Source: Microvirga puerhi (lineage in GTDB: Bacteria > Pseudomonadota > Alphaproteobacteria > Rhizobiales > Beijerinckiaceae). From it: a stretch of DNA of 64,000 nucleotides. The notes below the pieces were generated by a model. The model did not search any database and was not told the DNA's origin. It saw only the letters and a program-made list of their open reading frames with translations. The DNA is taken from positions 124,001-188,000 of the forward strand of contig NZ_JAIRBM010000004.1 in assembly GCF_020089865.1 (NCBI RefSeq). Reading direction: 5' to 3'. Position numbers and translations under genes: made by a program. Below, piece by piece: positions 1 through 64,000 of this stretch (position 1 is its first letter; each line of letters begins with the position of its first letter).

Positions 1-1877
<1,877 letters not shown>

Positions 1878-1890
1878 GAAATACTGGGCT

Positions 1891-1910
1891 GGGCGGTCCA
1901 CGGACCGCCC
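1891..1910 (+). other. Perfect GC-rich hairpin between ctaD and ctaB
   Basis: A self-complementary 20-mer: 9-base arms GGGCGGTCC / GGACCGCCC around AC, 13 bases after the ctaD stop. No T-tract follows, so it could be a weak or Rho-assisted terminator, or an mRNA-stabilising 3' element that keeps ctaD mRNA more abundant than ctaB mRNA. The structure is seen; its function is inferred. Confidence 0.5.
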
Positions 1911-2004
1911 GCTCCTCCCCCGAGGGCTTGAACCCAAGCCTTCCGGCGAGGAGTTGATATCGAAGGTCCCTGGGCTCGGCCCCGACCTTCGAGAGATCGT
2001 CACA

Positions 2005-2961
2005 ATGAGCATGGTATCGAACAGCCTGACCGACACCTCTACTGAGCGCCTTGCCACGACGGGCGTCTCGCAGGGTGACGTGTCTGATTTCTTCGCGCTT
2101 CTGAAGCCCCGCGTCATGTTCCTGGTCGTCTTCACGGCCCTCGTCGGCATGGTCGTGGTGCATCCGGACATCCATCCCGTCGTCGCCTTTGCGGCCCTTC
2201 TCATGATCGCCATCGGCGGCGGCGCCTCAGGCTGCCTCAACATGTGGTGGGATGCGGATATCGACGCAGTGATGACGCGGACCCGCAAGCGCCCGATCCC
2301 GGCCGGCAAGATTCAGCCGGGCGAAGCGCTCGCCTTCGGCATGACGCTGTCGTTCGGTTCCGTGATCGTGCTCGGCCTCGTCACGAATTGGCTCGCCGCC
2401 GGGCTCCTGGCGTTCACGATCTTCTTCTACGCCGTGATCTATTCCATGTGGCTGAAGCGCTCGACGCCGCAGAACATCGTGATCGGCGGCGCTGCCGGTG
2501 CCCTTCCCCCGGTCGTCGCACAGGCGGCGGTTGCCGGCCATGTGGGCTGGGAGAGCATCATCCTCTTCGCCATCATCTTCATGTGGACTCCGCCGCATTT
2601 CTGGGCGCTCGCCCTGGTGAAATCCGGCGACTACGAACGTGCAGGCATCCCGATGATGCCGAACGTTGCAGGTCCCGATTCGACCCGTCGCCAGATCCTC
2701 GTCTACACGGTTCTCTTAGCGCCCCTGGGCCTCGCCCCGGTCGCCTTCGGGTTCGGCGGCCTCGCCTATGCCATCATCGGCACGGTGGGCGGCCTCGCCA
2801 TGCTGGCTCTGGCGTATCAGGTCTATCGCCTGCGTGAGGGCGAGCCCGCCATGCGCGTGGCGCAGCAGCTTTTCGGCTTCTCGATCCTCTATCTGTTCCT
2901 CCTCTTCGCAACACTCCTGGCGGAGCATGGCCTCGGCTTCTTCCGGCCGGTTTTCGGGTGA
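2005..2961 (+). CDS. ctaB: Protohaem IX farnesyltransferase (haem O synthase)
   Basis: UbiA-family membrane prenyltransferase (318 aa) that adds a farnesyl group to haem b to make haem O, the first step of haem A synthesis for the oxidase. The signature aspartate-rich loop N-x-WWDADID-x-x-x-TRTRKRP starts near residue 79, with Asp83 and Asp87 placed to bind Mg-diphosphate; several further hydrophobic helices follow. I chose ATG 2005 (MSMVSNSL): the frame is open further upstream but there runs through the ctaD 3' end and the intergenic hairpin. The N-terminal 30 residues before [11 protein letters not shown] match the hydrophilic heads of rhizobial CtaB. The stop is 4 bases before the next start, so translation is probably coupled. 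Confidence 0.97.
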
Positions 2962-2965
2962 CGCC

Positions 2966-3121
2966 ATGGCACAACTTCCAAAGCCTTTGAGCCCTGAAGA
3001 ACAGAAGCGCCGCCGCAAGCGCTCGGTCGCCCTGGCCCTGACGCTCGGTGCGCTCGTGCTGTTCTTCTATGTGGTCACCATCGCGAAGATGGGCGTCGCC
3101 GTCCTGCAGCGCCCCCTGTAA
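2966..3121 (+). CDS. CoxF-type small membrane protein of the oxidase operon
   Basis: A 51-residue protein that would often be missed. It has a basic head (EEQKRRRKR, about residues 12-20) followed by one membrane helix (about 22-43) and a short tail, so N-in/C-out topology is expected. It sits between ctaB (4-base gap) and ctaG (15-base gap). A small single-helix protein in exactly this slot is a regular feature of alphaproteobacterial cta operons and is often labelled CoxF; its role is thought to be in oxidase assembly but is not well defined. The assignment rests on size, topology and position rather than on a motif. Confidence 0.8.
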   Translation: MAQLPKPLSPEEQKRRRKRSVALALTLGALVLFFYVVTIAKMGVAVLQRPL

Positions 3122-3136
3122 AGGCGAAGATCCGAT

Positions 3137-3730
3137 ATGAGCGAAGCCCCCCACGTCCAACGCAACATTCGCCGCACCGTTCTCGGCTGCGCCGCGGCTG
3201 CAGTCGGCATGGTCGGTCTCGCCTACGCCTCGGTGCCGCTCTACGACCTTTTCTGCAAGGCAACAGGCTTCGACGGCACTCCGAGCATCCGCACCGCCAA
3301 CGATTCGGAGGTTCTCGACCGGGATATTTCCATCCGGTTCGATGCCAACGTGGCGCCGGGCCTCAACTGGCGCTTCTCGCCGGAAACACCCGAAATCAAG
3401 GTGAAGCTCGGAGAGACCACCACGGTTCTCTACAAGGTCACCAATACCGGCGACAAACCCACGACCGGAATTGCGACCTACAACGTCCAGCCGGATCTTG
3501 CGGGCTCCTATTTCTCTAAGCTCGAGTGCTTCTGCTTCACGGAGCAGACCTTGAAGCCTGGAGAAACCATTGAATCCGCTGTGGTTTTCTACGTGGATCC
3601 GCGCCTCGTGCAGGATTCCGACGTGAAGGACCTCAGCTCCATCACCCTCTCCTACACCTACTTCCCCTCCAAGGGGGGCAAGCCGGTGGCGGAGGTCGCC
3701 AACTCACCCAAGAAACCCATCGTTCAATAA
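3137..3730 (+). CDS. ctaG: Cytochrome c oxidase assembly protein CtaG/Cox11
   Basis: Copper chaperone (197 aa) that delivers Cu(I) to the CuB site of subunit I. One membrane anchor (about residues 12-32) is followed by a periplasmic immunoglobulin-like domain. The copper-binding pair is present as CFCF (Cys131 and Cys133), and the third conserved Cys sits just after the membrane helix in LYDLFC (Cys40). The length is normal for the family. The start ATG 3137 is 15 bases after the upstream small gene; the weak purine run AGGCGAAGA precedes it. Its place between ctaB and ctaE is the standard one. Confidence 0.97.
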   Translation: MSEAPHVQRNIRRTVLGCAAAAVGMVGLAYASVPLYDLFCKATGFDGTPSIRTANDSEVLDRDISIRFDANVAPGLNWRFSPETPEIKVKLGETTTVLYKVTNTGDKPTTGIATYNVQPDLAGSYFSKLECFCFTEQTLKPGETIESAVVFYVDPRLVQDSDVKDLSSITLSYTYFPSKGGKPVAEVANSPKKPIVQ

Positions 3731-3796
3731 GAGACGTGACAAGCTAGACGGAAACGTCTTAAAGCGAGACACCTTCGAGGCACGGAGACGATACGA

Positions 3797-4657
3797 ATGG
3801 CCGAGGCCCACGCCAAACATCACGATTATCACCTTGTCGACCCGAGCCCGTGGCCGCTCGTCGGCGCGATCAGCGCCTTCGTGATGGCGTCCGGCTTCGT
3901 GACCTGGTGGAAGGACGTTCCGGTCGCCGGAATGCATATCGGCGCCTATATCTTCGGCGCCGGCATCATCGGTGTTCTCTACACCATGATCAGCTGGTGG
4001 TCCGACGTCATCCGCGAAGCGAATGACGGCCATTCCCACACCCGCGTCGTTCAGCTCCATCACCGCTACGGCATGATGATGTTCATCGCCTCCGAAGTGA
4101 TGTTCTTCGTCGCCTGGTTCTGGGCCTATTTCGACGTCGCGCTCTTCCCGAACGAGGCGATCCAATATGCCCGTACGGAAGCGCTCGGCGGTGTCTGGCC
4201 GCCAAAGGGCATCGAGACCTTCGATCCCTGGCACCTGCCGCTCCTGAACACCCTGATTCTCCTGACCTCGGGCACCACGGTGACCTGGGCGCACCATGCG
4301 CTCCTGGAGAACGACCGCAAGGGTCTCAAGGCCGGCCTTTGGCTGACGATCCTCCTCGGTTTCATCTTCAGCTGCGTCCAGGCCTACGAGTACAGCCACG
4401 CCGCCTTCGGCTTCAAAGGCAATATCTACGGCGCCACCTTCTTCATGGCGACGGGCTTCCACGGCGCGCACGTCATCATCGGCACGATCTTCCTGGCCGT
4501 CTGCCTGCTGCGCACCTATCGCGGCGACTTCACGCCCAAGCAGCATCTCGGCTTCGAGTTCGCCGCCTGGTACTGGCACTTCGTCGACGTGGTGTGGCTG
4601 TTCCTCTTCGCCTCGATCTACGTGTGGGGCTTTGGCGGACACGCTGCCGGCCACTAA
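3797..4657 (+). CDS. ctaE: Cytochrome c oxidase subunit III
   Basis: Core subunit III (286 aa) of the aa3 oxidase, seven membrane helices, no metal centres; it stabilises the catalytic core and helps proton uptake. Recognisable family segments are H-x-YHLVDPSPWPL at the N-terminus, GMMMFIASEVMFFVAWFWAYF near residue 95, the FDPWHLPLLNTLILLTSG segment, and the C-terminal WYWHFVDVVWLFLF motif. It starts 66 bases after ctaG and ends in front of a good terminator hairpin, so it is probably the last gene of the main oxidase transcript. Confidence 0.97.
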   Translation: MAEAHAKHHDYHLVDPSPWPLVGAISAFVMASGFVTWWKDVPVAGMHIGAYIFGAGIIGVLYTMISWWSDVIREANDGHSHTRVVQLHHRYGMMMFIASEVMFFVAWFWAYFDVALFPNEAIQYARTEALGGVWPPKGIETFDPWHLPLLNTLILLTSGTTVTWAHHALLENDRKGLKAGLWLTILLGFIFSCVQAYEYSHAAFGFKGNIYGATFFMATGFHGAHVIIGTIFLAVCLLRTYRGDFTPKQHLGFEFAAWYWHFVDVVWLFLFASIYVWGFGGHAAGH

Positions 4658-4684
4658 GCCGACAGAGCCAATCAGTTCCAGCAG

Positions 4685-4710
4685 GGGCGGCGACAAGCCG
4701 CCCTTCGCTT
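4685..4710 (+). terminator. Intrinsic terminator of the cta operon
   Basis: Perfect 7-bp GC stem GGGCGGC / GCCGCCC (4685-4691 and 4697-4703) with a 5-base loop, followed by TTCGCTTTT. It lies 27 bases after the ctaE stop and before the DUF983 gene. Some read-through into DUF983-SURF1 is plausible, as no clear promoter is seen in the short gap. Confidence 0.7.
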
Positions 4711-4776
4711 TTGAGGCCCGGCATTTATCTGTCGTGTCTTGCTTCTTTTCTCCAGGAAGATACCGGGATCAGCATT

Positions 4777-5148
4777 GTGGCTCAGGACGTTGCCCCTCCG
4801 AATCCGATCATGGCGGGTCTCGCAGGCCGCTGCCCGCGCTGCGGCAAGGGACATCTGTTCACCGGATACCTGACCTTACGCCCCTCCTGCGAGGTTTGCG
4901 GCCTGGATTATTCCTTCGCCGATACGGGCGACGGCCCGGCTTTCTTCGTCATGTCGATCGTCGGCATCGTCGTGGTCGCGCTCGCCCTCTGGGTCGAGTT
5001 CGCCTTCGAGCCGCCGATCTGGCTGCACATCGTGATGTGGTTCAGCCTGTCCGTGATCCTGAGCGTCGCCCTCGTACGGCCTCTGAAGGGCTTGATGGTG
5101 GCGCTCCAATATCACCACAAGGCCGAGGAAGGGCGCATCGAGAAGTGA
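4777..5148 (+). CDS. DUF983 zinc-ribbon membrane protein
   Basis: Small protein (123 aa from GTG 4777) with an N-terminal four-cysteine ribbon, CPRCGKG (Cys19, Cys22) and CEVCG (Cys38, Cys41), followed by two membrane helices (about 55-75 and 80-100) and a basic tail. This is the DUF983 family, commonly found beside SURF1 and oxidase genes in alphaproteobacteria; its exact role is unknown, but context points to oxidase assembly or metal handling. GTG 4777 has the purine run AGGAAGA about 15 bases upstream; ATG 4810 is the alternative but would leave only eight residues ahead of the first Cys. The last four bases (GTGA) are shared with the SURF1 start. Confidence 0.85.
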   Translation: MAQDVAPPNPIMAGLAGRCPRCGKGHLFTGYLTLRPSCEVCGLDYSFADTGDGPAFFVMSIVGIVVVALALWVEFAFEPPIWLHIVMWFSLSVILSVALVRPLKGLMVALQYHHKAEEGRIEK

Positions 5149-5933
5149 CCGCGACGACCGCCCCACACTCCATCCGCTCCCTTCTGCTTCCGGGCCTCGC
5201 GACTCTCATCGCCCTCGGGATCCTGATCGGCCTCGGAACCTGGCAACTTCAGCGCAAGACCTGGAAGGAAGGGCTGATTGCCCAGATTCAATCCCGCGCC
5301 TATGGCGAGCCCGGAGCGATCGTGCCGGAAACCGATTGGAGCCGATGGCGGGCGGCGTCGGACGAGTTCCGTCGGGTGCGGGTGACAGGTACCCTCCTCA
5401 ACCAGTTCGAGACGCCGGTTTATGGCCTCGCGCCCGCCGCACCTGGGGGCTCCTCCGCGCAGGGCTACTATCTGATGACACCTTTGCGTCTGGCCGACGG
5501 AGCGGTCGTGATGGTCAATCGCGGCTTCGTGCCGATGGAGCTCAAGGACCCCGCCACGCGCCCGCAGAGCGAGCCCACCGGCGAGGTCACCATTACGGGC
5601 CTCGTGCGCGCCCCTGAGGAGCGCAACATGTTCACGCCCGCCGACAATCCGGGCAAGAACAGCTGGTTCGCCCGTGACCCCGCAGCCATCGCGAACGCTC
5701 ACAGCCTTACGCGCGTCGCCCCGTTCTATGTGGAGGCCGACGCCACACCCAGCCCCGGCGGCTGGCCGAAGGGCGGGCAGACACATCTCGACCTGCCCAA
5801 CAACCACCTGCAATACGCCTTCACATGGTACGGGATCGCTCTCACGCTCGTCGGCGTCTTCAGCGCATTCGCCTGGCGCCGGATCTATCCGGTCTCAGGG
5901 GAGCTGGAACAGAACGAAGAAACCAAACCCTAG
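5145..5933 (+). CDS. SURF1 family oxidase assembly protein
   Basis: SURF1/Shy1 homologue (262 aa), a haem-a handling assembly factor for cytochrome c oxidase. It has the family layout: one membrane helix near the N-terminus (about 12-31) running into the GTWQLQRK motif, a periplasmic domain (about 40-230) and a second helix near the C-terminus (about 232-252) after LDLPNNHLQYAFTWYGIAL. The start is GTG 5145, whose bases overlap the DUF983 stop as GTGA, so translation is coupled. The frame stays open far upstream of 5145, but that part runs through DUF983 in another frame. The 3' end overlaps the convergent minus-strand gene by 39 bases. Confidence 0.93.
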   Translation: MTATTAPHSIRSLLLPGLATLIALGILIGLGTWQLQRKTWKEGLIAQIQSRAYGEPGAIVPETDWSRWRAASDEFRRVRVTGTLLNQFETPVYGLAPAAPGGSSAQGYYLMTPLRLADGAVVMVNRGFVPMELKDPATRPQSEPTGEVTITGLVRAPEERNMFTPADNPGKNSWFARDPAAIANAHSLTRVAPFYVEADATPSPGGWPKGGQTHLDLPNNHLQYAFTWYGIALTLVGVFSAFAWRRIYPVSGELEQNEETKP

Positions 5934-6251
5934 GATCACAAAGCCGGCGCTGACCACCTTCGCCACATGCAGGGCCTGCAGAAGCAGCTTGGTTTCGCTG
6001 CGATGTTCCGCCCGCTCCGCGCGGGTCATGCATTCCCGGGCCTTGAACTGCTCGGCATAGAGCGACGTGGTCATCTCGTTGCTCACCGCGCCATCCTTTT
6101 CGATCTCGATACGCTGCGCCACGAAACCGATCAGCAGCCCAAGCACACCAAGCCCAAGAAATCCGGCAACCAGATAGGCACCCAAGACGATCCCTAAGAG
6201 GATTGCCATCACAAATGGCAGCAGGATCCAATCCATCGGGGTCATACGCAT
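5895..6251 (-). CDS. Hypothetical two-helix membrane protein
   Basis: I do not recognise a family. The 118-residue product has a long hydrophobic N-terminal part (about residues 8-45, probably two helices), a charged middle with EEM-x-TSLYAEQFKARECMTRAERAEHRSETK (about 50-90) that looks helical, and a C-terminal hydrophobic helix (about 97-117). The 3' end overlaps the SURF1 end by 39 bases on the opposite strand, an arrangement that argues both are tightly packed real genes but leaves some doubt about this one. No recognisable partner on its own strand. Confidence 0.6.
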   Translation of the reverse strand: MRMTPMDWILLPFVMAILLGIVLGAYLVAGFLGLGVLGLLIGFVAQRIEIEKDGAVSNEMTTSLYAEQFKARECMTRAERAEHRSETKLLLQALHVAKVVSAGFVILGFGFFVLFQLP

Positions 6252-6399
6252 GGCAGGGCCTTTCTTCAGGCTTGGCTTGCCTTCGGCGAAGCGATATTAT
6301 TCCTTTATGTTCACTCTCGCCATGACCATGACCTGCCTTACGACGCGCCTTGCAGGGCGCGCGGGAGCGGTTTTGCGTTCATGAGAGCGTGAGCATCCC

Positions 6400-6425
6400 A
6401 AGCCCTGCGGAGACGAGCAGGGCTT
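6400..6425 (+). other. Inverted repeat in the leader of the GNAT gene
   Basis: Perfect 9-base arms AAGCCCTGC (6400-6408) and GCAGGGCTT (6417-6425) around an 8-base loop, about 40 bases before GTG 6466. No T-tract follows. It could end minus- or plus-strand transcripts or fold in the 5' leader; it would also bury the region just upstream of the alternative ATG 6427. Confidence 0.4.
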
Positions 6426-6465
6426 CATGGTTCGGTTCGCCTCTGCTGTTTTCAAGGAGAGCGCC

Positions 6466-7011
6466 GTGAAACCCGAACCTAGTCAGCCCGACCCTCATCC
6501 CCCCTCGCGTCCGCCCGTTGATCCGGGGCAGATCGTCATTCGTGCCGCCCGCATCGATGATGCCGATGCGATCAACACCATGGCCAACCTGCCCGGCTAT
6601 CGCTGGGGAACCCTGCGCATGCCGCACCAGACGCCCGAGACCACGCGCAAATGGCTGGAGAGCCGCTCGCCCGGCGATCTCGTCCTGGTCGCCGAGGTCG
6701 AGGGCCGGATCGCGGCGAACGGGAGCATCACTCGATTTCTGGGCCGCCGCGCCCATGCGGGCACCCTCGGGCTCGGCGTCCACGACGATTATCAGGGGCG
6801 CGGCATCGGCTCGCGGATGCTGCGGGAAATCCTCGCCATGGCCGACGATTGGTTGGGCCTGAAGCGGGTCGAGCTGACCGTCTATACGGATAACAGCCCC
6901 GCCATCTCTCTCTACGAGCGTGCAGGCTTCGAACACGAGGGCACGCATAAAGCGTATGCCTTCCGGCAGGGCCGCTATGTCGACGCTTATGCCATGGCGC
7001 GGCTTGTCTGA
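6466..7011 (+). CDS. GNAT family N-acetyltransferase
   Basis: Acyl-CoA-dependent acetyltransferase (181 aa). After a proline-rich head the GNAT fold starts at IVIRAARIDDADAI; the acetyl-CoA loop is clear in DDYQGRGIGSRML (Q/R-x-x-G-x-G), and the C-terminal strand ISLYERAGFEHEG is typical. The pattern with GVHDDYQGRGIG and the C-terminal KAYAFRQGRYVDAYAMARL resembles the RimJ/RimL and Aac(6')-like enzymes, but the substrate cannot be read from sequence. GTG 6466 is preferred over ATG 6427 because AAGGAG sits 6 bases upstream of it. It stands alone on its transcript. Confidence 0.9.
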   Translation: MKPEPSQPDPHPPSRPPVDPGQIVIRAARIDDADAINTMANLPGYRWGTLRMPHQTPETTRKWLESRSPGDLVLVAEVEGRIAANGSITRFLGRRAHAGTLGLGVHDDYQGRGIGSRMLREILAMADDWLGLKRVELTVYTDNSPAISLYERAGFEHEGTHKAYAFRQGRYVDAYAMARLV

Positions 7012-7164
7012 GATGGGCAGCCGGTGGCGGCTTGTCCGGACCGGCTGCGACACCTGATGCCATCAGTGCCCTGCCTTAACGCGGCCCATCAGCCGATACG
7101 GAAAACAAGGTCCACTTTTTTGCGCAATGCGCTAATGTCCGGCCACCTTTCAGGAGATTGACCT

Positions 7165-8580
7165 GTGCTTCATGTCTCGACCCGGGGCGAAGCCCCTGTG
7201 CTTGGCTTTGCCGATGCCCTGCTTGCCGGACTGGCCCGCGATGGCGGCCTTTACGTCCCGAAAAGCTGGCCGAGCCTCACGCGCGAGACGATCCAGGGCT
7301 TCGCCGGGAAACCCTACACGTCAGTCGCCAAAGCGGTACTCGGTCCTCTGGTCGACGGTGAGATACCCGATTCGGCCCTCGGCGCCATGATCGACGGTGC
7401 CTATGCCACCTTCCGGCATGCGGCTGTGTGCCCGCTGACCCAGATTGGCGACAATCTCTTCGTGCTTGAGCTGTTCCACGGACCCACTCTCGCCTTCAAG
7501 GACGTGGCGATGCAGCTTCTCGGCCGCCTGATGGACCATGTCCTGAAGGAACGGGGGGTCCGCGCCACCATCGTCGGCGCCACGTCGGGCGACACCGGCA
7601 GCGCCGCGGTCGATGCCTTTAAGGGGCTCGATCAGGTCGATATCTTCATCCTCTATCCCCATGGTCGCGTCTCGGATGTGCAGCGCCGTCAGATGACGAC
7701 CGTCGATTCGCCGAACGTCCATGCGCTCGCCGTCGAGGGCACGTTCGACGACTGCCAGACCATGGTGAAAGGCATGTTTAATCATGCCCGCTTCCGCGAC
7801 GAGCTCCAGCTCTCCGGCGTCAACTCCATCAACTGGGCTCGCGTGGCGGCTCAAGCGGTTTATTACTTTACCGCCGCCGTCGCGCTCGGCTCGCCGCATC
7901 GCCCAGTTTCCTTCTCGGTGCCGACCGGCAATTTCGGCGACATCCTGGCCGGCTGGGTCGCAAAACAGATGGGGCTTCCCATCGAGCGGCTGATGATCGG
8001 CACGAATGCCAACGATATTCTCGCTCGCACGCTCCAAACGGGAAGCTATGAGATTCGTGGTGTCCAGCCGACCGATGCCCCGTCCATGGACATCCAGATC
8101 TCGTCCAATTTCGAGCGGTTGCTGTTCGAGGCCTATGGGCGCGACCCGGCCGCCGTCCGCCGCCTGATGGCAAGCCTTGTGCAGTCCCGTTCGTTCACCT
8201 TGGATGAAGAGGCTCTCGCCCGGATCCGCCGGGAATTTGCCGCGACCGCCGTCAGCGAGCCGGACATGGCCTCCGAGATGACCGAGACATACCGTACGAC
8301 CGGTTATGTGATCGATCCGCATACGGCTGTCGGCACACGCGCCGGACGCGCCCTGTTGAAGGAGCAGCCCGAAATCCCGGTGGTCGCCCTTTCCACGGCC
8401 CATCCGGCGAAATTCCCGGACGCCGTGAGGCGGGCCACCGGCATTCACCCGGAACTCCCGCCGCATATGGCCGATCTCATGGCTCGCTCGGAACGCTTTA
8501 CCGTGCTCCCCAACGACCAGAAGGCGGTAGAGACCTTCATTCGCGAGCGCGCCCGTGCGGTCAGGGGCGTCGCGGCATGA
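7165..8580 (+). CDS. thrC: Threonine synthase
   Basis: PLP enzyme (471 aa) converting O-phosphohomoserine to threonine, the last step of threonine synthesis. The N-terminal block STRG-x-AP-x-LGFADALLAGLARDGGLYVP and the PLP-lysine motif GPTLAFKDVAMQ (Lys112) identify the longer, fold-type II ThrC class; SGDTGSAAVDAF is the phosphate-binding loop. The start GTG 7165 has AGGAG eight bases upstream. The homoserine kinase that makes its substrate is encoded 7 kb away (15509-16474). Its stop overlaps the next start (ATGA), so it is coupled to an M16 peptidase, a common pairing in this order. Confidence 0.97.
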   Translation: MLHVSTRGEAPVLGFADALLAGLARDGGLYVPKSWPSLTRETIQGFAGKPYTSVAKAVLGPLVDGEIPDSALGAMIDGAYATFRHAAVCPLTQIGDNLFVLELFHGPTLAFKDVAMQLLGRLMDHVLKERGVRATIVGATSGDTGSAAVDAFKGLDQVDIFILYPHGRVSDVQRRQMTTVDSPNVHALAVEGTFDDCQTMVKGMFNHARFRDELQLSGVNSINWARVAAQAVYYFTAAVALGSPHRPVSFSVPTGNFGDILAGWVAKQMGLPIERLMIGTNANDILARTLQTGSYEIRGVQPTDAPSMDIQISSNFERLLFEAYGRDPAAVRRLMASLVQSRSFTLDEEALARIRREFAATAVSEPDMASEMTETYRTTGYVIDPHTAVGTRAGRALLKEQPEIPVVALSTAHPAKFPDAVRRATGIHPELPPHMADLMARSERFTVLPNDQKAVETFIRERARAVRGVAA

Positions 8581-9860
8581 ACCATCACTTCGTGCGTGAA
8601 AAGAAGATCGACATCACACGTCTCGACAACGGCCTGGTCGTCGCGACGGAGCAGATCCCGGAAGTCGCGACCGCGACGCTCGGCGTATGGATCGGGACGG
8701 GCTCACGTCACGAAATGCCCCATGAGCACGGTCTCTCACATCTGATCGAGCATATGGCCTTCAAGGGAACGGAGCGCCGCTCGGCCCGCCAGATCGCCGA
8801 GGATATCGAGAATGTGGGCGGCGACATCAACGCGGCGACGAGTGTCGAATATACGAGCTATACGGCCCGCGTGCTCGGCGAGAACGTGGATGTCGCCATG
8901 GATGTGCTCGGCGACATCCTGACCGCTTCCGCCTTCGATCCGGGCGAACTTGCCCGCGAAAAGGGTGTGATTCTTCAGGAATACGCAGCCGTCGAAGACA
9001 CGCCGGACGATCTTGTCTACGACGCTTTCATGGAAACCGCGTTTCCGGGGCAGCCCATCGGCCGTCCGATTCTCGGCACGCCGGAGACCATCGACGCTTT
9101 CGATGAAGCCGTGATCCGCACCTTCCTGAAACGGGAATATGCGCCGGGAAAGATGGTGCTCGCCGCCGCAGGCGATGTGGATCATGGCCAGATTGCCGCC
9201 TTGGCTCAGAGGAGCTTCGGCACCATGCCGGCCGTGCCGCTCCGCGAGCCGGATTCGGGCGTCTATCGCGGCGGAGAACGGCGCATCCAGCGCAAGCTCG
9301 AACAGGCCAACATCGTCCTCGGCCTCCCGGGCCTCTCCTTCAAGGATCCGGGCTACTACGCCGCCCACCTCTTCGCCCATATTCTGGGCGGCGGCCTCAC
9401 ATCCCGGCTGTGGCACGAAGTCCGTGAAACGCGGGGCCTTGCCTATTCCATCGAGGCTTTCCACTGGCCGTTTTCCGATTGCGGTCTCTTCGGCGTCGGT
9501 GCCGGAACGGCCGGCAAGGATGTCACCGAGCTGATGGACGTGACCCTCGCCTGCATGCGCCAGGCCACGCAGGACATCGGCGAGACCGAGATGACACGCG
9601 CCAAGGCCCAGATGAAGGTCGCGCTGCTGACCGCTCTGGAAACACCGGGAGGCCGCCTGGAGCGGATTGCGCGACAGCTCCTCTCCTGGGGCCGCATCAT
9701 TCCGAGCGACGAGATCGTCAACAAGGTCGATGCTCTGACGGTCGACCAGGTCCGCGCCGCGGGCAGACATCTGCTTCAAGGCGCCCCGACCCTGTCCGCC
9801 ATCGGCCCGCTCAAGGGCTTACCGAAGGTCGGAGATGTTGCGCAGGCATTGCAACGATAA
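8577..9860 (+). CDS. M16 family zinc metallopeptidase (mitochondrial processing peptidase-like)
   Basis: 427-residue insulinase/processing-peptidase family protein, the bacterial relative of the beta subunit of mitochondrial processing peptidase. The inverted zinc motif HLIEH (His55, Glu58, His59) and the downstream glutamate in the EYAAVEDTPDD segment are present, so the active site is intact. The glycine-rich substrate loop is seen in HILGGGLTSRLWHEVRE. It has no signal peptide, so a cytoplasmic location is likely. It overlaps thrC by four bases. Its substrates in bacteria are not established. Confidence 0.95.
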   Translation: MNHHFVREKKIDITRLDNGLVVATEQIPEVATATLGVWIGTGSRHEMPHEHGLSHLIEHMAFKGTERRSARQIAEDIENVGGDINAATSVEYTSYTARVLGENVDVAMDVLGDILTASAFDPGELAREKGVILQEYAAVEDTPDDLVYDAFMETAFPGQPIGRPILGTPETIDAFDEAVIRTFLKREYAPGKMVLAAAGDVDHGQIAALAQRSFGTMPAVPLREPDSGVYRGGERRIQRKLEQANIVLGLPGLSFKDPGYYAAHLFAHILGGGLTSRLWHEVRETRGLAYSIEAFHWPFSDCGLFGVGAGTAGKDVTELMDVTLACMRQATQDIGETEMTRAKAQMKVALLTALETPGGRLERIARQLLSWGRIIPSDEIVNKVDALTVDQVRAAGRHLLQGAPTLSAIGPLKGLPKVGDVAQALQR

Positions 9861-9954
9861 TCGGAATTATCCGAACTTTGTTGCAATTCTGAGCTTCCTC
9901 TCCTCAATCCCGCCGCAAAGTCGCCCCATGGCCAAGGCTTAACTCCTCCAGGCC

Positions 9955-12942
9955 GTGAGTCCTGCGGACAAGTCGGACCATTTCCCGACTTCGCCTTGCC
10001 CTCGCGTCCCCCGACCGATACCAATCCCGTTCAACCCTGTAGCCGGACGGAAGACCGAAGCGTTGCGGATCGTTTCTTTCGCCATAACCGTCATCCTGAC
10101 GGCCTTCATCTGTCTTGCATGGCCGAGCGCGAGCCAGGCCGTCGAATCCGTCCGGGTCGATCCCAAGATTCCGGCCATCGATCTCACGCCCATGGTCGAG
10201 CGCTACCGCTCAGACGGCGACGAGATCCGTATTTCGACAGCGCCAGGGCGGGACGGCATCGTCCGCCGTATCGCCGTGAAAGCGCGCGAATCCGGCACCC
10301 GGCCGGACTGGATCGTCTTCGCGCTCACTAATGACAGCGACGAGCAGGTTGATCGCCTGCTGGTCGCTCCGCATTTCCGCCTGACATCCTCGGGCGTGAT
10401 CTGGCCGGATCTCGGCTCCTCGCGCATCGCCGCGATCACGGCGAGTCAGGGCATTCGCCCCGAGCGCGATGATAGTGCCGACGCGGATATCTTCCTCGTC
10501 ACCCTCGATCCGGGTACGACCGTGACCTTCGTCGCGGAACTACGCTCGAACAACCTACCCCAGCTCCATCTTTGGGACGCGGATGCCTATAAGGAGCGGG
10601 TCAACGGTCTCACACTCTACAAGGGCATCATCATCGGCATCGCGGGCCTCCTCGCCCTGTTCCTGACCATCGTCTTCGTGGTGAAGGGAGCGCTGATCTT
10701 CCCGGCCGCCGCGGCCCTGGCCTGGGCGGTTCTGGCCTATGCCTGCATCGATTTCGGCTTCTTCCAGCGCATCTTCCCCATCACCGAGAAGGCCGAGCAG
10801 ATCTACCGAGCCGGCGCGGAAGCCGTGCTTGCCGCGACGCTCCTGGTGTTCCTGTTCGCCTATCTCAACCTGAACCGCTGGCACGTGCGCTACAGCCACG
10901 TGACGGCGTTCTGGCTGGTCTTCCTCGGAGCCCTGATCGGCCTCGCGGTCATCGATCCGCCCGTAGCCTCAGGCGTCGCCCGCATTTCGATCGCGGCCGT
11001 CGCCGGTATCGGCTTTGTCCTGGTGCTGCACCTGGCCACGCACGGCTATGACCGCGCCGTGATGCTCGTGCCGACCTGGCTCCTTCTGATTGCCTGGGTG
11101 ACGGCCGCGACCTTCACGGTCATGGGCCATCTCATATCGGATCTCGTTCCGCCGGCCCTGATCGGCGGCCTCGTGCTCATCGTCATGCTGATCGGCTTCA
11201 CGGTCATGCAGCATGCCTTCGCCGGCGGCGCGTTTGCACAAGGGTTCGTAAACGACACCGAGCGGCGCGCCTTGGCCCTCGCCGGCGCCGGCGACATCGT
11301 GTTCGACTGGGACGTCGTCTCCGACAACATCTTCGTCAGCCCGGAGGTCGAGCATCAGCTCGGGCTCAAGCGCGGCGCGCTCGAAGGACCCGCTTCGGCC
11401 TGGCTCAATCTCGTCCATCCTTTCGACAAGGATCGCTACAAGGCGGCGCTCGACGCCATCATCGAACAGCGACGCGGGCGCCTGACCCAGGATTTCCGTC
11501 TGCGCGCCGCCTCCAGCGGCCACCATTGGTTCCGCCTCAAGGCACGTCCGGTGATCGGGACCGACGGCGAAGTGATCCGGGTCGTCGGGACGCTGTCCGA
11601 CGTAACCGATGCGAAGATCGCCGAGGAGCGGCTGCTTCACGACGCCGTGCACGACAATCTTACGAGCCTGCCCAATCGGCAGCTCTTCTATGATCGCCTC
11701 GAGGCCGCCCTCACCTTCGCCAGACAGGACGATTCGCTGCGTCCTACAGTCCTCGTCCTCGACCTCGATAAGTTCAAGACGACCAACGACTCCGTGGGCC
11801 ACGCAGCAGGCGATTCGATTCTTCTCACCCTGTCGCGCCGGCTCGGCCGCCTGCTCCGCCCGCAAGACACCCTCGCGCGGATTTCGGGCGACGAATTCGC
11901 GATCATCCTTCTCTCGGAACGCGAGCCTGATCGCATCATCGCCTTCGCCGATATGGTCAGGCGGGCCCTTACGACGCCTGTCACTTACGCGGAGCGTGAG
12001 ATCTTCCTGACCGCCTCCATCGGCCTCGCTCTGCACGATCCCCAGATTGCCGCCCGGCGTGAGGAAGTGCTTCGCAACGCCGAAATCGCGATGGCCCATG
12101 CCAAGCGCGAGGGCGGCGACCGCATCGAGGTCTTCCGCCCGACCATGCGGTCAGACCGCAGCGATCGCTTCACCATGGAAGCAGACTTGCGCCGGGCGCT
12201 CGACCGCAACGAGATCAAGGTTCTCTTCAAGCCCATCGTCCGCCTTGAGGACAGGACCATCGCCGGCTTCGAATCGATGCTGCGGTGGGATCACCCGCGC
12301 CTCGGCCGCATCAGCCCGGAGGACTTCATGTCCCTGGCGGAGGAGACGGGTCTCATCGTCTCCTTGAGCTTCTATCTTCTCGAACAGACGGCGCGGGAAC
12401 TCGCTGCCTGGCAGGATGCGCTCGAAGTGGAGCCGCCGATCTTCGCCAGCGTCAACATGTCGAGCCACCACCTGCTGCGGCACGATCTTCTCCAGGACGT
12501 GAAAGCGGTGATCGCCCGCACAGGCGTTCTGCCAGGGTCTCTCAAGATCGAGATGACTGAGAGCCTCGTCATGGAGAACCCGGAATATTCGGCTCAGATG
12601 CTCACGCGCCTGCGCGATCTCGGAGCAGGACTCTCCCTCGACGATTTCGGAACCGGCTATTCCGCCCTTTCGTATCTCCTCCGCTTCCCGTTCGACACGA
12701 TCAAGGTGGACGAATCCTTCGTGCGCCAGATGGCAGCGGGCAAGCCCATCATTCTGCGGTCCATCATCAAGATGGCCCACGAACTCGGCATGGCGATCGT
12801 TGCAGAGGGTGCGGAGACGGAATCGGAAGCGATCGAACTCTACCAGCTCGGCTGCGAATACGCGCAGGGACCGGTCTTCGGTGAACCGATGTCGACGCTC
12901 CAGGCCCGCCAGCTCATAGGAGCAGCCCCTGAGGCCGCGTGA
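9955..12942 (+). CDS. Membrane-bound PAS-GGDEF-EAL c-di-GMP signalling protein
   Basis: A 995-residue multidomain sensor. In order: signal-like helix (about 40-60), periplasmic domain (about 62-205), seven or eight membrane helices (about 215-425; 7TMR-DISM-like layout), PAS fold (about 437-560), GGDEF (about 570-725) and EAL (about 740-985). The GGDEF signature is SGDEF (644-648) with an intact I-site RPQD five residues upstream, so a product-inhibited diguanylate cyclase is possible. In the EAL domain the signature reads E773-S-M-L-R-W rather than EAL/EVL, but the metal-binding Glu is kept, as are EMTESL, DDFGTGYS and IKVDESF. The start GTG 9955 is uncertain; a start nearer codon 36 would put the signal helix at the N-terminus. 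It could make or degrade c-di-GMP for the glucan synthase at 33729. Confidence 0.9.
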   Translation: MSPADKSDHFPTSPCPRVPRPIPIPFNPVAGRKTEALRIVSFAITVILTAFICLAWPSASQAVESVRVDPKIPAIDLTPMVERYRSDGDEIRISTAPGRDGIVRRIAVKARESGTRPDWIVFALTNDSDEQVDRLLVAPHFRLTSSGVIWPDLGSSRIAAITASQGIRPERDDSADADIFLVTLDPGTTVTFVAELRSNNLPQLHLWDADAYKERVNGLTLYKGIIIGIAGLLALFLTIVFVVKGALIFPAAAALAWAVLAYACIDFGFFQRIFPITEKAEQIYRAGAEAVLAATLLVFLFAYLNLNRWHVRYSHVTAFWLVFLGALIGLAVIDPPVASGVARISIAAVAGIGFVLVLHLATHGYDRAVMLVPTWLLLIAWVTAATFTVMGHLISDLVPPALIGGLVLIVMLIGFTVMQHAFAGGAFAQGFVNDTERRALALAGAGDIVFDWDVVSDNIFVSPEVEHQLGLKRGALEGPASAWLNLVHPFDKDRYKAALDAIIEQRRGRLTQDFRLRAASSGHHWFRLKARPVIGTDGEVIRVVGTLSDVTDAKIAEERLLHDAVHDNLTSLPNRQLFYDRLEAALTFARQDDSLRPTVLVLDLDKFKTTNDSVGHAAGDSILLTLSRRLGRLLRPQDTLARISGDEFAIILLSEREPDRIIAFADMVRRALTTPVTYAEREIFLTASIGLALHDPQIAARREEVLRNAEIAMAHAKREGGDRIEVFRPTMRSDRSDRFTMEADLRRALDRNEIKVLFKPIVRLEDRTIAGFESMLRWDHPRLGRISPEDFMSLAEETGLIVSLSFYLLEQTARELAAWQDALEVEPPIFASVNMSSHHLLRHDLLQDVKAVIARTGVLPGSLKIEMTESLVMENPEYSAQMLTRLRDLGAGLSLDDFGTGYSALSYLLRFPFDTIKVDESFVRQMAAGKPIILRSIIKMAHELGMAIVAEGAETESEAIELYQLGCEYAQGPVFGEPMSTLQARQLIGAAPEAA

Positions 12943-12945
12943 GGC

Positions 12946-13557
12946 TCAGGCGTGACCCGCCTGGATGGACAGCATGGCCGGATCGACCCCAATGCGGCGC
13001 AGGGCCATTTCGTAACGAAGTTCCGCCGAGGCATTGAAGATCAGCTCAGCATCCGCCGGGCAGTTGAGCCAGCCATTGGCCTGGATCTCGGTCTCCAGCT
13101 GTCCGGCCTCCCAGCCCGCATATCCCAGGGCAAGGATCGCATCCTTCGGGCCCTCGCCGCGTGCGATGGCGCGCAGGATGTCGACAGTCGCCGTCAGGCA
13201 GATGCTCTCATCGATAAGGAGAGTCGACTGCGCGATGTGAAAATCGGAGGAATGCAGGACGAAGCCGCGGCTCGTTTCGACCGGACCGCCCATGAGGACT
13301 TGCATGCGGCCGACCTTTTGCGGAAGCAGGATGCGCTCCAGCTCCGGAATGATCTCGAGCTGAACGAGGAGGTCCGGCAGGTTTACATTGGCGGCAGGCC
13401 GATTGAGGATGATCCCCATGGCACCTTCGCCCGAATGGGCGCAGATGTAGATCACAGCCCGTGCGAAACGTTCGTCCATCATTCCAGGCATCGCCACCAG
13501 GAGCTGGCCATCCAGGAAACCGGGCTTCATTTCGGTAGGGCTCGACAATAGGCTCAT
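12946..13557 (-). CDS. YqgE/AlgH family protein (UPF0301)
   Basis: 203-residue member of the YqgE/AlgH family: the hallmark start [13 protein letters not shown], then F[21 protein letters not shown] and the GGPV motif (MGGPVE). The fold is known from structures but the function is not; AlgH was named from alginate control in Pseudomonas. It is convergent with the GGDEF-EAL gene with only three bases between stops. The divergent neighbour is the DsbD-like gene, and the set YqgE / DsbD-like / peroxiredoxin recurs in related genomes, which hints at a thiol or envelope role. Confidence 0.93.
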
Positions 13558-13657
13558 TTCTCACATCTGCGTTGCGGACGGCGCCCTCACGGGATCGTGG
13601 ATGGCGCAGTCCAGAAGAAACCGCATAAGGGAAGCGCCTCAGGGAGGCGTCAGTTCC

Positions 13658-14488
13658 ATGATACTTCGATTAAGTTCTCTTCCACCGATCATCTGTTGCA
13701 TTTTAATCCTTTTCCCGAGTCTTGGGCAGGCCCAGGCTCCCTCCTCTTCCTGGGTACAGGGTCTCCATTCCCGCGTACGCCTGATGTCCGGCGGTCCTCA
13801 GGAGCAAGTCTGGCTCGCAGGCGTCGAAATTATCCTGGATTCCGGCTTCAAGACTTACTGGCGGACGCCCGGTGATTCCGGCCTTCCTCCCCGCTTCGAC
13901 TGGTCCGGCTCGACCAATGTGGCGACGGTCGAGGTGAAGTGGCCGGCGCCCTCGCGCCATGACGACGCTACCGGCGTGTCGTACATCTATCACGATGCCG
14001 TCATCCTCCCGGTGGTCGTGACGCCCGTCGACAGGACGAAGCCCGTCACGCTGGAGCTTTCGATCGATTACGGCGTCTGCAAGGATATCTGCATTCCGGC
14101 GCATGCCGATCTGGTCCGTTCTTTAGATCAGGATTCTGTCCAGCGGGCGGCCTTGCAAAAGGCAATCGATCATCAGCCCCGCCCTCAACCTCTCGATGCA
14201 CCCGGCGAGATTTCGATACTGTCCGTTGAGCCGGTGGCAGCCGACAAACCCAGTCTCAAGGTGCGGGTGCGAGCCCCTGCGGGCTCCGCTCCGGACCTTT
14301 TCGCGGAAGGGCCGAACAATTGGTACTTCTCGACGTCGACGATCGACGCGGAAGGCGCCTTCATCGTGTCCATCGAGGAGAAGCCGAAGGAGGCGGCGGA
14401 TGTTGTCCCCCTGCGCCTCACCCTTTCAACCGGCGAGCAGGCGGTGGAAACCGACGTGAAGCTCGACGGGAATGGGACGCCGCGCTAG
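13658..14488 (+). CDS. Secreted stand-alone DsbD N-terminal domain protein
   Basis: 276 residues from ATG 13658, which has AGGGAGG about ten bases upstream; the open frame to 13601 adds a basic stretch that would spoil the signal peptide. A signal peptide (about 1-26, ending GQAQA) leads into a domain with VWLAGVEIILDSGFKTYWRTPGDSGLPPRFDWSGS spread over residues 48-82, the pattern of the periplasmic alpha domain of DsbD. The cysteine pair is C141-x3-C145 (YGVCKDIC), suited to thiol exchange. The membrane and thioredoxin domains of full DsbD are absent, so it must take electrons from another protein. It precedes a peroxiredoxin gene by 41 bases, probably co-transcribed. Confidence 0.88.
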   Translation: MILRLSSLPPIICCILILFPSLGQAQAPSSSWVQGLHSRVRLMSGGPQEQVWLAGVEIILDSGFKTYWRTPGDSGLPPRFDWSGSTNVATVEVKWPAPSRHDDATGVSYIYHDAVILPVVVTPVDRTKPVTLELSIDYGVCKDICIPAHADLVRSLDQDSVQRAALQKAIDHQPRPQPLDAPGEISILSVEPVAADKPSLKVRVRAPAGSAPDLFAEGPNNWYFSTSTIDAEGAFIVSIEEKPKEAADVVPLRLTLSTGEQAVETDVKLDGNGTPR

Positions 14489-14529
14489 TGAAAGGATGAA
14501 GCATCAGCCTCACCTTTGGAGAAATGCCT

Positions 14530-15012
14530 ATGACCATTCAGGTTGGAGATCGCCTGCCGCAGGCGACGTTCCGCGTCATGACCGCCGACGGCCCCGTCGC
14601 GAAGACCACCGATGATCTTTTCAAGGGGCGCCAAGTCGCACTCGTGGCCGTTCCCGGTGCATTCACGCCGACCTGCCACCGCAACCACCTGCCCGGCTAC
14701 GTGCAGAAGCTGGATGAGATCAAGGCAAAGGGTGTCGATGCCGTTCTGGTGACCTCGACCAACGACGTGTTCGTGCTCGATGCCTGGGCGAAGTCCGCAG
14801 GCGCCGAGAAGATCGAGTTCCTCTCCGACGGCAATGGCGATTTCGCCAAAGCCCTCGGCCTCTCGATGGACGGCTCCGGCTTCGGCTTGGGCCTGCGGTC
14901 ACAGCGCTATGCGATGCTTGTCGAGGACGGTGTGGTGAAGGTTCTCAACGTCGAGGACACACCCTCGAAGGCCCAGGTCTCCGGCGCCGAAAACCTGCTG
15001 AAGAGCCTTTGA
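14530..15012 (+). CDS. Peroxiredoxin, Prx5/hybrid type
   Basis: Thiol peroxidase (160 aa) of the atypical Prx5-like class reducing H2O2 and organic peroxides. Family segments: VGDRLPQATFRVMT at the N-terminus, the active-site loop PGAFTPTCHRNHLPGY with peroxidatic Cys49, and SNDVF-like STNDVFVLDAWAK. Only one other candidate cysteine is seen outside the loop, none conserved as resolving, so it is probably a 1-Cys or glutathione/thioredoxin-dependent enzyme. Two in-frame ATGs exist (14524 and 14530); GGAG lies at proper distance only from 14530. A strong terminator follows the stop. Confidence 0.93.
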   Translation: MTIQVGDRLPQATFRVMTADGPVAKTTDDLFKGRQVALVAVPGAFTPTCHRNHLPGYVQKLDEIKAKGVDAVLVTSTNDVFVLDAWAKSAGAEKIEFLSDGNGDFAKALGLSMDGSGFGLGLRSQRYAMLVEDGVVKVLNVEDTPSKAQVSGAENLLKSL

Positions 15013-15023
15013 TATCACGCGAC

Positions 15024-15059
15024 AGCCTTCGCTCAACCCGTTGAGAGCGAAGGCTTTTT
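15024..15059 (+). terminator. Intrinsic terminator of the peroxiredoxin transcript
   Basis: Perfect 11-bp stem AGCCTTCGCTC (15024-15034) / GAGCGAAGGCT (15045-15055), 10-base loop, then TTTTC, starting 12 bases after the peroxiredoxin stop. The same bases, read on the minus strand, encode the last residues of RNase HI, so one sequence does both jobs. Confidence 0.85.
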
Positions 15060-15512
15060 CATCCCGTTCTTCTTGAAGGGCTGCAAGGCCGCGACGGCGA
15101 GCTGGTCGACCCGCACATTCGTCGGATCGTCCGCATGGCCTTTCACCCAGTGCCAAGCGACCTGATGGCGCCCGGCCGCCTCGTCGAGTGCGCGCCAGAG
15201 ATCCTCGTTCTTCACCGGCTTGTTGTCGGCGGTCCGCCAGCCCCGCCGCTTCCAGTTGTGCATCCAGGCCGTGATGCCCTGACGCACGTATTGCGAGTCC
15301 GTGAACAGGTCGACCGTGCAAGACCGCTTCAGGGCACTTAGGCCTTCGATGGCAGCCCGCAATTCCATGCGATTGTTCGTGGTATCGGGCTCGCCGCCTG
15401 AGATTTCCTTCTCGACACCCTTGAAGATCAGGATCGCTCCCCAACCGCCCGGACCCGGATTGCCCGAGCAGGCACCGTCCGTATAGATCGTCACGCGCTC
15501 GCCCTCGCTCAT
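15033..15512 (-). CDS. rnhA: Ribonuclease HI
   Basis: 159-residue RNase HI, which cuts the RNA strand of RNA-DNA hybrids. The acidic active site is complete: [16 protein letters not shown] (Asp12), [13 protein letters not shown] (Glu about 50), LFTDSQYV (Asp about 72) and the C-terminal N-x-R-x-DQLA. The start ATG 15512 overlaps the thrB stop by four bases (ATGA); a longer upstream reading exists but lies inside thrB. The C-terminal tail KKPSLSTG is encoded by the right arm and loop of the neighbouring gene's terminator, so it is probably dispensable. Confidence 0.97.
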
Positions 15513-16474
15513 GCGGCCAGTCCCAGCTCGCGGGCGTGCTTCACATGGCGGTGGAAGTTGAGCTTGCGGTCGTATTCGAGCGGATCCTTGGGCCTCACCA
15601 GCGCGCCCGGAGGCACGTTGAGCCAATCGACCAGACGCGTCAGCATGAAGCGCATGGCGGAGCCACGGCAGAGCACCGGCAGCGCTTCGACCTCTCCCGG
15701 TTCGAGCCGGCGCACCGACTGATAGCCCGCGAGAAGCGCCTGCCCTTTCGTCAGATTGAACGATCCATCGACCTCGAAGCACCAGGCATTGAGGCAGATC
15801 GCGACGTCGTACGCGAAAGCGTCAGTGCAGGCGAAGTAGAAATCGATGAGACCCGACACCTCACCGCCGATAAAGAAGACATTATCGGTGAAGAGATCGG
15901 CATGGATGATGCCGGACGGCAGCCCGGCAGGCCATTCCGCTTCGAGGGCCTTCAATTCCTGGAGGGTGCGCCTGGACAATCCGGCCGACACATTGTCGGC
16001 CTGTGCTTCAGCTTGGGCGAAGAGAAGTGCCCAGGCATCGATGGAAAGGGCGTTCGGTCGAACTCTCTCGAAATCGCTGCCCGCGAGGTGGAGCTTCGCC
16101 AGGGCCGCGCCGAGGGCTCCGCAATGCTGCGCCGTCGGGCGCCGGATGGCGATCCCTTCGAGGAAGGTGCAGATCGCGGCCGGACGGCCGGAGAGCCGCC
16201 CGAGGGCTTCGCCCTTCCGGTTGTTCACCGGCAGCGGACAATTCAGGCCCTTCTTAGCCAGATGCTGCATCAGGTCGATGAAGAAGGGCAGATCCGTCTC
16301 CTTCACCCGCTTCTCGTAGAGCGTGAGAATGTACGACGCGACCGTGGTGTGCAGGAAATAGTTCGTATTTTCCACCCCCTCGGCGATCCCCTTATAGGAC
16401 AGAACCGTGCCGATATCGTAGGTGGCGAGGAAAGCCGAGAGGTCCTCGTCCTGGACTTCCGTATAGACTGCCAT
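15509..16474 (-). CDS. thrB: Homoserine kinase, ThrB2 (APH-fold) type
   Basis: 321-residue kinase of the aminoglycoside-phosphotransferase fold that phosphorylates homoserine, giving the substrate of ThrC (7165-8580). The N-terminal [12 protein letters not shown] and [21 protein letters not shown] are characteristic of the rhizobial ThrB class; the catalytic loop is [14 protein letters not shown] (H-x-D-x4-N), and the Mg-binding [12 protein letters not shown] follows. Length is normal. It lies three bases after ispH and overlaps rnhA, forming an ispH-thrB-rnhA operon that is widely conserved in Hyphomicrobiales. Confidence 0.96.
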
Positions 16475-16477
16475 GGA

Positions 16478-17437
16478 TTATTCCGCCGCCTGCTCGCGAA
16501 GTTCACGGGGCAGCGGAAAGAAAACGCTCTCGTCTGCCGTCGAGACGCTTTCCACCGAGACCTGATAGCGCTCGGCGAAGGCGTCGATGATTTCCTCGAC
16601 CAGGATCTCCGGCGCGGATGCCCCGGCCGTTATGCCGAGACGCCTGATGATGCCGAACAGGCTCCAGTCGATATCCTCGGCCCGGAGAATCAACCGCACC
16701 AAAGGACATCCTTCCCGTTCCGCGACCTCGCGCAGGCGCTGCGAATTGGACGAGTTGGGCGATCCCACCACGATCATGGCATCGACCTGGGGTGCTACGC
16801 GCTTGACGGCGCCCTGACGATTCGTCGTCGCATAGCAGATGTCTTCCTTGTGCGGGCCGACGATGGCCGGGAATCGTACCCTCAAGGCGTCGACCATTTC
16901 CTGGGTGTCGTCCACGGAGAGGGTCGTCTGGGTCACGAAGGCAAGGTCTGCCCCATCGGACGGGGCAAGCCGCGCAATGTCGTCCACGGTCTCGACCAGT
17001 GTCGCGGCCCCTTCCGGCAATTGCCCCATGGTGCCGACGACCTCAGGGTGACCGCGATGGCCGATGAGGATGATATGGCGGCCACGCTTGTGATGGACCT
17101 GAGCCTCCCGGTGGACCTTGGTCACCAGCGGACAGGTCGCGTCGATAGCAAAGAGATTGCGGGCAGCCGCCGCGTCCGGGACGGATTTTGGCACCCCGTG
17201 CGCCGAAAAGATCACCGGAGCGTCGCCATCGGGGATCTCATCCAGCTCCTTGACGAAAACCGCCCCCTTCCGCCGCAGGCTTTCGACCACGTACTTGTTA
17301 TGGACAATCTCGTGGCGCACGTAGACCGGAGCGCCATGGATGGTCAGCGCCTTTTCGACGGCATCGATGGCGCGAACAACCCCGGCGCAGAAGCCGCGAG
17401 GCGCGCAAAGCAGGATGTCGAGGGGCGGGTTCGTCAT
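16478..17437 (-). CDS. ispH: 4-hydroxy-3-methylbut-2-enyl diphosphate reductase
   Basis: IspH/LytB (319 aa), the last enzyme of the MEP isoprenoid pathway, reducing HMBPP to IPP and DMAPP with a [4Fe-4S] cluster. The three cluster cysteines are in APRGFCAGV (Cys17), [13 protein letters not shown] (near residue 100) and [10 protein letters not shown] (near residue 200). The substrate-binding histidines in [10 protein letters not shown] and GHRGHPEV are also present. First gene of the ispH-thrB-rnhA operon. It is divergent from the Kef-type antiporter, with 143 bases between starts to hold both promoters. Confidence 0.97.
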
Positions 17438-17580
17438 GATGGGGCGATGTGGCGAGACCGGACCCTCGATGTCAAGCCGGAGCGGTGCTGATTCATACAG
17501 GCGGCTCTCCGAAGAAGGGCTCGCACTTCCGGAAAAGACCCCCTAGAAAGAGGGGCATCACCTCACCTAACGCGACACTC

Positions 17581-19434
17581 ATGGCGGATACAGCTTCCCA
17601 CGTCAGCTTTCTCCCTCCGATCCTGACCTTCTGCGGGGCAGCGGTCGTGGCCGTGCCGCTGTTCCGGCTCATGGGGCTCAGCGCGGTACTGGGCTATCTG
17701 GCCGCAGGAGTCGTGATCGGCCCCTCGGGCTTGAGTCTCGTCGGCGAGCCGGAGACCATCGCGACAGTGGCCGAGCTTGGCGTCGTGCTCCTGCTCTTCA
17801 TCATCGGTCTCGAGCTTAAGCTGAGCCATCTCTGGGAAATGAAGCGTGACATTTTCGGGCTGGGACTGGCCCAGCTTGTCGTCACGACTCTCTGCCTCGG
17901 GGGAGCGGCGGCCGCCATCGGGTTTCCATCGAACGGCGCCTTCGTGACCGGCGTCGCGCTGGCCCTCTCCGCCACCGCCATAGCCCTGCAGATGCTGGGC
18001 GAGCGGAACGATCTTCAGACCCCGTATGGTCAACGCTCGTTCGCGATCCTCCTTTTCCAGGATCTGTCCGTCGTGCCTCTCTTGGCCGTTCTGCCGCTTC
18101 TGGCCACCGGTCTGCATGCCATCGAGCATGATTCGCTTCCGGATCGACTGATAACGGTCGCGACGACGCTGTCGGCCATCGCGGTGGTCGTGGTCATCGG
18201 TCGCTACGGGCTCAACCCGTTCTTCCGAATTCTGGCGCGAAGCGGCGCGCGAGAAGTCATGACGGCCTCGGCCCTCCTGGTCGTGCTCGGATCGGCGCTT
18301 CTCATGCAGGAAGTCGGCCTCTCCATGGCCATGGGGGCCTTCCTCGCGGGCCTCATGCTCGCGGAATCCAATTTCCGGCATCAGCTCGAAGCGGATATCG
18401 AACCGTTTCGCGGCATCCTGCTCGGGCTGTTCTTCATGAGCGTCGGCATGTCGATCGACCTGGGTCTCGTGCGCGAGCGCTGGATCATTCTCGCGATCGC
18501 CGCTCCAGCGATCGTCTTCGGCAAGACGCTGATCCTCTCTCTGCTCTCCAGAGCTTTTGGAGCCACCTGGCAGGATGCCATACGATCCGGCGTTCTTCTG
18601 AGTCCCGCCGGCGAATTCGCGTTCGTGCTGATTCCGTTTGCTCGCGGCCTCGGCCTCATGTCGGGACCCGACGCACAGCTCGTCACCGCGCTGGCAGCCA
18701 TCACGATGCTGCTCGGGCCGATTCTGGCGACGGTGATCGAGCGATCCCTGCGTTTCCGGGAGCCGGATGACACCTCTCCAGAACAGGCCCCCCTCCCCGG
18801 GCAGGAAGGAGAGTTGTCGAGCCGGGTTCTGGTGATCGGCTTCGGTCGCTTCGGGCAGATCGTCAACCAGGTTTTGCTGGCCCAGGGCATCGAGGCGACC
18901 GTCATCGACAAGGATGTCGAGCGCATTCGGGATGCCGCCCGGTTCGGTCTGAAGGTCTATTACGGCGACGGTACGCGCCTTGACGTCCTGCGCGCTGCGG
19001 GAGCGGAGCGGGCAGAGGTCATCTGCATCTGCACCGATCATCCCGATGTCACTCTCAAGATCGTCGAGATCATCCATCAGGATTTTCAGAACGCCCGCAG
19101 CTTCGTTCGCGCCTATGACCGCATTCACGCGATCGAGCTCATGGGAATGGACGTGGACTACCAGATCCGGGAATCCTTCGAGTCGGCAATCTCCTTCGGC
19201 CGCGCAACCCTCGAAGAACTCGGCTTCGATGCGCAGACGGCAGAGACGAGCGCCGATGAGATCCGCAAGCGCGACATTGCCCGCATGGTTCTGCAGAAGG
19301 CCGGCGGCGATATGGGCGGCGCCGAACTCGTGGTCGGTGCAAAGATCACACCGGAGCCTCTCCTGAAGCCTGCCGGTAAAGCACGCGGGCTCAGTGCAGA
19401 GACGCGGGATATCCTGAACGAAGGTATTTTTTGA
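17581..19434 (+). CDS. Kef-type K+/H+ antiporter with RCK domain (CPA2 family)
   Basis: 617-residue monovalent cation:proton antiporter-2 family protein. The N-terminal two thirds (about 1-400) forms some 12 membrane helices, with LGYLAAGVVIGPSGLSL and ALALSATAIALQML typical of KefB/KefC. The cytoplasmic part (from about 415) holds an RCK/TrkA-N Rossmann domain, RVLVIGFGRFGQIVNQVLLA (G-x-G-x-x-G), ending DVDYQIRESFESA. It probably expels K+ in exchange for protons, perhaps under glutathione-adduct control as in KefC. ATG 17581 is chosen because the upstream extension is basic and non-membrane. Its TGA overlaps the MATE gene start. Confidence 0.93.
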   Translation: MADTASHVSFLPPILTFCGAAVVAVPLFRLMGLSAVLGYLAAGVVIGPSGLSLVGEPETIATVAELGVVLLLFIIGLELKLSHLWEMKRDIFGLGLAQLVVTTLCLGGAAAAIGFPSNGAFVTGVALALSATAIALQMLGERNDLQTPYGQRSFAILLFQDLSVVPLLAVLPLLATGLHAIEHDSLPDRLITVATTLSAIAVVVVIGRYGLNPFFRILARSGAREVMTASALLVVLGSALLMQEVGLSMAMGAFLAGLMLAESNFRHQLEADIEPFRGILLGLFFMSVGMSIDLGLVRERWIILAIAAPAIVFGKTLILSLLSRAFGATWQDAIRSGVLLSPAGEFAFVLIPFARGLGLMSGPDAQLVTALAAITMLLGPILATVIERSLRFREPDDTSPEQAPLPGQEGELSSRVLVIGFGRFGQIVNQVLLAQGIEATVIDKDVERIRDAARFGLKVYYGDGTRLDVLRAAGAERAEVICICTDHPDVTLKIVEIIHQDFQNARSFVRAYDRIHAIELMGMDVDYQIRESFESAISFGRATLEELGFDAQTAETSADEIRKRDIARMVLQKAGGDMGGAELVVGAKITPEPLLKPAGKARGLSAETRDILNEGIF

Positions 19435-20813
19435 TGGACACACCCCGTGTCGAGGCGAGAGCGTCCGGGGACGTGACGCCGCCACGCTTCGTGGTCGGCT
19501 CGACGATGCACCACGTCCTGGTGATGACGGGAACCGGTGCCGCCGGCCTGATCGCGATCTTCATCGTGGATCTCGCATCGCTCCTCTACATCTCCTGGCT
19601 GAAGGATCCGAGCCTCACCGCGGGGGTCGGACTTGCGACGGTCGTGATGTTCTTCACGATCTCGATCAATGTCGGCCTGATGATCCCGATCGGAGCATTG
19701 GTCTCCCGTGCGCTCGGCGCGCGCGAACCGGAGCGCGCGCGGCGGCTGGCGACATCGGGCTGCGTCCTGATGGTCATCGTGGCAAGCCTTGTCAGCATCG
19801 TATTTCTCGCCCTGCTCCCGTGGATTCTCGGCGCGATGGGAGCGTCGGAGCGGACCTATCAGATCGCGCACGATTTCCTTTGGATCGCTCTGCCGACGAA
19901 CGGGCTGATGGCGTTTGCCATGGCTCTTTCTAACGTGCTGCGCGCAGCGGGCGATGCCAAGCGCAGCATGTATGCGACCCTCTCGGTCGCTGCCGTTACG
20001 GTCGTTCTCGACCCCCTGCTTATTTTCGGTCTGGGCCTGAAGGCGAACGGCGCCGCGCTGACCATCAATCTCGCCCGCGTGGCCTATGCCTATGTCAGTT
20101 TCCGGTACGTGATGCGGCACCACAATCTGCTGTCCCGGCCGCGGCTTGACTATGCGATCGCGGATGCCCGCCCCTTCTTCGCCATCGCGGTGCCGGCGAT
20201 TCTTACGAACATCGCGGCACCTGTCGCGAACGCCTTCTTTACGAGCATCATGGCCCGGTTCGGGGATCAGGCCATTGCCGCCTCCGCCATCATCGACCGG
20301 GTGACGCCGGTCGCCTTCGGCGGCCTTTTCGCCCTCGCGGGCGCGATCGGCCCTATCATGGGGCAGAACTGGGGAGCGCGGCAGTACACGCGGATGCGGC
20401 AGATCCTGAAGGACGCCCTGACGTTCAATGTCGTCTATGTGGGAAGCGTATGGCTCATCCTGTACCTGCTGCGTGTGCCCCTAACGCTCCTGTTCAATGC
20501 TCCTCCGCTCACGGCCGATATCGTTCAGTTTTTCTGCCAGTACAGCGGGCTGATCTGGTTCTTCGTCGGTCTCGTTTTCGTCTCGAACGCATCCTTCAAC
20601 AATCTCGGTTTCCCGCTCCTGTCCACGTTCTTCAACTGGGGACGGGCGACCTTGGGCATGATCCCCTTCGCCTATGTGGGCGCGGAAATGGGTGGCCCGC
20701 AGGGTGCTCTTCTGGGGATTGGCGCCGGTTCCGTCGCGTTTGGGATCGCGGCGGTCGCGACTGCGTTCTGGACAATACGCCGGTTGGAGCGTCAAGCTAC
20801 CGTGCCCCTGTAG
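19434..20813 (+). CDS. MATE family multidrug/cation efflux transporter
   Basis: 459-residue exporter with twelve predicted helices in two similar halves, the second starting near residue 240 (PAILTNIAAPVANAFFTS). MATE hallmarks include the GAASGL-like GTGAAGLIAIFIVDLASLLYIS near residue 33 and GAIGPIMGQNWGAR near 300. It uses a Na+ or H+ gradient to export organic cations or other drugs. Start ATG 19434 shares one base with the stop of the antiporter gene (TGATG); TTG 19431 is one codon earlier. Coupling to a Kef antiporter suggests co-expression under electrophile or toxic-compound stress, which is inference. Confidence 0.94.
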   Translation: MDTPRVEARASGDVTPPRFVVGSTMHHVLVMTGTGAAGLIAIFIVDLASLLYISWLKDPSLTAGVGLATVVMFFTISINVGLMIPIGALVSRALGAREPERARRLATSGCVLMVIVASLVSIVFLALLPWILGAMGASERTYQIAHDFLWIALPTNGLMAFAMALSNVLRAAGDAKRSMYATLSVAAVTVVLDPLLIFGLGLKANGAALTINLARVAYAYVSFRYVMRHHNLLSRPRLDYAIADARPFFAIAVPAILTNIAAPVANAFFTSIMARFGDQAIAASAIIDRVTPVAFGGLFALAGAIGPIMGQNWGARQYTRMRQILKDALTFNVVYVGSVWLILYLLRVPLTLLFNAPPLTADIVQFFCQYSGLIWFFVGLVFVSNASFNNLGFPLLSTFFNWGRATLGMIPFAYVGAEMGGPQGALLGIGAGSVAFGIAAVATAFWTIRRLERQATVPL

Positions 20814-20853
20814 TCGACGCGACGGGCGGCCTTTTGCGGAAAGGGAGCCTGCA

Positions 20854-21567
20854 ATGCTTAACTGGTTCGATCTAATGAGGCAGGCCCAGTCGAGTACGGG
20901 CTTCGACCTGCTGACCCAGCAATTCAAGCTTTCCGACGACCAGGCGCAGAAGGCGCTCCTGGCCCTCCTGCCGGCCTTCGCGATGGGCATGCAACGCCTC
21001 ATGCTCACCGCTCCGTCGAACCCGCTCTTTCAGAGCTTGTCGGCGAATCCCTGGCTGACCACCGGAGCGGACTTTTCTTCGCAGGCCCGACAGAACGGAA
21101 AGCGCGTGATCGACGGCCTCTTCGGCTCGGATGAGGCAAGCCGGCGCATCGCCCATATGGCGGCCGACTTCACCGGACTGAGCGTCGACATCATGCAGCA
21201 GATGCTGCCGGTCATGGCAGGGATCTTCGCCGGGACCCTGCACCAGATGATGGCGAGCCGGAACCAGTTCACTGAGGCCGAGTCCGGTCGGACGAAAGAA
21301 CGGGAGAAGGTCCAGGCATCGACGGATCCCTGGACGGCGGCTTGGACCGGTTGGCTACAGGCCTTTCAAGCGGGCAGCCGGGAGAACGCCGAAATTGAAG
21401 CGAGCAAGCCGCGCAAACCGAGCCCATCCGTATCGCGCTCGTCCGATACGGATGAAGAAATGGTGCCCTGGCAGGACATGATGCAGAAGGGACAGGAGAT
21501 GCAGATGCAATATCTCACATCCCTTCAGTCGGTTTTGGAGGACGCCTGGAAGCCTCGCAAGCATTGA
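20854..21567 (+). CDS. DUF937 domain protein
   Basis: 237-residue protein of unknown function. The N-terminal 60 residues (MLNWFDLMRQAQSS then QQFKLSDDQAQKALLALLPAFAMG) fit DUF937, a helical domain seen in YidB-like proteins. The middle has helical hydrophobic patches (MQQMLPVMAGIFAGTLHQMM, about 112-130) and the C-terminal third is charged and probably disordered (REKVQAS, EIEASKPRKPSPSVSRSSDTDEE) before a final helix. ATG 20854 has GGGAG eight bases upstream. It starts 40 bases after the MATE gene and could share its transcript. The C-terminal WQDMMQKGQEMQ resembles phasin-like or polyhydroxyalkanoate-associated helices, but that is only a resemblance. Confidence 0.85.
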   Translation: MLNWFDLMRQAQSSTGFDLLTQQFKLSDDQAQKALLALLPAFAMGMQRLMLTAPSNPLFQSLSANPWLTTGADFSSQARQNGKRVIDGLFGSDEASRRIAHMAADFTGLSVDIMQQMLPVMAGIFAGTLHQMMASRNQFTEAESGRTKEREKVQASTDPWTAAWTGWLQAFQAGSRENAEIEASKPRKPSPSVSRSSDTDEEMVPWQDMMQKGQEMQMQYLTSLQSVLEDAWKPRKH

Positions 21568-21607
21568 CCGCCAGGCTTCAGCACGTTGCCGCGAAAGATG
21601 CTCTAAA

Positions 21608-21641
21608 GCATCGGACGTGAATCCGGATTCACGTCCGATGC
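21608..21641. repeat. Perfect 34-bp palindrome of a dispersed intergenic repeat
   Basis: Two 17-base arms, GCATCGGACGTGAATCC (21608-21624) and GGATTCACGTCCGATGC (21625-21641), meet with no spacer. It lies 40 bases after the DUF937 stop, between two tail-to-tail genes. The combination with the next element is a pattern I associate with multi-copy intergenic repeats in Methylobacteriaceae-type genomes; copy number cannot be tested here since I saw only this copy in the window. It may also act as a bidirectional terminator. Confidence 0.7.
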
Positions 21642-21658
21642 CTTAAGCTTTTGATTTT

Positions 21659-21704
21659 GAGCATCTTTGCACGCAATCGGTTCCCACTTTTGCGTTCGAT
21701 GCTC
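21659..21704. repeat. Second, imperfect inverted repeat of the same intergenic unit
   Basis: Outer arms GAGCATC (21659-21665) and GATGCTC (21698-21704) enclose CAATCGGTTCCCACTTTTGC, a core familiar from repeats in Bradyrhizobium/Methylobacterium intergenic DNA. It ends six bases before the DUF1127 stop. With the 34-bp palindrome it makes a composite unit of about 97 bases. Confidence 0.6.
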
Positions 21705-21709
21705 TGGGC

Positions 21710-22030
21710 TTAGGCAGCGACTGACTTCACCAGAGGAACAACCGGTCGGGCGGAACGGACCGGTGCGGCCATCCTTTCACTTCGCGTATGCCGTTCGGCA
21801 CATCGAACCAAAACCCGCGACGGGTTATGGAGGAGCGACTCGGCAAGCGCGCCCTCTACGTCGCTGCGGATAAGGCCGATATCCTTGAGCATGCGATCGT
21901 CGAACTCCGCGAGGTGAACGATTTCACGACGGTGTTGGAGAGCCTTGGCGATGTCGGCGATAGCGCGGACGATCGATCCCAGGAACGTCGCTCCGGGAAG
22001 GCTCGTGACGTAGGTGGCGGACCGGGTCAT
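21710..22030 (-). CDS. DUF1127 domain protein
   Basis: 106-residue protein. The central part, FLGSIVRAIADIAKALQHRREIVHLAEFDDRMLKDIGLIRSDVEGAL (split here over residues 14-60), is a DUF1127 domain: an arginine-rich helix then L-x-x-L-DDRML-DIG-LxRxD. Family members are small, often basic proteins; some in Rhizobium/Agrobacterium affect RNA turnover and phosphate or nitrogen-related traits, but roles vary. The tail is a serine/valine/arginine-rich extension ending VVPLVKSVAA. Start ATG 22030 is chosen because upstream codons to 22201 lack family likeness. It is divergent from the LysR gene at 22273. Confidence 0.85.
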   Translation of the reverse strand: MTRSATYVTSLPGATFLGSIVRAIADIAKALQHRREIVHLAEFDDRMLKDIGLIRSDVEGALAESLLHNPSRVLVRCAERHTRSERMAAPVRSARPVVPLVKSVAA

Positions 22031-22239
22031 GGCGGTATCCTTGCTTTCTCGAACATCGATCGGACGGCCTGGATGGGGGTATCGTCCAGGCGTGAGCCCA
22101 GTTCGGATCAACGACGCTCGTTGACCCTCTCCAAGGCGCAACCCTCTATCAAGCCATTGAAAAACAAAGACTCTTTCTGGATTGCACGGTATCAGTATCA
22201 TGCCTAATTCATAACTTGAAACGATTGTTTGAGATGTGT

Positions 22240-22260
22240 ATCATCATTAATTATGATGAT
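22240..22260. promoter_or_regulatory. Inverted repeat, candidate LysR operator
   Basis: 8-base perfect arms ATCATCAT (22240-22247) and ATGATGAT (22253-22260) around TAATT, 12 bases before the LysR start and in the 242-base gap between it and the divergent DUF1127 gene. A dyad with AT-rich centre in this place fits autoregulation by a LysR protein, although the position is very close to the start codon. Function inferred. Confidence 0.5.
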
Positions 22261-22272
22261 CTGGAGACCCTG

Positions 22273-23163
22273 ATGCACCTGCTGGATATCGATCAGCTGC
22301 GGACCTTCGTTGCGATTGCGGATACGGGCTCCTTCACGCGTGCCGCGGATGTGGTGCACAAGACGCAGAGCGCCGTATCCATGCAGATGAAGCGTCTCGA
22401 AGACAGGATCGGACGCGCCGTTTTCGAGCGCGATGGCCGTCTCTCGAAGTTGACCGAGGAAGGTGAGCGGCTCCTGGATTATGCGCGCCGCATCGTGCGC
22501 CTCAATGCGGAGTGCATGGCTTCCTTCAACGACAACGAGCTGGTCGGTCGGGTGCGCCTCGGGCTGCCGGACGATTACGCGGATCGGTATCTGCCCGAGA
22601 TCCTTGCGCGCTTCTCCCGTTCCAATCCGAAAGCGGAAGTGACGGTGATGTGCGAACCCACGCACAATCTCATCGAACGGGTTCAGCATGGGGACCTCGA
22701 TCTCGCGATCATCACCCATGTGGACCGTCGCGGCCCGTCTGAAATTGTCCGCATCGAGCAATTGCTGTGGGTCACGTCGGGCCGGCATGCGGTGCATGAG
22801 GAAACGCCGATCCCGCTGGCGCTCGGACGCCCGAATTGCGACTGGCGACACTCCGCGACGGAAGCGCTCGAAAGCGCGGATCGTCCGTTCCGGATCGCCT
22901 ATGTGAGCTGGCATTCCACCGCAGTCGGCGCGGCCGTGCTCGCGGGTCTCGCGGTCTCCGTGCTGCCGGAGAGCGCCGTGCGTCCGGGCATGCGAATCCT
23001 CGGCCCGTCAGACGGTTTCCCAGCCTTGCCGTCGTGCAAGATCGGCTTGATCCGCGCCCGCGGCGGCGACAATCCGCTGGCCGATGCGCTGGGCTTCCAT
23101 ATCAAGCAGTCCTTGGACAACCTGGGTTCGACCCGCCCGCTCCTGGCACCGGCAGCCGAATAG
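22273..23163 (+). CDS. LysR family transcriptional regulator
   Basis: 296-residue regulator. The winged helix-turn-helix occupies residues 1-60 (LDIDQLRTFVAIADTGSFTRAADVVHKTQSAVSMQMKRLE, written over residues 4-43), followed by the substrate-binding domain with VRLGLPDDYADRYLPEIL near residue 93. ATG 22273 has GGAG seven bases upstream; the earlier in-frame ATGs (22216 onwards) would add an untypical head. The two closest targets are its divergent neighbour DUF1127 and the convergent EamA exporter. The effector is unknown. The C-terminus resembles LrhA/HexA-type members in having AYVSWHSTAVGAAVLAGLAVSVLPES. Confidence 0.93.
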   Translation: MHLLDIDQLRTFVAIADTGSFTRAADVVHKTQSAVSMQMKRLEDRIGRAVFERDGRLSKLTEEGERLLDYARRIVRLNAECMASFNDNELVGRVRLGLPDDYADRYLPEILARFSRSNPKAEVTVMCEPTHNLIERVQHGDLDLAIITHVDRRGPSEIVRIEQLLWVTSGRHAVHEETPIPLALGRPNCDWRHSATEALESADRPFRIAYVSWHSTAVGAAVLAGLAVSVLPESAVRPGMRILGPSDGFPALPSCKIGLIRARGGDNPLADALGFHIKQSLDNLGSTRPLLAPAAE

Positions 23164-23184
23164 ACCGCCCTTCTCGACGCCGAT

Positions 23185-24126
23185 TCAGGCCTTGGCCGCG
23201 GGCCGACGCAAGACCAGCACATTGCCTGCAAGCGCCAGGACGACTCCGATGACGGCAAGCGGCGTCCAGACATAGCCTTCGACCAGCGTCGAAACGGCAA
23301 GCGCAATGATCGGAAACAGCACTGTCGCATAGCCCGCACGCGCAGCGCCGAGACGCCGCAGCAGCGTGAGATAGGATGCGAACGCGATGACGGATGCTCC
23401 GATAGCGAGATAGATCAGCGCCCCGATATACGTGACAGTCGGCTCGATGATGAACGCATTGCCGCGAACCAAATTCAGAATGAGGAGCACGATCACGCCA
23501 TAGGTCATGGCCCAGGCATTAGCGGAAATCAGCGGGGCCCCCCGGCGCTGCACGACCGTCGAGATCATGTTGCCGGAACAGAAGAACAGCGTGCCGAGGA
23601 CACAGAGACCCAAGCCACGCAAGGCTGCCGCGTTGAAGCCGGCGCCCGTGATCTCCGGCCAGAACAGCAGCACAATGCCGAGCGCACCGATGAATCCGCC
23701 GCAAGCCACCCTCAGCTCCACCTTCTGACGGAAGATCACGAAGCCGAGGACAAGGTTGAAGATCGAGGCCAGCGAGAAGACGACCGAGAGAAGGCCTGAC
23801 GGCACCGAAAGTCCGCCGTAGTAGAAGCAGATGAAGTTGAACGAGAAGAGGCAGAGCCCCACCGCGGCAAAACGCAAATGGTCGGAGAGTGAGAAGCGCA
23901 CACGCATTCCGGCCGCCCAGACCCATGCCCATGTACACAGGGCCGCAAGCGCGAAGCGCCAGAGCACCGACATCTCCGGAGCCACCACGCCGAGCTGGGC
24001 ATGAATGCCGATCCAGCTCACGCCCCACAGAATAACGGTGGCCACATAGAGCCCGAGCGTGCTTCCCTCGAGGCGTGCCGGTGCGTCCGACATGGCTCCC
24101 CTGCTTGGCATGGCTGCTTGCGACAT
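23185..24126 (-). CDS. DMT superfamily (EamA) transporter
   Basis: 313-residue drug/metabolite transporter with ten predicted helices in two EamA repeats (about 25-155 and 170-300). Hallmarks include the first-helix VATVILWGVSWIGIHAQLG, and the C-terminal WTPLAVIGVVLALAGNVLVL. Such proteins export amino acids, metabolites or drugs; the substrate cannot be told. The start ATG 24126 is preceded by CAGGGA at six bases. It converges with the LysR gene (21-base gap) and may be controlled by it. Confidence 0.93.
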   Translation of the reverse strand: MSQAAMPSRGAMSDAPARLEGSTLGLYVATVILWGVSWIGIHAQLGVVAPEMSVLWRFALAALCTWAWVWAAGMRVRFSLSDHLRFAAVGLCLFSFNFICFYYGGLSVPSGLLSVVFSLASIFNLVLGFVIFRQKVELRVACGGFIGALGIVLLFWPEITGAGFNAAALRGLGLCVLGTLFFCSGNMISTVVQRRGAPLISANAWAMTYGVIVLLILNLVRGNAFIIEPTVTYIGALIYLAIGASVIAFASYLTLLRRLGAARAGYATVLFPIIALAVSTLVEGYVWTPLAVIGVVLALAGNVLVLRRPAAKA

Positions 24127-24550
24127 GATCGTTCCCTGCGTTTGCCCCGAATTACGCTGTTACATTCATCAGCACAAATGATGAAATATGATCAGTTTCT
24201 CTTCGAACGCTGATGGAAGAGAGCCATTCGGAGCGGCGAGGCTTCTGGCCCGATAATGCCCTGTTACGACGGAGGCCCTCTCGTGAGCTCGATTCGTACA
24301 AGGCCCCTGAGAAGCGACAGACGCATGAAGCGTCCGCCTATTACGCAAAGGAAGAACTTGTCACTCTGAGCGCTATTGCATTCGAAGTACGCAATTGTCG
24401 CCTCAATTGCCGTGCAGCCGAAGGACGGCGGCGCCTCTGCCTCCGATGAATTCGGGATTGGCGATGGCGCATGTCGTAAAGCTGTGAATTGCGGTTCACA
24501 TTTTCGAGAAGACCAAACAATAATCCTACGTCATCGAAAGGGAGAATGCG
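24127..24550. other. Non-coding stretch between divergent genes
   Basis: 424 bases between the EamA start (minus) and the ABM-like gene start (plus). It holds both promoters, AT-rich around 24160-24200. Small open frames are present (for example 24213-24449) but their products are low-complexity, charged and have no ribosome site, so I do not call a gene. No tRNA or hairpin terminator seen. Confidence 0.5.
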
Positions 24551-25081
24551 ATGAAGACTGGTTTGCAATCGGCACATGGTATCCGAGCTTCCGGCTGGGC
24601 TCTGGCTCTCGTCGGCCTCAGCCTCATGTTCGCGCCGATGGCCGCCTCCGCTCAGGAGGCCCGTCCAACCGGACAAGCACAGAGCGAGACGGCAGCGGCA
24701 GAAACGACCGATGCCCGTATCGTCCTGGTGGAATGGCGCATCAAGAAAGGTCGCGAGCAGGAATTCCTGGAATATTGGTCGAAGCAGGCCACCATCGCGG
24801 ATCGCTCGGGCCTGATCGGCGAATTTCTCAGCCGGGTCGAAGACCGGGAGCAATTTCCATGGATGGTCTGGGATCTGGATAAACGTTGGACCACGTTTGT
24901 GAATGTCGGCTTCTGGCGCAGCGGTAACGATTTTCACGAGCAGATCGGACGTTTCATCAACAACGCCAAGCCGCCGCTCGCCTTCGAGGCGCAGAAGCGC
25001 CGCCGCGTCTTCGTGGCGCCCGAGCGCTGGCGCGTCGGCGCGTCGCCACTCATGATTTCCGATCATTCAAGCGTGAAGTAA
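24551..25081 (+). CDS. Secreted ABM-like (dimeric alpha/beta barrel) protein
   Basis: 176-residue protein with a signal peptide (about 1-35, ending ASAQ). The mature part has the pattern of a ferredoxin-like, antibiotic-biosynthesis-monooxygenase-type fold: a strand IVLVEWRIKKGREQEFLEYWS (about 57-77), a helix, then strands GLIGEFLSRVED and TTFVNVGFWRSGNDFHEQIG. Length and layout resemble DUF-type ABM proteins, but cofactor-free oxygenase chemistry cannot be read from sequence and export is unusual for the fold. AAAGGGAG precedes ATG 24551. Its stop is four bases from the convergent permease stop. Confidence 0.7.
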   Translation: MKTGLQSAHGIRASGWALALVGLSLMFAPMAASAQEARPTGQAQSETAAAETTDARIVLVEWRIKKGREQEFLEYWSKQATIADRSGLIGEFLSRVEDREQFPWMVWDLDKRWTTFVNVGFWRSGNDFHEQIGRFINNAKPPLAFEAQKRRRVFVAPERWRVGASPLMISDHSSVK

Positions 25082-25085
25082 GGCG

Positions 25086-26801
25086 CTACACCCGCCACGG
25101 CAGAATTCCCTCGGGGAGCAGGGAACGCAGCAAATCGAGAACGATCATCGTCGCGGCAACGATCGCGACGGTGACCACGCCGATTGCGGCAGCCTGGCTC
25201 GCCAGACCTGCCTCCTCGAAGCTGTAGAGGGCGACACCGATCGTTTCCGTTCCGGCGGACCAGAGAAGCGCCGAGACGGTGAGCTCGCCAAAGGCAAAGA
25301 GGAAGGCCAGAAGTGCTCCGGCAGCGGCTGCCGGCAGCAGCGAGGGCGCGACGATATCCTTAAGGCGACGCCAGAATCCCGCGCCGTCAAGCGCAGCCGC
25401 CTCCTCCTGGAGCGGGTCGATCTGCCCCATGGCGGCAGCCACCGGCTTCAGCACGACTGCCAGGAAGCGCGACGCATAGCCGAAAAGAATGATCCACGGC
25501 GTCGCGTACAGCGAATGGCCGATGAGCGGCAACGGCTTGAGAAAGAGAAGAATGCACGCGATGGCAAGCACGACCCCCGGCAGCGCGTAGGGCATCTCAA
25601 TGAGCCCAGAGATGAGCCCAGCCAGACGAGGCATGCGGCGCGCAAGGGCATAGGCGAGCGGAATCGACAAAAGCGCCAGGAAAAGAGCGCTTGCGCCGGC
25701 GAAGACGAATGAGTTCGCGAAGGCCCTCATGGTCACCTGCTGGCGCAGCAAAATCTCGACGAAATGTTCGAAAGTGATCGTTGCCGCGGTGAGCGGCATG
25801 CCGTGCGAGGGCACGAGCGCGGTCGTCAGCAAGCCGAGGCCCGGCAGGATCAACACGATTGCGATGACGAGCCAGAGAACTGCCTCAACGACCGGCCTTC
25901 TGTGTTCCAGACGCCAGAAGGGCGCAAGTCTCGCATCGTCCTCCAGCAGAATGGCGGGCGCACGAAGCGCGAAGCGACCCGCAATGACGCCGATCCCTGC
26001 CAGCGCTCCAACGAGAATACCGAGCGCAGCCACATCTGTGATGATGGTCGGTCCGAAACTCGAAAGCCGCCGATATATCAGCGTCGGCAAGGTGACATAG
26101 TTGACCGGCAGTCCGAGCACGGCCGGAATACCGAAATTGCCGACGCCCGCCACGAAGGCGAGAAGAGCCGCACCGACGAGATGCGGCCGCAGGATCGGTA
26201 GCAGGATCGTTGTCATGATCCGCGTCGGGCGAGCACCGTCGATGCGCGCCGCCTCGATCAAGGCGCGCGGCACGCGCTTCAACCCGGTAGCCAGCACGAT
26301 GAAGACGAGAGGCGCATGATGAAGTCCCATCACGAGGATCACGCCCCCGCGCCCAAGCAGAGGATTCACACTTCCAGGTTCGGGAGCGAGCCCTAATGTC
26401 GTCAGAAGCGGCGACGAGGGGCCCGCAAGGCTCAGAAATGCGACAGCCGCCACCTGGGGCGAAATCAGCATCGAGAGCACGAACAGAAAGGTCAGGGCCT
26501 GTCGTCCTCGGACGTCTGCGGTCGTGAGGACCAGAGCGAGCGCGGAACCGAGGCAGAGCGCAAGAAGGGTCGATCCTGTCGCGGTCTCCAGTGTGGCGAT
26601 GACCGCACCCTGGCCGGCGCGACTCAAAAACGGCGCCAGCAGCGCGTTCGCACCGAAAGTGCCGCCTGGAACCATCGCAGCGACCAGCAGCCGCGCCATC
26701 GGCAGAATGGCGAAGACGAGGACGGCACAGAATGTCAGAATGGCAAGGGCGCCCCCTCCCCGTTCGAGAAGGGGGCGCCCGTCGGTGAGCGCCGTTCTCA
26801 C
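25086..26801 (-). CDS. Two-domain ABC transporter permease (iron/thiamine-type)
   Basis: 571-residue inner membrane permease containing two BPD_transp_1 domains in one chain, as in FbpB, AfuB and ThiP. The cytoplasmic EAA loops that dock the ATPase are visible twice: ALIEAARIDGARPTRIMTTI (about residue 185) and QEEAAALDGAGFWRRLKDIV (about residue 450). Twelve membrane helices are expected. Its ATG overlaps the stop of the binding-protein gene (ATGA), so they are coupled. No ATPase gene lies next to it in either direction, which is odd; it must borrow one. Confidence 0.93.
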   Translation of the reverse strand: MRTALTDGRPLLERGGGALAILTFCAVLVFAILPMARLLVAAMVPGGTFGANALLAPFLSRAGQGAVIATLETATGSTLLALCLGSALALVLTTADVRGRQALTFLFVLSMLISPQVAAVAFLSLAGPSSPLLTTLGLAPEPGSVNPLLGRGGVILVMGLHHAPLVFIVLATGLKRVPRALIEAARIDGARPTRIMTTILLPILRPHLVGAALLAFVAGVGNFGIPAVLGLPVNYVTLPTLIYRRLSSFGPTIITDVAALGILVGALAGIGVIAGRFALRAPAILLEDDARLAPFWRLEHRRPVVEAVLWLVIAIVLILPGLGLLTTALVPSHGMPLTAATITFEHFVEILLRQQVTMRAFANSFVFAGASALFLALLSIPLAYALARRMPRLAGLISGLIEMPYALPGVVLAIACILLFLKPLPLIGHSLYATPWIILFGYASRFLAVVLKPVAAAMGQIDPLQEEAAALDGAGFWRRLKDIVAPSLLPAAAAGALLAFLFAFGELTVSALLWSAGTETIGVALYSFEEAGLASQAAAIGVVTVAIVAATMIVLDLLRSLLPEGILPWRV

Positions 26802-27778
26802 TGGCCGAAGATGTCGGCGAAGGTCATCTTGTTCTTGCTCTCATCGGCAAGCGCTTTAGCCGCATCGAACGCCATGATCTTGATCTGATCGCGGGAGGGA
26901 TAGCCTGCGGGAAGCGGAACATCGGCACGGGCGGGGATGTAGCCCTGCTTCAACGCGACCTCCTGGCCGTCCTTGGAAAGGAGAAAATCGATGAAGGCCT
27001 TGGCCGCCTCCGGATTCTTAGTCCCTTTGAGGATCGCAACCGGTTCCGACACGGCGGACACGCCCTCCTTCGGGAACACGAATTCCACCGGCGCGCCTTT
27101 GGCCTTTTCGCGGATCGGCATGAAATCAACGATGACACCGAAAAGCTTGTCGCCGCCGGACACGCTCTTGAGCACATCGCCGTTGCCGCCGCCCGCCATG
27201 GCGCCGTTGTCCTTCAGTGCCTCGTAGTATTTCCAACCACCGTCCAGATTACCCGTCAGGGTGGCTGCGTGGATCAGGGCAGCACCGGAGTTGAGCGGGC
27301 TCGGCATCACCACCTGCCCCTTCACCTCAGGCTTCGTCAGATCCGCCCAGGACGTAGGCTTGAAGGACGCCTTGGTGTTGTAGACGATGCCCGTGGTGAT
27401 CAGCTTGGTGGCGAACCATTGCTTCTGCGGATCGTGGATCCCGGCCGGATAGGCGGACAGCGCCGGGCTGTCATGGGCCATCAGCCGCCCATCCTTCTTC
27501 AGGCCTTCCATCGTGACGCTATCGGCGATGAGGAGCACGTCCGCCTGCGGCTGCCCCGCCTCGAACTCCGCAGCGAGCTTGGCGAGGATTCGCGGCGTGC
27601 CATCGCGAACGAACGAGACATCGACCTTAGGATATTTTACCTTGAAGGCATCGATGGTTTGCTGGGCATCGGTGTTCGGCTGGCTCGTATAGAGAACGAG
27701 CTTGCCCGCGACGTCCTGCGCGAAGGCGGCGGCCGGCAAAAAGGCAGCCGCAAGAAAAGCGAGAGCCAAGCGCTTCAT
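26798..27778 (-). CDS. Periplasmic solute-binding protein (Fe3+/phosphonate-type family 1)
   Basis: 326-residue ABC binding protein. The start is ATG 27778, giving a clean signal peptide (MKRLALAFLAAAFLPAAAFA, cleavage after about 20). The mature domain has the family 1 pattern: KLVLYTSQPNTDAQQTIDAF near the start, LIADSVTMEGLKKDG, and the hinge-region GVSAVSEPVAILKGTKNPEAAKAFIDFLLS. FbpA-type iron binding needs paired tyrosines; I cannot place them with confidence here, so iron, phosphonate, thiamine or sugar-phosphate remain open. It is the first gene of the pair with the permease. There is no ATPase nearby. Confidence 0.9.
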   Translation of the reverse strand: MKRLALAFLAAAFLPAAAFAQDVAGKLVLYTSQPNTDAQQTIDAFKVKYPKVDVSFVRDGTPRILAKLAAEFEAGQPQADVLLIADSVTMEGLKKDGRLMAHDSPALSAYPAGIHDPQKQWFATKLITTGIVYNTKASFKPTSWADLTKPEVKGQVVMPSPLNSGAALIHAATLTGNLDGGWKYYEALKDNGAMAGGGNGDVLKSVSGGDKLFGVIVDFMPIREKAKGAPVEFVFPKEGVSAVSEPVAILKGTKNPEAAKAFIDFLLSKDGQEVALKQGYIPARADVPLPAGYPSRDQIKIMAFDAAKALADESKNKMTFADIFGQ

Positions 27779-27895
27779 GGCATAGAACCTCAGAATGGAT
27801 GGAGAGGGCTGGCCTAGAGGGGTTTGGTGACAGCTATACGACGCCCTCATCCCTGATGCCAGCCGAGGCCGGGCCGCACTCCAAGGTCCTGGGGA

Positions 27896-28108
27896 TCAGT
27901 CGCAGCAGGGCTGAAGGGGCCGGAAACGCGACGCACCGGACATGACTTCAGTCGCCACGATCTGCCGACGCTGCTCCGCAATCCGCCGCCGGGCCGACAG
28001 GGCGATCGAACGGACCTGCTGCTCCGTCGCGCCGTCCCGCGCCATGAGCTGGCGGATGATCGGATCCGCCAGCAACTCGTTCAGGCTCGGCTCGCGACGG
28101 TCTGACAT
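27896..28108 (-). CDS. Small hypothetical helical protein
   Basis: 70 residues from ATG 28108, which has GAGGAG six bases upstream; ATG 28132 is an alternative without that site. The product, with EPSLNELLADPIIRQLMARDGATEQQVRSIALSARRR (written over residues 6-42), looks like a short soluble helical protein with a basic second helix and the C-terminal pair PLQPCCD. Similar small proteins with LLADPxxxxLMxxDG are frequent in Rhizobiales, without a known role. Not obviously linked to the binding-protein gene 118 bases further on. Confidence 0.65.
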   Translation of the reverse strand: MSDRREPSLNELLADPIIRQLMARDGATEQQVRSIALSARRRIAEQRRQIVATEVMSGASRFRPLQPCCD

Positions 28109-28214
28109 GGCCTGCTCCTCTGCATCGTCCATGTGCTGTTAAGCGTTTCATGTGACATGGTCGTGGCAGAAGCCCGCCCGGCCCGGGCGGAAGGATTCGC
28201 GAAGAGCGGGTGCG

Positions 28215-29330
28215 TTACGGACTGAGGAGCTTGCCGGAACGGATTTCCTTGGCGCCGGCGATCTTCCCAAGTCTCTTACCGGCATGGACGAAGCGGCCCG
28301 TCGAGCGCGCGAAAAGAACGCCATCGGTGGTGGCGTGCACGAGGGTCTCTTCGCCGGAGACTGGGTCAATGAGGCGCGCAATAACGTCCCCAGCTTTGAT
28401 GGAGGCACCCACCTCCTTCTCGAATACGACGATGCCGGGACGAGGCGCCGTGAGTGCTTCGGTTCCGGCAAGCGGTGTGGGTGGTGCTGCTGGGGTCGGG
28501 ACTGTCGGAGGTGTTCCGGCGATGGCTCCGCGCAGCGTGAGGTAATTCAGGATCGCTTCGGAATCCGTCGAGGCGAGTGCATCCGATACATCCGCCCTGC
28601 CGCGCAGCTCGAGCGTCGTCGCAAGGCCCGCGAGCGGAATGGCCGCAGCGGGAAAGCGCTCCTGCAGTTGAAGCCAGGGACGGCTCACCGCCTCGTCGAA
28701 GGGATTATCGCCGGATTCGGTCGCGAGCAGCACCGCCTTTGCGCCGAGATAGGCGCCGAGCGGCGCAAAATCTTCCGCCTGCGGCGTCAGCGTGTAGAGG
28801 TGCACCGCCGCCTCGGAATCGCAGTGGATGTCGAGCACGATGTCGGCATCGATCGCCTCGTTCAGGAGCAGGTGCTTGAGATGGTCCGTCGGCGTGACGG
28901 GCTTGCGCGCGGCAAGCGCAGTCTTCAGCGCCGAGCGAATGAGCGCTACGTTCTTCTGCGAATCCGATCCGAGCTGTGAGGCGAGCACCTCCGCGACCTC
29001 GTCCGTCAATTCGGGAAAATAACGGTTGAAGTTACCCCCGTCCGACAGGTCGAAGCGGCCATGGAAGACGCCATTGACTTGCTGCGCCAGACCGATCGGA
29101 TTGGCAACCGGAATGAGCACGACCTCGCCCTTGATCCTGCCCGCATCCTCAAGGGCCGTGAGCCGTTGGCGCAGGTGATGAGCGGTCAGATGCCCCGGCG
29201 TCTCGTCGGCATGCAGTCCAGCCTGAATGTAGATCTTGGGATTTGCACCGGGCGTACCGAAGCGCAGGACGGTGAGGTCGATGGACAATCCGGACGTGCT
29301 GCCAGGGATAGAAAGTGTTTCGCGACGCAT
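28215..29330 (-). CDS. Succinylglutamate desuccinylase / aspartoacylase family (M14) deacylase
   Basis: 371 residues from ATG 29330 (MRRETLSIPG). A zinc-dependent amidohydrolase of the M14 AstE/ASPA family. The zinc site is in IQAGLHADETPG (His and Glu) and the second ligand region LDIHCDSEA. After the catalytic part (to about 290) a barrel-like C-terminal domain, APRPGIVVFEKEVGASIKAGDVIARL (over residues 300-325), resembles the DoeB/N-acyl-amino-acid deacylase class. Upstream codons to 29507 are rejected for lack of likeness. Between an Lrp regulator with arginase and an ABC pair, it probably releases acyl groups from an amino acid such as N-acyl ornithine, diaminobutyrate or glutamate. Confidence 0.88.
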   Translation of the reverse strand: MRRETLSIPGSTSGLSIDLTVLRFGTPGANPKIYIQAGLHADETPGHLTAHHLRQRLTALEDAGRIKGEVVLIPVANPIGLAQQVNGVFHGRFDLSDGGNFNRYFPELTDEVAEVLASQLGSDSQKNVALIRSALKTALAARKPVTPTDHLKHLLLNEAIDADIVLDIHCDSEAAVHLYTLTPQAEDFAPLGAYLGAKAVLLATESGDNPFDEAVSRPWLQLQERFPAAAIPLAGLATTLELRGRADVSDALASTDSEAILNYLTLRGAIAGTPPTVPTPAAPPTPLAGTEALTAPRPGIVVFEKEVGASIKAGDVIARLIDPVSGEETLVHATTDGVLFARSTGRFVHAGKRLGKIAGAKEIRSGKLLSP

Positions 29331-29506
29331 GAACGCTGCTCCGGGAGAGACCGGCCACGAGTGCCGGCGATAGAAATGCCCGCGGCCGTCATGGGCCAGC
29401 GAACGGCAGAGGAGAATGAGGGACGGTGCCCCCGACGGATTTGATCGAAGCTCGTTATCACATCTGCCGTTAGGAACGCGAGCGTGCCTCTTTCGAGTGC
29501 CCATCA

Positions 29507-29944
29507 TCAGAGGCGCGCCCGTGTACTGCGCGGGGTGGCCAGGAGCAGATTGGTCTCCGAGGCGATTACGCCCGGTATGAGCCTGACACGTCGGAGCACT
29601 GCGTCAAAATCGGTCAGGCTCGTAGTCCCCAGCTCGACCACCAGATCCCATTTTCCGTTCGTCGTGTGAATGGCACTGATCTCCGGAAAGCCTCCCAGCG
29701 CATCGACGACACGATCGGCAGCCCGCCCCTCGACCTCGATCAGCATGATCCCGCGCACAGGCAGCGACACGGCATCGGCGCGCAGAATGACTGTGTATCC
29801 GACAATATCCCCTGATCGCTCCAGCCGCTCGATGCGGGATCGGACGGTCGCACGGGATACGCCGAGCTCCAGAGCCAGATCCGACACGCTGCGGCGCCCG
29901 TTGTGGCGCAGCAGCGTGATGAGACGCTGATCGAGCTCGTCCAT
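29507..29944 (-). CDS. Lrp/AsnC family transcriptional regulator
   Basis: 145-residue regulator: N-terminal helix-turn-helix (MDELDQRLITLLRHNGRRSVSDLALELGVSRATVRSRIERLE, written over residues 1-42) and a C-terminal RAM domain with SAIHTTNGKWDLVVELGT. It is transcribed away from the arginase-ornithine cyclodeaminase operon, the classical place for the arginine-responsive activators of alphaproteobacteria (ArgR/ArcR/PutR type). It is expected to activate arginase when arginine or ornithine is present, and to repress itself. Confidence 0.93.
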   Translation of the reverse strand: MDELDQRLITLLRHNGRRSVSDLALELGVSRATVRSRIERLERSGDIVGYTVILRADAVSLPVRGIMLIEVEGRAADRVVDALGGFPEISAIHTTNGKWDLVVELGTTSLTDFDAVLRRVRLIPGVIASETNLLLATPRSTRARL

Positions 29945-29951
29945 AACTCAC

Positions 29952-29987
29952 CATTTTGAAAAGCCGAGATTATCATTTTGAGAAGCC
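29952..29987. promoter_or_regulatory. Tandem direct repeats, candidate Lrp binding site
   Basis: CATTTTGAAAAGCC (29952-29965) and CATTTTGAGAAGCC (29974-29987): 13 of 14 bases equal, starts 22 bases apart, about two helical turns, so both lie on the same DNA face. They sit eight bases upstream of the regulator's start on the other side, inside the 124-base gap to arginase. Lrp-type octamers typically wrap such phased AT-rich repeats. Function inferred. Confidence 0.6.
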
Positions 29988-30068
29988 ATTTGCACAAAAC
30001 TGTCAATCTTTATTGTTCATTTCGCCAATCCCCTTCGGTAACTTGATGACCGTTCCATGGAGAGGTGA

Positions 30069-30998
30069 ATGACGCGCAAGCCCTGTATCCTTTTAGGTGT
30101 CCCAGTGCAGGAAGGTACAGGACGCCTCGGCTGTGACATGGGCCCTAGCGCATTCCGCACGGCGGGTCTCGCAGGAGCACTGCGCGATCTCGGCTATATG
30201 GTCGAGGATCGGGGCAATCTCGCGCCAGGCCCCACCCGTGACCTCACGCACACCAACGGAGCGATCAAGTTCCTTCCGGAGATCGTTGCCTGGACCAAAA
30301 CCATCGCGCAGGCCGCTTACGAGGCAAGCGGCGAGGGTATCCCGATCTTCCTCGGGGGTGATCACAGCCTTTCCGCCGGCTCGATGACGGGCTTAAGCCG
30401 CCGGGCTGCGGAGGACGATCACCCGCTTTTCGTCCTCTGGCTCGATTCCCATCCGGATTTCCATACGCTCGACACGACGCAAAGCGGCAACCTGCACGGT
30501 GTACCCATGGCCTATGCGACCGGTCGCGGCGGTTTCGATGGCTACTTCCCGGCTAATCCCGTGCCGATACGTCCCGAGAACGTGTGCATGATGGGAATTC
30601 GCAGCGTCGACAATGCCGAGCGCGCTGCCCTTGCGACGGCCGGCGTCACCATTCACGACATGCGCGCTATCGACGAGAACGGTGTCGTCACGCTGCTCAA
30701 GGCCTTTCTGAAGCGGGTGGCCGCAGCCAATGGCCGCCTGCACGTGAGCCTCGATGTCGACTTCATCGATCCGAACATCGCGCCTGGCGTCGGCACAACA
30801 GTTCCCGGCGGAGCCACATTCCGAGAGGCTCACCTGATCATGGAGATTCTCCATGACAGCGGCCTCGTCACCAGCCTCGATCTCGTCGAGCTCAACCCTT
30901 TCCTGGACGAGCGCGGCCGTACGGCCCTGCTCATGGTGGATCTCGTGGCGAGCCTGATGGGTCGCCGGGTCCTCGACCGTCCGACGCGGAGTTTCTGA
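30069..30998 (+). CDS. rocF: Arginase
   Basis: 309-residue binuclear manganese ureohydrolase hydrolysing arginine to ornithine and urea. The ligands match the family: His99 (GGDHSLS), Asp126/His128/Asp130 in DSHPDFH, Asp229/Asp231 in SLDVDFID; the usual AHTD/DAHAD alanine is serine here. Glu274 in LVELNP is also kept. AGAGGT lies just before ATG 30069. It starts the arginase-ornithine cyclodeaminase operon (3-base gap) divergent from the Lrp regulator. Agmatinase-type use of another substrate cannot be excluded, but GCDMGP-x-AFR and the neighbours favour arginase. Confidence 0.95.
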   Translation: MTRKPCILLGVPVQEGTGRLGCDMGPSAFRTAGLAGALRDLGYMVEDRGNLAPGPTRDLTHTNGAIKFLPEIVAWTKTIAQAAYEASGEGIPIFLGGDHSLSAGSMTGLSRRAAEDDHPLFVLWLDSHPDFHTLDTTQSGNLHGVPMAYATGRGGFDGYFPANPVPIRPENVCMMGIRSVDNAERAALATAGVTIHDMRAIDENGVVTLLKAFLKRVAAANGRLHVSLDVDFIDPNIAPGVGTTVPGGATFREAHLIMEILHDSGLVTSLDLVELNPFLDERGRTALLMVDLVASLMGRRVLDRPTRSF

Positions 30999-31001
30999 AT
31001 C

Positions 31002-32060
31002 ATGATCGAAAAACTCAACGTCGTTCCGTTCGTCAGCGTCGATCACATGATGAAGCTCGTTATTGCCATCGGCGTGGAGCGCTTCCTCGTCGAGCTCGCA
31101 AACGAGATCGAAGCAGATTTCCGCCGCTGGGAGTCCTTTGACAAGACACCTCGTGTTGCCTCGCACAGCAAGGAGGGCGTGATCGAGCTCATGCCTACGA
31201 GCGATGGCGAGGTCTATGGCTTCAAGTACGTGAACGGCCATCCCAAGAATACCCGAGAGGGACGTCAGACTGTGACAGCGTTCGGCGTCTTGGCCGATGT
31301 CGGCACCGGCTATCCGGTGCTGCTTACGGAAATGACGATTCTTACGGCCTTGCGCACCGCCGCGACTTCGGCGCTCGCTGCCAAGTACCTCGCTCCGAGA
31401 GATGCGCGCACGATGGCGATGATCGGCAACGGTGCCCAGGCGGAGTTCCAAGCTCTCGCTTTCAAGGCATTGCTGGGCATCGACACACTCCGCCTTTACG
31501 ACATCGACAGGACAGCAAGCGTGAAATGCGTCCGTAATCTTGCCGGAATGGGTCTCGACATCGCTATTTGCAATTCAATCGAAGAGGCGATGGAAGGCGC
31601 ACAGATCGTCACGACGGTCACTGCCGACAAGCAGAATGCGACGATCCTCACGGACAATATGGTCGGATCGGGCATCCACATCAACGCCATCGGCGGTGAT
31701 TGTCCCGGCAAGACCGAATTGCATCCGGACATCTTGAAGCGCTCCGATATCTTCGTGGAGTATCCGCCGCAGACACGGATCGAAGGAGAAATCCAGCAGC
31801 TTTCCCCCGACCACCCGGTCGCCGAGTTGTGGCAGGTGATTGCCGGCAACGCACCGGGGCGTACAGACGCTCGGCAGATCACGCTTTTCGATTCCGTCGG
31901 CTTCGCTATCGAGGATTTCTCGGCGCTTCGCTACGTGAAGCGAGAGGTCGAGCGAACGGGTCTTTACGAAGAACTCGACCTTCTGGCCGATCCCGATGAA
32001 CCGCGCGATCTCTTCGGAATGCTTCTACGTGCCCAGGCAGCAGCTCCCTCCGCCGCCTGA
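31002..32060 (+). CDS. Ornithine cyclodeaminase
   Basis: 352-residue NAD-dependent ornithine cyclodeaminase/mu-crystallin family enzyme that turns ornithine into proline and ammonia. The Rossmann motif is MIGNGAQAEFQALAF near residue 143 (G-x-G-x-Q), and the FGVLADVGTGYPVLLTEMTILTALRT segment near 90 is family-specific; the ring-closing loop NAIGGDCPGKTEL follows. With arginase three bases upstream, it completes arginine to proline catabolism, giving nitrogen and carbon. Length is normal for the rhizobial enzyme. Confidence 0.95.
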   Translation: MIEKLNVVPFVSVDHMMKLVIAIGVERFLVELANEIEADFRRWESFDKTPRVASHSKEGVIELMPTSDGEVYGFKYVNGHPKNTREGRQTVTAFGVLADVGTGYPVLLTEMTILTALRTAATSALAAKYLAPRDARTMAMIGNGAQAEFQALAFKALLGIDTLRLYDIDRTASVKCVRNLAGMGLDIAICNSIEEAMEGAQIVTTVTADKQNATILTDNMVGSGIHINAIGGDCPGKTELHPDILKRSDIFVEYPPQTRIEGEIQQLSPDHPVAELWQVIAGNAPGRTDARQITLFDSVGFAIEDFSALRYVKREVERTGLYEELDLLADPDEPRDLFGMLLRAQAAAPSAA

Positions 32061-32144
32061 GACCGACGCAACGACTTAACGTAATGACAAGGATTTTCCC
32101 GGCACGTTGCCAGCATCTTACATTCCTTGCGACGGAGCCCGGAA

Positions 32145-32606
32145 ATGCAAGCAGCCATCGTCGTTCGACCGATTGTCCGGGACGACAGACCGCAATGGGA
32201 ACCTCTCTGGGACGGATACAATGCGTTCTATGGTCGATCGGGGCCGACGGCGCTGGCGCCGGAGATCACCCAGACGACGTGGGAGCGCTTTTTCGACGCA
32301 TATGAGCCGGTCCATGCCCTGGTGGCGGAATGCGACAATCGAGTACTGGGCCTCGCGCATTACCTTTTCCACCGGAGCACGACGGCGATTGCACCCAGTT
32401 GCTATCTGCAGGATCTGTTTACGAGCGAAGAGGCACGAGGAAAAGGTGTCGGTCGCGCCCTGATCCAGGGTGTCTATGGCGAAGCCGCGCGGGCCGGTGC
32501 TCCCCGCGTCTATTGGCAGACCCACGAGACGAACGCCACTGCGATGCGACTCTACGATCAGGTTGCCGAGCGTTCAGGATTCCTCCTTTATCGAAAGCTT
32601 CTTTGA
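32145..32606 (+). CDS. GNAT family N-acetyltransferase
   Basis: 153-residue acetyltransferase. The fold begins at IVVRPIVRDDRPQW; the acetyl-CoA loop is FTSEEARGKGVGRALIQGVY (R-G-x-G-x-G/A), followed by WQTHETNATAMRLYDQVAERSGF. The motif pattern, with YLQDLFTSEEARGKG, fits small amino-acid or polyamine acetyltransferases. ATG 32145 is preferred over TTG 32127; GGAG lies seven bases before it. Its end overlaps the convergent Cache-HAMP gene by 33 bases. It lies 84 bases after the arginine catabolic operon and might be read with it. Confidence 0.9.
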   Translation: MQAAIVVRPIVRDDRPQWEPLWDGYNAFYGRSGPTALAPEITQTTWERFFDAYEPVHALVAECDNRVLGLAHYLFHRSTTAIAPSCYLQDLFTSEEARGKGVGRALIQGVYGEAARAGAPRVYWQTHETNATAMRLYDQVAERSGFLLYRKLL

Positions 32607-33725
32607 ATCCGCTGAAGCTACCTTTGCCGTTCGCTTTTGATAGGGGCGCATGGATTGCGTTTGAAGGCGAACGAGGGCAGCGGCGAGATCCCGCGCCTCC
32701 TCGTAACGCGTTTCCTCGTACACGGGGACGCTGGCACGACCGTTTGCGAATGCATCGGCCGAACCTACCAGTCGATTCAGCGGCACAGCGATCCATTGCG
32801 CGAAGAGATAAAGAAGAGTGAGCGTACATAAGGCGCCGATGCCCAGGATCGTCCAGAACGAGCGAAGGAGCGCACGCACAGGACCGAATACCTCATCGGC
32901 GCGCGCGCGGACGATCAAGCTCCAGCCGAAACTCGGCATATCTTGAAACTGCACACTCGGCACCACTGCGCTGACATACTGATGGCCGTCGGGCCAATGC
33001 TCGTCGAGAGCAATAGAGGTTGCTTGACCAGCCGCTATGGCCGATCCGACCGACAGGACTTTTCCTTGCAGGTCGCTCGGACCGTAGAGAACCGTGCGGT
33101 CGCGCGAGAGCAGAAGGATATCAACACCTGGCGTCGCGAGACTTCCAATGTTTTCCCGAACCCAGTTCCAGTCGAAATGGGCTCCAATCACACCAGTCAC
33201 GTCCCCGTGCGTGTTCTTGATGGGAGCGGAGAAATCGACGAAGCGCCGAGGTTCTGGCGTGGCTGGCAACAGCTTCTCCAGAAGTTTGGCATCATGCACG
33301 TCACTGGCGGATGGCCCGTTCAGGCCGCGTCGAAACCAGGGACGCTCCGCCACGCTCTGTCCCTCAAGCAATCCATTGACCGCGGCCACCACTTTGCCGT
33401 CGACGGCCGCGGCACCGATCCAGGAATAGCGCGGATCGAGCTGAGCAAGGAAAGAGAACCGACCTCTTAGCTCATCCGGAGAGGAAAGATCTGCCGTGCG
33501 AGCCATGCCATCAACGTCGCGCCAAAGGGTGTGCATCCGCCGGGCCATCTGATCGGACGCAAGTTCACCCAAAGCGCGAAGGCGATTGATGTTCACTGTC
33601 TCGACGCGCTGCTGCAGGGAACTGGCGAAAAACATGCCCGATATCAGGGCTGGCGCCAGCACAAGGATCGAGCCACCGAGGAAAATGACCACTTTTAGAT
33701 TCAATCGCATAGGCTGCTGCCTCAT
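32574..33725 (-). CDS. Cache-HAMP membrane sensor without an output domain
   Basis: 383-residue protein. Layout: cytoplasmic stub, first membrane helix (about 11-33), periplasmic double-Cache region (about 40-280: FSFLAQLDPRYSWIGAAAVDGKVVAA and WFRRGLNGPSASDVHDAK are PDC-like), second helix (about 293-313), then HAMP (IAVPLNRLVGSADAFANG, about 314-360). It ends some 25 residues later in a basic, disordered tail, so no kinase, GGDEF, methyl-accepting or other output follows. The frame is clearly closed by a stop. It starts three bases after the polysaccharide synthase stop, so it is almost certainly its operon partner. I infer a regulator that senses an outside ligand and acts on the synthase by contact. 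Confidence 0.85.
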   Translation of the reverse strand: MRQQPMRLNLKVVIFLGGSILVLAPALISGMFFASSLQQRVETVNINRLRALGELASDQMARRMHTLWRDVDGMARTADLSSPDELRGRFSFLAQLDPRYSWIGAAAVDGKVVAAVNGLLEGQSVAERPWFRRGLNGPSASDVHDAKLLEKLLPATPEPRRFVDFSAPIKNTHGDVTGVIGAHFDWNWVRENIGSLATPGVDILLLSRDRTVLYGPSDLQGKVLSVGSAIAAGQATSIALDEHWPDGHQYVSAVVPSVQFQDMPSFGWSLIVRARADEVFGPVRALLRSFWTILGIGALCTLTLLYLFAQWIAVPLNRLVGSADAFANGRASVPVYEETRYEEARDLAAALVRLQTQSMRPYQKRTAKVASADSKKLSIKEES

Positions 33726-33728
33726 TCA

Positions 33729-35699
33729 TCATCGTGACGCGAACAGACGCGCCCAACCCTTCATCATGACGGCGAGATCGCCGCGTGTCGTTCCAGGAGC
33801 AGCATCGGCCGTATAGAGCTTTCGCAGCAGAAGGGAATATTGCTGCGGTGTGGTGAGCACATCGAGAATATAGCCATCCGGCGCTGTCTCGGCGATCCGC
33901 ACTGCGACTTCGCCGACACCTTCAAGTTCAATAGTTCCTCTCTCACCGATGCTCAGCCCGGCAGGGCCACGAATGCGTGCACCGTCAACGCCGAGATCTG
34001 TGAGCCAACCGTAGAATCGATTGATGTCGACAGACAGGATCACCTGCTCAGTCGCGATCCGCTGCGGACGATTGACGCGGGGGCGTTCAATACAAGCAGC
34101 CATCGTGACTGCGAGCACGGCAAGGTTGTAGAGCGTCCAGAAGATGATGATGCGGATACCATCGCCTGCTCTGCTGACATGGCTAAAGAGGATGTCCCCA
34201 GTGAGCGGCAGAAGCAGGCCGAGAAGCGTCAGCACAAAAATGATGGCGAAGGGTCTCATAATCGGCCACTGGACGACAGCCTTGGTGCGATCACCACCTT
34301 TTGCTGTGACGCGAAACTTGTGTGGCCCCGGCGTAAACAATCCCATCCAGACAGCGCGGGTGATCGGCCAGGCCGCGAGAAGCTGCGATACATCGTTGAG
34401 AAGCGGCATGATCAGCCCGCCCGAGATCCAGTTCAAGGTAAACAGGACCGCGATGTAATAAGGCATGTAATAGGTGATGATGTCACTTACCGAGGCATTG
34501 ACGACAATGATGCCGAAGTACCAATAGAGCAGCGGACATAGCAGGCTGACGAGGCGAAAGGGAAAGGTGGTCGTCCAAAACATCAGCGAATCGAGTAGGC
34601 TGATGCGCTGCATCAGGCGCAGACGATTGGTCCCGAACGGATTATAGACGTTGCGGATGATCTCCATCATTCCAAGACACCAGCGTCCGCGCTGGACGAT
34701 GTATTCCTGCAGCCCCTCCGGCGCGAGACCTTCGGTGAGCGGCTCGTTGAGATAGACCGTCTGATATCCATGCTCGTCGAGACGAATTGTGAGAAGGAAA
34801 TCCTCCGTCACGCTTTCAGTCGGAAAGCCGCCGATCGCCTTCACTCCTTCGATGCGCACCATGGAGGAGGTACCGCAGCACACCGCAATGCCCCAGCCAT
34901 CGCGCGCCGGTTCGAGGTGATCGAAGAAGAACCGCTGCTCGTCGGGATAGGCCTGGGCGATACCGAGATTGTGCTGGATCGGGTCGGGGTTGAAAAAATG
35001 CTGCGGTGTCTGCACGAGTCCGACTCCCGGATCGTGAAACAGAGCCAATACGCGGCGAATGAAGTTCGGATGCGGCACGAAGTCGGCGTCGAGCACAGCG
35101 GCAAAGGCGGGTGGATCCGGATCCTGCAGCCGCTGGCGTAGGGTGTAATTGATATTGCCGGCCTTTGCATGATTGTTGTCGGGGCGGGTTCGATGTTCAG
35201 CGCCGTATTCCTGACATAGCTCAGTCAGCCAATCGCGCCGACCGTCGTCAAGGACGAAAACGCGCAACTTCGGATAGTCGATAGCTCGCGCACCGGACAA
35301 GGTGCGCTCCAAGACGGCCCGCTCCTCGTTGTATGTAGCAATGTAAAGATCGACCTGAGGTGGGTCGTCGCCCCACCAGCGGAGATGCGCGTCGGCTTCC
35401 GCATGCCGCTCTCGGCGCCGTGTCAGAATAAAGTAGGCTGAAGTCGAGGAAACCAAAGCCAAACCCTCGACAGTGAGGAAGATCCAACTCGCGATCGCAT
35501 CGATGTCGAAGCTGAGCGGAGGTACTGTAGCGGTGATGCGCCAGACCATGTAGCGCCATGCCAGGATCGCCGTGAGCGCCAACAAGAAGACGCGGATCCA
35601 ATCGTTGGATTTGCGTGCGAGCGGGCCGACGAGCAGGACAAGCCCCGCCACCACGGCGACGAGAGCGAAGCTCGATAAATATGTATCGAGGATCAGCAT
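33729..35699 (-). CDS. GT2 polysaccharide synthase, BgsA/CrdS-like (beta-glucan synthase)
   Basis: 656-residue processive membrane glycosyltransferase. Catalytic motifs: DDG (Asp151-Asp152), DAD (204-206), TED (298-300) and QRGRW (336-340), plus the FxVTxK gating-loop motif at 462-467 as in cellulose synthase. About seven helices, two before and five after the GT-A domain. Length and the HlyD-like upstream partner match BgsA, the c-di-GMP-activated mixed-linkage beta-glucan synthase of Sinorhizobium meliloti, or CrdS (curdlan), better than BcsA, which is longer and carries PilZ. The C-terminal 110 residues form a small domain; a PilZ-like trace (arginines at 539-547, D568-L-G-V-D-G573) lacks the usual serine. 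Start ATG 35699, one base after the HlyD stop; the extension to 35804 would run inside that gene. Confidence 0.88.
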   Translation of the reverse strand: MLILDTYLSSFALVAVVAGLVLLVGPLARKSNDWIRVFLLALTAILAWRYMVWRITATVPPLSFDIDAIASWIFLTVEGLALVSSTSAYFILTRRRERHAEADAHLRWWGDDPPQVDLYIATYNEERAVLERTLSGARAIDYPKLRVFVLDDGRRDWLTELCQEYGAEHRTRPDNNHAKAGNINYTLRQRLQDPDPPAFAAVLDADFVPHPNFIRRVLALFHDPGVGLVQTPQHFFNPDPIQHNLGIAQAYPDEQRFFFDHLEPARDGWGIAVCCGTSSMVRIEGVKAIGGFPTESVTEDFLLTIRLDEHGYQTVYLNEPLTEGLAPEGLQEYIVQRGRWCLGMMEIIRNVYNPFGTNRLRLMQRISLLDSLMFWTTTFPFRLVSLLCPLLYWYFGIIVVNASVSDIITYYMPYYIAVLFTLNWISGGLIMPLLNDVSQLLAAWPITRAVWMGLFTPGPHKFRVTAKGGDRTKAVVQWPIMRPFAIIFVLTLLGLLLPLTGDILFSHVSRAGDGIRIIIFWTLYNLAVLAVTMAACIERPRVNRPQRIATEQVILSVDINRFYGWLTDLGVDGARIRGPAGLSIGERGTIELEGVGEVAVRIAETAPDGYILDVLTTPQQYSLLLRKLYTADAAPGTTRGDLAVMMKGWARLFASR

Positions 35700-35700
35700 C

Positions 35701-36906
35701 CTACAAACCGAACCGGGCCAGCACCTCGCGGAAACTTGAGAGAGGACCGCTGGCAAAGATGACCCGCCCTGTGCGACCGATTGCGCATGAGAGATCCGGA
35801 TCACTTGTCAGGTTCGGCACATCGAGGGCGACGTCGAACCGGCTCAGATGCTCCGCACTCGGACCGATGGCGAGGGTCGCATAAAGGCCTGAGGCACCAG
35901 AGCCCCCAAGGCGTGTTATGGTGGCGTCGAAGACTCTCTGGTCCGCATTGAGACGGAACTGCGCCGGCATGCCGACTTTGAGGCGGGAATAAACGGTCTC
36001 ACTCACGCTGGCAGTCACCATGGTCGTAGAGCAATCCACAAGGCGCATCAGATCCTGACCACGATTCACATATTCTCCGCCGCTGACCAGAAAGTTCCAG
36101 ACGATGCTTGGCTGGTCGGTGTTCAATTCAGCGGATGTGAGTTTGTTGACGCGCACCCGCTCGGCAGATACCTGCTCGCTCCCTTGCCTGAGGCGCATCT
36201 CGACTTGCCGCGACTCCGCCGCCAACTCCGCCAAACGCAGGTCGAACTCGCGGATCCGCTGCGTCGACGAGGGTGCATCGTTGTAGGAATCACCGATGAA
36301 GACGCCATTCTTCGCCGCGGCAAGCTCAGTCGACAGAAAATTGTAGCGCTGCTGCGTGCCCTGGATGTCCTGTTGAGCGACATCGTAATCTGCCTTGGCC
36401 TTGTCGAGGGTGATGTTCGTCTGCAAGCCGCGGTCATTGAGGGAGATCGTCCGCTTCAAGGCACTGTCGGCCTCGCGTAGCTTGGCTGCAGCGCTTTCCT
36501 GTGCAGCCTGGGCCTCGCCGATCCGCGCTTCGATCTGTCGGACGCGACCTTCCTTATAGTCGTTTGCCTGCGCCTGCATGATCTTGCGCGCCTCGGTCAC
36601 GGCAGAAATCTGAGCCGCAATCCGTTGCCGGTCGATCTCCAGTGCGGACTGGGCACGCTCAAGGTCAATCAGGCGAGCGGTGTCAAAGCGGTCATCCGTG
36701 ATATGAGCGACGGATTCCTCAGGCGAGACATGCGCACCAATGTTGCGCACCGCGAAATTCACGACGCCCTCCACGGGGGCTCGCAGAACAGCTATGCGCG
36801 CATTGACAGTGGCATCTGCACTCGTGCCGGCCAAGTGCTCGCCAACAACAATATAAAGACCTCCAATGAGGAGGACCGCTCCAAGAAAAATACGTAAGCG
36901 CTTCAT
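35701..36906 (-). CDS. HlyD-like membrane fusion protein, BgsB-like
   Basis: 401-residue periplasmic adaptor anchored by one N-terminal helix (about 5-24). The biotinyl-lipoyl half-motifs are split around a long coiled coil: VLRAPVEGVVNFAVRNIGAHV (about 44-64) and the C-terminal SGGEYVNRGQDLMRLVDC; between them coiled coil covers about 75-175 and 215-262. It forms a one-base-gapped pair with the GT2 synthase, in the order bgsB-bgsA known in Sinorhizobium meliloti, where the partner is needed for glucan export. It would help to pass the glucan across the periplasm. It lacks an outer-membrane partner gene in this window. Confidence 0.88.
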   Translation of the reverse strand: MKRLRIFLGAVLLIGGLYIVVGEHLAGTSADATVNARIAVLRAPVEGVVNFAVRNIGAHVSPEESVAHITDDRFDTARLIDLERAQSALEIDRQRIAAQISAVTEARKIMQAQANDYKEGRVRQIEARIGEAQAAQESAAAKLREADSALKRTISLNDRGLQTNITLDKAKADYDVAQQDIQGTQQRYNFLSTELAAAKNGVFIGDSYNDAPSSTQRIREFDLRLAELAAESRQVEMRLRQGSEQVSAERVRVNKLTSAELNTDQPSIVWNFLVSGGEYVNRGQDLMRLVDCSTTMVTASVSETVYSRLKVGMPAQFRLNADQRVFDATITRLGGSGASGLYATLAIGPSAEHLSRFDVALDVPNLTSDPDLSCAIGRTGRVIFASGPLSSFREVLARFGL

Positions 36907-37409
36907 CGTCTAATAGAGCCACAGTGTAACCGCGCTGAGCGGCGCTTGATCAATCCAAGCCTAGCCTTTTCGTTCCGGGAAATCCACGGATTGTCAATAC
37001 ACCTTGCAATATTAGAGCCAGCTTGGAGCAAAGCAGCGACCGTATTTCTCCGCCTACACTTTATGGCGGACATAATACAACCTAACCAATAAGTGCGCTC
37101 ATGGAAGATTGGTTCCTAACGATGGGAACAAAAAGAAGAAAAATCGCTAAATCTTTGGATTTCAGTCTTCGATTCTTATAGTTGCCGAAGAAACTATATT
37201 ACTCTGGCGTCATGACTTGGCGGATCTTGCGAAAGTTAGAGACTCAGGCGCGCTTAGACGGCGAAGCCAACCAGCTCTTGATCAAGATATCGCAGTCCGC
37301 CGCCTCACCTTTCGGCTTTTCGTCCGCCGGTTTGCGTTGCAGCGCAATGTTGCTCTGCATCGGAACCGAGCCAGATTGGCAGAAATTTAGTTCATTGGAT
37401 TGCAGCGTC
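36907..37409. other. AT-rich intergenic region upstream of the glucan operon
   Basis: 503 bases between the minus-strand HlyD start and the clpP stop, visibly less GC-rich than the surroundings around 37000-37200. It must contain the promoter and any control sites of the glucan operon. A frame at 37182-37433 has no ribosome site or family likeness. GTTCC/GGAAC arms flank a 7-base spacer near 37110-37128. I see nothing else. Confidence 0.5.
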
Positions 37410-38045
37410 TCAGAGATCTTCCTTGGGCGGTAGGTTCGGGCGTTGGTCGAGCACGGCATCGATCAGACCAAAGGCCTTGGCTTGGTCGGCCGACATATAG
37501 TTGTCGCGATCGAGTGCGCGTTCCACAGCGTCGTAATCCTGACCGGTATGCTTCATATAGATCTCGATGATCCGCCGCTTCAGCGCCTCGCTCTCCCGTG
37601 CATGGATCATGATATCCGTTACCTGCCCCTGATAGCCGCCGGACGGCTGGTGAACCAGAATGCGGCTGTTGGCCAGCGCGAAGCGGTGGCCGGCCTCTCC
37701 TGCCGTCAGCAGGACCGAACCCATGGAGCCGGCCTGCCCGACGCATAGCGTCGTCACCGGACAACGGATGAACTGCATCGTGTCGTATACGGAAAATCCC
37801 GAAGTCACGACGCCGCCCGGAGAATTGATGTAGAACGAGATCTCCTTCTTCGGATTTTCGGCCTCGAGAAAGAGGAGCTGCGCCACGATCAGGGACGCTG
37901 AGGTATCATCGACCGGGCCAGTCAGAAAGACGATACGCTCGCGCAACAGCCGGGAGTAAATGTCGAAAGAGCGCTCGCCCCTGTTCGACTGCTCGACCAC
38001 CATCGGGACCAGCATACTGCTATAGAGCGCAACAGGATCTCTCAT
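37410..38045 (-). CDS. clpP: ClpP-type serine protease (orphan paralogue)
   Basis: 211-residue proteolytic subunit of Clp protease. The triad is intact: Ser107 in GQAGSMGS, His132 in VHQPSGG, Asp181 in [11 protein letters not shown]; the hydrophobic N-terminal [31 protein letters not shown] segments are typical. The usual GQAASM has become GQAGSM. It is not next to clpX or tig, so it is probably a second clpP copy, as common in alphaproteobacteria, rather than the housekeeping one. It could form mixed rings or serve a stress-specific ATPase. Confidence 0.93.
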
Positions 38046-38128
38046 CGATCATTCTCCATGTAACCAGGCAACGCTTCGCCATCTCCAGCGTCGCGGAGCA
38101 CACTTGAAAGGATAGGCCAGACAGGACG

Positions 38129-38614
38129 TTAGGCGGCGCAGCGCAAAACAATCCCTGTGGTCTGCAAAACCCGCGTCATCGATCTCGCGGCTCGCAGCAA
38201 CGAACGCCGCCGATTACCATGCGCCGACAGCGTGAAGGATTTCGCACTCTGAATGACCGGTAACCCGCTATGGATCACTCGCAAATGGGTGCCACCGGTG
38301 TGTGTCTCGGCAATCTCGAACGTCACCACCGAGTCGACAGGAGACACATCCTGATCGGGCGAGTGGATACGCCAGGAATACGACAGGCGCTGGCCGGGAG
38401 ACGCATCCAGAACCTTGCACTCAACGGTCCCGCCGGCCTCGGGAGCCTGAACTTCGAAGGCCGTGCCGGCACGGGGCTCCAAAGTGTTGGGACCGAGCCA
38501 TTCGGCGACGATCTCTTTTGTGCAGAGCGCACGCCATACTTTCTCCGGCGGCTCGTCCAGGTCGCATTCGACTGTGATGGATCGTGTTCTCAGGCTCATG
38601 TCTTCATCGATCAT
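38129..38614 (-). CDS. SRPBCC/AHSA1 family protein
   Basis: 161-residue START-like (Aha1 C-terminal type) protein. The N-terminal half has RSITVECDLDEPPEKVWRALC and EIVAEWLGPN, the middle strand pattern GGTVECKVLDASPGQRLSYSW, all typical of the activator-of-Hsp90-ATPase-1-like family. The C-terminus past about residue 130 (FTLSAHGNRRRSLLRAARS) is less usual: the family normally has a long closing helix with W-x-x-L-L. This may be a frameshifted or diverged end. It overlaps the ArsR gene by four bases, a frequent pairing of ArsR with SRPBCC. Confidence 0.85.
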   Translation of the reverse strand: MIDEDMSLRTRSITVECDLDEPPEKVWRALCTKEIVAEWLGPNTLEPRAGTAFEVQAPEAGGTVECKVLDASPGQRLSYSWRIHSPDQDVSPVDSVVTFEIAETHTGGTHLRVIHSGLPVIQSAKSFTLSAHGNRRRSLLRAARSMTRVLQTTGIVLRCAA

Positions 38615-38934
38615 CGATCCATCCTTTTGAGCACATCCTTGAGCTTTTCGACCTTCTCCGGCCAGAAGCTGCGGTAGCGGTCGACCCAGTTGACCAGCGG
38701 CGCAAGTCCGTTCGGGTTGGCCTTGTAATACGCGAAGCGGCCCTCTCGTCGCTCCTCGACGAGGCCGGCATTCCGCAATGCCGCCAAATGCTGCGAAATC
38801 GCAGGTTGAGATACCGCGAAGCTGTCCTTCAGCTCGGATACGCTCAACTCCTGCCCGACCAGCCGCTCGAAAACGGCACGGCGGGTCGGATCGGACAAAA
38901 TGCGAAAGACCTCAGCTTCGATCATGCCAAACAT
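38611..38934 (-). CDS. ArsR family transcriptional regulator
   Basis: 107-residue winged-helix repressor without visible metal-binding cysteines, so not an arsenic sensor. The HTH is in ELSVSELKDSFAVSQPAISQHLAALRNAGLVEERREGR (written over residues 29-66). It belongs to the SRPBCC-linked ArsR group. ATG 38934 and ATG 38925 (MIEAEVF) are both possible starts; a dyad covers the first, which favours the second. Stop overlaps the SRPBCC start (ATGA). It probably represses its own operon. Confidence 0.92.
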   Translation of the reverse strand: MFGMIEAEVFRILSDPTRRAVFERLVGQELSVSELKDSFAVSQPAISQHLAALRNAGLVEERREGRFAYYKANPNGLAPLVNWVDRYRSFWPEKVEKLKDVLKRMDR

Positions 38935-38951
38935 ATAAGCACATACTTATA
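38934..38951. promoter_or_regulatory. ArsR autoregulatory operator (inverted repeat)
   Basis: TATAAG - CACATA - CTTATA: 6-base perfect arms with 6-base spacer, directly upstream of the ArsR coding start. Placement at the promoter and dyad geometry fit an ArsR repressor site. It may overlap the -10 element and the start point, so the message may be nearly leaderless (no ribosome site is seen). Confidence 0.6.
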
Positions 38952-39004
38952 CGATAGACAATCTCATTCTGCGATCGCAGGACGGTCGCTCCAGGTGCAG
39001 CCCA

Positions 39005-39424
39005 TTAAGCCCGCCAAAACTCCGCGGCGCTCTCCGGAAAAGTCGACAGAATCAGCGAAAATGCGTCCCGGTCGACATGTCGCCAAAGGGCCGCGGCAAC
39101 ATCCAGAATGGCGCTATCGGGAGCGAAGTTGTGGTGCTGCCGAACGAATTGAACTTCGCGGGTCAAACTTGGACGATCGTCGAAGGGCCGCTTCGGTTCC
39201 CGAGGATCCCATTCCGCGACGAAGATCGCGCGAAGGATTGGCGGAAGCACGCCTGCGAAGCGAATGTTCTCTTCGACATCGAGGCGGCGGCGAAAGACAA
39301 GAAGAACGGCCTGAACCATCGTGTAGGTTTGGTTGCGCGTTGCAAGACCCGCCTCGCTGCGTGCATCTGCAAGGAAGCGCTCGAAGTCTTCCGAAGCGTG
39401 TTGGTATTCCATGGGTATCGTCAT
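39005..39424 (-). CDS. DUF2267 domain protein
   Basis: 139-residue small helical protein. Family segments: FERFLADARSEAGLATRNQTYTMVQAVLLVFRRRL (over residues 14-48) and the HHNFAPDSAILDVAAALWRHVD near the end. DUF2267 proteins are common in Rhizobiales near general-stress genes; function unknown. It could start at MTIPMEY (39424) or one Met later. It stands alone, 71 bases downstream of the ArsR start region on the other side of that divergent promoter gap. Confidence 0.85.
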   Translation of the reverse strand: MTIPMEYQHASEDFERFLADARSEAGLATRNQTYTMVQAVLLVFRRRLDVEENIRFAGVLPPILRAIFVAEWDPREPKRPFDDRPSLTREVQFVRQHHNFAPDSAILDVAAALWRHVDRDAFSLILSTFPESAAEFWRA

Positions 39425-39525
39425 AATCGCCCACGCTCGCGGAAGAGTGCCAGCAAATCAAGAGAGGCGCTGAGGCGAAGTTGACGGATAGGCAACTTAA
39501 ACGACGCGTTCGTGAGGAATGCCAC

Positions 39526-39550
39526 GGCGCGGTCAGCGGGCGACCGCGCC
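39526..39550 (-). terminator. Hairpin after the RTX protease gene
   Basis: 9-base arms GGCGCGGTC (39526-39534) and GACCGCGCC (39542-39550) with a 7-base loop, 16 bases past the protease stop in its direction. No T-run follows, as with most terminators of this GC-rich sequence. Confidence 0.55.
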
Positions 39551-39566
39551 GTTGAGCGCAACACCC

Positions 39567-40976
39567 TTAGATGATCAGAAAGTCATTCGCTGTCATCTTC
39601 AGGCCCTTGTTGACCTGCGCAAATTGAATCGGTGCCGCACGACCAGTTCCATCCGGATCGTAGGAGATCAAGCCCGTCGATGCATTGTAGATGACGCGAT
39701 CCGAAGCATCATGCGCCTTCGTGCCTGTCCAGAACTCCGCCGGATCGAGAAAACCGGGGTTCCCGAGCGCCGTGAAGACGGCATCGTCGAGCATGATCGT
39801 GTCGTCGGCCACGTTGAAGTCGGTAATGCGGTCGACGTTCGTCGTGCCATTCGGCTTCGTATTGAACACGAAGGCATCGTCGCCGAGGCCGCCTGTGAGG
39901 GTATCGTTGCCGTCGCCGCCGATCAGCGTGTCATTGTTGTCAAGGCCGTATAAGCGATCATTGCCACTACCACCTCTCAAGACATTGGCGGCCGCATTGC
40001 CTGTGATGGTATCATTCCCCGTTCCGCCCGTCGCATTCTCGATGAGCGAGCGCGGATCGCCGTCGTAAAGAAGCGCGTTTGCGATGTTGCCCTGCGCTTT
40101 GTGACCGCTGCCGAGCTGCGCCAACTGCATCTGTGACAAGGTCGACCAAGCGCCGGGACGAAGATCAACGGAGAGATTCGTGGTGTAGTTCGACAGGTCG
40201 TAGGTATCGACTCCGCCGCCATCCCAGATCGTCTCGAAGATGCGGTCTGCGCCCGGTATTCCCTGCCCTTTCCCATTGATGAAGGTCTGTCCCGTCACAG
40301 GGTCGAACCGATAGACGGTGTTCTCATCATGAGTAGAGAAGTTTGCGCCATATAGATGCTGCAGCGCAGCGATATCGTCCATCATCAGAGACTGAGCATA
40401 ACCCCACGTCTCGTTTTCCACATACTGTCCCGCGGCGCCAACATATGACCGATACGTCATGACGGAGTATTCCATCGAGTCATGCGCATATGGCAGGGCA
40501 CCATAGACATTTGTCTCGTTGCCGTGTTTCAGACCCAGGGCGTGCCCCAGTTCATGAAGCAGGGTGTAATAGCCATAGTTGCCGAGCTGAGGCGAATCGT
40601 ACCAGCCATTCGCCGTGCCGAGCCAGGTGTCTCCAGCCTCGGCATAATCGGATGGCGTGTAGGTCCAGGCGGAGGACGGAGAAGCCGACATGGCCATGCG
40701 CAGGGTCGCATGGCTCGTGGCTGTTTCCGTTAGGGGTGTAAACGTGACGTTCGCCACGTCGGAGACGGAAGCCAGCACGACCGTTGCAGCGGCGATTTGC
40801 TGGGCGTTGAGGGCTTTAAAGCCGTTCTGCGGCTCACCCAGGCCATAAGCCTGACCATAGAAGGATGCGTTGGTTGGAAAGCTATACGTGAGGTTCTGCG
40901 TATCCCACATCAGCCCTGAGAAGAGAGCATCGATGTCCTGATTGCCGGTACGCTCGACTGGAATCGTTCCCGTCAT
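39567..40976 (-). CDS. Serralysin-type M10 metalloprotease with RTX repeats
   Basis: 469-residue extracellular zinc protease. The zinc motif HELGHALGLKH (His141, Glu142, His145, His151) and the Met-turn SVMTY (171-175; Tyr175 is the serralysin-type fifth ligand) are intact. Calcium-binding nonapeptide repeats (GGxGNDxLx type) occupy about 317-366, and the tail ends NDFLII, a type I secretion signal. There is no signal peptide. No inhibitor or type I exporter gene is next to it, unlike classical serralysin operons. The C-terminal 100 residues resemble those of the glycosidase at 60814. A short pro-region of about 20 residues is likely. Confidence 0.93.
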   Translation of the reverse strand: MTGTIPVERTGNQDIDALFSGLMWDTQNLTYSFPTNASFYGQAYGLGEPQNGFKALNAQQIAAATVVLASVSDVANVTFTPLTETATSHATLRMAMSASPSSAWTYTPSDYAEAGDTWLGTANGWYDSPQLGNYGYYTLLHELGHALGLKHGNETNVYGALPYAHDSMEYSVMTYRSYVGAAGQYVENETWGYAQSLMMDDIAALQHLYGANFSTHDENTVYRFDPVTGQTFINGKGQGIPGADRIFETIWDGGGVDTYDLSNYTTNLSVDLRPGAWSTLSQMQLAQLGSGHKAQGNIANALLYDGDPRSLIENATGGTGNDTITGNAAANVLRGGSGNDRLYGLDNNDTLIGGDGNDTLTGGLGDDAFVFNTKPNGTTNVDRITDFNVADDTIMLDDAVFTALGNPGFLDPAEFWTGTKAHDASDRVIYNASTGLISYDPDGTGRAAPIQFAQVNKGLKMTANDFLII

Positions 40977-41275
40977 TGTGGCTCCTTTGCAGTCCTGGAC
41001 GGGAAAGGCTACGAAAGTTCGCGCGAAGAAACATAACTCTTACGGGGTATAAACTGCGCTAAATCACTGCAGGATATTGAGAATTCCGACCCATCCCGAG
41101 TTTGAAACGGGTCACTGCCGGACCATAGGCACAGGTGCAGGCAGCAAATCCTTTTTCGAGGCGGCTCCCCTGGAAGCAGGGTGATTCGGCACAACCAGCA
41201 GGGGACGAGGAGATCTCCACCGTTCATGTCCGAAAACCGCGAGCGTCCGGGCGCCGACAATGGCAAGATAGTCGC
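40977..41275. other. Divergent promoter region between RTX protease and Ada-AlkA
   Basis: 299 bases holding the promoters of two divergent genes. The part next to the protease (41035-41090) is AT-rich. Open frames here (minus 41009-41317, plus from 41135) lack ribosome sites and family likeness. No operator is certain; an Ada-type box for the fusion gene would be expected here. Confidence 0.5.
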
Positions 41276-42757
41276 ATGACCCAACTCGACCCCCAAGTCT
41301 GCTACCGAGCCCTGCAATCCCGGGACCGCCGCTTCGACGGGCGGCTTTTCGTCGGCGTCACGTCCACGGGTATCTACTGCCGTCCGATCTGCCCGGCATC
41401 TACGGCGAAGTTCGAGAATTGCCGTTTCTACCTCTCTGCAGCCGCAGCACAGGAGGCGGGCTTCCGTCCCTGCCTGCGTTGTCGACCCGAGACCGCGCCC
41501 GACCTAGGCTCCTGGCGAGGAACATCCAACACCGTGTCCCGTGGCTTGGTCCTGATCGCCGAGGGCGCGCTCGATGGCGAAGGGGCGAGCGTGGAAGTTC
41601 TTGCCGAACGGCTGGGTCTTGGCGAACGCCAATTGCGGCGCCTCTTTCAGGAGCACCTTGGCGTTTCGCCCATTGCCGTAGCGCAAACCCGGCGCATTCT
41701 CTTCGCCAAACAGCTGATCCACGACACGCGGCTTCCCATGTCCGAGGTTGCCCTGGCCGCTGGCTTCGGAAGCGTCCGCCGCTTCAATGAGACGTTCCAG
41801 AACCTATACCGGCGTCCTCCGAGCGCGATCCGCAAGCGGAGCATCAGTGCACTTCCCGAAGGCTCTGCCGCGACGACAGGCGTGACGGTCCGGCTTCGCT
41901 ACCGCGCTCCGTACGATTGGGATGCCATGCTGTCGTTTCTGAAGGCTCGCGCCATCGATGGTGTGGAGTGCGTCGAAGGCGGAATCTATCGACGGACCGT
42001 CCTCCTGGATGGCCAGGCTGGGACGATTGCAATCTTGCACCTCCCGGAAAAGGAGAGCCTCGAAGCCGTCATTCGTTTTCCCGAGGTCCGTGCGTTGCCT
42101 GCTATCGTAGCGCGGATCCGGCGTGTGTTCGATCTGGGTGCCGATATCATGACCGTCTCGAACCATCTGGCGCGGGATCCGCATCTCGCACGGTTGATCG
42201 AGGCACGACCGGGACTTCGTGTTCCTGGAGGCTGGGACGGTTTCGAGGTGGCCATGCGCGCCATTCTCGGGCAGCAGGTCTCGGTTAAAGCGGGTCGACA
42301 ACTTGGCAGCAAGCTCGCGCGCATCTGCGGAACGACGCTTGTAACACCTCACGGAGAAGGACTTGCCCTCACCTTTCCGACAGCAGCTCAAGTGACGGAC
42401 GCGGATCTGAGTTCGCTTGGGATGCCATTGGCCCGTAAGTCCGCCTTGAAGGCTGTTGCCGAGGCCGCCGTCGCCGATCCATACCTCTTCCAGCCCCTTG
42501 CCACCGTGGAAGAGACAGTCGCCCGGCTGAGTGCAATCCGCGGAATTGGCGAATGGACTGCGCATTACATTGCCCTGCGGGCCGTGCGCGAACCCGACGC
42601 CTTTCCTGCCAGCGATATCGGGCTATTGCGCGGCGCCGCAGGCGAGGATGGGGTCAGACCCTCCCCTCTGGAGCTGCAGAAGCGCGCAGAGGCCTGGCGC
42701 CCATGGCGCGCCTATGCTGCTCAGCATCTCTGGGCTGCTGACAGCAAGAGCGCATAG
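41276..42757 (+). CDS. Ada regulator / AlkA DNA-3-methyladenine glycosylase fusion
   Basis: 493-residue alkylation-repair protein. Zn-cysteine Ada domain: Cys35 and Cys39 in YCRPICP, Cys66 and Cys69 in PCLRC; Cys35 is the methyl acceptor for methylphosphotriesters. An AraC-type HTH follows (about 90-190: RQLRRLFQEHLGVSPIAVAQTRR, FGSVRRFNETF). From about 205 the AlkA N-terminal and HhH-GPD domains follow, with GIGEWTAHYIALR and catalytic Asp447 in PASDIGLLRG. Methyl damage sensing and glycosylase are thus in one chain. The O6-methylguanine transferase domain of classical Ada is missing. ATG 41276 chosen because the upstream extension shows no likeness. Confidence 0.95.
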   Translation: MTQLDPQVCYRALQSRDRRFDGRLFVGVTSTGIYCRPICPASTAKFENCRFYLSAAAAQEAGFRPCLRCRPETAPDLGSWRGTSNTVSRGLVLIAEGALDGEGASVEVLAERLGLGERQLRRLFQEHLGVSPIAVAQTRRILFAKQLIHDTRLPMSEVALAAGFGSVRRFNETFQNLYRRPPSAIRKRSISALPEGSAATTGVTVRLRYRAPYDWDAMLSFLKARAIDGVECVEGGIYRRTVLLDGQAGTIAILHLPEKESLEAVIRFPEVRALPAIVARIRRVFDLGADIMTVSNHLARDPHLARLIEARPGLRVPGGWDGFEVAMRAILGQQVSVKAGRQLGSKLARICGTTLVTPHGEGLALTFPTAAQVTDADLSSLGMPLARKSALKAVAEAAVADPYLFQPLATVEETVARLSAIRGIGEWTAHYIALRAVREPDAFPASDIGLLRGAAGEDGVRPSPLELQKRAEAWRPWRAYAAQHLWAADSKSA

Positions 42758-42850
42758 AGATAGCTTACGCGAACATTCATATCCTCACCGATCCACTTTC
42801 TTCATCGTCGCGCTTTGACTTCTTCGACTTGTCTTGCACCGGAGCCTCGC

Positions 42851-43666
42851 ATGAACGCACGTCCCGACGCCGCCACTCTCTTCCACCGTCTTCATCAGGG
42901 GCCTGAGCTCCTGATCCTCGCCAATGCATGGGACGCCGGAACGGCGCGCCTGATGGAAAGCCTCGGCAGCAAGGCGATCGCAACGACGAGCGCCGGCGTC
43001 GCATGGGCCAACGGCTATGCGGATGGCGACACGCTCCCCGTTGATCGCCTCGTCGCAACCATTGAGTCGATCACGCGGGTCGTCAGCGTTCCGGTCAGCA
43101 CGGATATCGAAGGCGGCTATTCCGATGATCCGACAGAGGTCGGCAAGCTCGTTTCCCGGATCGTCGATGCCGGGGTAGTTGGGATCAACATCGAGGATGG
43201 AGCGGCTCCGCCCGACTTGCTCTGCGCCAAGATCGAGAAAGCACGGAGCGCTGCAGAGGCGCGCGGCATCAATCTGTTCATCAATGCTCGCACCGACGTC
43301 TACCTGCGCTCTCTCGCGCCGCAGGAGAAGCGCGTGGAGGAAACACTGTCGCGCGCCAGACGCTATCGCGATGCAGGTGCAAGCGGCATTTTCGTTCCAG
43401 GTGCAACGGCTTCGGAGGATATCCGGCAGGTTGCCGCCGGCACCGATCTGCCGCTCAACCTGATGGCGCGCCCCAACCTTCCCGATGCCAGCGAGCTGCT
43501 GAGGTTCGGCGCACGGCGGCTCAGCGCCGGTTCCGCGCTCTCCGAAGCGCTGCTCAGTCAGCTCGCAACATTGGCGCGCTCCTTCCTTGAGACGGGAAAT
43601 TCGAACGCAATCTGCATTGCGGCCAAGTCCTATGGCGAGATCAATACTTTGATGTCGCCACGCTGA
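42851..43666 (+). CDS. Isocitrate lyase / PEP mutase family protein
   Basis: 271-residue TIM-barrel enzyme of the ICL/PEPM superfamily. Motifs: LILANAWDAGTARLMESLG (about 21-39), TTSAGVAWANGYADG, DIEGGYSD (Mg-binding), GVVGINIEDG, INARTDVYL. The pattern, lacking the KKCGH loop of true isocitrate lyase, matches the carboxyphosphonoenolpyruvate mutase / oxaloacetase-like subgroup whose substrate is rarely known. ATG 42851 has GGAG seven bases upstream; an earlier ATG 42815 would add twelve untypical residues. It lies 93 bases after the Ada-AlkA gene; a shared transcript is possible but unproven. Confidence 0.93.
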   Translation: MNARPDAATLFHRLHQGPELLILANAWDAGTARLMESLGSKAIATTSAGVAWANGYADGDTLPVDRLVATIESITRVVSVPVSTDIEGGYSDDPTEVGKLVSRIVDAGVVGINIEDGAAPPDLLCAKIEKARSAAEARGINLFINARTDVYLRSLAPQEKRVEETLSRARRYRDAGASGIFVPGATASEDIRQVAAGTDLPLNLMARPNLPDASELLRFGARRLSAGSALSEALLSQLATLARSFLETGNSNAICIAAKSYGEINTLMSPR

Positions 43667-43830
43667 GTAACACGGCCAGACCACGGCATTCTCACGGGTC
43701 GCACGCACATCATCGTTAAGCCGGAGGGAACCGAGAGCCTACGAACGCATTCAGAATTGGTTCAGTGGCAACCGACGATTCTCGGAGCCACAACAGCCCG
43801 GATGAGCGGGCCGACCATGTGGAGAATTCC

Positions 43831-44142
43831 ATGTTGAATCGCGTTGCTTTGGTCTCTCTGACATTTGCGGGCGCTCTGATTGCCGCAGGTCCTGCAGGCG
43901 CGCAGCCCTATGGGTATCCCGACGATGGCGGCTACTACTACGGTCCCGGCCCTCGCTATGCGCCGCCGCGCTATCGCGACATGGACGAGTATCCGCCGCC
44001 GCGGCCTGTTCGGCGCGGCCCATGGGATTGCAATGCCAGCCGCTGCATCAATGTCGCGACCGGAGAGTTGTGGGAATCCACCTGCAATTATCGCGGCTGC
44101 TTCCCGTTGAGACCGGCACGACAGCGCGGATATGGTTGGTAG
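43831..44142 (+). CDS. Small secreted cysteine-containing protein
   Basis: 103-residue exported protein. The signal peptide covers about 1-24 (ALIAAGPAGA). The mature part begins with a Tyr/Gly/Pro-rich linker (YGYPDDGGYYYGPGP), then a basic proline segment, and closes with a four-cysteine module: W-D-C, S-R-C, S-T-C, R-G-C spaced over about residues 68-92. This fits two disulfide bonds and a tiny periplasmic or surface fold. ATG 43831 has GGAG nine bases upstream. I do not recognise a family with a function; similar proteins are frequent in Methylobacterium/Bradyrhizobium. Confidence 0.75.
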   Translation: MLNRVALVSLTFAGALIAAGPAGAQPYGYPDDGGYYYGPGPRYAPPRYRDMDEYPPPRPVRRGPWDCNASRCINVATGELWESTCNYRGCFPLRPARQRGYGW

Positions 44143-44155
44143 CGCATCACACGGA

Positions 44156-44659
44156 TCAAGTATCTTGACGAGTGATCTTGTTGAAACGCTTGATCAATCG
44201 ATCACGCTTCAATCGTGACAAGCGATCGAGCCAAAAGATTCCACCGAGCTGATCGATCTCATGTTGGAGGCAGACTGCTAGTAAACCGTCTGCCTCCTCT
44301 TCGCATTCCTTGCCATCGAGATCCTGAAACGCCACCCCGATCCGTTTCGAGCGCTCGATTTCATCGGTCATGCCGGGCATGGAGACGCTGCCTTCCACAT
44401 GGCGAGCGGTATCGTCGGAATGCCATGTGATGAGCGGATTGACATAAGTTCTCGGACCGCTTTTCGGATCGAGCTCAATGACCGTCAACCGTGCTAGAAC
44501 ACCGACATGCGGCGCCGTAATTCCAATGCCTGGCGCGGCATGCATAGTGTCGAGCAAATCCTGCGCGAGATCCTTGAGGGCATCGTCAAATATGGTGACG
44601 GGATGAGCCGGTTGGCGCAGGCGCGGATCGGGAAAATACACGAGGGGCCGAACAGGCAA
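44156..44659 (-). CDS. Peptide deformylase-like protein with degenerate metal site
   Basis: 167 residues with clear deformylase fold order but altered motifs. Motif I GxGxAAxQ reads GIGITAPH (44-51), motif II EGCLS reads EGSVS (89-93) so the metal-binding Cys is Ser91, and motif III HExDH reads HEIDQ (133-137) so the second metal His is Gln137. Only His133 and catalytic Glu134 remain. It therefore probably cannot hold Fe/Zn in the normal way and is not the housekeeping Def; no fmt gene is next to it. It may be a binding protein or a changed hydrolase. It lies 90 bases after the amine oxidase gene on the same strand. Confidence 0.85.
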   Translation of the reverse strand: MPVRPLVYFPDPRLRQPAHPVTIFDDALKDLAQDLLDTMHAAPGIGITAPHVGVLARLTVIELDPKSGPRTYVNPLITWHSDDTARHVEGSVSMPGMTDEIERSKRIGVAFQDLDGKECEEEADGLLAVCLQHEIDQLGGIFWLDRLSRLKRDRLIKRFNKITRQDT

Positions 44660-44749
44660 GCGTCGTCTCCATGGCAGGGCAAGCTCTCTTATTTCGATTG
44701 CATTGCCCTGCCAAGGTAAGCAGAGTCCTGAAAGGAATGACGATCTGAT

Positions 44750-46051
44750 CTATGATCGCTGCAAACGTAGCAGCACCTCGCTGGCAGCCCGCTGCCCCTC
44801 TAGCGAGGCTCCGCCGACTGTCATGGCACCGCCGCCTGCGCTCGCCTCCCCCGCCAGCCAAACCCTGTCACCCAAAGGCACACGCAGAGCCTGCCGCGCG
44901 GCCAAGTGCCCCGGCGATACGATGGAATAGGAGCCATGGGAGTACGGATCGCTCCACCATCCGGCCAAGCGCCCACTCTTTACGGCCTCATGGATACGCC
45001 CTCCGACCATCGTAGCAAGGCGCTCGGTCGCGAAATCGATCGCTGCTCTTTCACCCGCACGGCAGACTTCGCGGGCATGATCGCCTCCGAGATAAGCGAG
45101 CACGAGCTCCTGCCCATCGGGCCAGAACTCGAAGCTTGTCGCCTCACCGCGCGAATCGATGTCACTCAGGTCGGTCGCCTCGACGGTTCCGAACCGTGAC
45201 CGATCAACCCGGAGAGCAATCTTGGTCAGGGCTCCCATGTGCAAGCCGTTGAGCGCTTTCAGCGTCTCATTGGGAAGGGCTGGCGTGAAGCGCAGGCTTT
45301 CTGCCTGGAGGACACCGATCGGCACCGTCACGATGGCGGTGCGCGCCGTCACAATGCCGTTTGGCGTCTCGGCTTCGACACGGCCTTCTCCCCAGCGCAG
45401 ATGTGTCACAGGGGTATTGAGACTGACCGGAACGTTCGCTCCATATCGGGCGACGAGTGTGCCGTATCCGCCGAGAGGGATGAAATCGTCGCCGCTCCAG
45501 AGCTGGTCGTAATCCTGCACGGAGACCCGTTCCGGCTCCTCTCCGAGTGCAAACAGCGTGATGCCGCCAGCGGCCGCGCTAAGCTCTGGCGCCTTGCCTT
45601 GAACTGCGTCGGCAAACGAGCCATCCAGGGACCCCGTGGCCTCGATCAGGTTTTCCAGGTCACGATAGGCCGCCCGCCGCCGCCGTCGCTCCGTCTCCGG
45701 CACTGGCACGCCGTCCCGATACACCCTGAAGCCGCCGTTCCCTTCCTCGTTGAGGGGGACATTCAGATTCTGAGCGATCTGCCGCCAGGGATTGCGCTCC
45801 GCCCAGTGAATATAATGGGCTCCGGCATCGAAATAGGCACCGAGACTCTGATCCGTAAAGGCCCTGCCCCCGATCCGCGCCCGTGCTTCGAGAACCGTGA
45901 CCGTGGCACCGGCCTCGCGTAGGAGCTTGGCCGCCGTCAGTCCCGCGGCACCCGCTCCAATGACGAGGACGTCCGTCCCTGCGGCAAGAGCGCGGCGAAC
46001 GAAGGGGAATGAGACAGCGCCAGCCAGAACGCCGCGTCGGGTGAGCCGCAT
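44750..46051 (-). CDS. Tat-exported flavin amine oxidase family protein
   Basis: 433-residue FAD protein of the monoamine oxidase family. N-terminal twin-arginine-like signal RLTRRGVLAGAVSF (about 2-15) suggests export of the folded flavoprotein. The dinucleotide motif VLVIGAGAAGLTAAKLL lies at about 29-45, followed by GGRAF, and near the C-terminus VWLAGEASAGGGAMTVGGASLEG for the FAD ribityl. Such enzymes oxidise amines, polyamines or amino acids, making H2O2. The cytosolic or periplasmic substrate is unknown. The start ATG 46051 gives the Tat signal and is thus preferred. The deformylase-like gene follows. Confidence 0.9.
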   Translation of the reverse strand: MRLTRRGVLAGAVSFPFVRRALAAGTDVLVIGAGAAGLTAAKLLREAGATVTVLEARARIGGRAFTDQSLGAYFDAGAHYIHWAERNPWRQIAQNLNVPLNEEGNGGFRVYRDGVPVPETERRRRRAAYRDLENLIEATGSLDGSFADAVQGKAPELSAAAGGITLFALGEEPERVSVQDYDQLWSGDDFIPLGGYGTLVARYGANVPVSLNTPVTHLRWGEGRVEAETPNGIVTARTAIVTVPIGVLQAESLRFTPALPNETLKALNGLHMGALTKIALRVDRSRFGTVEATDLSDIDSRGEATSFEFWPDGQELVLAYLGGDHAREVCRAGERAAIDFATERLATMVGGRIHEAVKSGRLAGWWSDPYSHGSYSIVSPGHLAARQALRVPLGDRVWLAGEASAGGGAMTVGGASLEGQRAASEVLLRLQRS

Positions 46052-46146
46052 GAAGTCGCGCCTTTGCTACAGGCTATGAGGACGATCTACATTCTTCGGT
46101 GAATGCATTGATCCACTCTAGACTGGATTGGCGCGAATTTAGGGCG

Positions 46147-46386
46147 TTACGCGTCGCGAAAATAGGGCTCTACGGGCCCCTTAAGCTTGATCGTAAGCGG
46201 ATTTCCCGCGCGATCTTTGGTGTTCCCAACGGAGAGGCGGACCCAGCCTTCGCTGACGCAGTACTCCTCGACATTGGTCTTCTCAGTCCCCTTGAACCGT
46301 ATGCCAACGCCCCGCTCCAGGATGGCTGCATCGTAATAGGGGCTCTTCGGGTCGGTAGAGAGGCGATCCGGAGGGGTATCGGTCAT
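46147..46386 (-). CDS. DUF3297 family protein
   Basis: 79-residue small protein. It has the family signature: DRLSTDPKSPYYDAAILERGVGIRFKG, then EYCVSEGWVRLSVG and a closing KGPVEPYF. DUF3297 proteins are widespread in proteobacteria, sometimes mis-labelled as glutathione peroxidase; no function is established. The gene stands alone, with 95 bases to the amine oxidase start, which lies in the same direction; a shared transcript is possible. Confidence 0.9.
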   Translation of the reverse strand: MTDTPPDRLSTDPKSPYYDAAILERGVGIRFKGTEKTNVEEYCVSEGWVRLSVGNTKDRAGNPLTIKLKGPVEPYFRDA

Positions 46387-46518
46387 GAGCTGGCCTTTGG
46401 TTCAAAACGTGCTCTTGGCCATAGCCGCTCCAACGAAAATTTCCAACTATCGTACCATTGGAGAATGCCGCCCGGCTTGTGCGAACCGGACTCGTCGTCT
46501 ATATAGCGTCCATATCAT

Positions 46519-46528
46519 TAGCATGCTA
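46519..46528. promoter_or_regulatory. Candidate MarR operator
   Basis: Perfect 10-base palindrome TAGCATGCTA 14 bases before the MarR start, within a longer dyad that includes ATAGC (46504-46508) and GCTAT (46525-46529). A repressor bound here would block transcription of the whole MarR-EmrB-EmrA operon. Function inferred from place. Confidence 0.45.
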
Positions 46529-46542
46529 TCAATGTCCTCCCT

Positions 46543-46986
46543 ATGAAATCGACCCGTGCCGATACACGCGTCGCGTTTATCGACGAGCTCACCAAAGTCA
46601 GCCGCAAGCTGCGGACCGCTTTCGACGCCAGAGTAAAGGCCAATGGCCTCACCATGGCTCGGGCACGAACGCTGCTGCGCCTTCTTCGGAAGGAAGGCGT
46701 GACGCAGACGGAACTTGCCATCGAACTGGAGATCGAGGGCCCGACCTTGGTTCGCCTCCTCGACAACCTCGAGACGCAGGGCCTTATCGAACGCCAGCCC
46801 GTCGAAGGCGACCGAAGGGCGAAGCAGATTGCCCTGACGGACGGCGGGCGCATCCAGGCTGGTCTGGTCAGCGGGCTCGCCGACGATGTGCGGGAAACCG
46901 TGCTTACTGACGTTACGGAAGATGATCTCCAGGCCGCGATCAGGGTCTTTCACGCCATGTCCCGGAACATCGAGGATATCGCATGA
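46543..46986 (+). CDS. MarR family transcriptional regulator
   Basis: 147-residue winged-helix regulator: helical dimerisation regions at both ends, HTH TQTELAIELEIEGPTLVRLLDNLE (written over residues 55-78), wing VEGDRRAKQIALTD. It precedes an EmrB/EmrA efflux pair, with the stop overlapping the transporter start by four bases (ATGA). The whole is an operon in which MarR represses until a toxic ligand binds. No conserved cysteines, so a ligand rather than redox switch. Confidence 0.93.
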   Translation: MKSTRADTRVAFIDELTKVSRKLRTAFDARVKANGLTMARARTLLRLLRKEGVTQTELAIELEIEGPTLVRLLDNLETQGLIERQPVEGDRRAKQIALTDGGRIQAGLVSGLADDVRETVLTDVTEDDLQAAIRVFHAMSRNIEDIA

Positions 46987-48695
46987 CTGCCTTTCGTGCG
47001 CTCAGACTGCCGGAAGCTTCTCCAGACGAGGCATCGGAAACCACCTCCGCTCCGAAGCCAGTCGTTACGTCCTCCGAGACACCTCCATCACAGCCTCCTG
47101 CGGCCCCGGCTCCTCCAGCCTTCGTTCCGAAGCCACTGCCTCTCGCAGCCGCCTATATGCTGGCCTCGGTCCTGCTTGCCCTGACCCAGGGTCTCGGAAT
47201 GAACCTCGTGTCTGCGAACCTTCCGCAAATTCAGGGTTCTCTCGGTGCGACCACAAACGAGGCAACCTGGTTGATGGCCGCCTATATGGCACCGAACGTC
47301 AGCCTGTCGCTGCTCCTGTTCAAGATCCGCATGCAGTTCGGCCTCCGGCGCTTCGCGGAACTGTCGATTCTCGGCTTCGTCCTCGTGTCGGGGATGCATC
47401 TCGTCGTGGACGACCTGCAATCTGCGCTCGTTGTGCGCTTCTTCAGCGGAATTGCAGCCTCACCCATGTCGTCGCTCGCCTTCCTCTACATGCTGGAGCT
47501 GTTTCCGCCGGCGCGGAAGATGAACATCGGTCTTTGCCTTGCGCTCACGAACACGGCCATCGCCATGCCGGTTGCGCGCCTCATCTCACCTGCGCTGCTC
47601 GATATCGGGCAATGGCACGGGCTTTACTTGATGGAGATGGCTCTTGCGCTCCTGAGCGTCGCCGCCGTCTACCTTCTTCCACTGACGCCGCAACCGCGGG
47701 CGAAAGTGATCAGCCTTCTCGACGTCGTCAGTTATGCGCTCCTGGCGATAGGCTTCGGAGCCTTGGCGATCGTCCTCTCTCTTGGGCGCCTCTATTGGTG
47801 GTTCGAGGCGCCCTGGATCGGCATTCTCCTGGCCGTCGCGATCGCTTCGCTGGCAGGAATGGCCATGATCGAGCTCAGCCGCAAGACGCCGCAGATCGAC
47901 GTGCGATGGCTCACAAGCCGGGAAATCCTGCATTTCACCGGAGCTTTGTTCCTGTTCCGTATCGTTCTCGCCGAGCAGTCGAGCGGCGCCTTCAGCTTCT
48001 TCCAGATGCTCGGCCTCCTGAATGATCAGATCACGACCCTGACATGGATCATCCTCGCGGCCAGCATCAGCGGCGGACTTGCTTGCGCCGCCGTGATGAA
48101 GACTGGGCGAGAGCCCGTCATCCATGTCGTATCCCTTTGCCTGATCGCGATCGGAGCCTATGTGGATAGCCAAGCGACCAATCTGACCCGACCCGCTGAA
48201 ATGTATGTCAGTCAGGCGATGATTGCGTTCGCGAGCGCGCTCTTTCTTCCACCCGCACTTGCCACCGGGATGATGTCGGCCTTGAAGAAGGGGCCGAACT
48301 ACATTTTGAGCTTCTTCGTCGTGTTTCTGCTGACACAGAACCTCGGAGGGCTTCTTGGCTCCGCCTTCTTCGGCACTTTCGTCACCTGGCGCGAGAAATT
48401 TCATTCTCATGCGCTCGTGCAGCATGTCACGCTCATCGACCCGCTCGTGGCGCAGCGCACGACGCAGCTCGGCGGGGTCTATGCACGCGTCTTGACCGAT
48501 CCCGCGCTGCGCAATGCCGAAGGCGTTGCGCTGCTTGCACAGCAGGCGACCCGCGAGGCAAACGTTCTTGCCTATAACGACGCCTTTCTGCTCATCTCCG
48601 CCCTTTCCGCCTTCGCTCTTATCGCCCTTCTCCTGCATATGGGGATTGCCGCGCTGGGACGACGCGCCACCAATCTCCAACCTGCAACGACCTGA
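46983..48695 (+). CDS. DHA2-family MFS multidrug exporter, EmrB-like
   Basis: 570-residue inner-membrane exporter with about 14 helices (from residue 52). The N-terminal 50 residues are a Pro/Ser/Thr-rich cytosolic extension, unusual for EmrB. Family elements include NLVSANLPQIQGSLGATTNEATWLMAAYMAPN (helix 1 to 2) and the late LLTQNLGGLLGSAFFGTFVTWREKFH. The last third has an unusual periplasmic loop with QRTTQLGGVYARVLTDPALRNAEGVALLAQQATREA, as in EmrB. It works with the adaptor that follows by 17 bases, and an outer-membrane channel encoded elsewhere, to expel drugs. Confidence 0.93.
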   Translation: MTAFRALRLPEASPDEASETTSAPKPVVTSSETPPSQPPAAPAPPAFVPKPLPLAAAYMLASVLLALTQGLGMNLVSANLPQIQGSLGATTNEATWLMAAYMAPNVSLSLLLFKIRMQFGLRRFAELSILGFVLVSGMHLVVDDLQSALVVRFFSGIAASPMSSLAFLYMLELFPPARKMNIGLCLALTNTAIAMPVARLISPALLDIGQWHGLYLMEMALALLSVAAVYLLPLTPQPRAKVISLLDVVSYALLAIGFGALAIVLSLGRLYWWFEAPWIGILLAVAIASLAGMAMIELSRKTPQIDVRWLTSREILHFTGALFLFRIVLAEQSSGAFSFFQMLGLLNDQITTLTWIILAASISGGLACAAVMKTGREPVIHVVSLCLIAIGAYVDSQATNLTRPAEMYVSQAMIAFASALFLPPALATGMMSALKKGPNYILSFFVVFLLTQNLGGLLGSAFFGTFVTWREKFHSHALVQHVTLIDPLVAQRTTQLGGVYARVLTDPALRNAEGVALLAQQATREANVLAYNDAFLLISALSAFALIALLLHMGIAALGRRATNLQPATT

Positions 48696-48712
48696 TCGAA
48701 CTTCCATTCGCC

Positions 48713-49777
48713 ATGACACGTCTGTTCCGCTCGACCGCAACTCTCATCGCTCTCTGTCTCGGCATCGCCGGCGCGGCTTTGGTGCTTTATGCTTGGCGTC
48801 TTCCGCCCTTCACCAGCACCATCGAGACCACGGACAATGCCTATGTCCGGGGTCAGGTGACCCTGATCAGCCCGCAATTGGCGGGCTACATTTCCGAAGT
48901 TTCGGTTCAGGACTTTCAGAAGGTCAAAGCAGGACAGGTCCTCGCCCGGCTCGACAGCCGCATCTATGAGCAAAAGCTGAAGCAGGCTCAGGCCAGTCTC
49001 GCGGTACAGAAGGCTGCCCTCGCCAATTCCGAGCAGAAACGCCGATCCGACGAGGCGCGGATCGCAGCCGGAGAAGCACAGGTCAACGGTGCAAAGGCGG
49101 CCCTTGCAACGGCCGAAGCCAATTGGAGCCGCGTCGAGCCACTTCTTCAACGGGGCGTGACCACGCAAAGCCAGGCGGACCAGGCCCGGTCTGCACTCGA
49201 ACAGGCCCGCGCCTCCTTGAGCCAAGCCCAGTCCGGCCTTGAGGTGTCGCGACAGGATCTGGCGACGACGCTGGTCAATCGTCAGTCTCTCGAAGCGGCT
49301 GTGCAAAGCGCGGAAGCGGCGGTGCATCTTGCCGAAATAGACCTGCAAAATACCGCTATCACTGCGCCGCAGGATGGGCGCCTGAGCGAGGTCGGCGCGC
49401 GTCTCGGGCAGTACGTGGCAGCCGGGAGCCAACTTATGGCTATCGTGCCGGACACGGTCTGGGTCATCGCCAATTTCAAGGAAACGCAGCTGGCGGACAT
49501 GAGGGTCGGCCAGCCGGTGACGTTCACGGTCGACGCGCTGGAGCATGCCAGCCTTCACGGTCACCTTGAGCGGTTCTCGCCGGCGGCCGGCTCAGAATTC
49601 AGCGTTCTCAAGCCTGATAATGCGACGGGAAACTTCACCAAGGTGGCTCAACGCGTCCCCGTCCGTGTCACCATCGATCCCGGCCAGGAGCTCTCAGGAC
49701 ACCTCGCGCCGGGGATGTCGGTCGTGGTCAGCATTGATACCGCAGCGCCCACCAAAACACGGGCTGCGGGTGGCTGA
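48713..49777 (+). CDS. HlyD/EmrA-type membrane fusion protein
   Basis: 354-residue adaptor. One N-terminal helix (about 10-28), lipoyl half TIETTDNAYVRGQVTLISPQLAGYISEV, a coiled coil of Ala/Gln/Glu-rich residues (about 75-180), the second half NTAITAPQDGRLSEVGARLGQYVAAGSQLMAIVP and a beta barrel. EmrA-like. It partners the EmrB exporter to bridge to an outer-membrane channel. Start ATG 48713 lacks a strong ribosome site, but gives the membrane helix exactly at the N-terminus. It converges with the VOC gene 12 bases on. Confidence 0.94.
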   Translation: MTRLFRSTATLIALCLGIAGAALVLYAWRLPPFTSTIETTDNAYVRGQVTLISPQLAGYISEVSVQDFQKVKAGQVLARLDSRIYEQKLKQAQASLAVQKAALANSEQKRRSDEARIAAGEAQVNGAKAALATAEANWSRVEPLLQRGVTTQSQADQARSALEQARASLSQAQSGLEVSRQDLATTLVNRQSLEAAVQSAEAAVHLAEIDLQNTAITAPQDGRLSEVGARLGQYVAAGSQLMAIVPDTVWVIANFKETQLADMRVGQPVTFTVDALEHASLHGHLERFSPAAGSEFSVLKPDNATGNFTKVAQRVPVRVTIDPGQELSGHLAPGMSVVVSIDTAAPTKTRAAGG

Positions 49778-49789
49778 GATGGGATCGTT

Positions 49790-50203
49790 TCAATAGGTCT
49801 GCCAGAGTCCCGGGGTTGCAAGCTCCAGCAGGTGGCCATCGGGATCACGAAAGTAGATGCTCTGGCCGCCACGGGTCCAGACAGTCCGCCCTTCGATTGC
49901 GACGCCGAGCTTTGCAAGTCTCCTCCCCCAGGCTTCAAGCTCGTCCGCGGTCACCGCAAACGCAATGTGCTGCTGACCAGCGGCATCGTGAGGTGGGATA
50001 GTCCCCCCGGGCAGAATAATGGTTTCGGTTGTCGAACCGCGCTGGAACAGCAGCAGGATGCCTTTACCCGCCACATCAAAGGCGCAGAGCCGCTGATCGG
50101 AGAAGAGAGGTTTGAGCTCCAGAACCGTCTCGTAGAAGCGTCGCGCCCGCGGAACATCCTCCACATAGAGAGCCGTTTCGAGCACCCCATTCAGTTGTGG
50201 CAT
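49790..50203 (-). CDS. VOC family (glyoxalase/fosfomycin-resistance-like) protein
   Basis: 137-residue vicinal-oxygen-chelate fold protein. Two beta-alpha-beta-beta-beta units: GVLETALYVEDVPRARRFYETVL at the start and the second unit ending GGQSIYFRDPDGHLLELATPG. Metal-ligand candidates are His in QHIAFAV and Glu in LLELATP; the first-half ligand is not obvious. Likely a dioxygenase, glyoxalase or thiol-transferase fold member without knowable substrate. ATG 50203 is preferred as it gives the usual MPQLNGVLETALYV. Confidence 0.9.
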   Translation of the reverse strand: MPQLNGVLETALYVEDVPRARRFYETVLELKPLFSDQRLCAFDVAGKGILLLFQRGSTTETIILPGGTIPPHDAAGQQHIAFAVTADELEAWGRRLAKLGVAIEGRTVWTRGGQSIYFRDPDGHLLELATPGLWQTY

Positions 50204-50348
50204 TCTCACCTCCACCGTCGGGCATGATAATCCCAGGTCATGTCCAGGGCGCTGTCGCAATCAGGACCAATATCCGGGCCGTGTTCCCCTCGCCCGACTT
50301 TGGCTCTAGTTTCAGCGGCCTGAGAATCGACCGCATCTAAGATGTTCC

Positions 50349-51050
50349 ATGCCGACCACTCTTTCCACCATCGGGTTCGACGCTGACGATACGCTCTGGC
50401 AGAACGAGCATTTTTTCCGCCTGACCGAGGAGCACTTTATTTCCCTGTTGGCCGAACACGGGGAGAAGGACGTTCTGTCGAGCCGGCTCCTCGAAGCCGA
50501 GCGGCGCAATCTCAAGCTCTACGGCTATGGCATCAAGGGCTTCACCCTCTCGATGATCGAGACGGCCATCGAAGTGACCGAGGGACGCGTCCCGGCAACG
50601 GTGATCGAACGGATCCTCGCCGCCGGTCGCGAAATGTTGAGCCATCCGGTCGAGACTCTTCCGCATGTGCGGGAAACATTGGAACGGCTGACCGGGCACT
50701 ATCGCATCCTACTGATTACCAAGGGCGATCTGTTCGACCAGGAACGCAAGCTCGCACAATCGGGACTCGGCGAGCTGTTCGATGCGGTGGAGATCGTCAG
50801 CGAGAAATCCGCGTCGACCTATGAGCGTGTCTTCACCCGGCACGGAGACGGACCCGCGCACAGCATGATGGTCGGAAACTCATTAAAATCCGACATCGTG
50901 CCCGCCATCGAAGCCGGGAGCTGGGGGGTCTATGTGCCCCACAAGCTGACCTGGGCCATGGAACATGCGGAAGAGCCTTCTGCGGAACCACGCTTCAAGC
51001 GTCTGGAGCATTTGGGCGAGCTGATCAATCTGATCGACGTGATCCGCTGA
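50349..51050 (+). CDS. HAD family hydrolase
   Basis: 233-residue haloacid-dehalogenase-type phosphohydrolase. Motif I FDADDTLWQ (DxDxT, near residue 10), motif II LLITKGD (about residue 123), motif III K at SEKSASTYERVF and motif IV MVGNSLKSDIVPAIEAG. The pattern with FDADDTLW fits the sugar-phosphatase/5'-nucleotidase-type (YjjG-like) subgroup. Start ATG 50349 has GATGTTCC before it with a weak ribosome site. It stands alone and converges with the pseudouridine synthase gene (8-base gap). Confidence 0.93.
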   Translation: MPTTLSTIGFDADDTLWQNEHFFRLTEEHFISLLAEHGEKDVLSSRLLEAERRNLKLYGYGIKGFTLSMIETAIEVTEGRVPATVIERILAAGREMLSHPVETLPHVRETLERLTGHYRILLITKGDLFDQERKLAQSGLGELFDAVEIVSEKSASTYERVFTRHGDGPAHSMMVGNSLKSDIVPAIEAGSWGVYVPHKLTWAMEHAEEPSAEPRFKRLEHLGELINLIDVIR

Positions 51051-51058
51051 TCTTGCGA

Positions 51059-51799
51059 TCAGCGTTGGTTCAAGATCAGGGCAATCTCGGCCTCGGCCAG
51101 GATCCGATAATCTCCCGGCGCCAGATCGTCCGGCAGAGACAGACCCCCCATTCGATCGCGATGCAGGGCAGTGACGTGGTTGCCCACTGCAGCGAACATG
51201 CGCCTGACTTGGTGGTACCGTCCTTCGGTAAGCGTCACGTAGGCGCTGGTGGATGAGAGAACCTCCATTGCAACCGGTAGAAGCGGCTTGTCTTCGCTCT
51301 CAAGCATCAAGGATCCGGACGCGAAGATCTCCGTTTCGTCTCCGCGCAGGGGCCGGTCGAGCGTCGCATGATAGCGCTTGGTCACCTGGCTGCGGGGAGA
51401 GATGACGCGATGAAGGAAACCGCCGTCATCGGTCATCAGCAGGAGACCCGAAGTCTCCTTGTCGAGCCGGCCGATGGTGGAGATCGCCGGCTCCCGGCGG
51501 CGCCATCGTGGCGGCAAAAGCCCATAGATTAGAGGCCCCGCCTCCTTGTGGGAGCAAGTGACGCCGAGCGGCTTGTTCACCATCAGGACGACCCCGGGCA
51601 GCGGATCGAGCGGTTCGCCGTCGATATGCATGCGCGCCGTGAGATCGCGCGTCACGGCGATCCGTTGATCGGCGTCCTCCAGTGCCTTGCCGTCCAGGGT
51701 TACGGCGCCGGAATCCACGAGATACTGCACTTCGCGGCGGGAGCCATAGCCGAGATTGGCAAGCAACCTGTCAAGCCGAAGGGTCGGCGTCTTGCTCAT
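51059..51799 (-). CDS. 16S rRNA pseudouridine synthase, RsuA/RluE/B/F family
   Basis: 246-residue RNA-modifying enzyme. S4 RNA-binding domain at about 1-65 (LRLDRLLANLGYGSRREVQYLV), then the catalytic RsuA-type domain with GRLDKETSGLLL (Asp113 nucleophile), KRYHATL and EGRYHQVRRMF (K/R-x-x-x-Q-V-R-R-M). By length and motif it is closest to RsuA, which modifies U516 of 16S rRNA; RluB/E/F cannot be excluded. Its start overlaps the stop of the methyltransferase gene by four bases (ATGA), so the two are coupled, both acting on RNA. Confidence 0.93.
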   Translation of the reverse strand: MSKTPTLRLDRLLANLGYGSRREVQYLVDSGAVTLDGKALEDADQRIAVTRDLTARMHIDGEPLDPLPGVVLMVNKPLGVTCSHKEAGPLIYGLLPPRWRRREPAISTIGRLDKETSGLLLMTDDGGFLHRVISPRSQVTKRYHATLDRPLRGDETEIFASGSLMLESEDKPLLPVAMEVLSSTSAYVTLTEGRYHQVRRMFAAVGNHVTALHRDRMGGLSLPDDLAPGDYRILAEAEIALILNQR

Positions 51800-52713
51800 T
51801 TGAGCGCCTCGTAGATCTTGTAGCCGCTTCCCTCAGCACGCGACGTAACGCGCCGGAAGAGCGGCTTCATCACAGCTTCGTAAGGGAGGTGGCGATTGGC
51901 GACGAGCCAGCAGACGCCACCCGGGCGCAACGCTTCGGCTGCGCGCCGAATAAAGTTCTGGCCCAGTGCGCGGTCCTCCGTGCCCCCGTCATGGAATGGT
52001 GGGTTCATGACGATAAAATCGAGCCCGCCCTCCCCCACGCCGCTGACGCGAACATCTGCCCAGAGCACGTGTGCTCTGGCATCAGTGACGTTCCGGCGCG
52101 CGGCTTCCACAGCCCGCCGATCGATGTCGAGAAGCGTCAACTGCGTTACTCCGGATGAGGCGAGAATGGCACGAGCGAGCGTGCCGAGGCCGCAGCCGAG
52201 ATCGGCACCGCGACCGGAAAAAGCGGGAAGATATTCCAGGAGCAGTGCGGTACCGGGGTCGAGCCGATCCCAGCTGAAAATGCCCGGCTGCGACCAGAGG
52301 CCGAGGTCTTCTACATACCGCATCGCCCCAGCCGCGATCGCCTCATCAAGGCCCGTGATCGCTTCAGCTCGTCCGGCATGACAGATCCGGTAATGTCGTC
52401 GGGCGCCTTCGGTGACCGAGCAGCCGAAGGCTTCGAGCTCCTTGCGTAGCCGGGAGCCGCCCTTGTCTTTCGGGGCGAGGACGATCATACGCCCCTCGGG
52501 CGCCAATGCCTTCAGACCCAGTACCAAGGTATAGCGGCGCTCCAGCGTGCCAGGTGGCGCCAGCACGGTGAGGCTCGCAAAGGCCCCCTCCGCACAGGTT
52601 TCCAGCGACTGCGCGCCGGGGATCAGTGGAGAGTATTGGGTAGCATCTGTCGGCACAGCGGCCAGCTCCGCCGGCGGGATGCCGTAAACGCCATCGGATT
52701 TCGTCTCGTCCAA
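51796..52713 (-). CDS. Class I SAM methyltransferase, RsmC-like
   Basis: 305 residues from TTG 52713, with the catalytic motif NPPFHDGG near residue 237 and Rossmann motif I GADLGCGLGTLARAIL near residue 172; the RsmC layout (inactive N-terminal half, active C-terminal half) fits. RsmC makes m2G1207 of 16S rRNA. The frame stays open to 52875 but that part overlaps the upstream secreted protein gene (stop 52799), so a start inside is needed; TTG 52713 has CAGGGA nine bases upstream. Coupling to a pseudouridine synthase supports rRNA modification. Confidence 0.85.
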   Translation of the reverse strand: MDETKSDGVYGIPPAELAAVPTDATQYSPLIPGAQSLETCAEGAFASLTVLAPPGTLERRYTLVLGLKALAPEGRMIVLAPKDKGGSRLRKELEAFGCSVTEGARRHYRICHAGRAEAITGLDEAIAAGAMRYVEDLGLWSQPGIFSWDRLDPGTALLLEYLPAFSGRGADLGCGLGTLARAILASSGVTQLTLLDIDRRAVEAARRNVTDARAHVLWADVRVSGVGEGGLDFIVMNPPFHDGGTEDRALGQNFIRRAAEALRPGGVCWLVANRHLPYEAVMKPLFRRVTSRAEGSGYKIYEALK

Positions 52714-52798
52714 ACTGCCAAGTCCCTGCTGATTTGCAGGTGCTCCTATAGCGGTGCGCGCTTCGAAGGGCGACCCCTCAATGACACCTTCTAAAGGC

Positions 52799-53134
52799 TC
52801 AGCTCGTTGTCTCGGTGCAGCGATGCCATGTCTGGGATGGCCGGTCTGCTCCGCCGAAGCGGATCTGAACAGCAATCTCGCTTATGAGCCGCATGGCGAC
52901 TTCCTGACCTCCATCCGGCTCGTTCGCCGGAGCTGTATAGAGGAAGGAATGGCGGGTATAGGCTCCCTGCATGCGCGTCCCGCCCGGCGTCACGATTGTC
53001 GGGCCTGCGATGGAGAGGTGGCGCCCGTCGTCGCTGCACCAGTTCCCGTCGATCGCATCGGCAAAGGCGGGCTGCAGACCAAAGAGCGTCATGAGGCCGA
53101 CGGCAGCCAAAAGAATACGTCTGGAGCGTGTCAT
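52799..53134 (-). CDS. Small secreted hypothetical protein
   Basis: 111 residues from ATG 53134: a clear signal peptide (MTRSRRILLAAVGLMTLFGL, cleaved after about 27 at AFA-DA) followed by AIDGNWCSDDGRHLSIAGPTIVTPGG, a short beta-rich fold. There are two cysteines (NWCSDDG and WHRCTETTS), probably a disulfide. The pattern GNWCSxDGRxLxIxGPxIxTPGGxxxxGxYxRHxFxYxxP is seen in many Rhizobiales secreted small proteins without function. The stop is 86 bases before the methyltransferase start. Not part of an obvious pathway. Confidence 0.8.
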   Translation of the reverse strand: MTRSRRILLAAVGLMTLFGLQPAFADAIDGNWCSDDGRHLSIAGPTIVTPGGTRMQGAYTRHSFLYTAPANEPDGGQEVAMRLISEIAVQIRFGGADRPSQTWHRCTETTS

Positions 53135-53631
53135 TGCGACGGCCTCCCTCGGCGACGAATTTCCTCGCTTGGAACCATGTTTCCCCAGACGGTCCAAGAC
53201 GTCAATCAGGCGTCGTCTTGGATCTCCCTTGGCTTAAGCCCAAAGTCCTTCTTTTGCAGCTCTGCACCGCGTGTAAAGTGAGAAATCTGTATTGGCCGAG
53301 ATGATCGGCGGGGTCTTGCGCGCGACCGCTCAACCCATGCCGACATAGACGACCCGAGGCCGTTCTCACAGAATGCCGGAAGGCCGCCTAACTTTTTTGC
53401 GTCAGTTGCGAATCCTTTCCTCAGAAGTAGCCCGGTCCGCCTGTCGCCTCACCCTATATGCCTAAGGCAGCCGGGATTCGATTGTGCCTCCGCATGGAGC
53501 ACCTTCCGAGGACAACGAGCGGCGAAGGCTTTGCCCGTCCGGGCCAAGCTTCATCGTGTCGTCATGCGTAGCCCGCACTGACGGCATCACCACGCACCGG
53601 CCCAAAGCCGGCCAGACAAGGGAACCATGGC
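53135..53631. other. Intergenic region between divergent genes
   Basis: 497 bases between the secreted-protein start (minus) and the haloperoxidase-like start (plus). Open frames here (for example from 53484) have no ribosome site or family likeness. It must hold two promoters. No tRNA, hairpin terminator or repeat seen. Confidence 0.5.
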
Positions 53632-54456
53632 ATGCCGACGATCACGACTCACGACGGTGCTCAGATCTTCTACAAGGACTGGGGCAAAGGGCAGCCAATC
53701 GTGTTCCACCACGGCTGGCCGCTGAGCGCAGATGACTGGGACGCGCAGATGATGTTCTTTCTCCGCAACGGCTATCGGGTAATCGCCCATGACCGCCGCG
53801 GCCATGGGCGCTCGACCCAGACGGACGGCGGTCACGAGATGGATACCTACGCAGCGGACGTAGCGGCCTTGGCAGACGCTCTCGATTTGAGGAACGCCAT
53901 CCATGTCGGCCACTCTACAGGCGGCGGAGAAGTGGCCCGCTACGTAGCCCGCCATGGCAAGGGTCGCGTGGCGAAAGCTGTCCTGATCGGCGCCGTACCG
54001 CCGATCATGGTCAAGTCCGATAAGAATCCGGGCGGTCTGCCTATGGAGGTGTTCGACGATTTTCGCACGCAGCTCGCGGCCAACCGCGCCCGGTTCTATT
54101 GGGACGTACCGATTCCCTTCTATGGCTTCAATCGGGAAGGTGTGCAGATTTCCGAGCCGATCCGCCAGAACTGGTGGCGTCAAGGCATGATGGGTGCCAT
54201 CAACGCTCACTACGAATGTATCAAGGCCTTTTCGGAAACCGATTTCAACGATGATCTGAAAGCGATCGACGTACCGACGCTCGTCATGCACGGTGACGAC
54301 GATCAGATCGTGCCTATCGCCGATTCCGGCCTCCTGTCGGCCAAGATCCTGAAGAACAGTACGCTCAAGGTTTATCCAGGCTTTCCCCATGGCATGTGCA
54401 CGACGCATGCTGACGTCATCAATCCCGATCTCCTCGCCTTTATCAAGGGATCGTGA
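53632..54456 (+). CDS. Alpha/beta hydrolase, non-haem chloroperoxidase-like
   Basis: 274-residue esterase of the cofactor-free haloperoxidase subgroup. Nucleophile elbow GHSTGGG (Ser95), HGDDDQIVP (Asp224) and FPHGM (His253) make the triad. Other family segments: [27 protein letters not shown] and the oxyanion-hole HGWPL. In vivo it more likely works as an esterase or lactonase than as a halogenating enzyme. Start ATG 53632 is in a CCATGGCATGCC context with a weak ribosome site (AAGGGAACC). Followed by a 22-base palindrome. Confidence 0.95.
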
Positions 54457-54474
54457 CGTGTCGCCCATTATATT

Positions 54475-54496
54475 GGGGAGGCCATATGGCCTCCCC
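54475..54496. terminator. Palindromic hairpin after the haloperoxidase-like gene
   Basis: GGGGAGGCCAT / ATGGCCTCCCC: a perfect 22-base palindrome 18 bases after the stop, followed by ATTCTC. No T-run, but the stem is strong; a terminator or RNA-end protector is likely. Confidence 0.55.
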
Positions 54497-54659
54497 ATTC
54501 TCAAGACCCAGCCTCTCAAGCGAAGCCGGCATGAGCTCGGCTGTTCTGCATGCCAACACTGCCGTGTGATATTGCAACTCTACGCCTCGCTTTGCGTTGG
54601 CTCCTCGTAGAGCGGATGAACTGCTCCGATGACGATGGCTCAATCCGAGGAGTGACGAC

Positions 54660-54998
54660 ATGCGTAGTCTCTTAATCACGACAATTGCCGCAGCCGCGTT
54701 CGCCCTTGGCGGCAGCGCAATGGCACAGACCCCGGTTCCGAATGCGAGCGGCTCGCAAACGACCAATCCTCAAACCTATGGTGCGACTGCCAATCAGCCT
54801 CAGGCAGGCCAGCAGATGCATCCACAGAAGCGAAAGGCGACCCCTCAACATCATGCCGCACGCAGGCATCATCCGGTGACGACGACCGGAAGTGTGAGAC
54901 ATGGCTGGACGCCGCGGACCCCAGTTCCGAACGCAAGCGGATCGCAGGTGACCAATCCCGACACCTACCGGGCTACTGCCTACCAGCATCGGCGGTAA
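54660..54998 (+). CDS. Secreted His-rich protein with an internal duplicated motif
   Basis: 112-residue exported protein. Signal peptide about 1-22 (LGGSAMA). The mature protein has a 23-residue motif twice, TPVPNASGSQTTNPQTYGAT... at 24-46 and TPVPNASGSQVTNPDTYRAT... at 87-109, differing at only a few positions. Between them lies a basic linker with KRKATPQHHAARRHHP, rich in His. The arrangement, two copies flanking a His/Arg linker, suggests peptide-like binding units or cell-wall/metal contact. I do not know a family. ATG 54660 has GGAGTGA seven bases upstream. Similar small proteins are common in Methylobacterium-type genomes, function unknown. Confidence 0.75.
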   Translation: MRSLLITTIAAAAFALGGSAMAQTPVPNASGSQTTNPQTYGATANQPQAGQQMHPQKRKATPQHHAARRHHPVTTTGSVRHGWTPRTPVPNASGSQVTNPDTYRATAYQHRR

Positions 54999-55007
54999 GC
55001 GGAGTCG

Positions 55008-55050
55008 CTCGTCGTGTCCTGACCTGATAGCTTTGTTCGGGCACGACGAG
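55008..55050. terminator. Hairpin downstream of the His-rich protein gene
   Basis: Arms CTCGTCGTGTCC (55008-55019) and GGGCACGACGAG (55039-55050) pair over twelve positions with one G-U wobble around a 19-base loop. It is nine bases after the stop. No T-run. Confidence 0.45.
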
Positions 55051-55107
55051 ATATCGCCTGGACGAGGGTAGCGGTGTATAGCGACAGGGCATTGTTGAGG
55101 ACCCACT

Positions 55108-55548
55108 ATGACGTCGCGGCGCATTCCTCTCGTTGAGCCGAAGGCCAATATCTCAGAGAGTTTGATCGAGACTCTCGTCCGGACATTCTATGGGCGGGTC
55201 CTCGAAGATGAGACTCTCGGCCCGATTTTCCGCGAAGTCATTGGAAACCGCTGGGACGAACACCTTGCGACGATGGTCGATTTCTGGTCCTCAATCGTCC
55301 GTAGCACCGGGCGTTATTCTGGTAAGCCTCATCTCGCGCATCAGGATCTGGGTCTCGATCTCGCGCATTTCGATCTATGGCTGAACCTGTTCGAAACAAC
55401 GGCGCGTGATGTATGTCCGCCCGACGCGGCCGAACTCTTTATCGATCGCGCCCATCGCATCGCGGACAGCCTTCAGATCGGCCTCGACATCGGTCCGAAA
55501 GCCCTTCGCCTTCCCAAAAAGGCCGGATCGGGACCGTCCTCTGCATAG
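55108..55548 (+). CDS. Group III truncated haemoglobin
   Basis: 146-residue trHb3. Globin signatures: LIETLVRTFYGRVLEDETLGPIF (about 19-41), HLATMVDFWSSIVRSTGRYSGKPHLAHQDL (about 52-82), proximal haem His87 in LAHFDLWLNLF. Group III is the type found in Campylobacter and many Rhizobiales, linked to NO or O2/peroxide handling. Length normal; the tail PKKAGSGPSSA is disordered. Start ATG 55108 lacks a strong ribosome site. Single-gene unit. Confidence 0.93.
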   Translation: MTSRRIPLVEPKANISESLIETLVRTFYGRVLEDETLGPIFREVIGNRWDEHLATMVDFWSSIVRSTGRYSGKPHLAHQDLGLDLAHFDLWLNLFETTARDVCPPDAAELFIDRAHRIADSLQIGLDIGPKALRLPKKAGSGPSSA

Positions 55549-55566
55549 CAGCGCTCGGCAAGCGTT

Positions 55567-56745
55567 CTAGACCGCCTGTCCCGCACACCAGCCCGAAGAC
55601 CATGCCCATTGGAAATTATAGCCGCCGAGCCATCCAGTCACGTCGACGACTTCTCCGATGAAATAAAGACCGGGGACGGATTTCGCCTCCATCGTTCTCG
55701 AGTCCAGATCCTTCGTATCGACACCGCCCAGCGTCACTTCCGCCGTGCGATAGCCTTCCGAACCGGCCGGCTTGAAGCGCCAGCGATTGACCGCGTCTGC
55801 AATGTTTCGAAGAACTTTGTCGGAAAGATCGGCGAGGTTGCCTGCAATCTTCTCCGTCTCGACGATCAGTTGCGCCAAACGCTTGGGCAGAAAATTCGCC
55901 AACACCGTCTGTAGCGCTTGGCGCCCATTTTGCGCCCGTGCCCTGCGCAACTCCTCGAAAAGGTCGACGCCTGGCAGCATGGCGATGCTGATCTCCTCTT
56001 CTTCACGCCAATAGGACGAGATCTGAAGGATTGCAGGACCGCTCAGGCCGCGGTGGGTGAACAGCATGGCCTCGGAGAACTGCATCTTCCCGCATGCTGC
56101 AATCGAATCCACCGAAACGCCTGCGAGAGGTTTCAAACGTTCGAGGAGATGAAGCTCGAGGGTGAACGGCACGAGGGCCGGACGCGTCTCCGTGATGCCG
56201 ATCCCGAACTGTCGAGCGAGATCGTAGCCGAAGCCCGTTGCTCCCATCTTCGGAATGGACTTTCCGCCCGACGCGACAACGAGCGAGCGGCAGTGCAGAG
56301 AGCCTTGTGACAAGCGGAGGCGAAAGCCCTCCGCATCCCGCACGGTTTCTTCCACCACCGTGTTGAGGCGAAGTGCTGCGCCATAAAGCTTCATCTCGTT
56401 CACGAGCAGGTCGACGACCTGCCGCGACGAGCCATCGCAGAACAGCTGGCCCAATGTCTTCTCGTGATAGGCGATGCCGTAACGCTCCACGAGAGCGACG
56501 AAGTCATGCTGCGTGTAGCGCCGCAGCGCGGATATGCAAAAGCTGGGATTTTGGGAGATATAATTGCGCGGCGCAGCATTCAGGTTAGTGAAGTTGCAGC
56601 GCCCGCCTCCGGAAATGCGGATTTTCTCGCCGGGCGCCGAGGCATGGTCCAGCACGACGACGGAGCGTCCGCGCTTGGCAGCCTCGATGGCACACATCAT
56701 CCCTGCCGCCCCGGCGCCGATCACCGCCACATCGACCTGCTCCAC
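55567..56745 (-). CDS. NAD(P)/FAD-dependent oxidoreductase, HI0933/YhiN type
   Basis: 392-residue flavoprotein. FAD motif VAVIGAGAAGMMCAIEAAKRGRSVVVLDHA (written over residues 6-35), GGGRCNFTN, and the C-terminal YFIGEVVDVTGWLGGYNFQWAWSSG that marks the HI0933 family. Family members reduce or oxidise unknown substrates; the yeast-like BaiN class has bile-acid related activity only in some clades. Start ATG 56745 fits well. It converges with the haemoglobin gene with an 18-base gap. Confidence 0.92.
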   Translation of the reverse strand: MEQVDVAVIGAGAAGMMCAIEAAKRGRSVVVLDHASAPGEKIRISGGGRCNFTNLNAAPRNYISQNPSFCISALRRYTQHDFVALVERYGIAYHEKTLGQLFCDGSSRQVVDLLVNEMKLYGAALRLNTVVEETVRDAEGFRLRLSQGSLHCRSLVVASGGKSIPKMGATGFGYDLARQFGIGITETRPALVPFTLELHLLERLKPLAGVSVDSIAACGKMQFSEAMLFTHRGLSGPAILQISSYWREEEEISIAMLPGVDLFEELRRARAQNGRQALQTVLANFLPKRLAQLIVETEKIAGNLADLSDKVLRNIADAVNRWRFKPAGSEGYRTAEVTLGGVDTKDLDSRTMEAKSVPGLYFIGEVVDVTGWLGGYNFQWAWSSGWCAGQAV

Positions 56746-56873
56746 GTCTCGTCATTCCCTTGCAGACGGCGCACCGCACATCGTCAAGCGCCTGTTTCAA
56801 TGCCGTTTTGCTAGACGATCGGCGGCATACTCTGCAAGCGGCAGAGACGTCAGGTCGCGACATTGCGAGGGGT

Positions 56874-57941
56874 CTAGGCTGCGCCAGGCTGCTCGACCAG
56901 GGCTGGCGCTCCCATCCGCGGACGTGCCTTCGCCTTGAGAGCCGCTGCGTCGACAGCCTGGACGACGGCTTCGGCATCGAGATGCTGGATCATATGACCG
57001 AGCCCTGGCAAGGCCATGAAGACACTGTTCGGGAGATCGTCCTGCAGCCGCTCCGATTGGCGGTGCGTATCGACGATCTCGTCATCCTCACCGGCCACGA
57101 TCACCGTCGGCACCGTCACCTCCGGATAATGCCCCTGCAGATCCATCGTAGCGGCGATCAGAAGAGCGGTATCCTCGGACGCTGCGCGCAGATGCAATGG
57201 ACGCATGACCAACGCCTTGGGAAAGTGCTCGTCGAAACGCTGCGGCACGGGAGCCGGTGCGAAGATCTTCCTGATGAGTTTGGGCAGGATCATTTGCGTC
57301 ACGAGAGGCGATATCGTGTGGCGCATGAAATCGCCGATGACGGGGATCGCCGGCGAGGAAAAAAGAACGACGTCGGCACGGGCCGTCGGATAATAATAGC
57401 CGGAGAGAAGCACGAGGCCGCGCACGAGCGCAGGTGCTTCGAGCGCCATGGCCAGAGCAATCAGCGTCCCCCAGGAATGCCCGAGGACCAAGGCATTCCT
57501 GACGCCGAGCATGTTCAGCGCCTCTGCGAAGAGCCGCGCATAGGCACGAGGCGTCCACAACCGGCGCGGACGAGAGCTGTAGCCGAAGCCTGGCCGATCG
57601 AACACGATGACGCGATAGTTCCGAGCCAAACGGTCGACGATCCCGCTGAGCAGGAAATCCTGGATCATGGAACCGTTGCCGTGGAGAAGCACGAGCGGCT
57701 CCCCACTTCCCCGCTCGATATAATGGAGACGCACGCCGTCCACATTCATGAAGCGGCCGATTGGCGGATTTTCCTGCTCCGCCTCCGCCGTCTGCCTGCG
57801 TACGTAGAGGGCGGCCGCTGCAGCGACAGCCGCTACACCGCCGACGACCGCCGGAACCAGCCATGAGGATGACGGCAAATGAGACGAGACCGCCCTCCCC
57901 TGGGGGCGGTACAAGGCACGCCGATCTCCGGTCTCAGGCAT
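56874..57941 (-). CDS. Membrane-anchored alpha/beta hydrolase
   Basis: 355-residue hydrolase with an N-terminal membrane helix (about 27-47) after a hydrophilic head, so the catalytic part is tethered. Nucleophile elbow GHSWGT (Ser in VLGHSWGTLIALAMA), oxyanion HGNGSM, Asp in AGEDDEIVD and His in GLGHMIQHL. The FDRPGFGYSSRPRR segment near residue 115 is typical of haloalkane-dehalogenase/epoxide-hydrolase-like members, but a nucleophilic serine here makes it an esterase type. Substrate unknown. Confidence 0.92.
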   Translation of the reverse strand: MPETGDRRALYRPQGRAVSSHLPSSSWLVPAVVGGVAAVAAAAALYVRRQTAEAEQENPPIGRFMNVDGVRLHYIERGSGEPLVLLHGNGSMIQDFLLSGIVDRLARNYRVIVFDRPGFGYSSRPRRLWTPRAYARLFAEALNMLGVRNALVLGHSWGTLIALAMALEAPALVRGLVLLSGYYYPTARADVVLFSSPAIPVIGDFMRHTISPLVTQMILPKLIRKIFAPAPVPQRFDEHFPKALVMRPLHLRAASEDTALLIAATMDLQGHYPEVTVPTVIVAGEDDEIVDTHRQSERLQDDLPNSVFMALPGLGHMIQHLDAEAVVQAVDAAALKAKARPRMGAPALVEQPGAA

Positions 57942-58057
57942 GAGATATCTCCCTGGTCACAAGGAACGAACGCCTGACCTCAGGTCTGGTTGCTGCGGCG
58001 CAACATCCCGGGCAGTAGCCCATCAGACAGCAGAATCGCGCGAGGCCAAGCTTCGGA

Positions 58058-58303
58058 TCATGGCCCCTGCACGCTGGCCCAGATCTGCTCCAGCATGTCG
58101 GGATCGAGCACTTTTCCCGCGGAGGTGAGCACATAGGCATCTTTTCCGGGAGGAGGCTCGGCGGTCATGGCCCAGTGCAAAGCCTCCCGCAGAGAATCGA
58201 ACTTCTCCGCGTGGTTCCAGTCGATTTGCCCGCCCTGAAGATGGGCGCCGGCTCGCTCGAAAGCGACCGAGGCCCGTGCATCGAGTTCGTCCTTGGTCAC
58301 CAT
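58058..58303 (-). CDS. Small hypothetical protein
   Basis: 81 residues from ATG 58303, which has GGGAGG seven bases upstream; ATG 58318 is an alternative that the site does not fit. Product: helical, DELDARASVAFERAGAHLQGGQIDWN then LREALHWAMTAEPPPGKDAYVLTSAGKVLDPDML. No family recognised. It lies 66 bases downstream of the DEAD-box helicase gene on the same strand, and may be read from the same transcript. Confidence 0.65.
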   Translation of the reverse strand: MVTKDELDARASVAFERAGAHLQGGQIDWNHAEKFDSLREALHWAMTAEPPPGKDAYVLTSAGKVLDPDMLEQIWASVQGP

Positions 58304-58369
58304 GGCAGATCCTCCCATTAAACATGAGCTGCGTGCTTAACGGGAGGACACGAGACCGCGTTCCGCCTC

Positions 58370-60178
58370 TCAGTCGCGCTTCCGCTTTTTTGAAGGAGAG
58401 CGTTTGGGTTTGTCGCCGGATCGGGACGGGCCTGGGCGCTCGCCGGAATGCGGCTTCGGACCTCGGGCCTTGAAGCCGCCCTTGTTCGGCGGTTTCTTCC
58501 CTTTCTCGCCATCAGGACCCTTGCGCCACCCTCCGGGCGCATCTGCCGGCTCGATCCGAATATCCTCGTCATTCGCCTTGCGCACGGCGGCCGCGAATTT
58601 CGGCGCTATGGATTGAGCGATTTCGAACTTGGTCTCCTGGTCGAAGATGCGGATCGTGCCGATCTCCTTCTTGGTGACATGACCCAGGCGGCAGATGATC
58701 GGCAGGAGCCAGCGGGGATCGGCGTTGTTGCGGCGGCCGACACTCATGCGGAACCACACCATGTCGGCGCCGCCGCCGTAATCCGCGCGTCCTTCGCGCG
58801 TCTTGCGATCGTCGCGCTCCTTGTCGCGCGCGCGCTTGTCGGGCCGCTCGCGAGGCCCACGCTCCGAACCGGAATCGAAAACCTCCTCCGGCGCCGGCAG
58901 CCGCGCGCGGAGCACGCGCGCGAAGGCAGCGGCGATCTCTTCGGCCGAGCGCCCGGCGAGGAGCGCACGCGCCATCGCCAGATCCTCCTCGACCGCCTCT
59001 TCCGTCAATGATGGATCCTGAAGGATGCGCTCACGATCCTTCAGACGGATCTCGTCCGCCGAAGGAGGCCCGCCCCAGGTCACGTCAATGCCGGCGTCGT
59101 CGAGAAGACGCTCTGCCTTGCGCCGGCGCGTATAAGGCACGAGGATTACGCAGGTGCCCTTTCGCCCTGCACGGCCCGTCCTGCCGCTGCGATGGAGCAG
59201 GGTCTCCGGATCGTTCGGCAGATCGGCATGAATGACGAGGCCGAGATCGGGCAGGTCGATGCCGCGCGCCGCGACATCGGTTGCGACACAGACACGGGCA
59301 CGTCCGTCGCGCAAGGCTTGAAGCGCATGGCTGCGCTCGTTCTGCGTCAGCTCACCGGACAGGGCGACAGCGGAGAAGCCACGCTCCACGAGGCTCGCAT
59401 GAAGATGTCTCACCGTTTCCCGGGTGTGGCAAAACACCATGGCACCGCGCGCTTCGAAGAAACGCAGCACGTTCACGACTGCAAGTTCCGTTTCGTTCGG
59501 CGCCACGCGCAGGGCACGGTACTCGATGTCGCCATGCGGCTGGTTCTCGACGAGCGTATCGATGCGCTGAGCGTCACGCTGATAGCGGCGGGCGAGAGTC
59601 GCGATATTGCGCGGGATCGTCGCGGAAAACAGAAGCGTCCGCCGGTCCTGCGGCATCGCATCGAGGATGAATTCCAGATCCTCGCGGAAGCCGAGATCGA
59701 GCATCTCGTCCGCTTCGTCGAGAACCACGGCCCGCATCCGCGACATGTCGAGGCGCCCGCGCTCCAGGTGGTCGCGCAAGCGTCCCGGCGTCCCGACGAC
59801 GATATGGCATCCGTCTGCCAATGCCCGCTGCTCCCGTCGCACATCCATGCCGCCGACGCAGGAGGCGACCCGCGCCCTCGCCGGGCCATAGAGCCAGATC
59901 AATTCCCGATGGACCTGCAGCGCCAGCTCACGGGTGGGAGCGATGATGAGGGCGAGCGGTTCGGCGGGCGGGCCAAACCGCTCCGCCTCTCCCAGCAACG
60001 TCCCCGCCAGGGCCAGGCCATAGGCCACGGTCTTGCCCGATCCGGTCTGGGCGGAAACCAGGAGGTCCCGCCCCTCCGCCTCCGGCTGAAGAACGGCCGC
60101 CTGAACGGGGGTCGGATCGCTGTAGCCCTTATCGGCGAGAGCACGCTCGAGGCTGGGATTGGTTTTCGGAAAGGGCAT
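58370..60178 (-). CDS. DEAD-box RNA helicase with C-terminal RNA-binding (DbpA) domain
   Basis: 602-residue ATP-dependent RNA helicase. RecA domain 1: VQAAVLQPEAEGRDLLVSAQTGSGKT (motifs Q, I), PTRELA, GTPGRLRDHL, DEADEMLD, SATIP. Domain 2: DVAARGIDLPDLGLVIHADLPND and HRSGRTGRAGRKG. After about 470 an Arg/Asp-rich linker leads to a DbpA-like RNA-binding fold (WFRMSVGRRNNADPRWLLPIICRLGHVTKKEIG) and a basic Lys/Gly tail to the end. Roles: ribosome biogenesis and RNA decay in the cold (CsdA/DeaD class). Start ATG 60178 gives the family start MPFPKTNPSLERALADKG. Confidence 0.95.
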   Translation of the reverse strand: MPFPKTNPSLERALADKGYSDPTPVQAAVLQPEAEGRDLLVSAQTGSGKTVAYGLALAGTLLGEAERFGPPAEPLALIIAPTRELALQVHRELIWLYGPARARVASCVGGMDVRREQRALADGCHIVVGTPGRLRDHLERGRLDMSRMRAVVLDEADEMLDLGFREDLEFILDAMPQDRRTLLFSATIPRNIATLARRYQRDAQRIDTLVENQPHGDIEYRALRVAPNETELAVVNVLRFFEARGAMVFCHTRETVRHLHASLVERGFSAVALSGELTQNERSHALQALRDGRARVCVATDVAARGIDLPDLGLVIHADLPNDPETLLHRSGRTGRAGRKGTCVILVPYTRRRKAERLLDDAGIDVTWGGPPSADEIRLKDRERILQDPSLTEEAVEEDLAMARALLAGRSAEEIAAAFARVLRARLPAPEEVFDSGSERGPRERPDKRARDKERDDRKTREGRADYGGGADMVWFRMSVGRRNNADPRWLLPIICRLGHVTKKEIGTIRIFDQETKFEIAQSIAPKFAAAVRKANDEDIRIEPADAPGGWRKGPDGEKGKKPPNKGGFKARGPKPHSGERPGPSRSGDKPKRSPSKKRKRD

Positions 60179-60251
60179 GGACACGCGGCGCAACGCCGCT
60201 CCTTCAAGAAATAAGGGATTTAAAGACGGCTAAGAGGCAAGACGATCCGGC

Positions 60252-60581
60252 TTAAGGCTCGTCCTGAGCTTCGTCGGCGTCGTCCATCTCATCGATCGCG
60301 ACAAGAAACATCACGTCGATGCCGGTTTCCTCGTCATCGCCGTCCTCTTCGTCGTCCCAGTCTTCCTCGTCTTCGGCCATCGCATCGTCGAAAGCCTCGA
60401 TTTCCTCGTCAGAGGCACGACGGACGTTGAAAGCAGCCGAGCCGTCCCACAGGGGCTTGCCTTCACTCGTGAAGGACTTGACGTCTTCCCGGAACTCCTC
60501 GCTCGTGAAGAGCTCCCGGGCCTGATCCTCATCAGCATTGGTGATGGCGACCGCCTTGCCGGCGATTTCAAGAGTAAACAT
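60252..60581 (-). CDS. Acidic hypothetical protein
   Basis: 109 residues. The first half has MFTLEIAGKAVAITNADEDQARELFTSEEFREDVKSF, a fold-like region; the second half (about 57-85) is a run of Asp/Glu (EEDWDDEEDGDDEE), very acidic, followed by MFLVAIDEMDD. No family recognised. It is 73 bases upstream of the helicase start on the same strand, so possibly co-transcribed. High acidity suggests a nucleic-acid-mimic or basic-protein binding partner; that is a guess. Confidence 0.65.
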   Translation of the reverse strand: MFTLEIAGKAVAITNADEDQARELFTSEEFREDVKSFTSEGKPLWDGSAAFNVRRASDEEIEAFDDAMAEDEEDWDDEEDGDDEETGIDVMFLVAIDEMDDADEAQDEP

Positions 60582-60813
60582 GCGTGGTCCTTCTCGAGCT
60601 GGGAAACAGATTCAAGGCATCAACGCCGATACCGGCCGTTCCGGTCAATCGTCGCAGGCCGTCGGCAGCTCGACGGTTCTTTATAGGGCGCAGACCGCTC
60701 TGAACAGGGCGGGAGCCGCGATTTCGGCCGCGACAACATGGAAGTTTAATGATACATTATATCAAATAGAATAAAAATCAGCTTTGACCGAAACCGGAGC
60801 GAAAGGCGGGCCC

Positions 60814-62832
60814 ATGTCCACTGCACAATTGCTGAACGACCAGATCTTCGAATGGGAAGGCATCACGCAGCCGTCTTACTGGGGTGGCCAGATCATTGCT
60901 CCCGATGGCCAGGCGGCCATGTCCCAGATCGTTGCTACGGGTGCCAATACCGTCACGATCGTCCCCAATTTCTTCCAGACGGATGAATTCAGCAACTCGT
61001 CGGGATTGAAGATCGTCGATCCGACCAAAGCCTGGGCCAACGAGAGCGATACCTTCGATGTGGTCCAGCAATCGATCCTTCAGGCCAAGGCGCAGGGCCT
61101 CAAGGTTGTGCTCAAACCGCACCTTGAAACCCAGAATCGCGTTTGGCGTGCCCTACTTGATCCTAGCGATCCCAAGGCATGGTTCGACAGCTACAAGGCC
61201 ACGATGGTCGAATACGCCAAGGTGGCGCAGGCAGCAGGCGCGGAGATGATCTGCGTCGGCACCGAGATGAACAGCATGATCGATCCGACCAAGGTCTGCA
61301 GCGACGGCCAGACCTACACCCAGAAATGGGCTGAGATCATCAATGCCGTGCGGGCCGTCTATTCCGGCAAGGTCACCTACGCGGCCACCTATGACACGGT
61401 GCAGAAGGTCGGGTTCTGGGACAAGGTCGACTTCATTGGCGTCGACGCCTACATCCCGTCCTCGTTGGTCAACGATCCGACGGTCGACCAGATCGTCGAT
61501 GCCTGGGTGAAGCCGCACTTCGACCCATGGATCCGGGATACTTTGCATGGCGGCAAATCGGTCGTCGACTACTACAAAGCGCTCTCGGAGCAATACGGCA
61601 AGCAGGTGATCTTCACCGAGGTCGGCTACAAGAGCATGGACGGGGCGAACAAGGATCCGGGGGTTTTCGGCGGCAGCGGAACATACGATCCCCAGGAGCA
61701 GGTCGACGCTTATACGGCGCTTTACAAGGTCATGGAGAATTACGGCGGCCAATGGCTCGGCGGCGCCTTCCTGTGGAGCTACTACTCCTTCGAAAACCCC
61801 ATGACGCCGGTGGACGAAGGGGGGCGTGGCGTCCCATGGACGGACTACACCACGCAGCACAAGCCCGCCAATGCCGTGGTGACCGAGCATTATTCCGGCC
61901 CGGCCCATGTCACGGGCCTGACCTGGACCGGCACGGCCTCGTCCGACAAGATCGATGCCGGTTATCACAACGACACGCTGATTGGCGCCGGCGGCAATGA
62001 CTCGCTCTGGGGCGGCGCGGGCGACGATCTGCTGAACGGTGGCGCAGGCAACGACACGCTGGACGGTGTCACCGGAACCGATACGGCGGTGTTCTCAGGC
62101 GCCAAGGCCTCCTACACGCTCAGCAAAGGTAGCGATGGCAGCGTCACGATCGCGGACACCCGCGCCGGGCAGGACGGCACCGATCTCCTCAAGAACATCC
62201 GGTTCGCCAAATTCAGCGACCAGACCGTCGATCTGAACACGCTCGGCAGCACAACGTCTCCGCCGACCGACGGCACGGGCGGCGGGACGGGAGGGGGAAC
62301 GTCCGGGGGCGCTTCAGGCCCGGCCATTCTTCGTGGCACACCCCGCGCGGATAAGCTCGTCGGTCAGGATGTGGACGAACTCATCTACGGCCTTGCCGGG
62401 AATGATGTGTTGCGCGGCAATGGCGGCAACGACCGGCTCTATGGCGGCGCCGGCAAGGACGTGCTCTACGGTGGTGCCGGCCAGGACACCTTCGTCTTCA
62501 ACACCAGCCTCAACAAGAAGACCAACCTCGACAAGATCGCCGACTTCTCGGTCAAAGACGATACGCTCTTTCTCGACAATGCCCTGTTCAAGGCCAACAA
62601 GAGCTTTTATGCGGCGATCAAGAAGGGCACGGAAGCCAAGCCTTTGGCGCTCAAGAGTGCCTTCTTCAAGGTGGCGGATGCGGCCAAGGACGGCAACGAC
62701 TACCTGATCTACAACAAGAAGACCGGGGTGTTGTCCTATGATCCGGACGGGTCGGGGGAGAAGGCGGCGATTGCCATCGCCACCCTGAGCAAGAACCTCA
62801 AGCTCACCTATCACGACCTCTTCATCATCTGA
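60814..62832 (+). CDS. Secreted GH113-like glycosidase with RTX repeats
   Basis: 672 residues from ATG 60814. The catalytic TIM barrel (about 1-355) fits the GH113/clan-A mannanase-type fold: acid/base Glu151 in CVGTEMNSM and nucleophile Glu269 in FTEVGYKSMD, with W and H substrate residues. Then two blocks of RTX nonapeptides (about 385-425 and 518-560: GAGGNDSLWGGAGDD, GLAGNDVLRGNGGND), a Gly/Thr/Ser linker at 478-502, and the C-terminal cassette ending HDLFII. There is no signal peptide, so type I secretion is expected, in common with the protease at 39567. It may cut a beta-glycan such as mannan or the glucan made by the operon at 33729. Confidence 0.88.
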   Translation: MSTAQLLNDQIFEWEGITQPSYWGGQIIAPDGQAAMSQIVATGANTVTIVPNFFQTDEFSNSSGLKIVDPTKAWANESDTFDVVQQSILQAKAQGLKVVLKPHLETQNRVWRALLDPSDPKAWFDSYKATMVEYAKVAQAAGAEMICVGTEMNSMIDPTKVCSDGQTYTQKWAEIINAVRAVYSGKVTYAATYDTVQKVGFWDKVDFIGVDAYIPSSLVNDPTVDQIVDAWVKPHFDPWIRDTLHGGKSVVDYYKALSEQYGKQVIFTEVGYKSMDGANKDPGVFGGSGTYDPQEQVDAYTALYKVMENYGGQWLGGAFLWSYYSFENPMTPVDEGGRGVPWTDYTTQHKPANAVVTEHYSGPAHVTGLTWTGTASSDKIDAGYHNDTLIGAGGNDSLWGGAGDDLLNGGAGNDTLDGVTGTDTAVFSGAKASYTLSKGSDGSVTIADTRAGQDGTDLLKNIRFAKFSDQTVDLNTLGSTTSPPTDGTGGGTGGGTSGGASGPAILRGTPRADKLVGQDVDELIYGLAGNDVLRGNGGNDRLYGGAGKDVLYGGAGQDTFVFNTSLNKKTNLDKIADFSVKDDTLFLDNALFKANKSFYAAIKKGTEAKPLALKSAFFKVADAAKDGNDYLIYNKKTGVLSYDPDGSGEKAAIAIATLSKNLKLTYHDLFII

Positions 62833-62858
62833 GGGAAGCCTGCTGTTGCTATCGCAGC

Positions 62859-62892
62859 GTCCCGCTCTCCCTCGATACGGAGAGAGCGGGAC
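62859..62892. terminator. Hairpin after the RTX glycosidase gene
   Basis: 11-base arms GTCCCGCTCTC (62859-62869) and GAGAGCGGGAC (62882-62892) with a 12-base loop, 27 bases after the stop. Strong GC stem, no T-run; serves as a terminator for the + gene and perhaps for the convergent slipin gene. Confidence 0.6.
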
Positions 62893-62951
62893 CTGACGTG
62901 AAGACTTGTCCTGATAAACCACGCCCCTCAGTCGCGCCTTAACGCAAACTT

Positions 62952-63764
62952 TCACGGAGCAGCGGGGCCTGGCGCTTCACTCGGCGGCGTGTGTTGCCCG
63001 GAAAGAAACGTCCTTGACAATTGGCCCAGAAGATCGAGGGGAATTGGGAATACGATGGTGGAGCTGCGCTCCCCGGCAATGTCGTGCAAAGCAGATAGAT
63101 AGCGCAGCTGCATGGCCTCCGGCAGTTCAGACAACGCGCGGGCCGCCTCGACCAGCTTCTCGGCCGCCTGCTGCTCCGCTTCCGCGCTGATGACGCGGGC
63201 ACGGCGATTGCGCTCGGCTTCGGCTTGCCGCGCGATGGCGCGGATCATACTCTCGTTGATGTCCACATGCTTGATTTCCACATTCGCGACCTTGATCCCC
63301 CAGGCATCGGTCTGCGCATCCAGGATTGCCTGGATGTCCGCATTGAGTTTGTCGCGCTCCGCCAGCATCTCGTCGAGTTCATGCTTGCCGAGAACGGAAC
63401 GCAGCGTCGTCTGCGCAAGCTGGCTCGTCGCTGCCAGGAAGTTCTCGACCTGAATAATGGCCTTGTCAGGATCGACGACACGGAAATAGAGAACCGCGTT
63501 GACGCGCACCGAGACGTTGTCGCGGGAGATCACATCCTGGCTCGGAACATCGTGCACGATCGTGCGCAGGTCGACGCGGACGATCTGCTGCACAAAGGGA
63601 ATGATGATAACGAGCCCCGGCCCCTTCACGCCGGAAAATCGTCCGAGGGTAAAGACCACGGCACGTTCATACTCGCGCAGGATGCGTAACGCCGTCGTGA
63701 TGATGCCGAGCAGAACGATGATGATGAGGGCGTAGGCAAATGTATTCACATCGAGATACGGCAT
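62952..63764 (-). CDS. Slipin/stomatin-like SPFH protein
   Basis: 270-residue SPFH (band 7) membrane protein: N-terminal helix (about 10-26), then [39 protein letters not shown] (over residues 30-68) and [20 protein letters not shown], finishing in a helical coiled region [32 protein letters not shown]. Bacterial slipins occur with NfeD proteases and scaffold membrane microdomains. Its start is ten bases after the NfeD stop, confirming the slipin-NfeD pair. Confidence 0.93.
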
Positions 63765-63774
63765 GGATGCCTCC

Positions 63775-64000
63775 TCAGCCCGACCGCGACGGCTCGATCG
63801 GCAGTTCCGGCGCAGGCTCGACCACGAGCGTCAATCCTTTTCGCGCGACCACGCGAACCTGCTGCTCGGGCAAGAGAGAAGACGCCGCTCGCGCGCGCCA
63901 GCGTTCGCCGTTGACCATCACCCACCCTTCAGCGCCCGACCACTCCACGACCTCCGCCTGGTTCTCGGTCAGCACCCCCTCCCCCGTGACCACGCGGCGT
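63775..64000 (-). CDS. NfeD-like protein, C-terminal part (5' truncated by window)
   Basis: Last 75 or so codons; the gene continues beyond the right edge. The visible part is the NfeD C-terminal OB-fold: [33 protein letters not shown] followed by a hydrophobic strand pattern, [18 protein letters not shown]. NfeD proteins form pairs with slipins; the larger ones carry a ClpP-class membrane protease. Whether this one carries that protease is outside the window. Confidence 0.9.

Follow-up and report, generated by a model that had tools for sequence, protein, structure and literature searches.

Bacterial glucan synthases are switched by c-di-GMP inside the cell. The bgsBA pair of Sinorhizobium meliloti and Rhizobium etli, which makes a mixed-linkage beta-glucan, resembles the locus reported here in having a HlyD-like gene followed by an overlapping or abutting GT2 gene. 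A locus that we take, from gene sizes and order, to be a relative of the Agrobacterium curdlan operon crdASC (L014, used here as its stand-in) has in addition a third codirectional gene further downstream; to our knowledge, crdC, the third gene of curdlan operons, has no assigned signalling role. Bacterial cellulose synthase (BcsA) is also comparable in its GT2 core, transmembrane channel and, probably, C-terminal PilZ-type domain. In BgsA, binding of c-di-GMP requires R599 and H615, and activity requires R605, D608, Y633 and R656; this protein too is without PilZ motifs yet binds c-di-GMP through other residues (PMC5567048).

In the 64,000-nucleotide stretch of Microvirga puerhi DNA analysed here (the window), a HlyD-like gene and a GT2 gene are followed by a gene for a Cache-HAMP sensor that ends without an output domain. 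The features are:

35701..36906, minus strand: HlyD-like periplasmic adaptor, 401 aa, with a single N-terminal membrane helix (Pfam HlyD_3, 1.9e-13; hydrophobic stretch read in the sequence at residues 2-30)
33729..35699, minus strand: GT2 processive beta-glucan synthase, 656 aa (Pfam GT2 families, best 1.2e-25; sequence motifs; trees)
33732..34094, minus strand: cytoplasmic C-terminus of the synthase (about residues 536-656), a probable PilZ-type domain in which the c-di-GMP motifs are degenerate
32574..33725, minus strand: outputless sensor, 383 aa, consisting of TM1, a periplasmic dCache_1 domain, TM2, HAMP and an approximately 25-residue tail that is poorly conserved
32910..33593, minus strand: dCache_1 domain, residues 45-272 of the sensor protein (Pfam 4.2e-14; pocket conservation)
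32652..32807, minus strand: HAMP region, about residues 307-358 of the sensor protein (Pfam below cut-off, family alignment, pN/pS)
32574..32606, no strand assigned: tail-to-tail overlap of 33 bases between the sensor gene and a plus-strand gene for a GNAT acetyltransferase (about 32145-32606)

Coordinates and Pfam agree with the gene order and spacing given in the preliminary description, with one base between the HlyD-like and GT2 genes and three between the GT2 stop and the Cache-HAMP gene on the minus strand. The one-base gap takes the ATG at 35699 as the GT2 start; the listed open reading frame begins at a GTG at 35804, within hlyD. Promoter-like sites numbered 0 in a promoter scan, against 1.9 expected.

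The motifs DD, DxD, TED, QxxRW and FxVTxK can all be read intact in the window synthase, using the definitions for processive GT2 beta-glucan synthases in PMC6821405. The GT2 core and the FxVTxK gating loop are common to this protein and BgsA, and the C-terminal cytoplasmic domains of the two are homologous by profile (97.9% probability). The earlier assignment of the first two genes to bgsBA nevertheless had to be abandoned, given an identity of about 38%, separate clades (the BgsA rows of S. meliloti and R. etli have a clade to themselves, 100, and the window synthase falls in what is here called clade A) and the missing c-di-GMP-binding residues R599 and H615. At BgsA positions 599, 605, 608, 615, 633 and 656 the window protein has D, gap, gap, I, Y and L, Y633 alone being kept; all six residues are present in the aligned proteins of L011, L013 and L075. 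Unlike the window, the four BgsA-type loci gave no Cache gene beside the synthase. The synthase of L014 differs further, with 37% identity, a position in another clade and no PilZ motifs, and its third gene matched neither the Cache profile nor, in Pfam, any Cache or HAMP family, the sole result being a weak hit to TPR (E 0.051); a curdlan-type operon was thus rejected as far as L014 represents crdASC. BcsA proteins are about 31-34% identical to the window synthase, have a Cache neighbour in none of 16 loci and keep both PilZ motifs in 15 of 16. Closest are the group B synthases of Bradyrhizobium, Phyllobacterium and others, which share the HlyD and GT2 genes and 40-47% identity, but have a Cache gene in 0/20 loci. 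Eighteen group B rows form the sister clade of clade A, with L053 branching just outside it.

The tail of the window synthase reads RPRVNRPQR and DLGVDGA where the PilZ motifs RxxxR and [DN]x[SA]xxG would be, and matches neither. Both motifs are absent throughout the window's branch of clade A (0/27) and present in the whole Azospirillum branch (13/13) and in all 19 group B tails tested; on the tree the loss is one change. Pfam recognises no PilZ domain in the tails of the window and L006, and scores L007 at 16.5 bits against a cut-off of 22.5; L012, the single group B member scanned, is clear (1.8e-12). In profile comparisons, the clade A tail matches that of group B with 99.6% probability and that of BcsA with only 35.8%, and the group B tail matches the BcsA PilZ profile with 95.2%. 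Judged by these alignments and profiles, the tail is probably a PilZ-type domain whose c-di-GMP motifs were lost in the window's branch. The window synthase may also have lost c-di-GMP binding itself, although motif loss is no proof of this, since BgsA binds the messenger without those motifs. The suggestion in the preliminary description that the third gene gives a second input besides c-di-GMP is rendered doubtful; with both motifs gone, replacement of c-di-GMP by the sensor is more probable than an additional input.

The association of the third gene with the synthase extends well beyond this strain, contrary to what the preliminary description named as a refutation of the link. Clade A is one synthase clade comprising proteins of Microvirga, Bradyrhizobium, Agrobacterium, Azospirillum and Rhodobacterales, and an outputless Cache-HAMP gene adjoins the synthase in 47 of its 48 assessable loci (with a gene between in one and a position upstream of hlyD in another), compared with none of the 49 loci of related synthases outside the clade, within about 5-6 kb. 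Clade membership was set at a profile score above 900 bits, a cut-off chosen after the scores were known and then confirmed by the tree, six later loci lying outside that tree; amongst these six, L114-L117 were picked blind, three of the four having the sensor, and L118 and L119 were known beforehand. The Cache seed profiles were built partly from loci whose Cache gene was already known, and the synthase surveys used the synthase alone. Ten of the best 22 plasmid records listed for the clade were taken. The fragments L024, L047, L069 and L070 were left out of the synthase tree and the motif count, and 16 further rows out of a second, smaller synthase tree. Within the genus, a clade-A synthase was found in 16 of 48 genomes and a close sensor in exactly those 16, among at most 8 synthase and 12 sensor candidates scored per genome; genome searches scored at most 12, 8 or 3 candidates each, and absences in them are lower bounds.

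Among the 47 linked loci, the sensor gene is downstream and codirectional in 20, convergent in 26 and upstream in one, and according to the tree the link persists through three changes of arrangement. Because convergent genes cannot share one mRNA, the conserved fact is linkage rather than co-transcription. By profile, every full-size locus of clades A, B and C and of BgsA has an HlyD-like gene close to the synthase, and none of the 16 bcsA loci does. The co-evolution of sensor and synthase, proposed at the outset as a check, is also apparent: their tree distances over 39 loci have a correlation of 0.91, against 0.29 at best in 2000 permutations, and their trees share 22 of 36 splits, against at most 3 in 1000 shuffles. 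The sensor alignment was made without L025, in which the gene is split, and the duplicates L001, L003 and L004 were also dropped. Exceptions are few. The Pacificitalea locus L116 has a clade-A synthase without the sensor, with zero Cache matches at E<=0.001 on its plasmid, and for the outputless sensor of Salipiger (L120) no clade-A-type synthase was found on the same plasmid, the plasmid alone being searched in both cases. Besides L025, broken loci are L069 (synthase and hlyD) and L070 (synthase). In agreement with the preliminary description, which knew of no such partner in described glucan operons, no description of a partner sensor of this kind for a glucan synthase was found in the literature searched, subscription journals lying largely outside that search.

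The Pfam match to dCache_1, the hydrophobic stretches and the family alignment bear out the earlier reading of the third protein as a double-Cache domain with two membrane helices and HAMP that stops without an output part. The dCache_1 match scores 53.1 bits against a cut-off of 45 and is flanked by hydrophobic stretches on both sides (residues 5-39 and about 286-317); several relatives score under the cut-off, and L008, with zero Pfam matches, counts against the explanation favoured below, as does the degenerate Cache pocket of Limimaricola and Sulfitobacter. HAMP in the window sensor lies below its Pfam cut-off, with 17 bits where 25 are required (E 0.0076, residues 307-355), but clears it in the relative L007 (30.2 bits) and is also seen in the family alignment. 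The same Cache subtype (R-x-W-F ... D-x-H) with HAMP occurs in dCache-HAMP-GGDEF cyclases and dCache-HAMP-kinases; those proteins carry an output part, whereas the synthase-linked ones end after HAMP. Kinase, GGDEF and methyl-accepting parts are all absent after HAMP in the window sensor, and 42/42 linked sensors extend 0-41 residues past the profile match, with 44 in L115 and 53 in L114, both added later. Unlinked relatives are long open frames, at least 540 aa in 27 of 28 within the genus and at least 554 aa in 12 of 12 from non-genus genomes. An output domain hidden after HAMP was ruled out, since the convergent GNAT gene overlaps the end of the sensor gene and leaves no space for one, and the linked homologues end likewise. 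The sensor gene is under purifying selection (seven pairs give dN/dS 0.05-0.16; between the window and L056 dS is 2.6, near saturation), which together with the synteny in 47 of 48 loci places the three-gene finding beyond chance.

We consider it somewhat probable that the sensor is a dedicated regulatory subunit which responds to a periplasmic ligand and acts on the synthase complex, here probably replacing c-di-GMP control. The double-Cache domain would bind a small molecule outside the inner membrane, whether activating or inhibiting, and the signal would run via TM2 to HAMP helices that end near the membrane and drive no enzyme. The HAMP or membrane helices would contact and act on the synthase complex, most likely on the GT2 protein with its PilZ-type domain or gating loop, and this action would set the glucan output. 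The sensor gene may have joined the synthase at the base of the clade, when the PilZ motif, still kept in the Azospirillum branch, was working; later, in the window's branch, loss of the c-di-GMP-binding motifs would have shifted control from c-di-GMP to the outside ligand. As PilZ loss and sensor gain are each one event on the tree, this order is suggestive rather than statistical. More tentatively, the ligand might gate the synthase directly through the outputless Cache-HAMP protein, c-di-GMP control having been replaced in one large branch and the PilZ relic serving as a docking or relay surface.

HAMP receptors work as dimers, and it is possible, though unlikely, that the sensor makes no contact with the synthase and forms mixed Cache/HAMP dimers with an enzyme from another locus, either a diguanylate cyclase or a kinase, whose activity it tunes. 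Twelve of 19 unlinked relatives examined have a GGDEF motif and others look kinase-like, and the window genome encodes a GGDEF relative of the sensor with 36% identity. The genomic link, however, is to the synthase, and a c-di-GMP output would make little sense where the PilZ motifs of the synthase are lost. Searches for a close unlinked relative came up empty in 12 of 20 genomes from outside the genus (E<=1e-8) and in 13 of 16 within it (E<=1e-20, with at most 12 candidates scored in each), an absence qualified by the more distant Cache proteins that occurred in each of the six genomes inspected. The preliminary description suggested pairing with a c-di-GMP enzyme; if that partner is to be a close paralogue of the Cache-HAMP-GGDEF kind, these counts speak against it as a general rule.

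Alternatively, the Cache protein could have lost signalling and become a periplasmic structural or export subunit working with HlyD, its HAMP and TM2 being mere anchors. The missing output domain would fit this, as would the degenerate Cache pocket seen in the alignment in Limimaricola and Sulfitobacter and the third gene, crdC, that curdlan operons also have. We regard it as quite unlikely in view of the constraint on both the Cache and the HAMP part: the pocket residues R128, W130, F131, D142, H144 and D164 are conserved in 90-100% of linked sensors, E343 of HAMP is invariant and L347 occurs in 93% of them, and selection on the HAMP region (pN/pS 0.065-0.245 in five pairs) is comparable to that on the Cache part. 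Inside-out action, as in LapD and other HAMP receptors, would have the synthase or a cytoplasmic signal move HAMP and the periplasmic domain act on HlyD or export; the topology would permit this, HlyD presumably sitting in the periplasm beside Cache, but a cytoplasmic input domain beyond HAMP is absent and the Cache pocket is conserved, making it very improbable. Hitch-hiking of a decayed sensor gene that lies by chance beside the synthase, for which the few broken loci could be cited, is contradicted by the dN/dS values and by a link seen in 47 of 48 loci, in three orders and in three arrangements, and was rejected as having next to no chance of being right.

Under the favoured reading of a ligand-responsive subunit, the inheritance of a synthase with its own outward-facing, outputless sensor suggests that an outside chemical may switch polymer synthesis directly rather than through the usual messenger. 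If this is true, polymer synthesis can be set by the chemistry outside the cell, with no second messenger involved, and HAMP gains a target other than its own enzyme. The question is testable because the family contains a natural pair, with the PilZ motif intact or lost, in bacteria that associate with plants, Azospirillum and Agrobacterium among them.

Compared by eye with published and otherwise known details of the subfamily motifs, the R-x-W-aromatic of the sensor fits the dCache_1 amino-acid motif and the remainder differs, and the positions ahead of W in the purine subfamily are unmatched; these motifs, as far as accessible, gave no match to a ligand class. The sole solved-structure matches of the sensor were designed SAKe proteins (E 7.6e-5 to 3.2e-3, about 40-48 residues), which were taken as chance. 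Clustering of open frames at 27 loci found no fourth conserved neighbour, since the four clusters that recurred in at least three loci correspond to the adaptor, the synthase and the sensor, with a last one that resembles antisense frames; this test is weak, as the sensor passed its overlap filter at just 17 of these loci. Some Rhodobacterales loci contain a further gene, either a small barrel-like one or one for a GH8 protein.

The HlyD-like / GT2 / Cache-HAMP order of the preliminary description, with its gaps of one base (hlyD to synthase) and three bases (synthase to sensor), was borne out by open reading frames and Pfam, as was the lack of an output part in the third product. The genes concerned and those on one side of them are as follows.

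36906-35701, minus strand, HlyD-like gene (ORF, Pfam HlyD)
35699 (ATG) to 33729 (end of stop), minus strand, GT2 glucan synthase gene (ORF, Pfam GT2)
33725-32574, minus strand, dCache-HAMP sensor gene (ORF, Pfam dCache_1)
within 28215-32060, plus strand, arginase and ornithine cyclodeaminase genes
within 28215-32060, minus strand, Lrp/AsnC regulator gene and succinylglutamate desuccinylase/aspartoacylase-like gene

The HAMP domain of the window sensor is present with a Pfam score under the cut-off, and the protein stops about 25 residues past it. The 3' end of the sensor gene overlaps a convergent GNAT gene by 33 bases; it thus runs into that gene, leaving no hidden downstream output domain. 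Among named relatives the nearest found was Microvirga rosea, with 82% identity over the sensor. The genes at 28215-32060 look like an arginine/ornithine catabolism cluster, and a serralysin-like M10 metallopeptidase with RTX repeats is encoded at 39567-40976.

Relatives were surveyed with the synthase alone (150 relatives; 385 genomes of the class, 397 of the order, 82 of one family and 398 of the phylum; and a plasmid collection), and open frames of at least 80 aa in the fetched neighbourhoods were scanned with adaptor (HlyD-like), synthase and sensor profiles. The sensor gene lies beside the synthase in 47 of the 48 assessable loci of clade A, the window synthase's clade (42 in a first set, five of six later loci); L024, whose contig ends too early, is outside this count. 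None of 49 other GT2 loci (20 of group B, the neighbouring PilZ-bearing synthases, 9 of group C, 4 BgsA-type and 16 BcsA) has a sensor gene within about 5-6 kb. Within the genus the synthase occurs in 16 of 48 genomes and, among the matches listed, the sensor (at least 57% identity) in those same 16.

The arrangement of the pair varies. The sensor gene follows the synthase codirectionally in 20 loci (16 Microvirga, one Bradyrhizobium, three further genomes), is convergent with it in 26 loci, among them those of Agrobacterium, Azospirillum, Allorhizobium and Jannaschia (with one intervening gene in Sulfitobacter), and lies upstream in one (Limimaricola); these arrangements require three changes on a 61-row synthase tree. 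Clade A is monophyletic (SH-aLRT 98 in one tree, 99/98 in the 61-row tree). The sensor and synthase trees agree over 39 shared loci: their distances show a correlation of 0.91, where the highest value in 2000 permutations was 0.29, and they have 22 of 36 splits in common, where the best of 1000 shuffles gave 3. Three arrangements with agreeing trees indicate that the conserved unit is the synthase-sensor pair rather than the operon as such.

The sole clade A exception is Pacificitalea L116, with no Cache match on its whole plasmid; conversely, a Salipiger plasmid (L120) encodes an outputless sensor relative, and no such synthase was found on it. Bradyrhizobium barranii plasmid pBb1S5a (L122) carries a truncated sensor copy, likely a remnant, with no synthase within 5 kb. 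At L025 (genome G494) an intact synthase is accompanied by a sensor gene broken into two frames, through either sequencing error or recent loss. At L069 (genome G006, same genus) the synthase and hlyD are interrupted and the sensor gene is duplicated in tandem, its second copy being in two pieces; this genome has a BgsA-type synthase at another site (L073).

The sensor is outputless by rule. Linked sensors, those encoded beside a clade A synthase, end 0-41 residues past the HAMP-including profile match (42 sequences), and two later ones end at 44 and 53 residues. The unlinked proteins closest to them are kinase-like or GGDEF cyclases. Among the matches listed for the genus, 27 of 28 such relatives have open frames of 540 aa or more, and in a second set of genomes all 12 of 12 have 554 aa or more. 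Among eight dCache_1 matches found in the window genome only the sensor has an open frame below 527 aa, and of 46 unlinked dCache_1 frames from six genomes, 43 reach at least 504 aa, these being stop-to-stop lengths and not counts of confirmed output parts. The sensor is under purifying selection (dN/dS 0.05-0.16, seven pairs); HAMP is constrained as well (pN/pS 0.065-0.245, five pairs) and the tail is less constrained (0.17-1.6, measured on 14-19 codons). The residues of the presumed pocket (R128, W130, F131, D142, H144, D164) are conserved in 90-100% of linked sequences, Limimaricola and Sulfitobacter being departures.

Such a protein cannot signal through an enzyme of its own, and its regular gene neighbours are the synthase and the HlyD partner. 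The simplest reading is that the sensor would act directly on the synthase complex, by putative contact. It could instead borrow an output enzyme from a Cache paralogue encoded elsewhere; more distant Cache proteins are present in all six genomes examined, but close paralogues able to lend an enzyme were not found, among the matches listed, in 12 of the 20 genomes of one set and 13 of the 16 of another.

The window synthase has the catalytic motifs and gating loop, judged by the motif list of PMC6821405, where two of six synthase clades are of unknown function. The earlier assignment of the first two genes to bgsBA did not hold: BgsA is ruled out by about 38% identity, a separate clade and a match to Y633 alone among the six mutation-tested C-BgsA residues described in PMC5567048.

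The clade A tail is homologous to the group B PilZ domain (99.6% probability by profile; Pfam PilZ 1.8e-12 in group B member L012) and matches the BcsA PilZ weakly (35.8%). Both PilZ motifs occur in 19/19 group B tails, 13/13 of the Azospirillum branch and 0/27 of the window's branch, a distribution requiring one change; a tryptophan is newly conserved in all 27 of the latter. Sensor gain and PilZ loss are one event each. From these motifs, c-di-GMP control of the window synthase looks lost. Since the BgsA tail binds c-di-GMP although without PilZ motifs (PMC5567048), we can only infer that binding itself has been lost in the window's branch. The BgsA c-di-GMP domain (L011, L013, L073, L075) aligns by profile with the PilZ-type tails of group B at 97.3%, though with BcsA tails at only 3.3%. 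The match to group B means that it may represent a diverged PilZ fold in which R599-D608 lie on an insert.

A lead comes from the detergent-resistant membrane core proteome of Agrobacterium (PMC8656257, table 2). Of its 29 rows just two bear Atu5xxx numbers: Atu5089, given as 'unknown', and RcdB (Atu5091), given as a 'curdlan synthesis protein'. The numbering of the proteins and a count of the genes between AvhB9-11 (Atu5170-5172) and the cluster make it probable that these two are, in C58, the Cache gene and its HlyD partner. PMC7003649 lists rcdB (Atu5091) as one of the genes that the PdhS2 kinase affects.

On three Rhodobacterales plasmids (L008, L009, L010) a small protein of no assigned family is encoded in or near the cluster; judged by eye, it has a signal peptide and a barrel-like look, and that of Limimaricola has no Pfam match. 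The glucan could leave through it across the outer membrane. Three plasmids of Rhodobacterales (L010, L116, L117) have a gene for a GH8 glycoside hydrolase next to the cluster, a hint that the product has beta-1,4 or mixed linkages.
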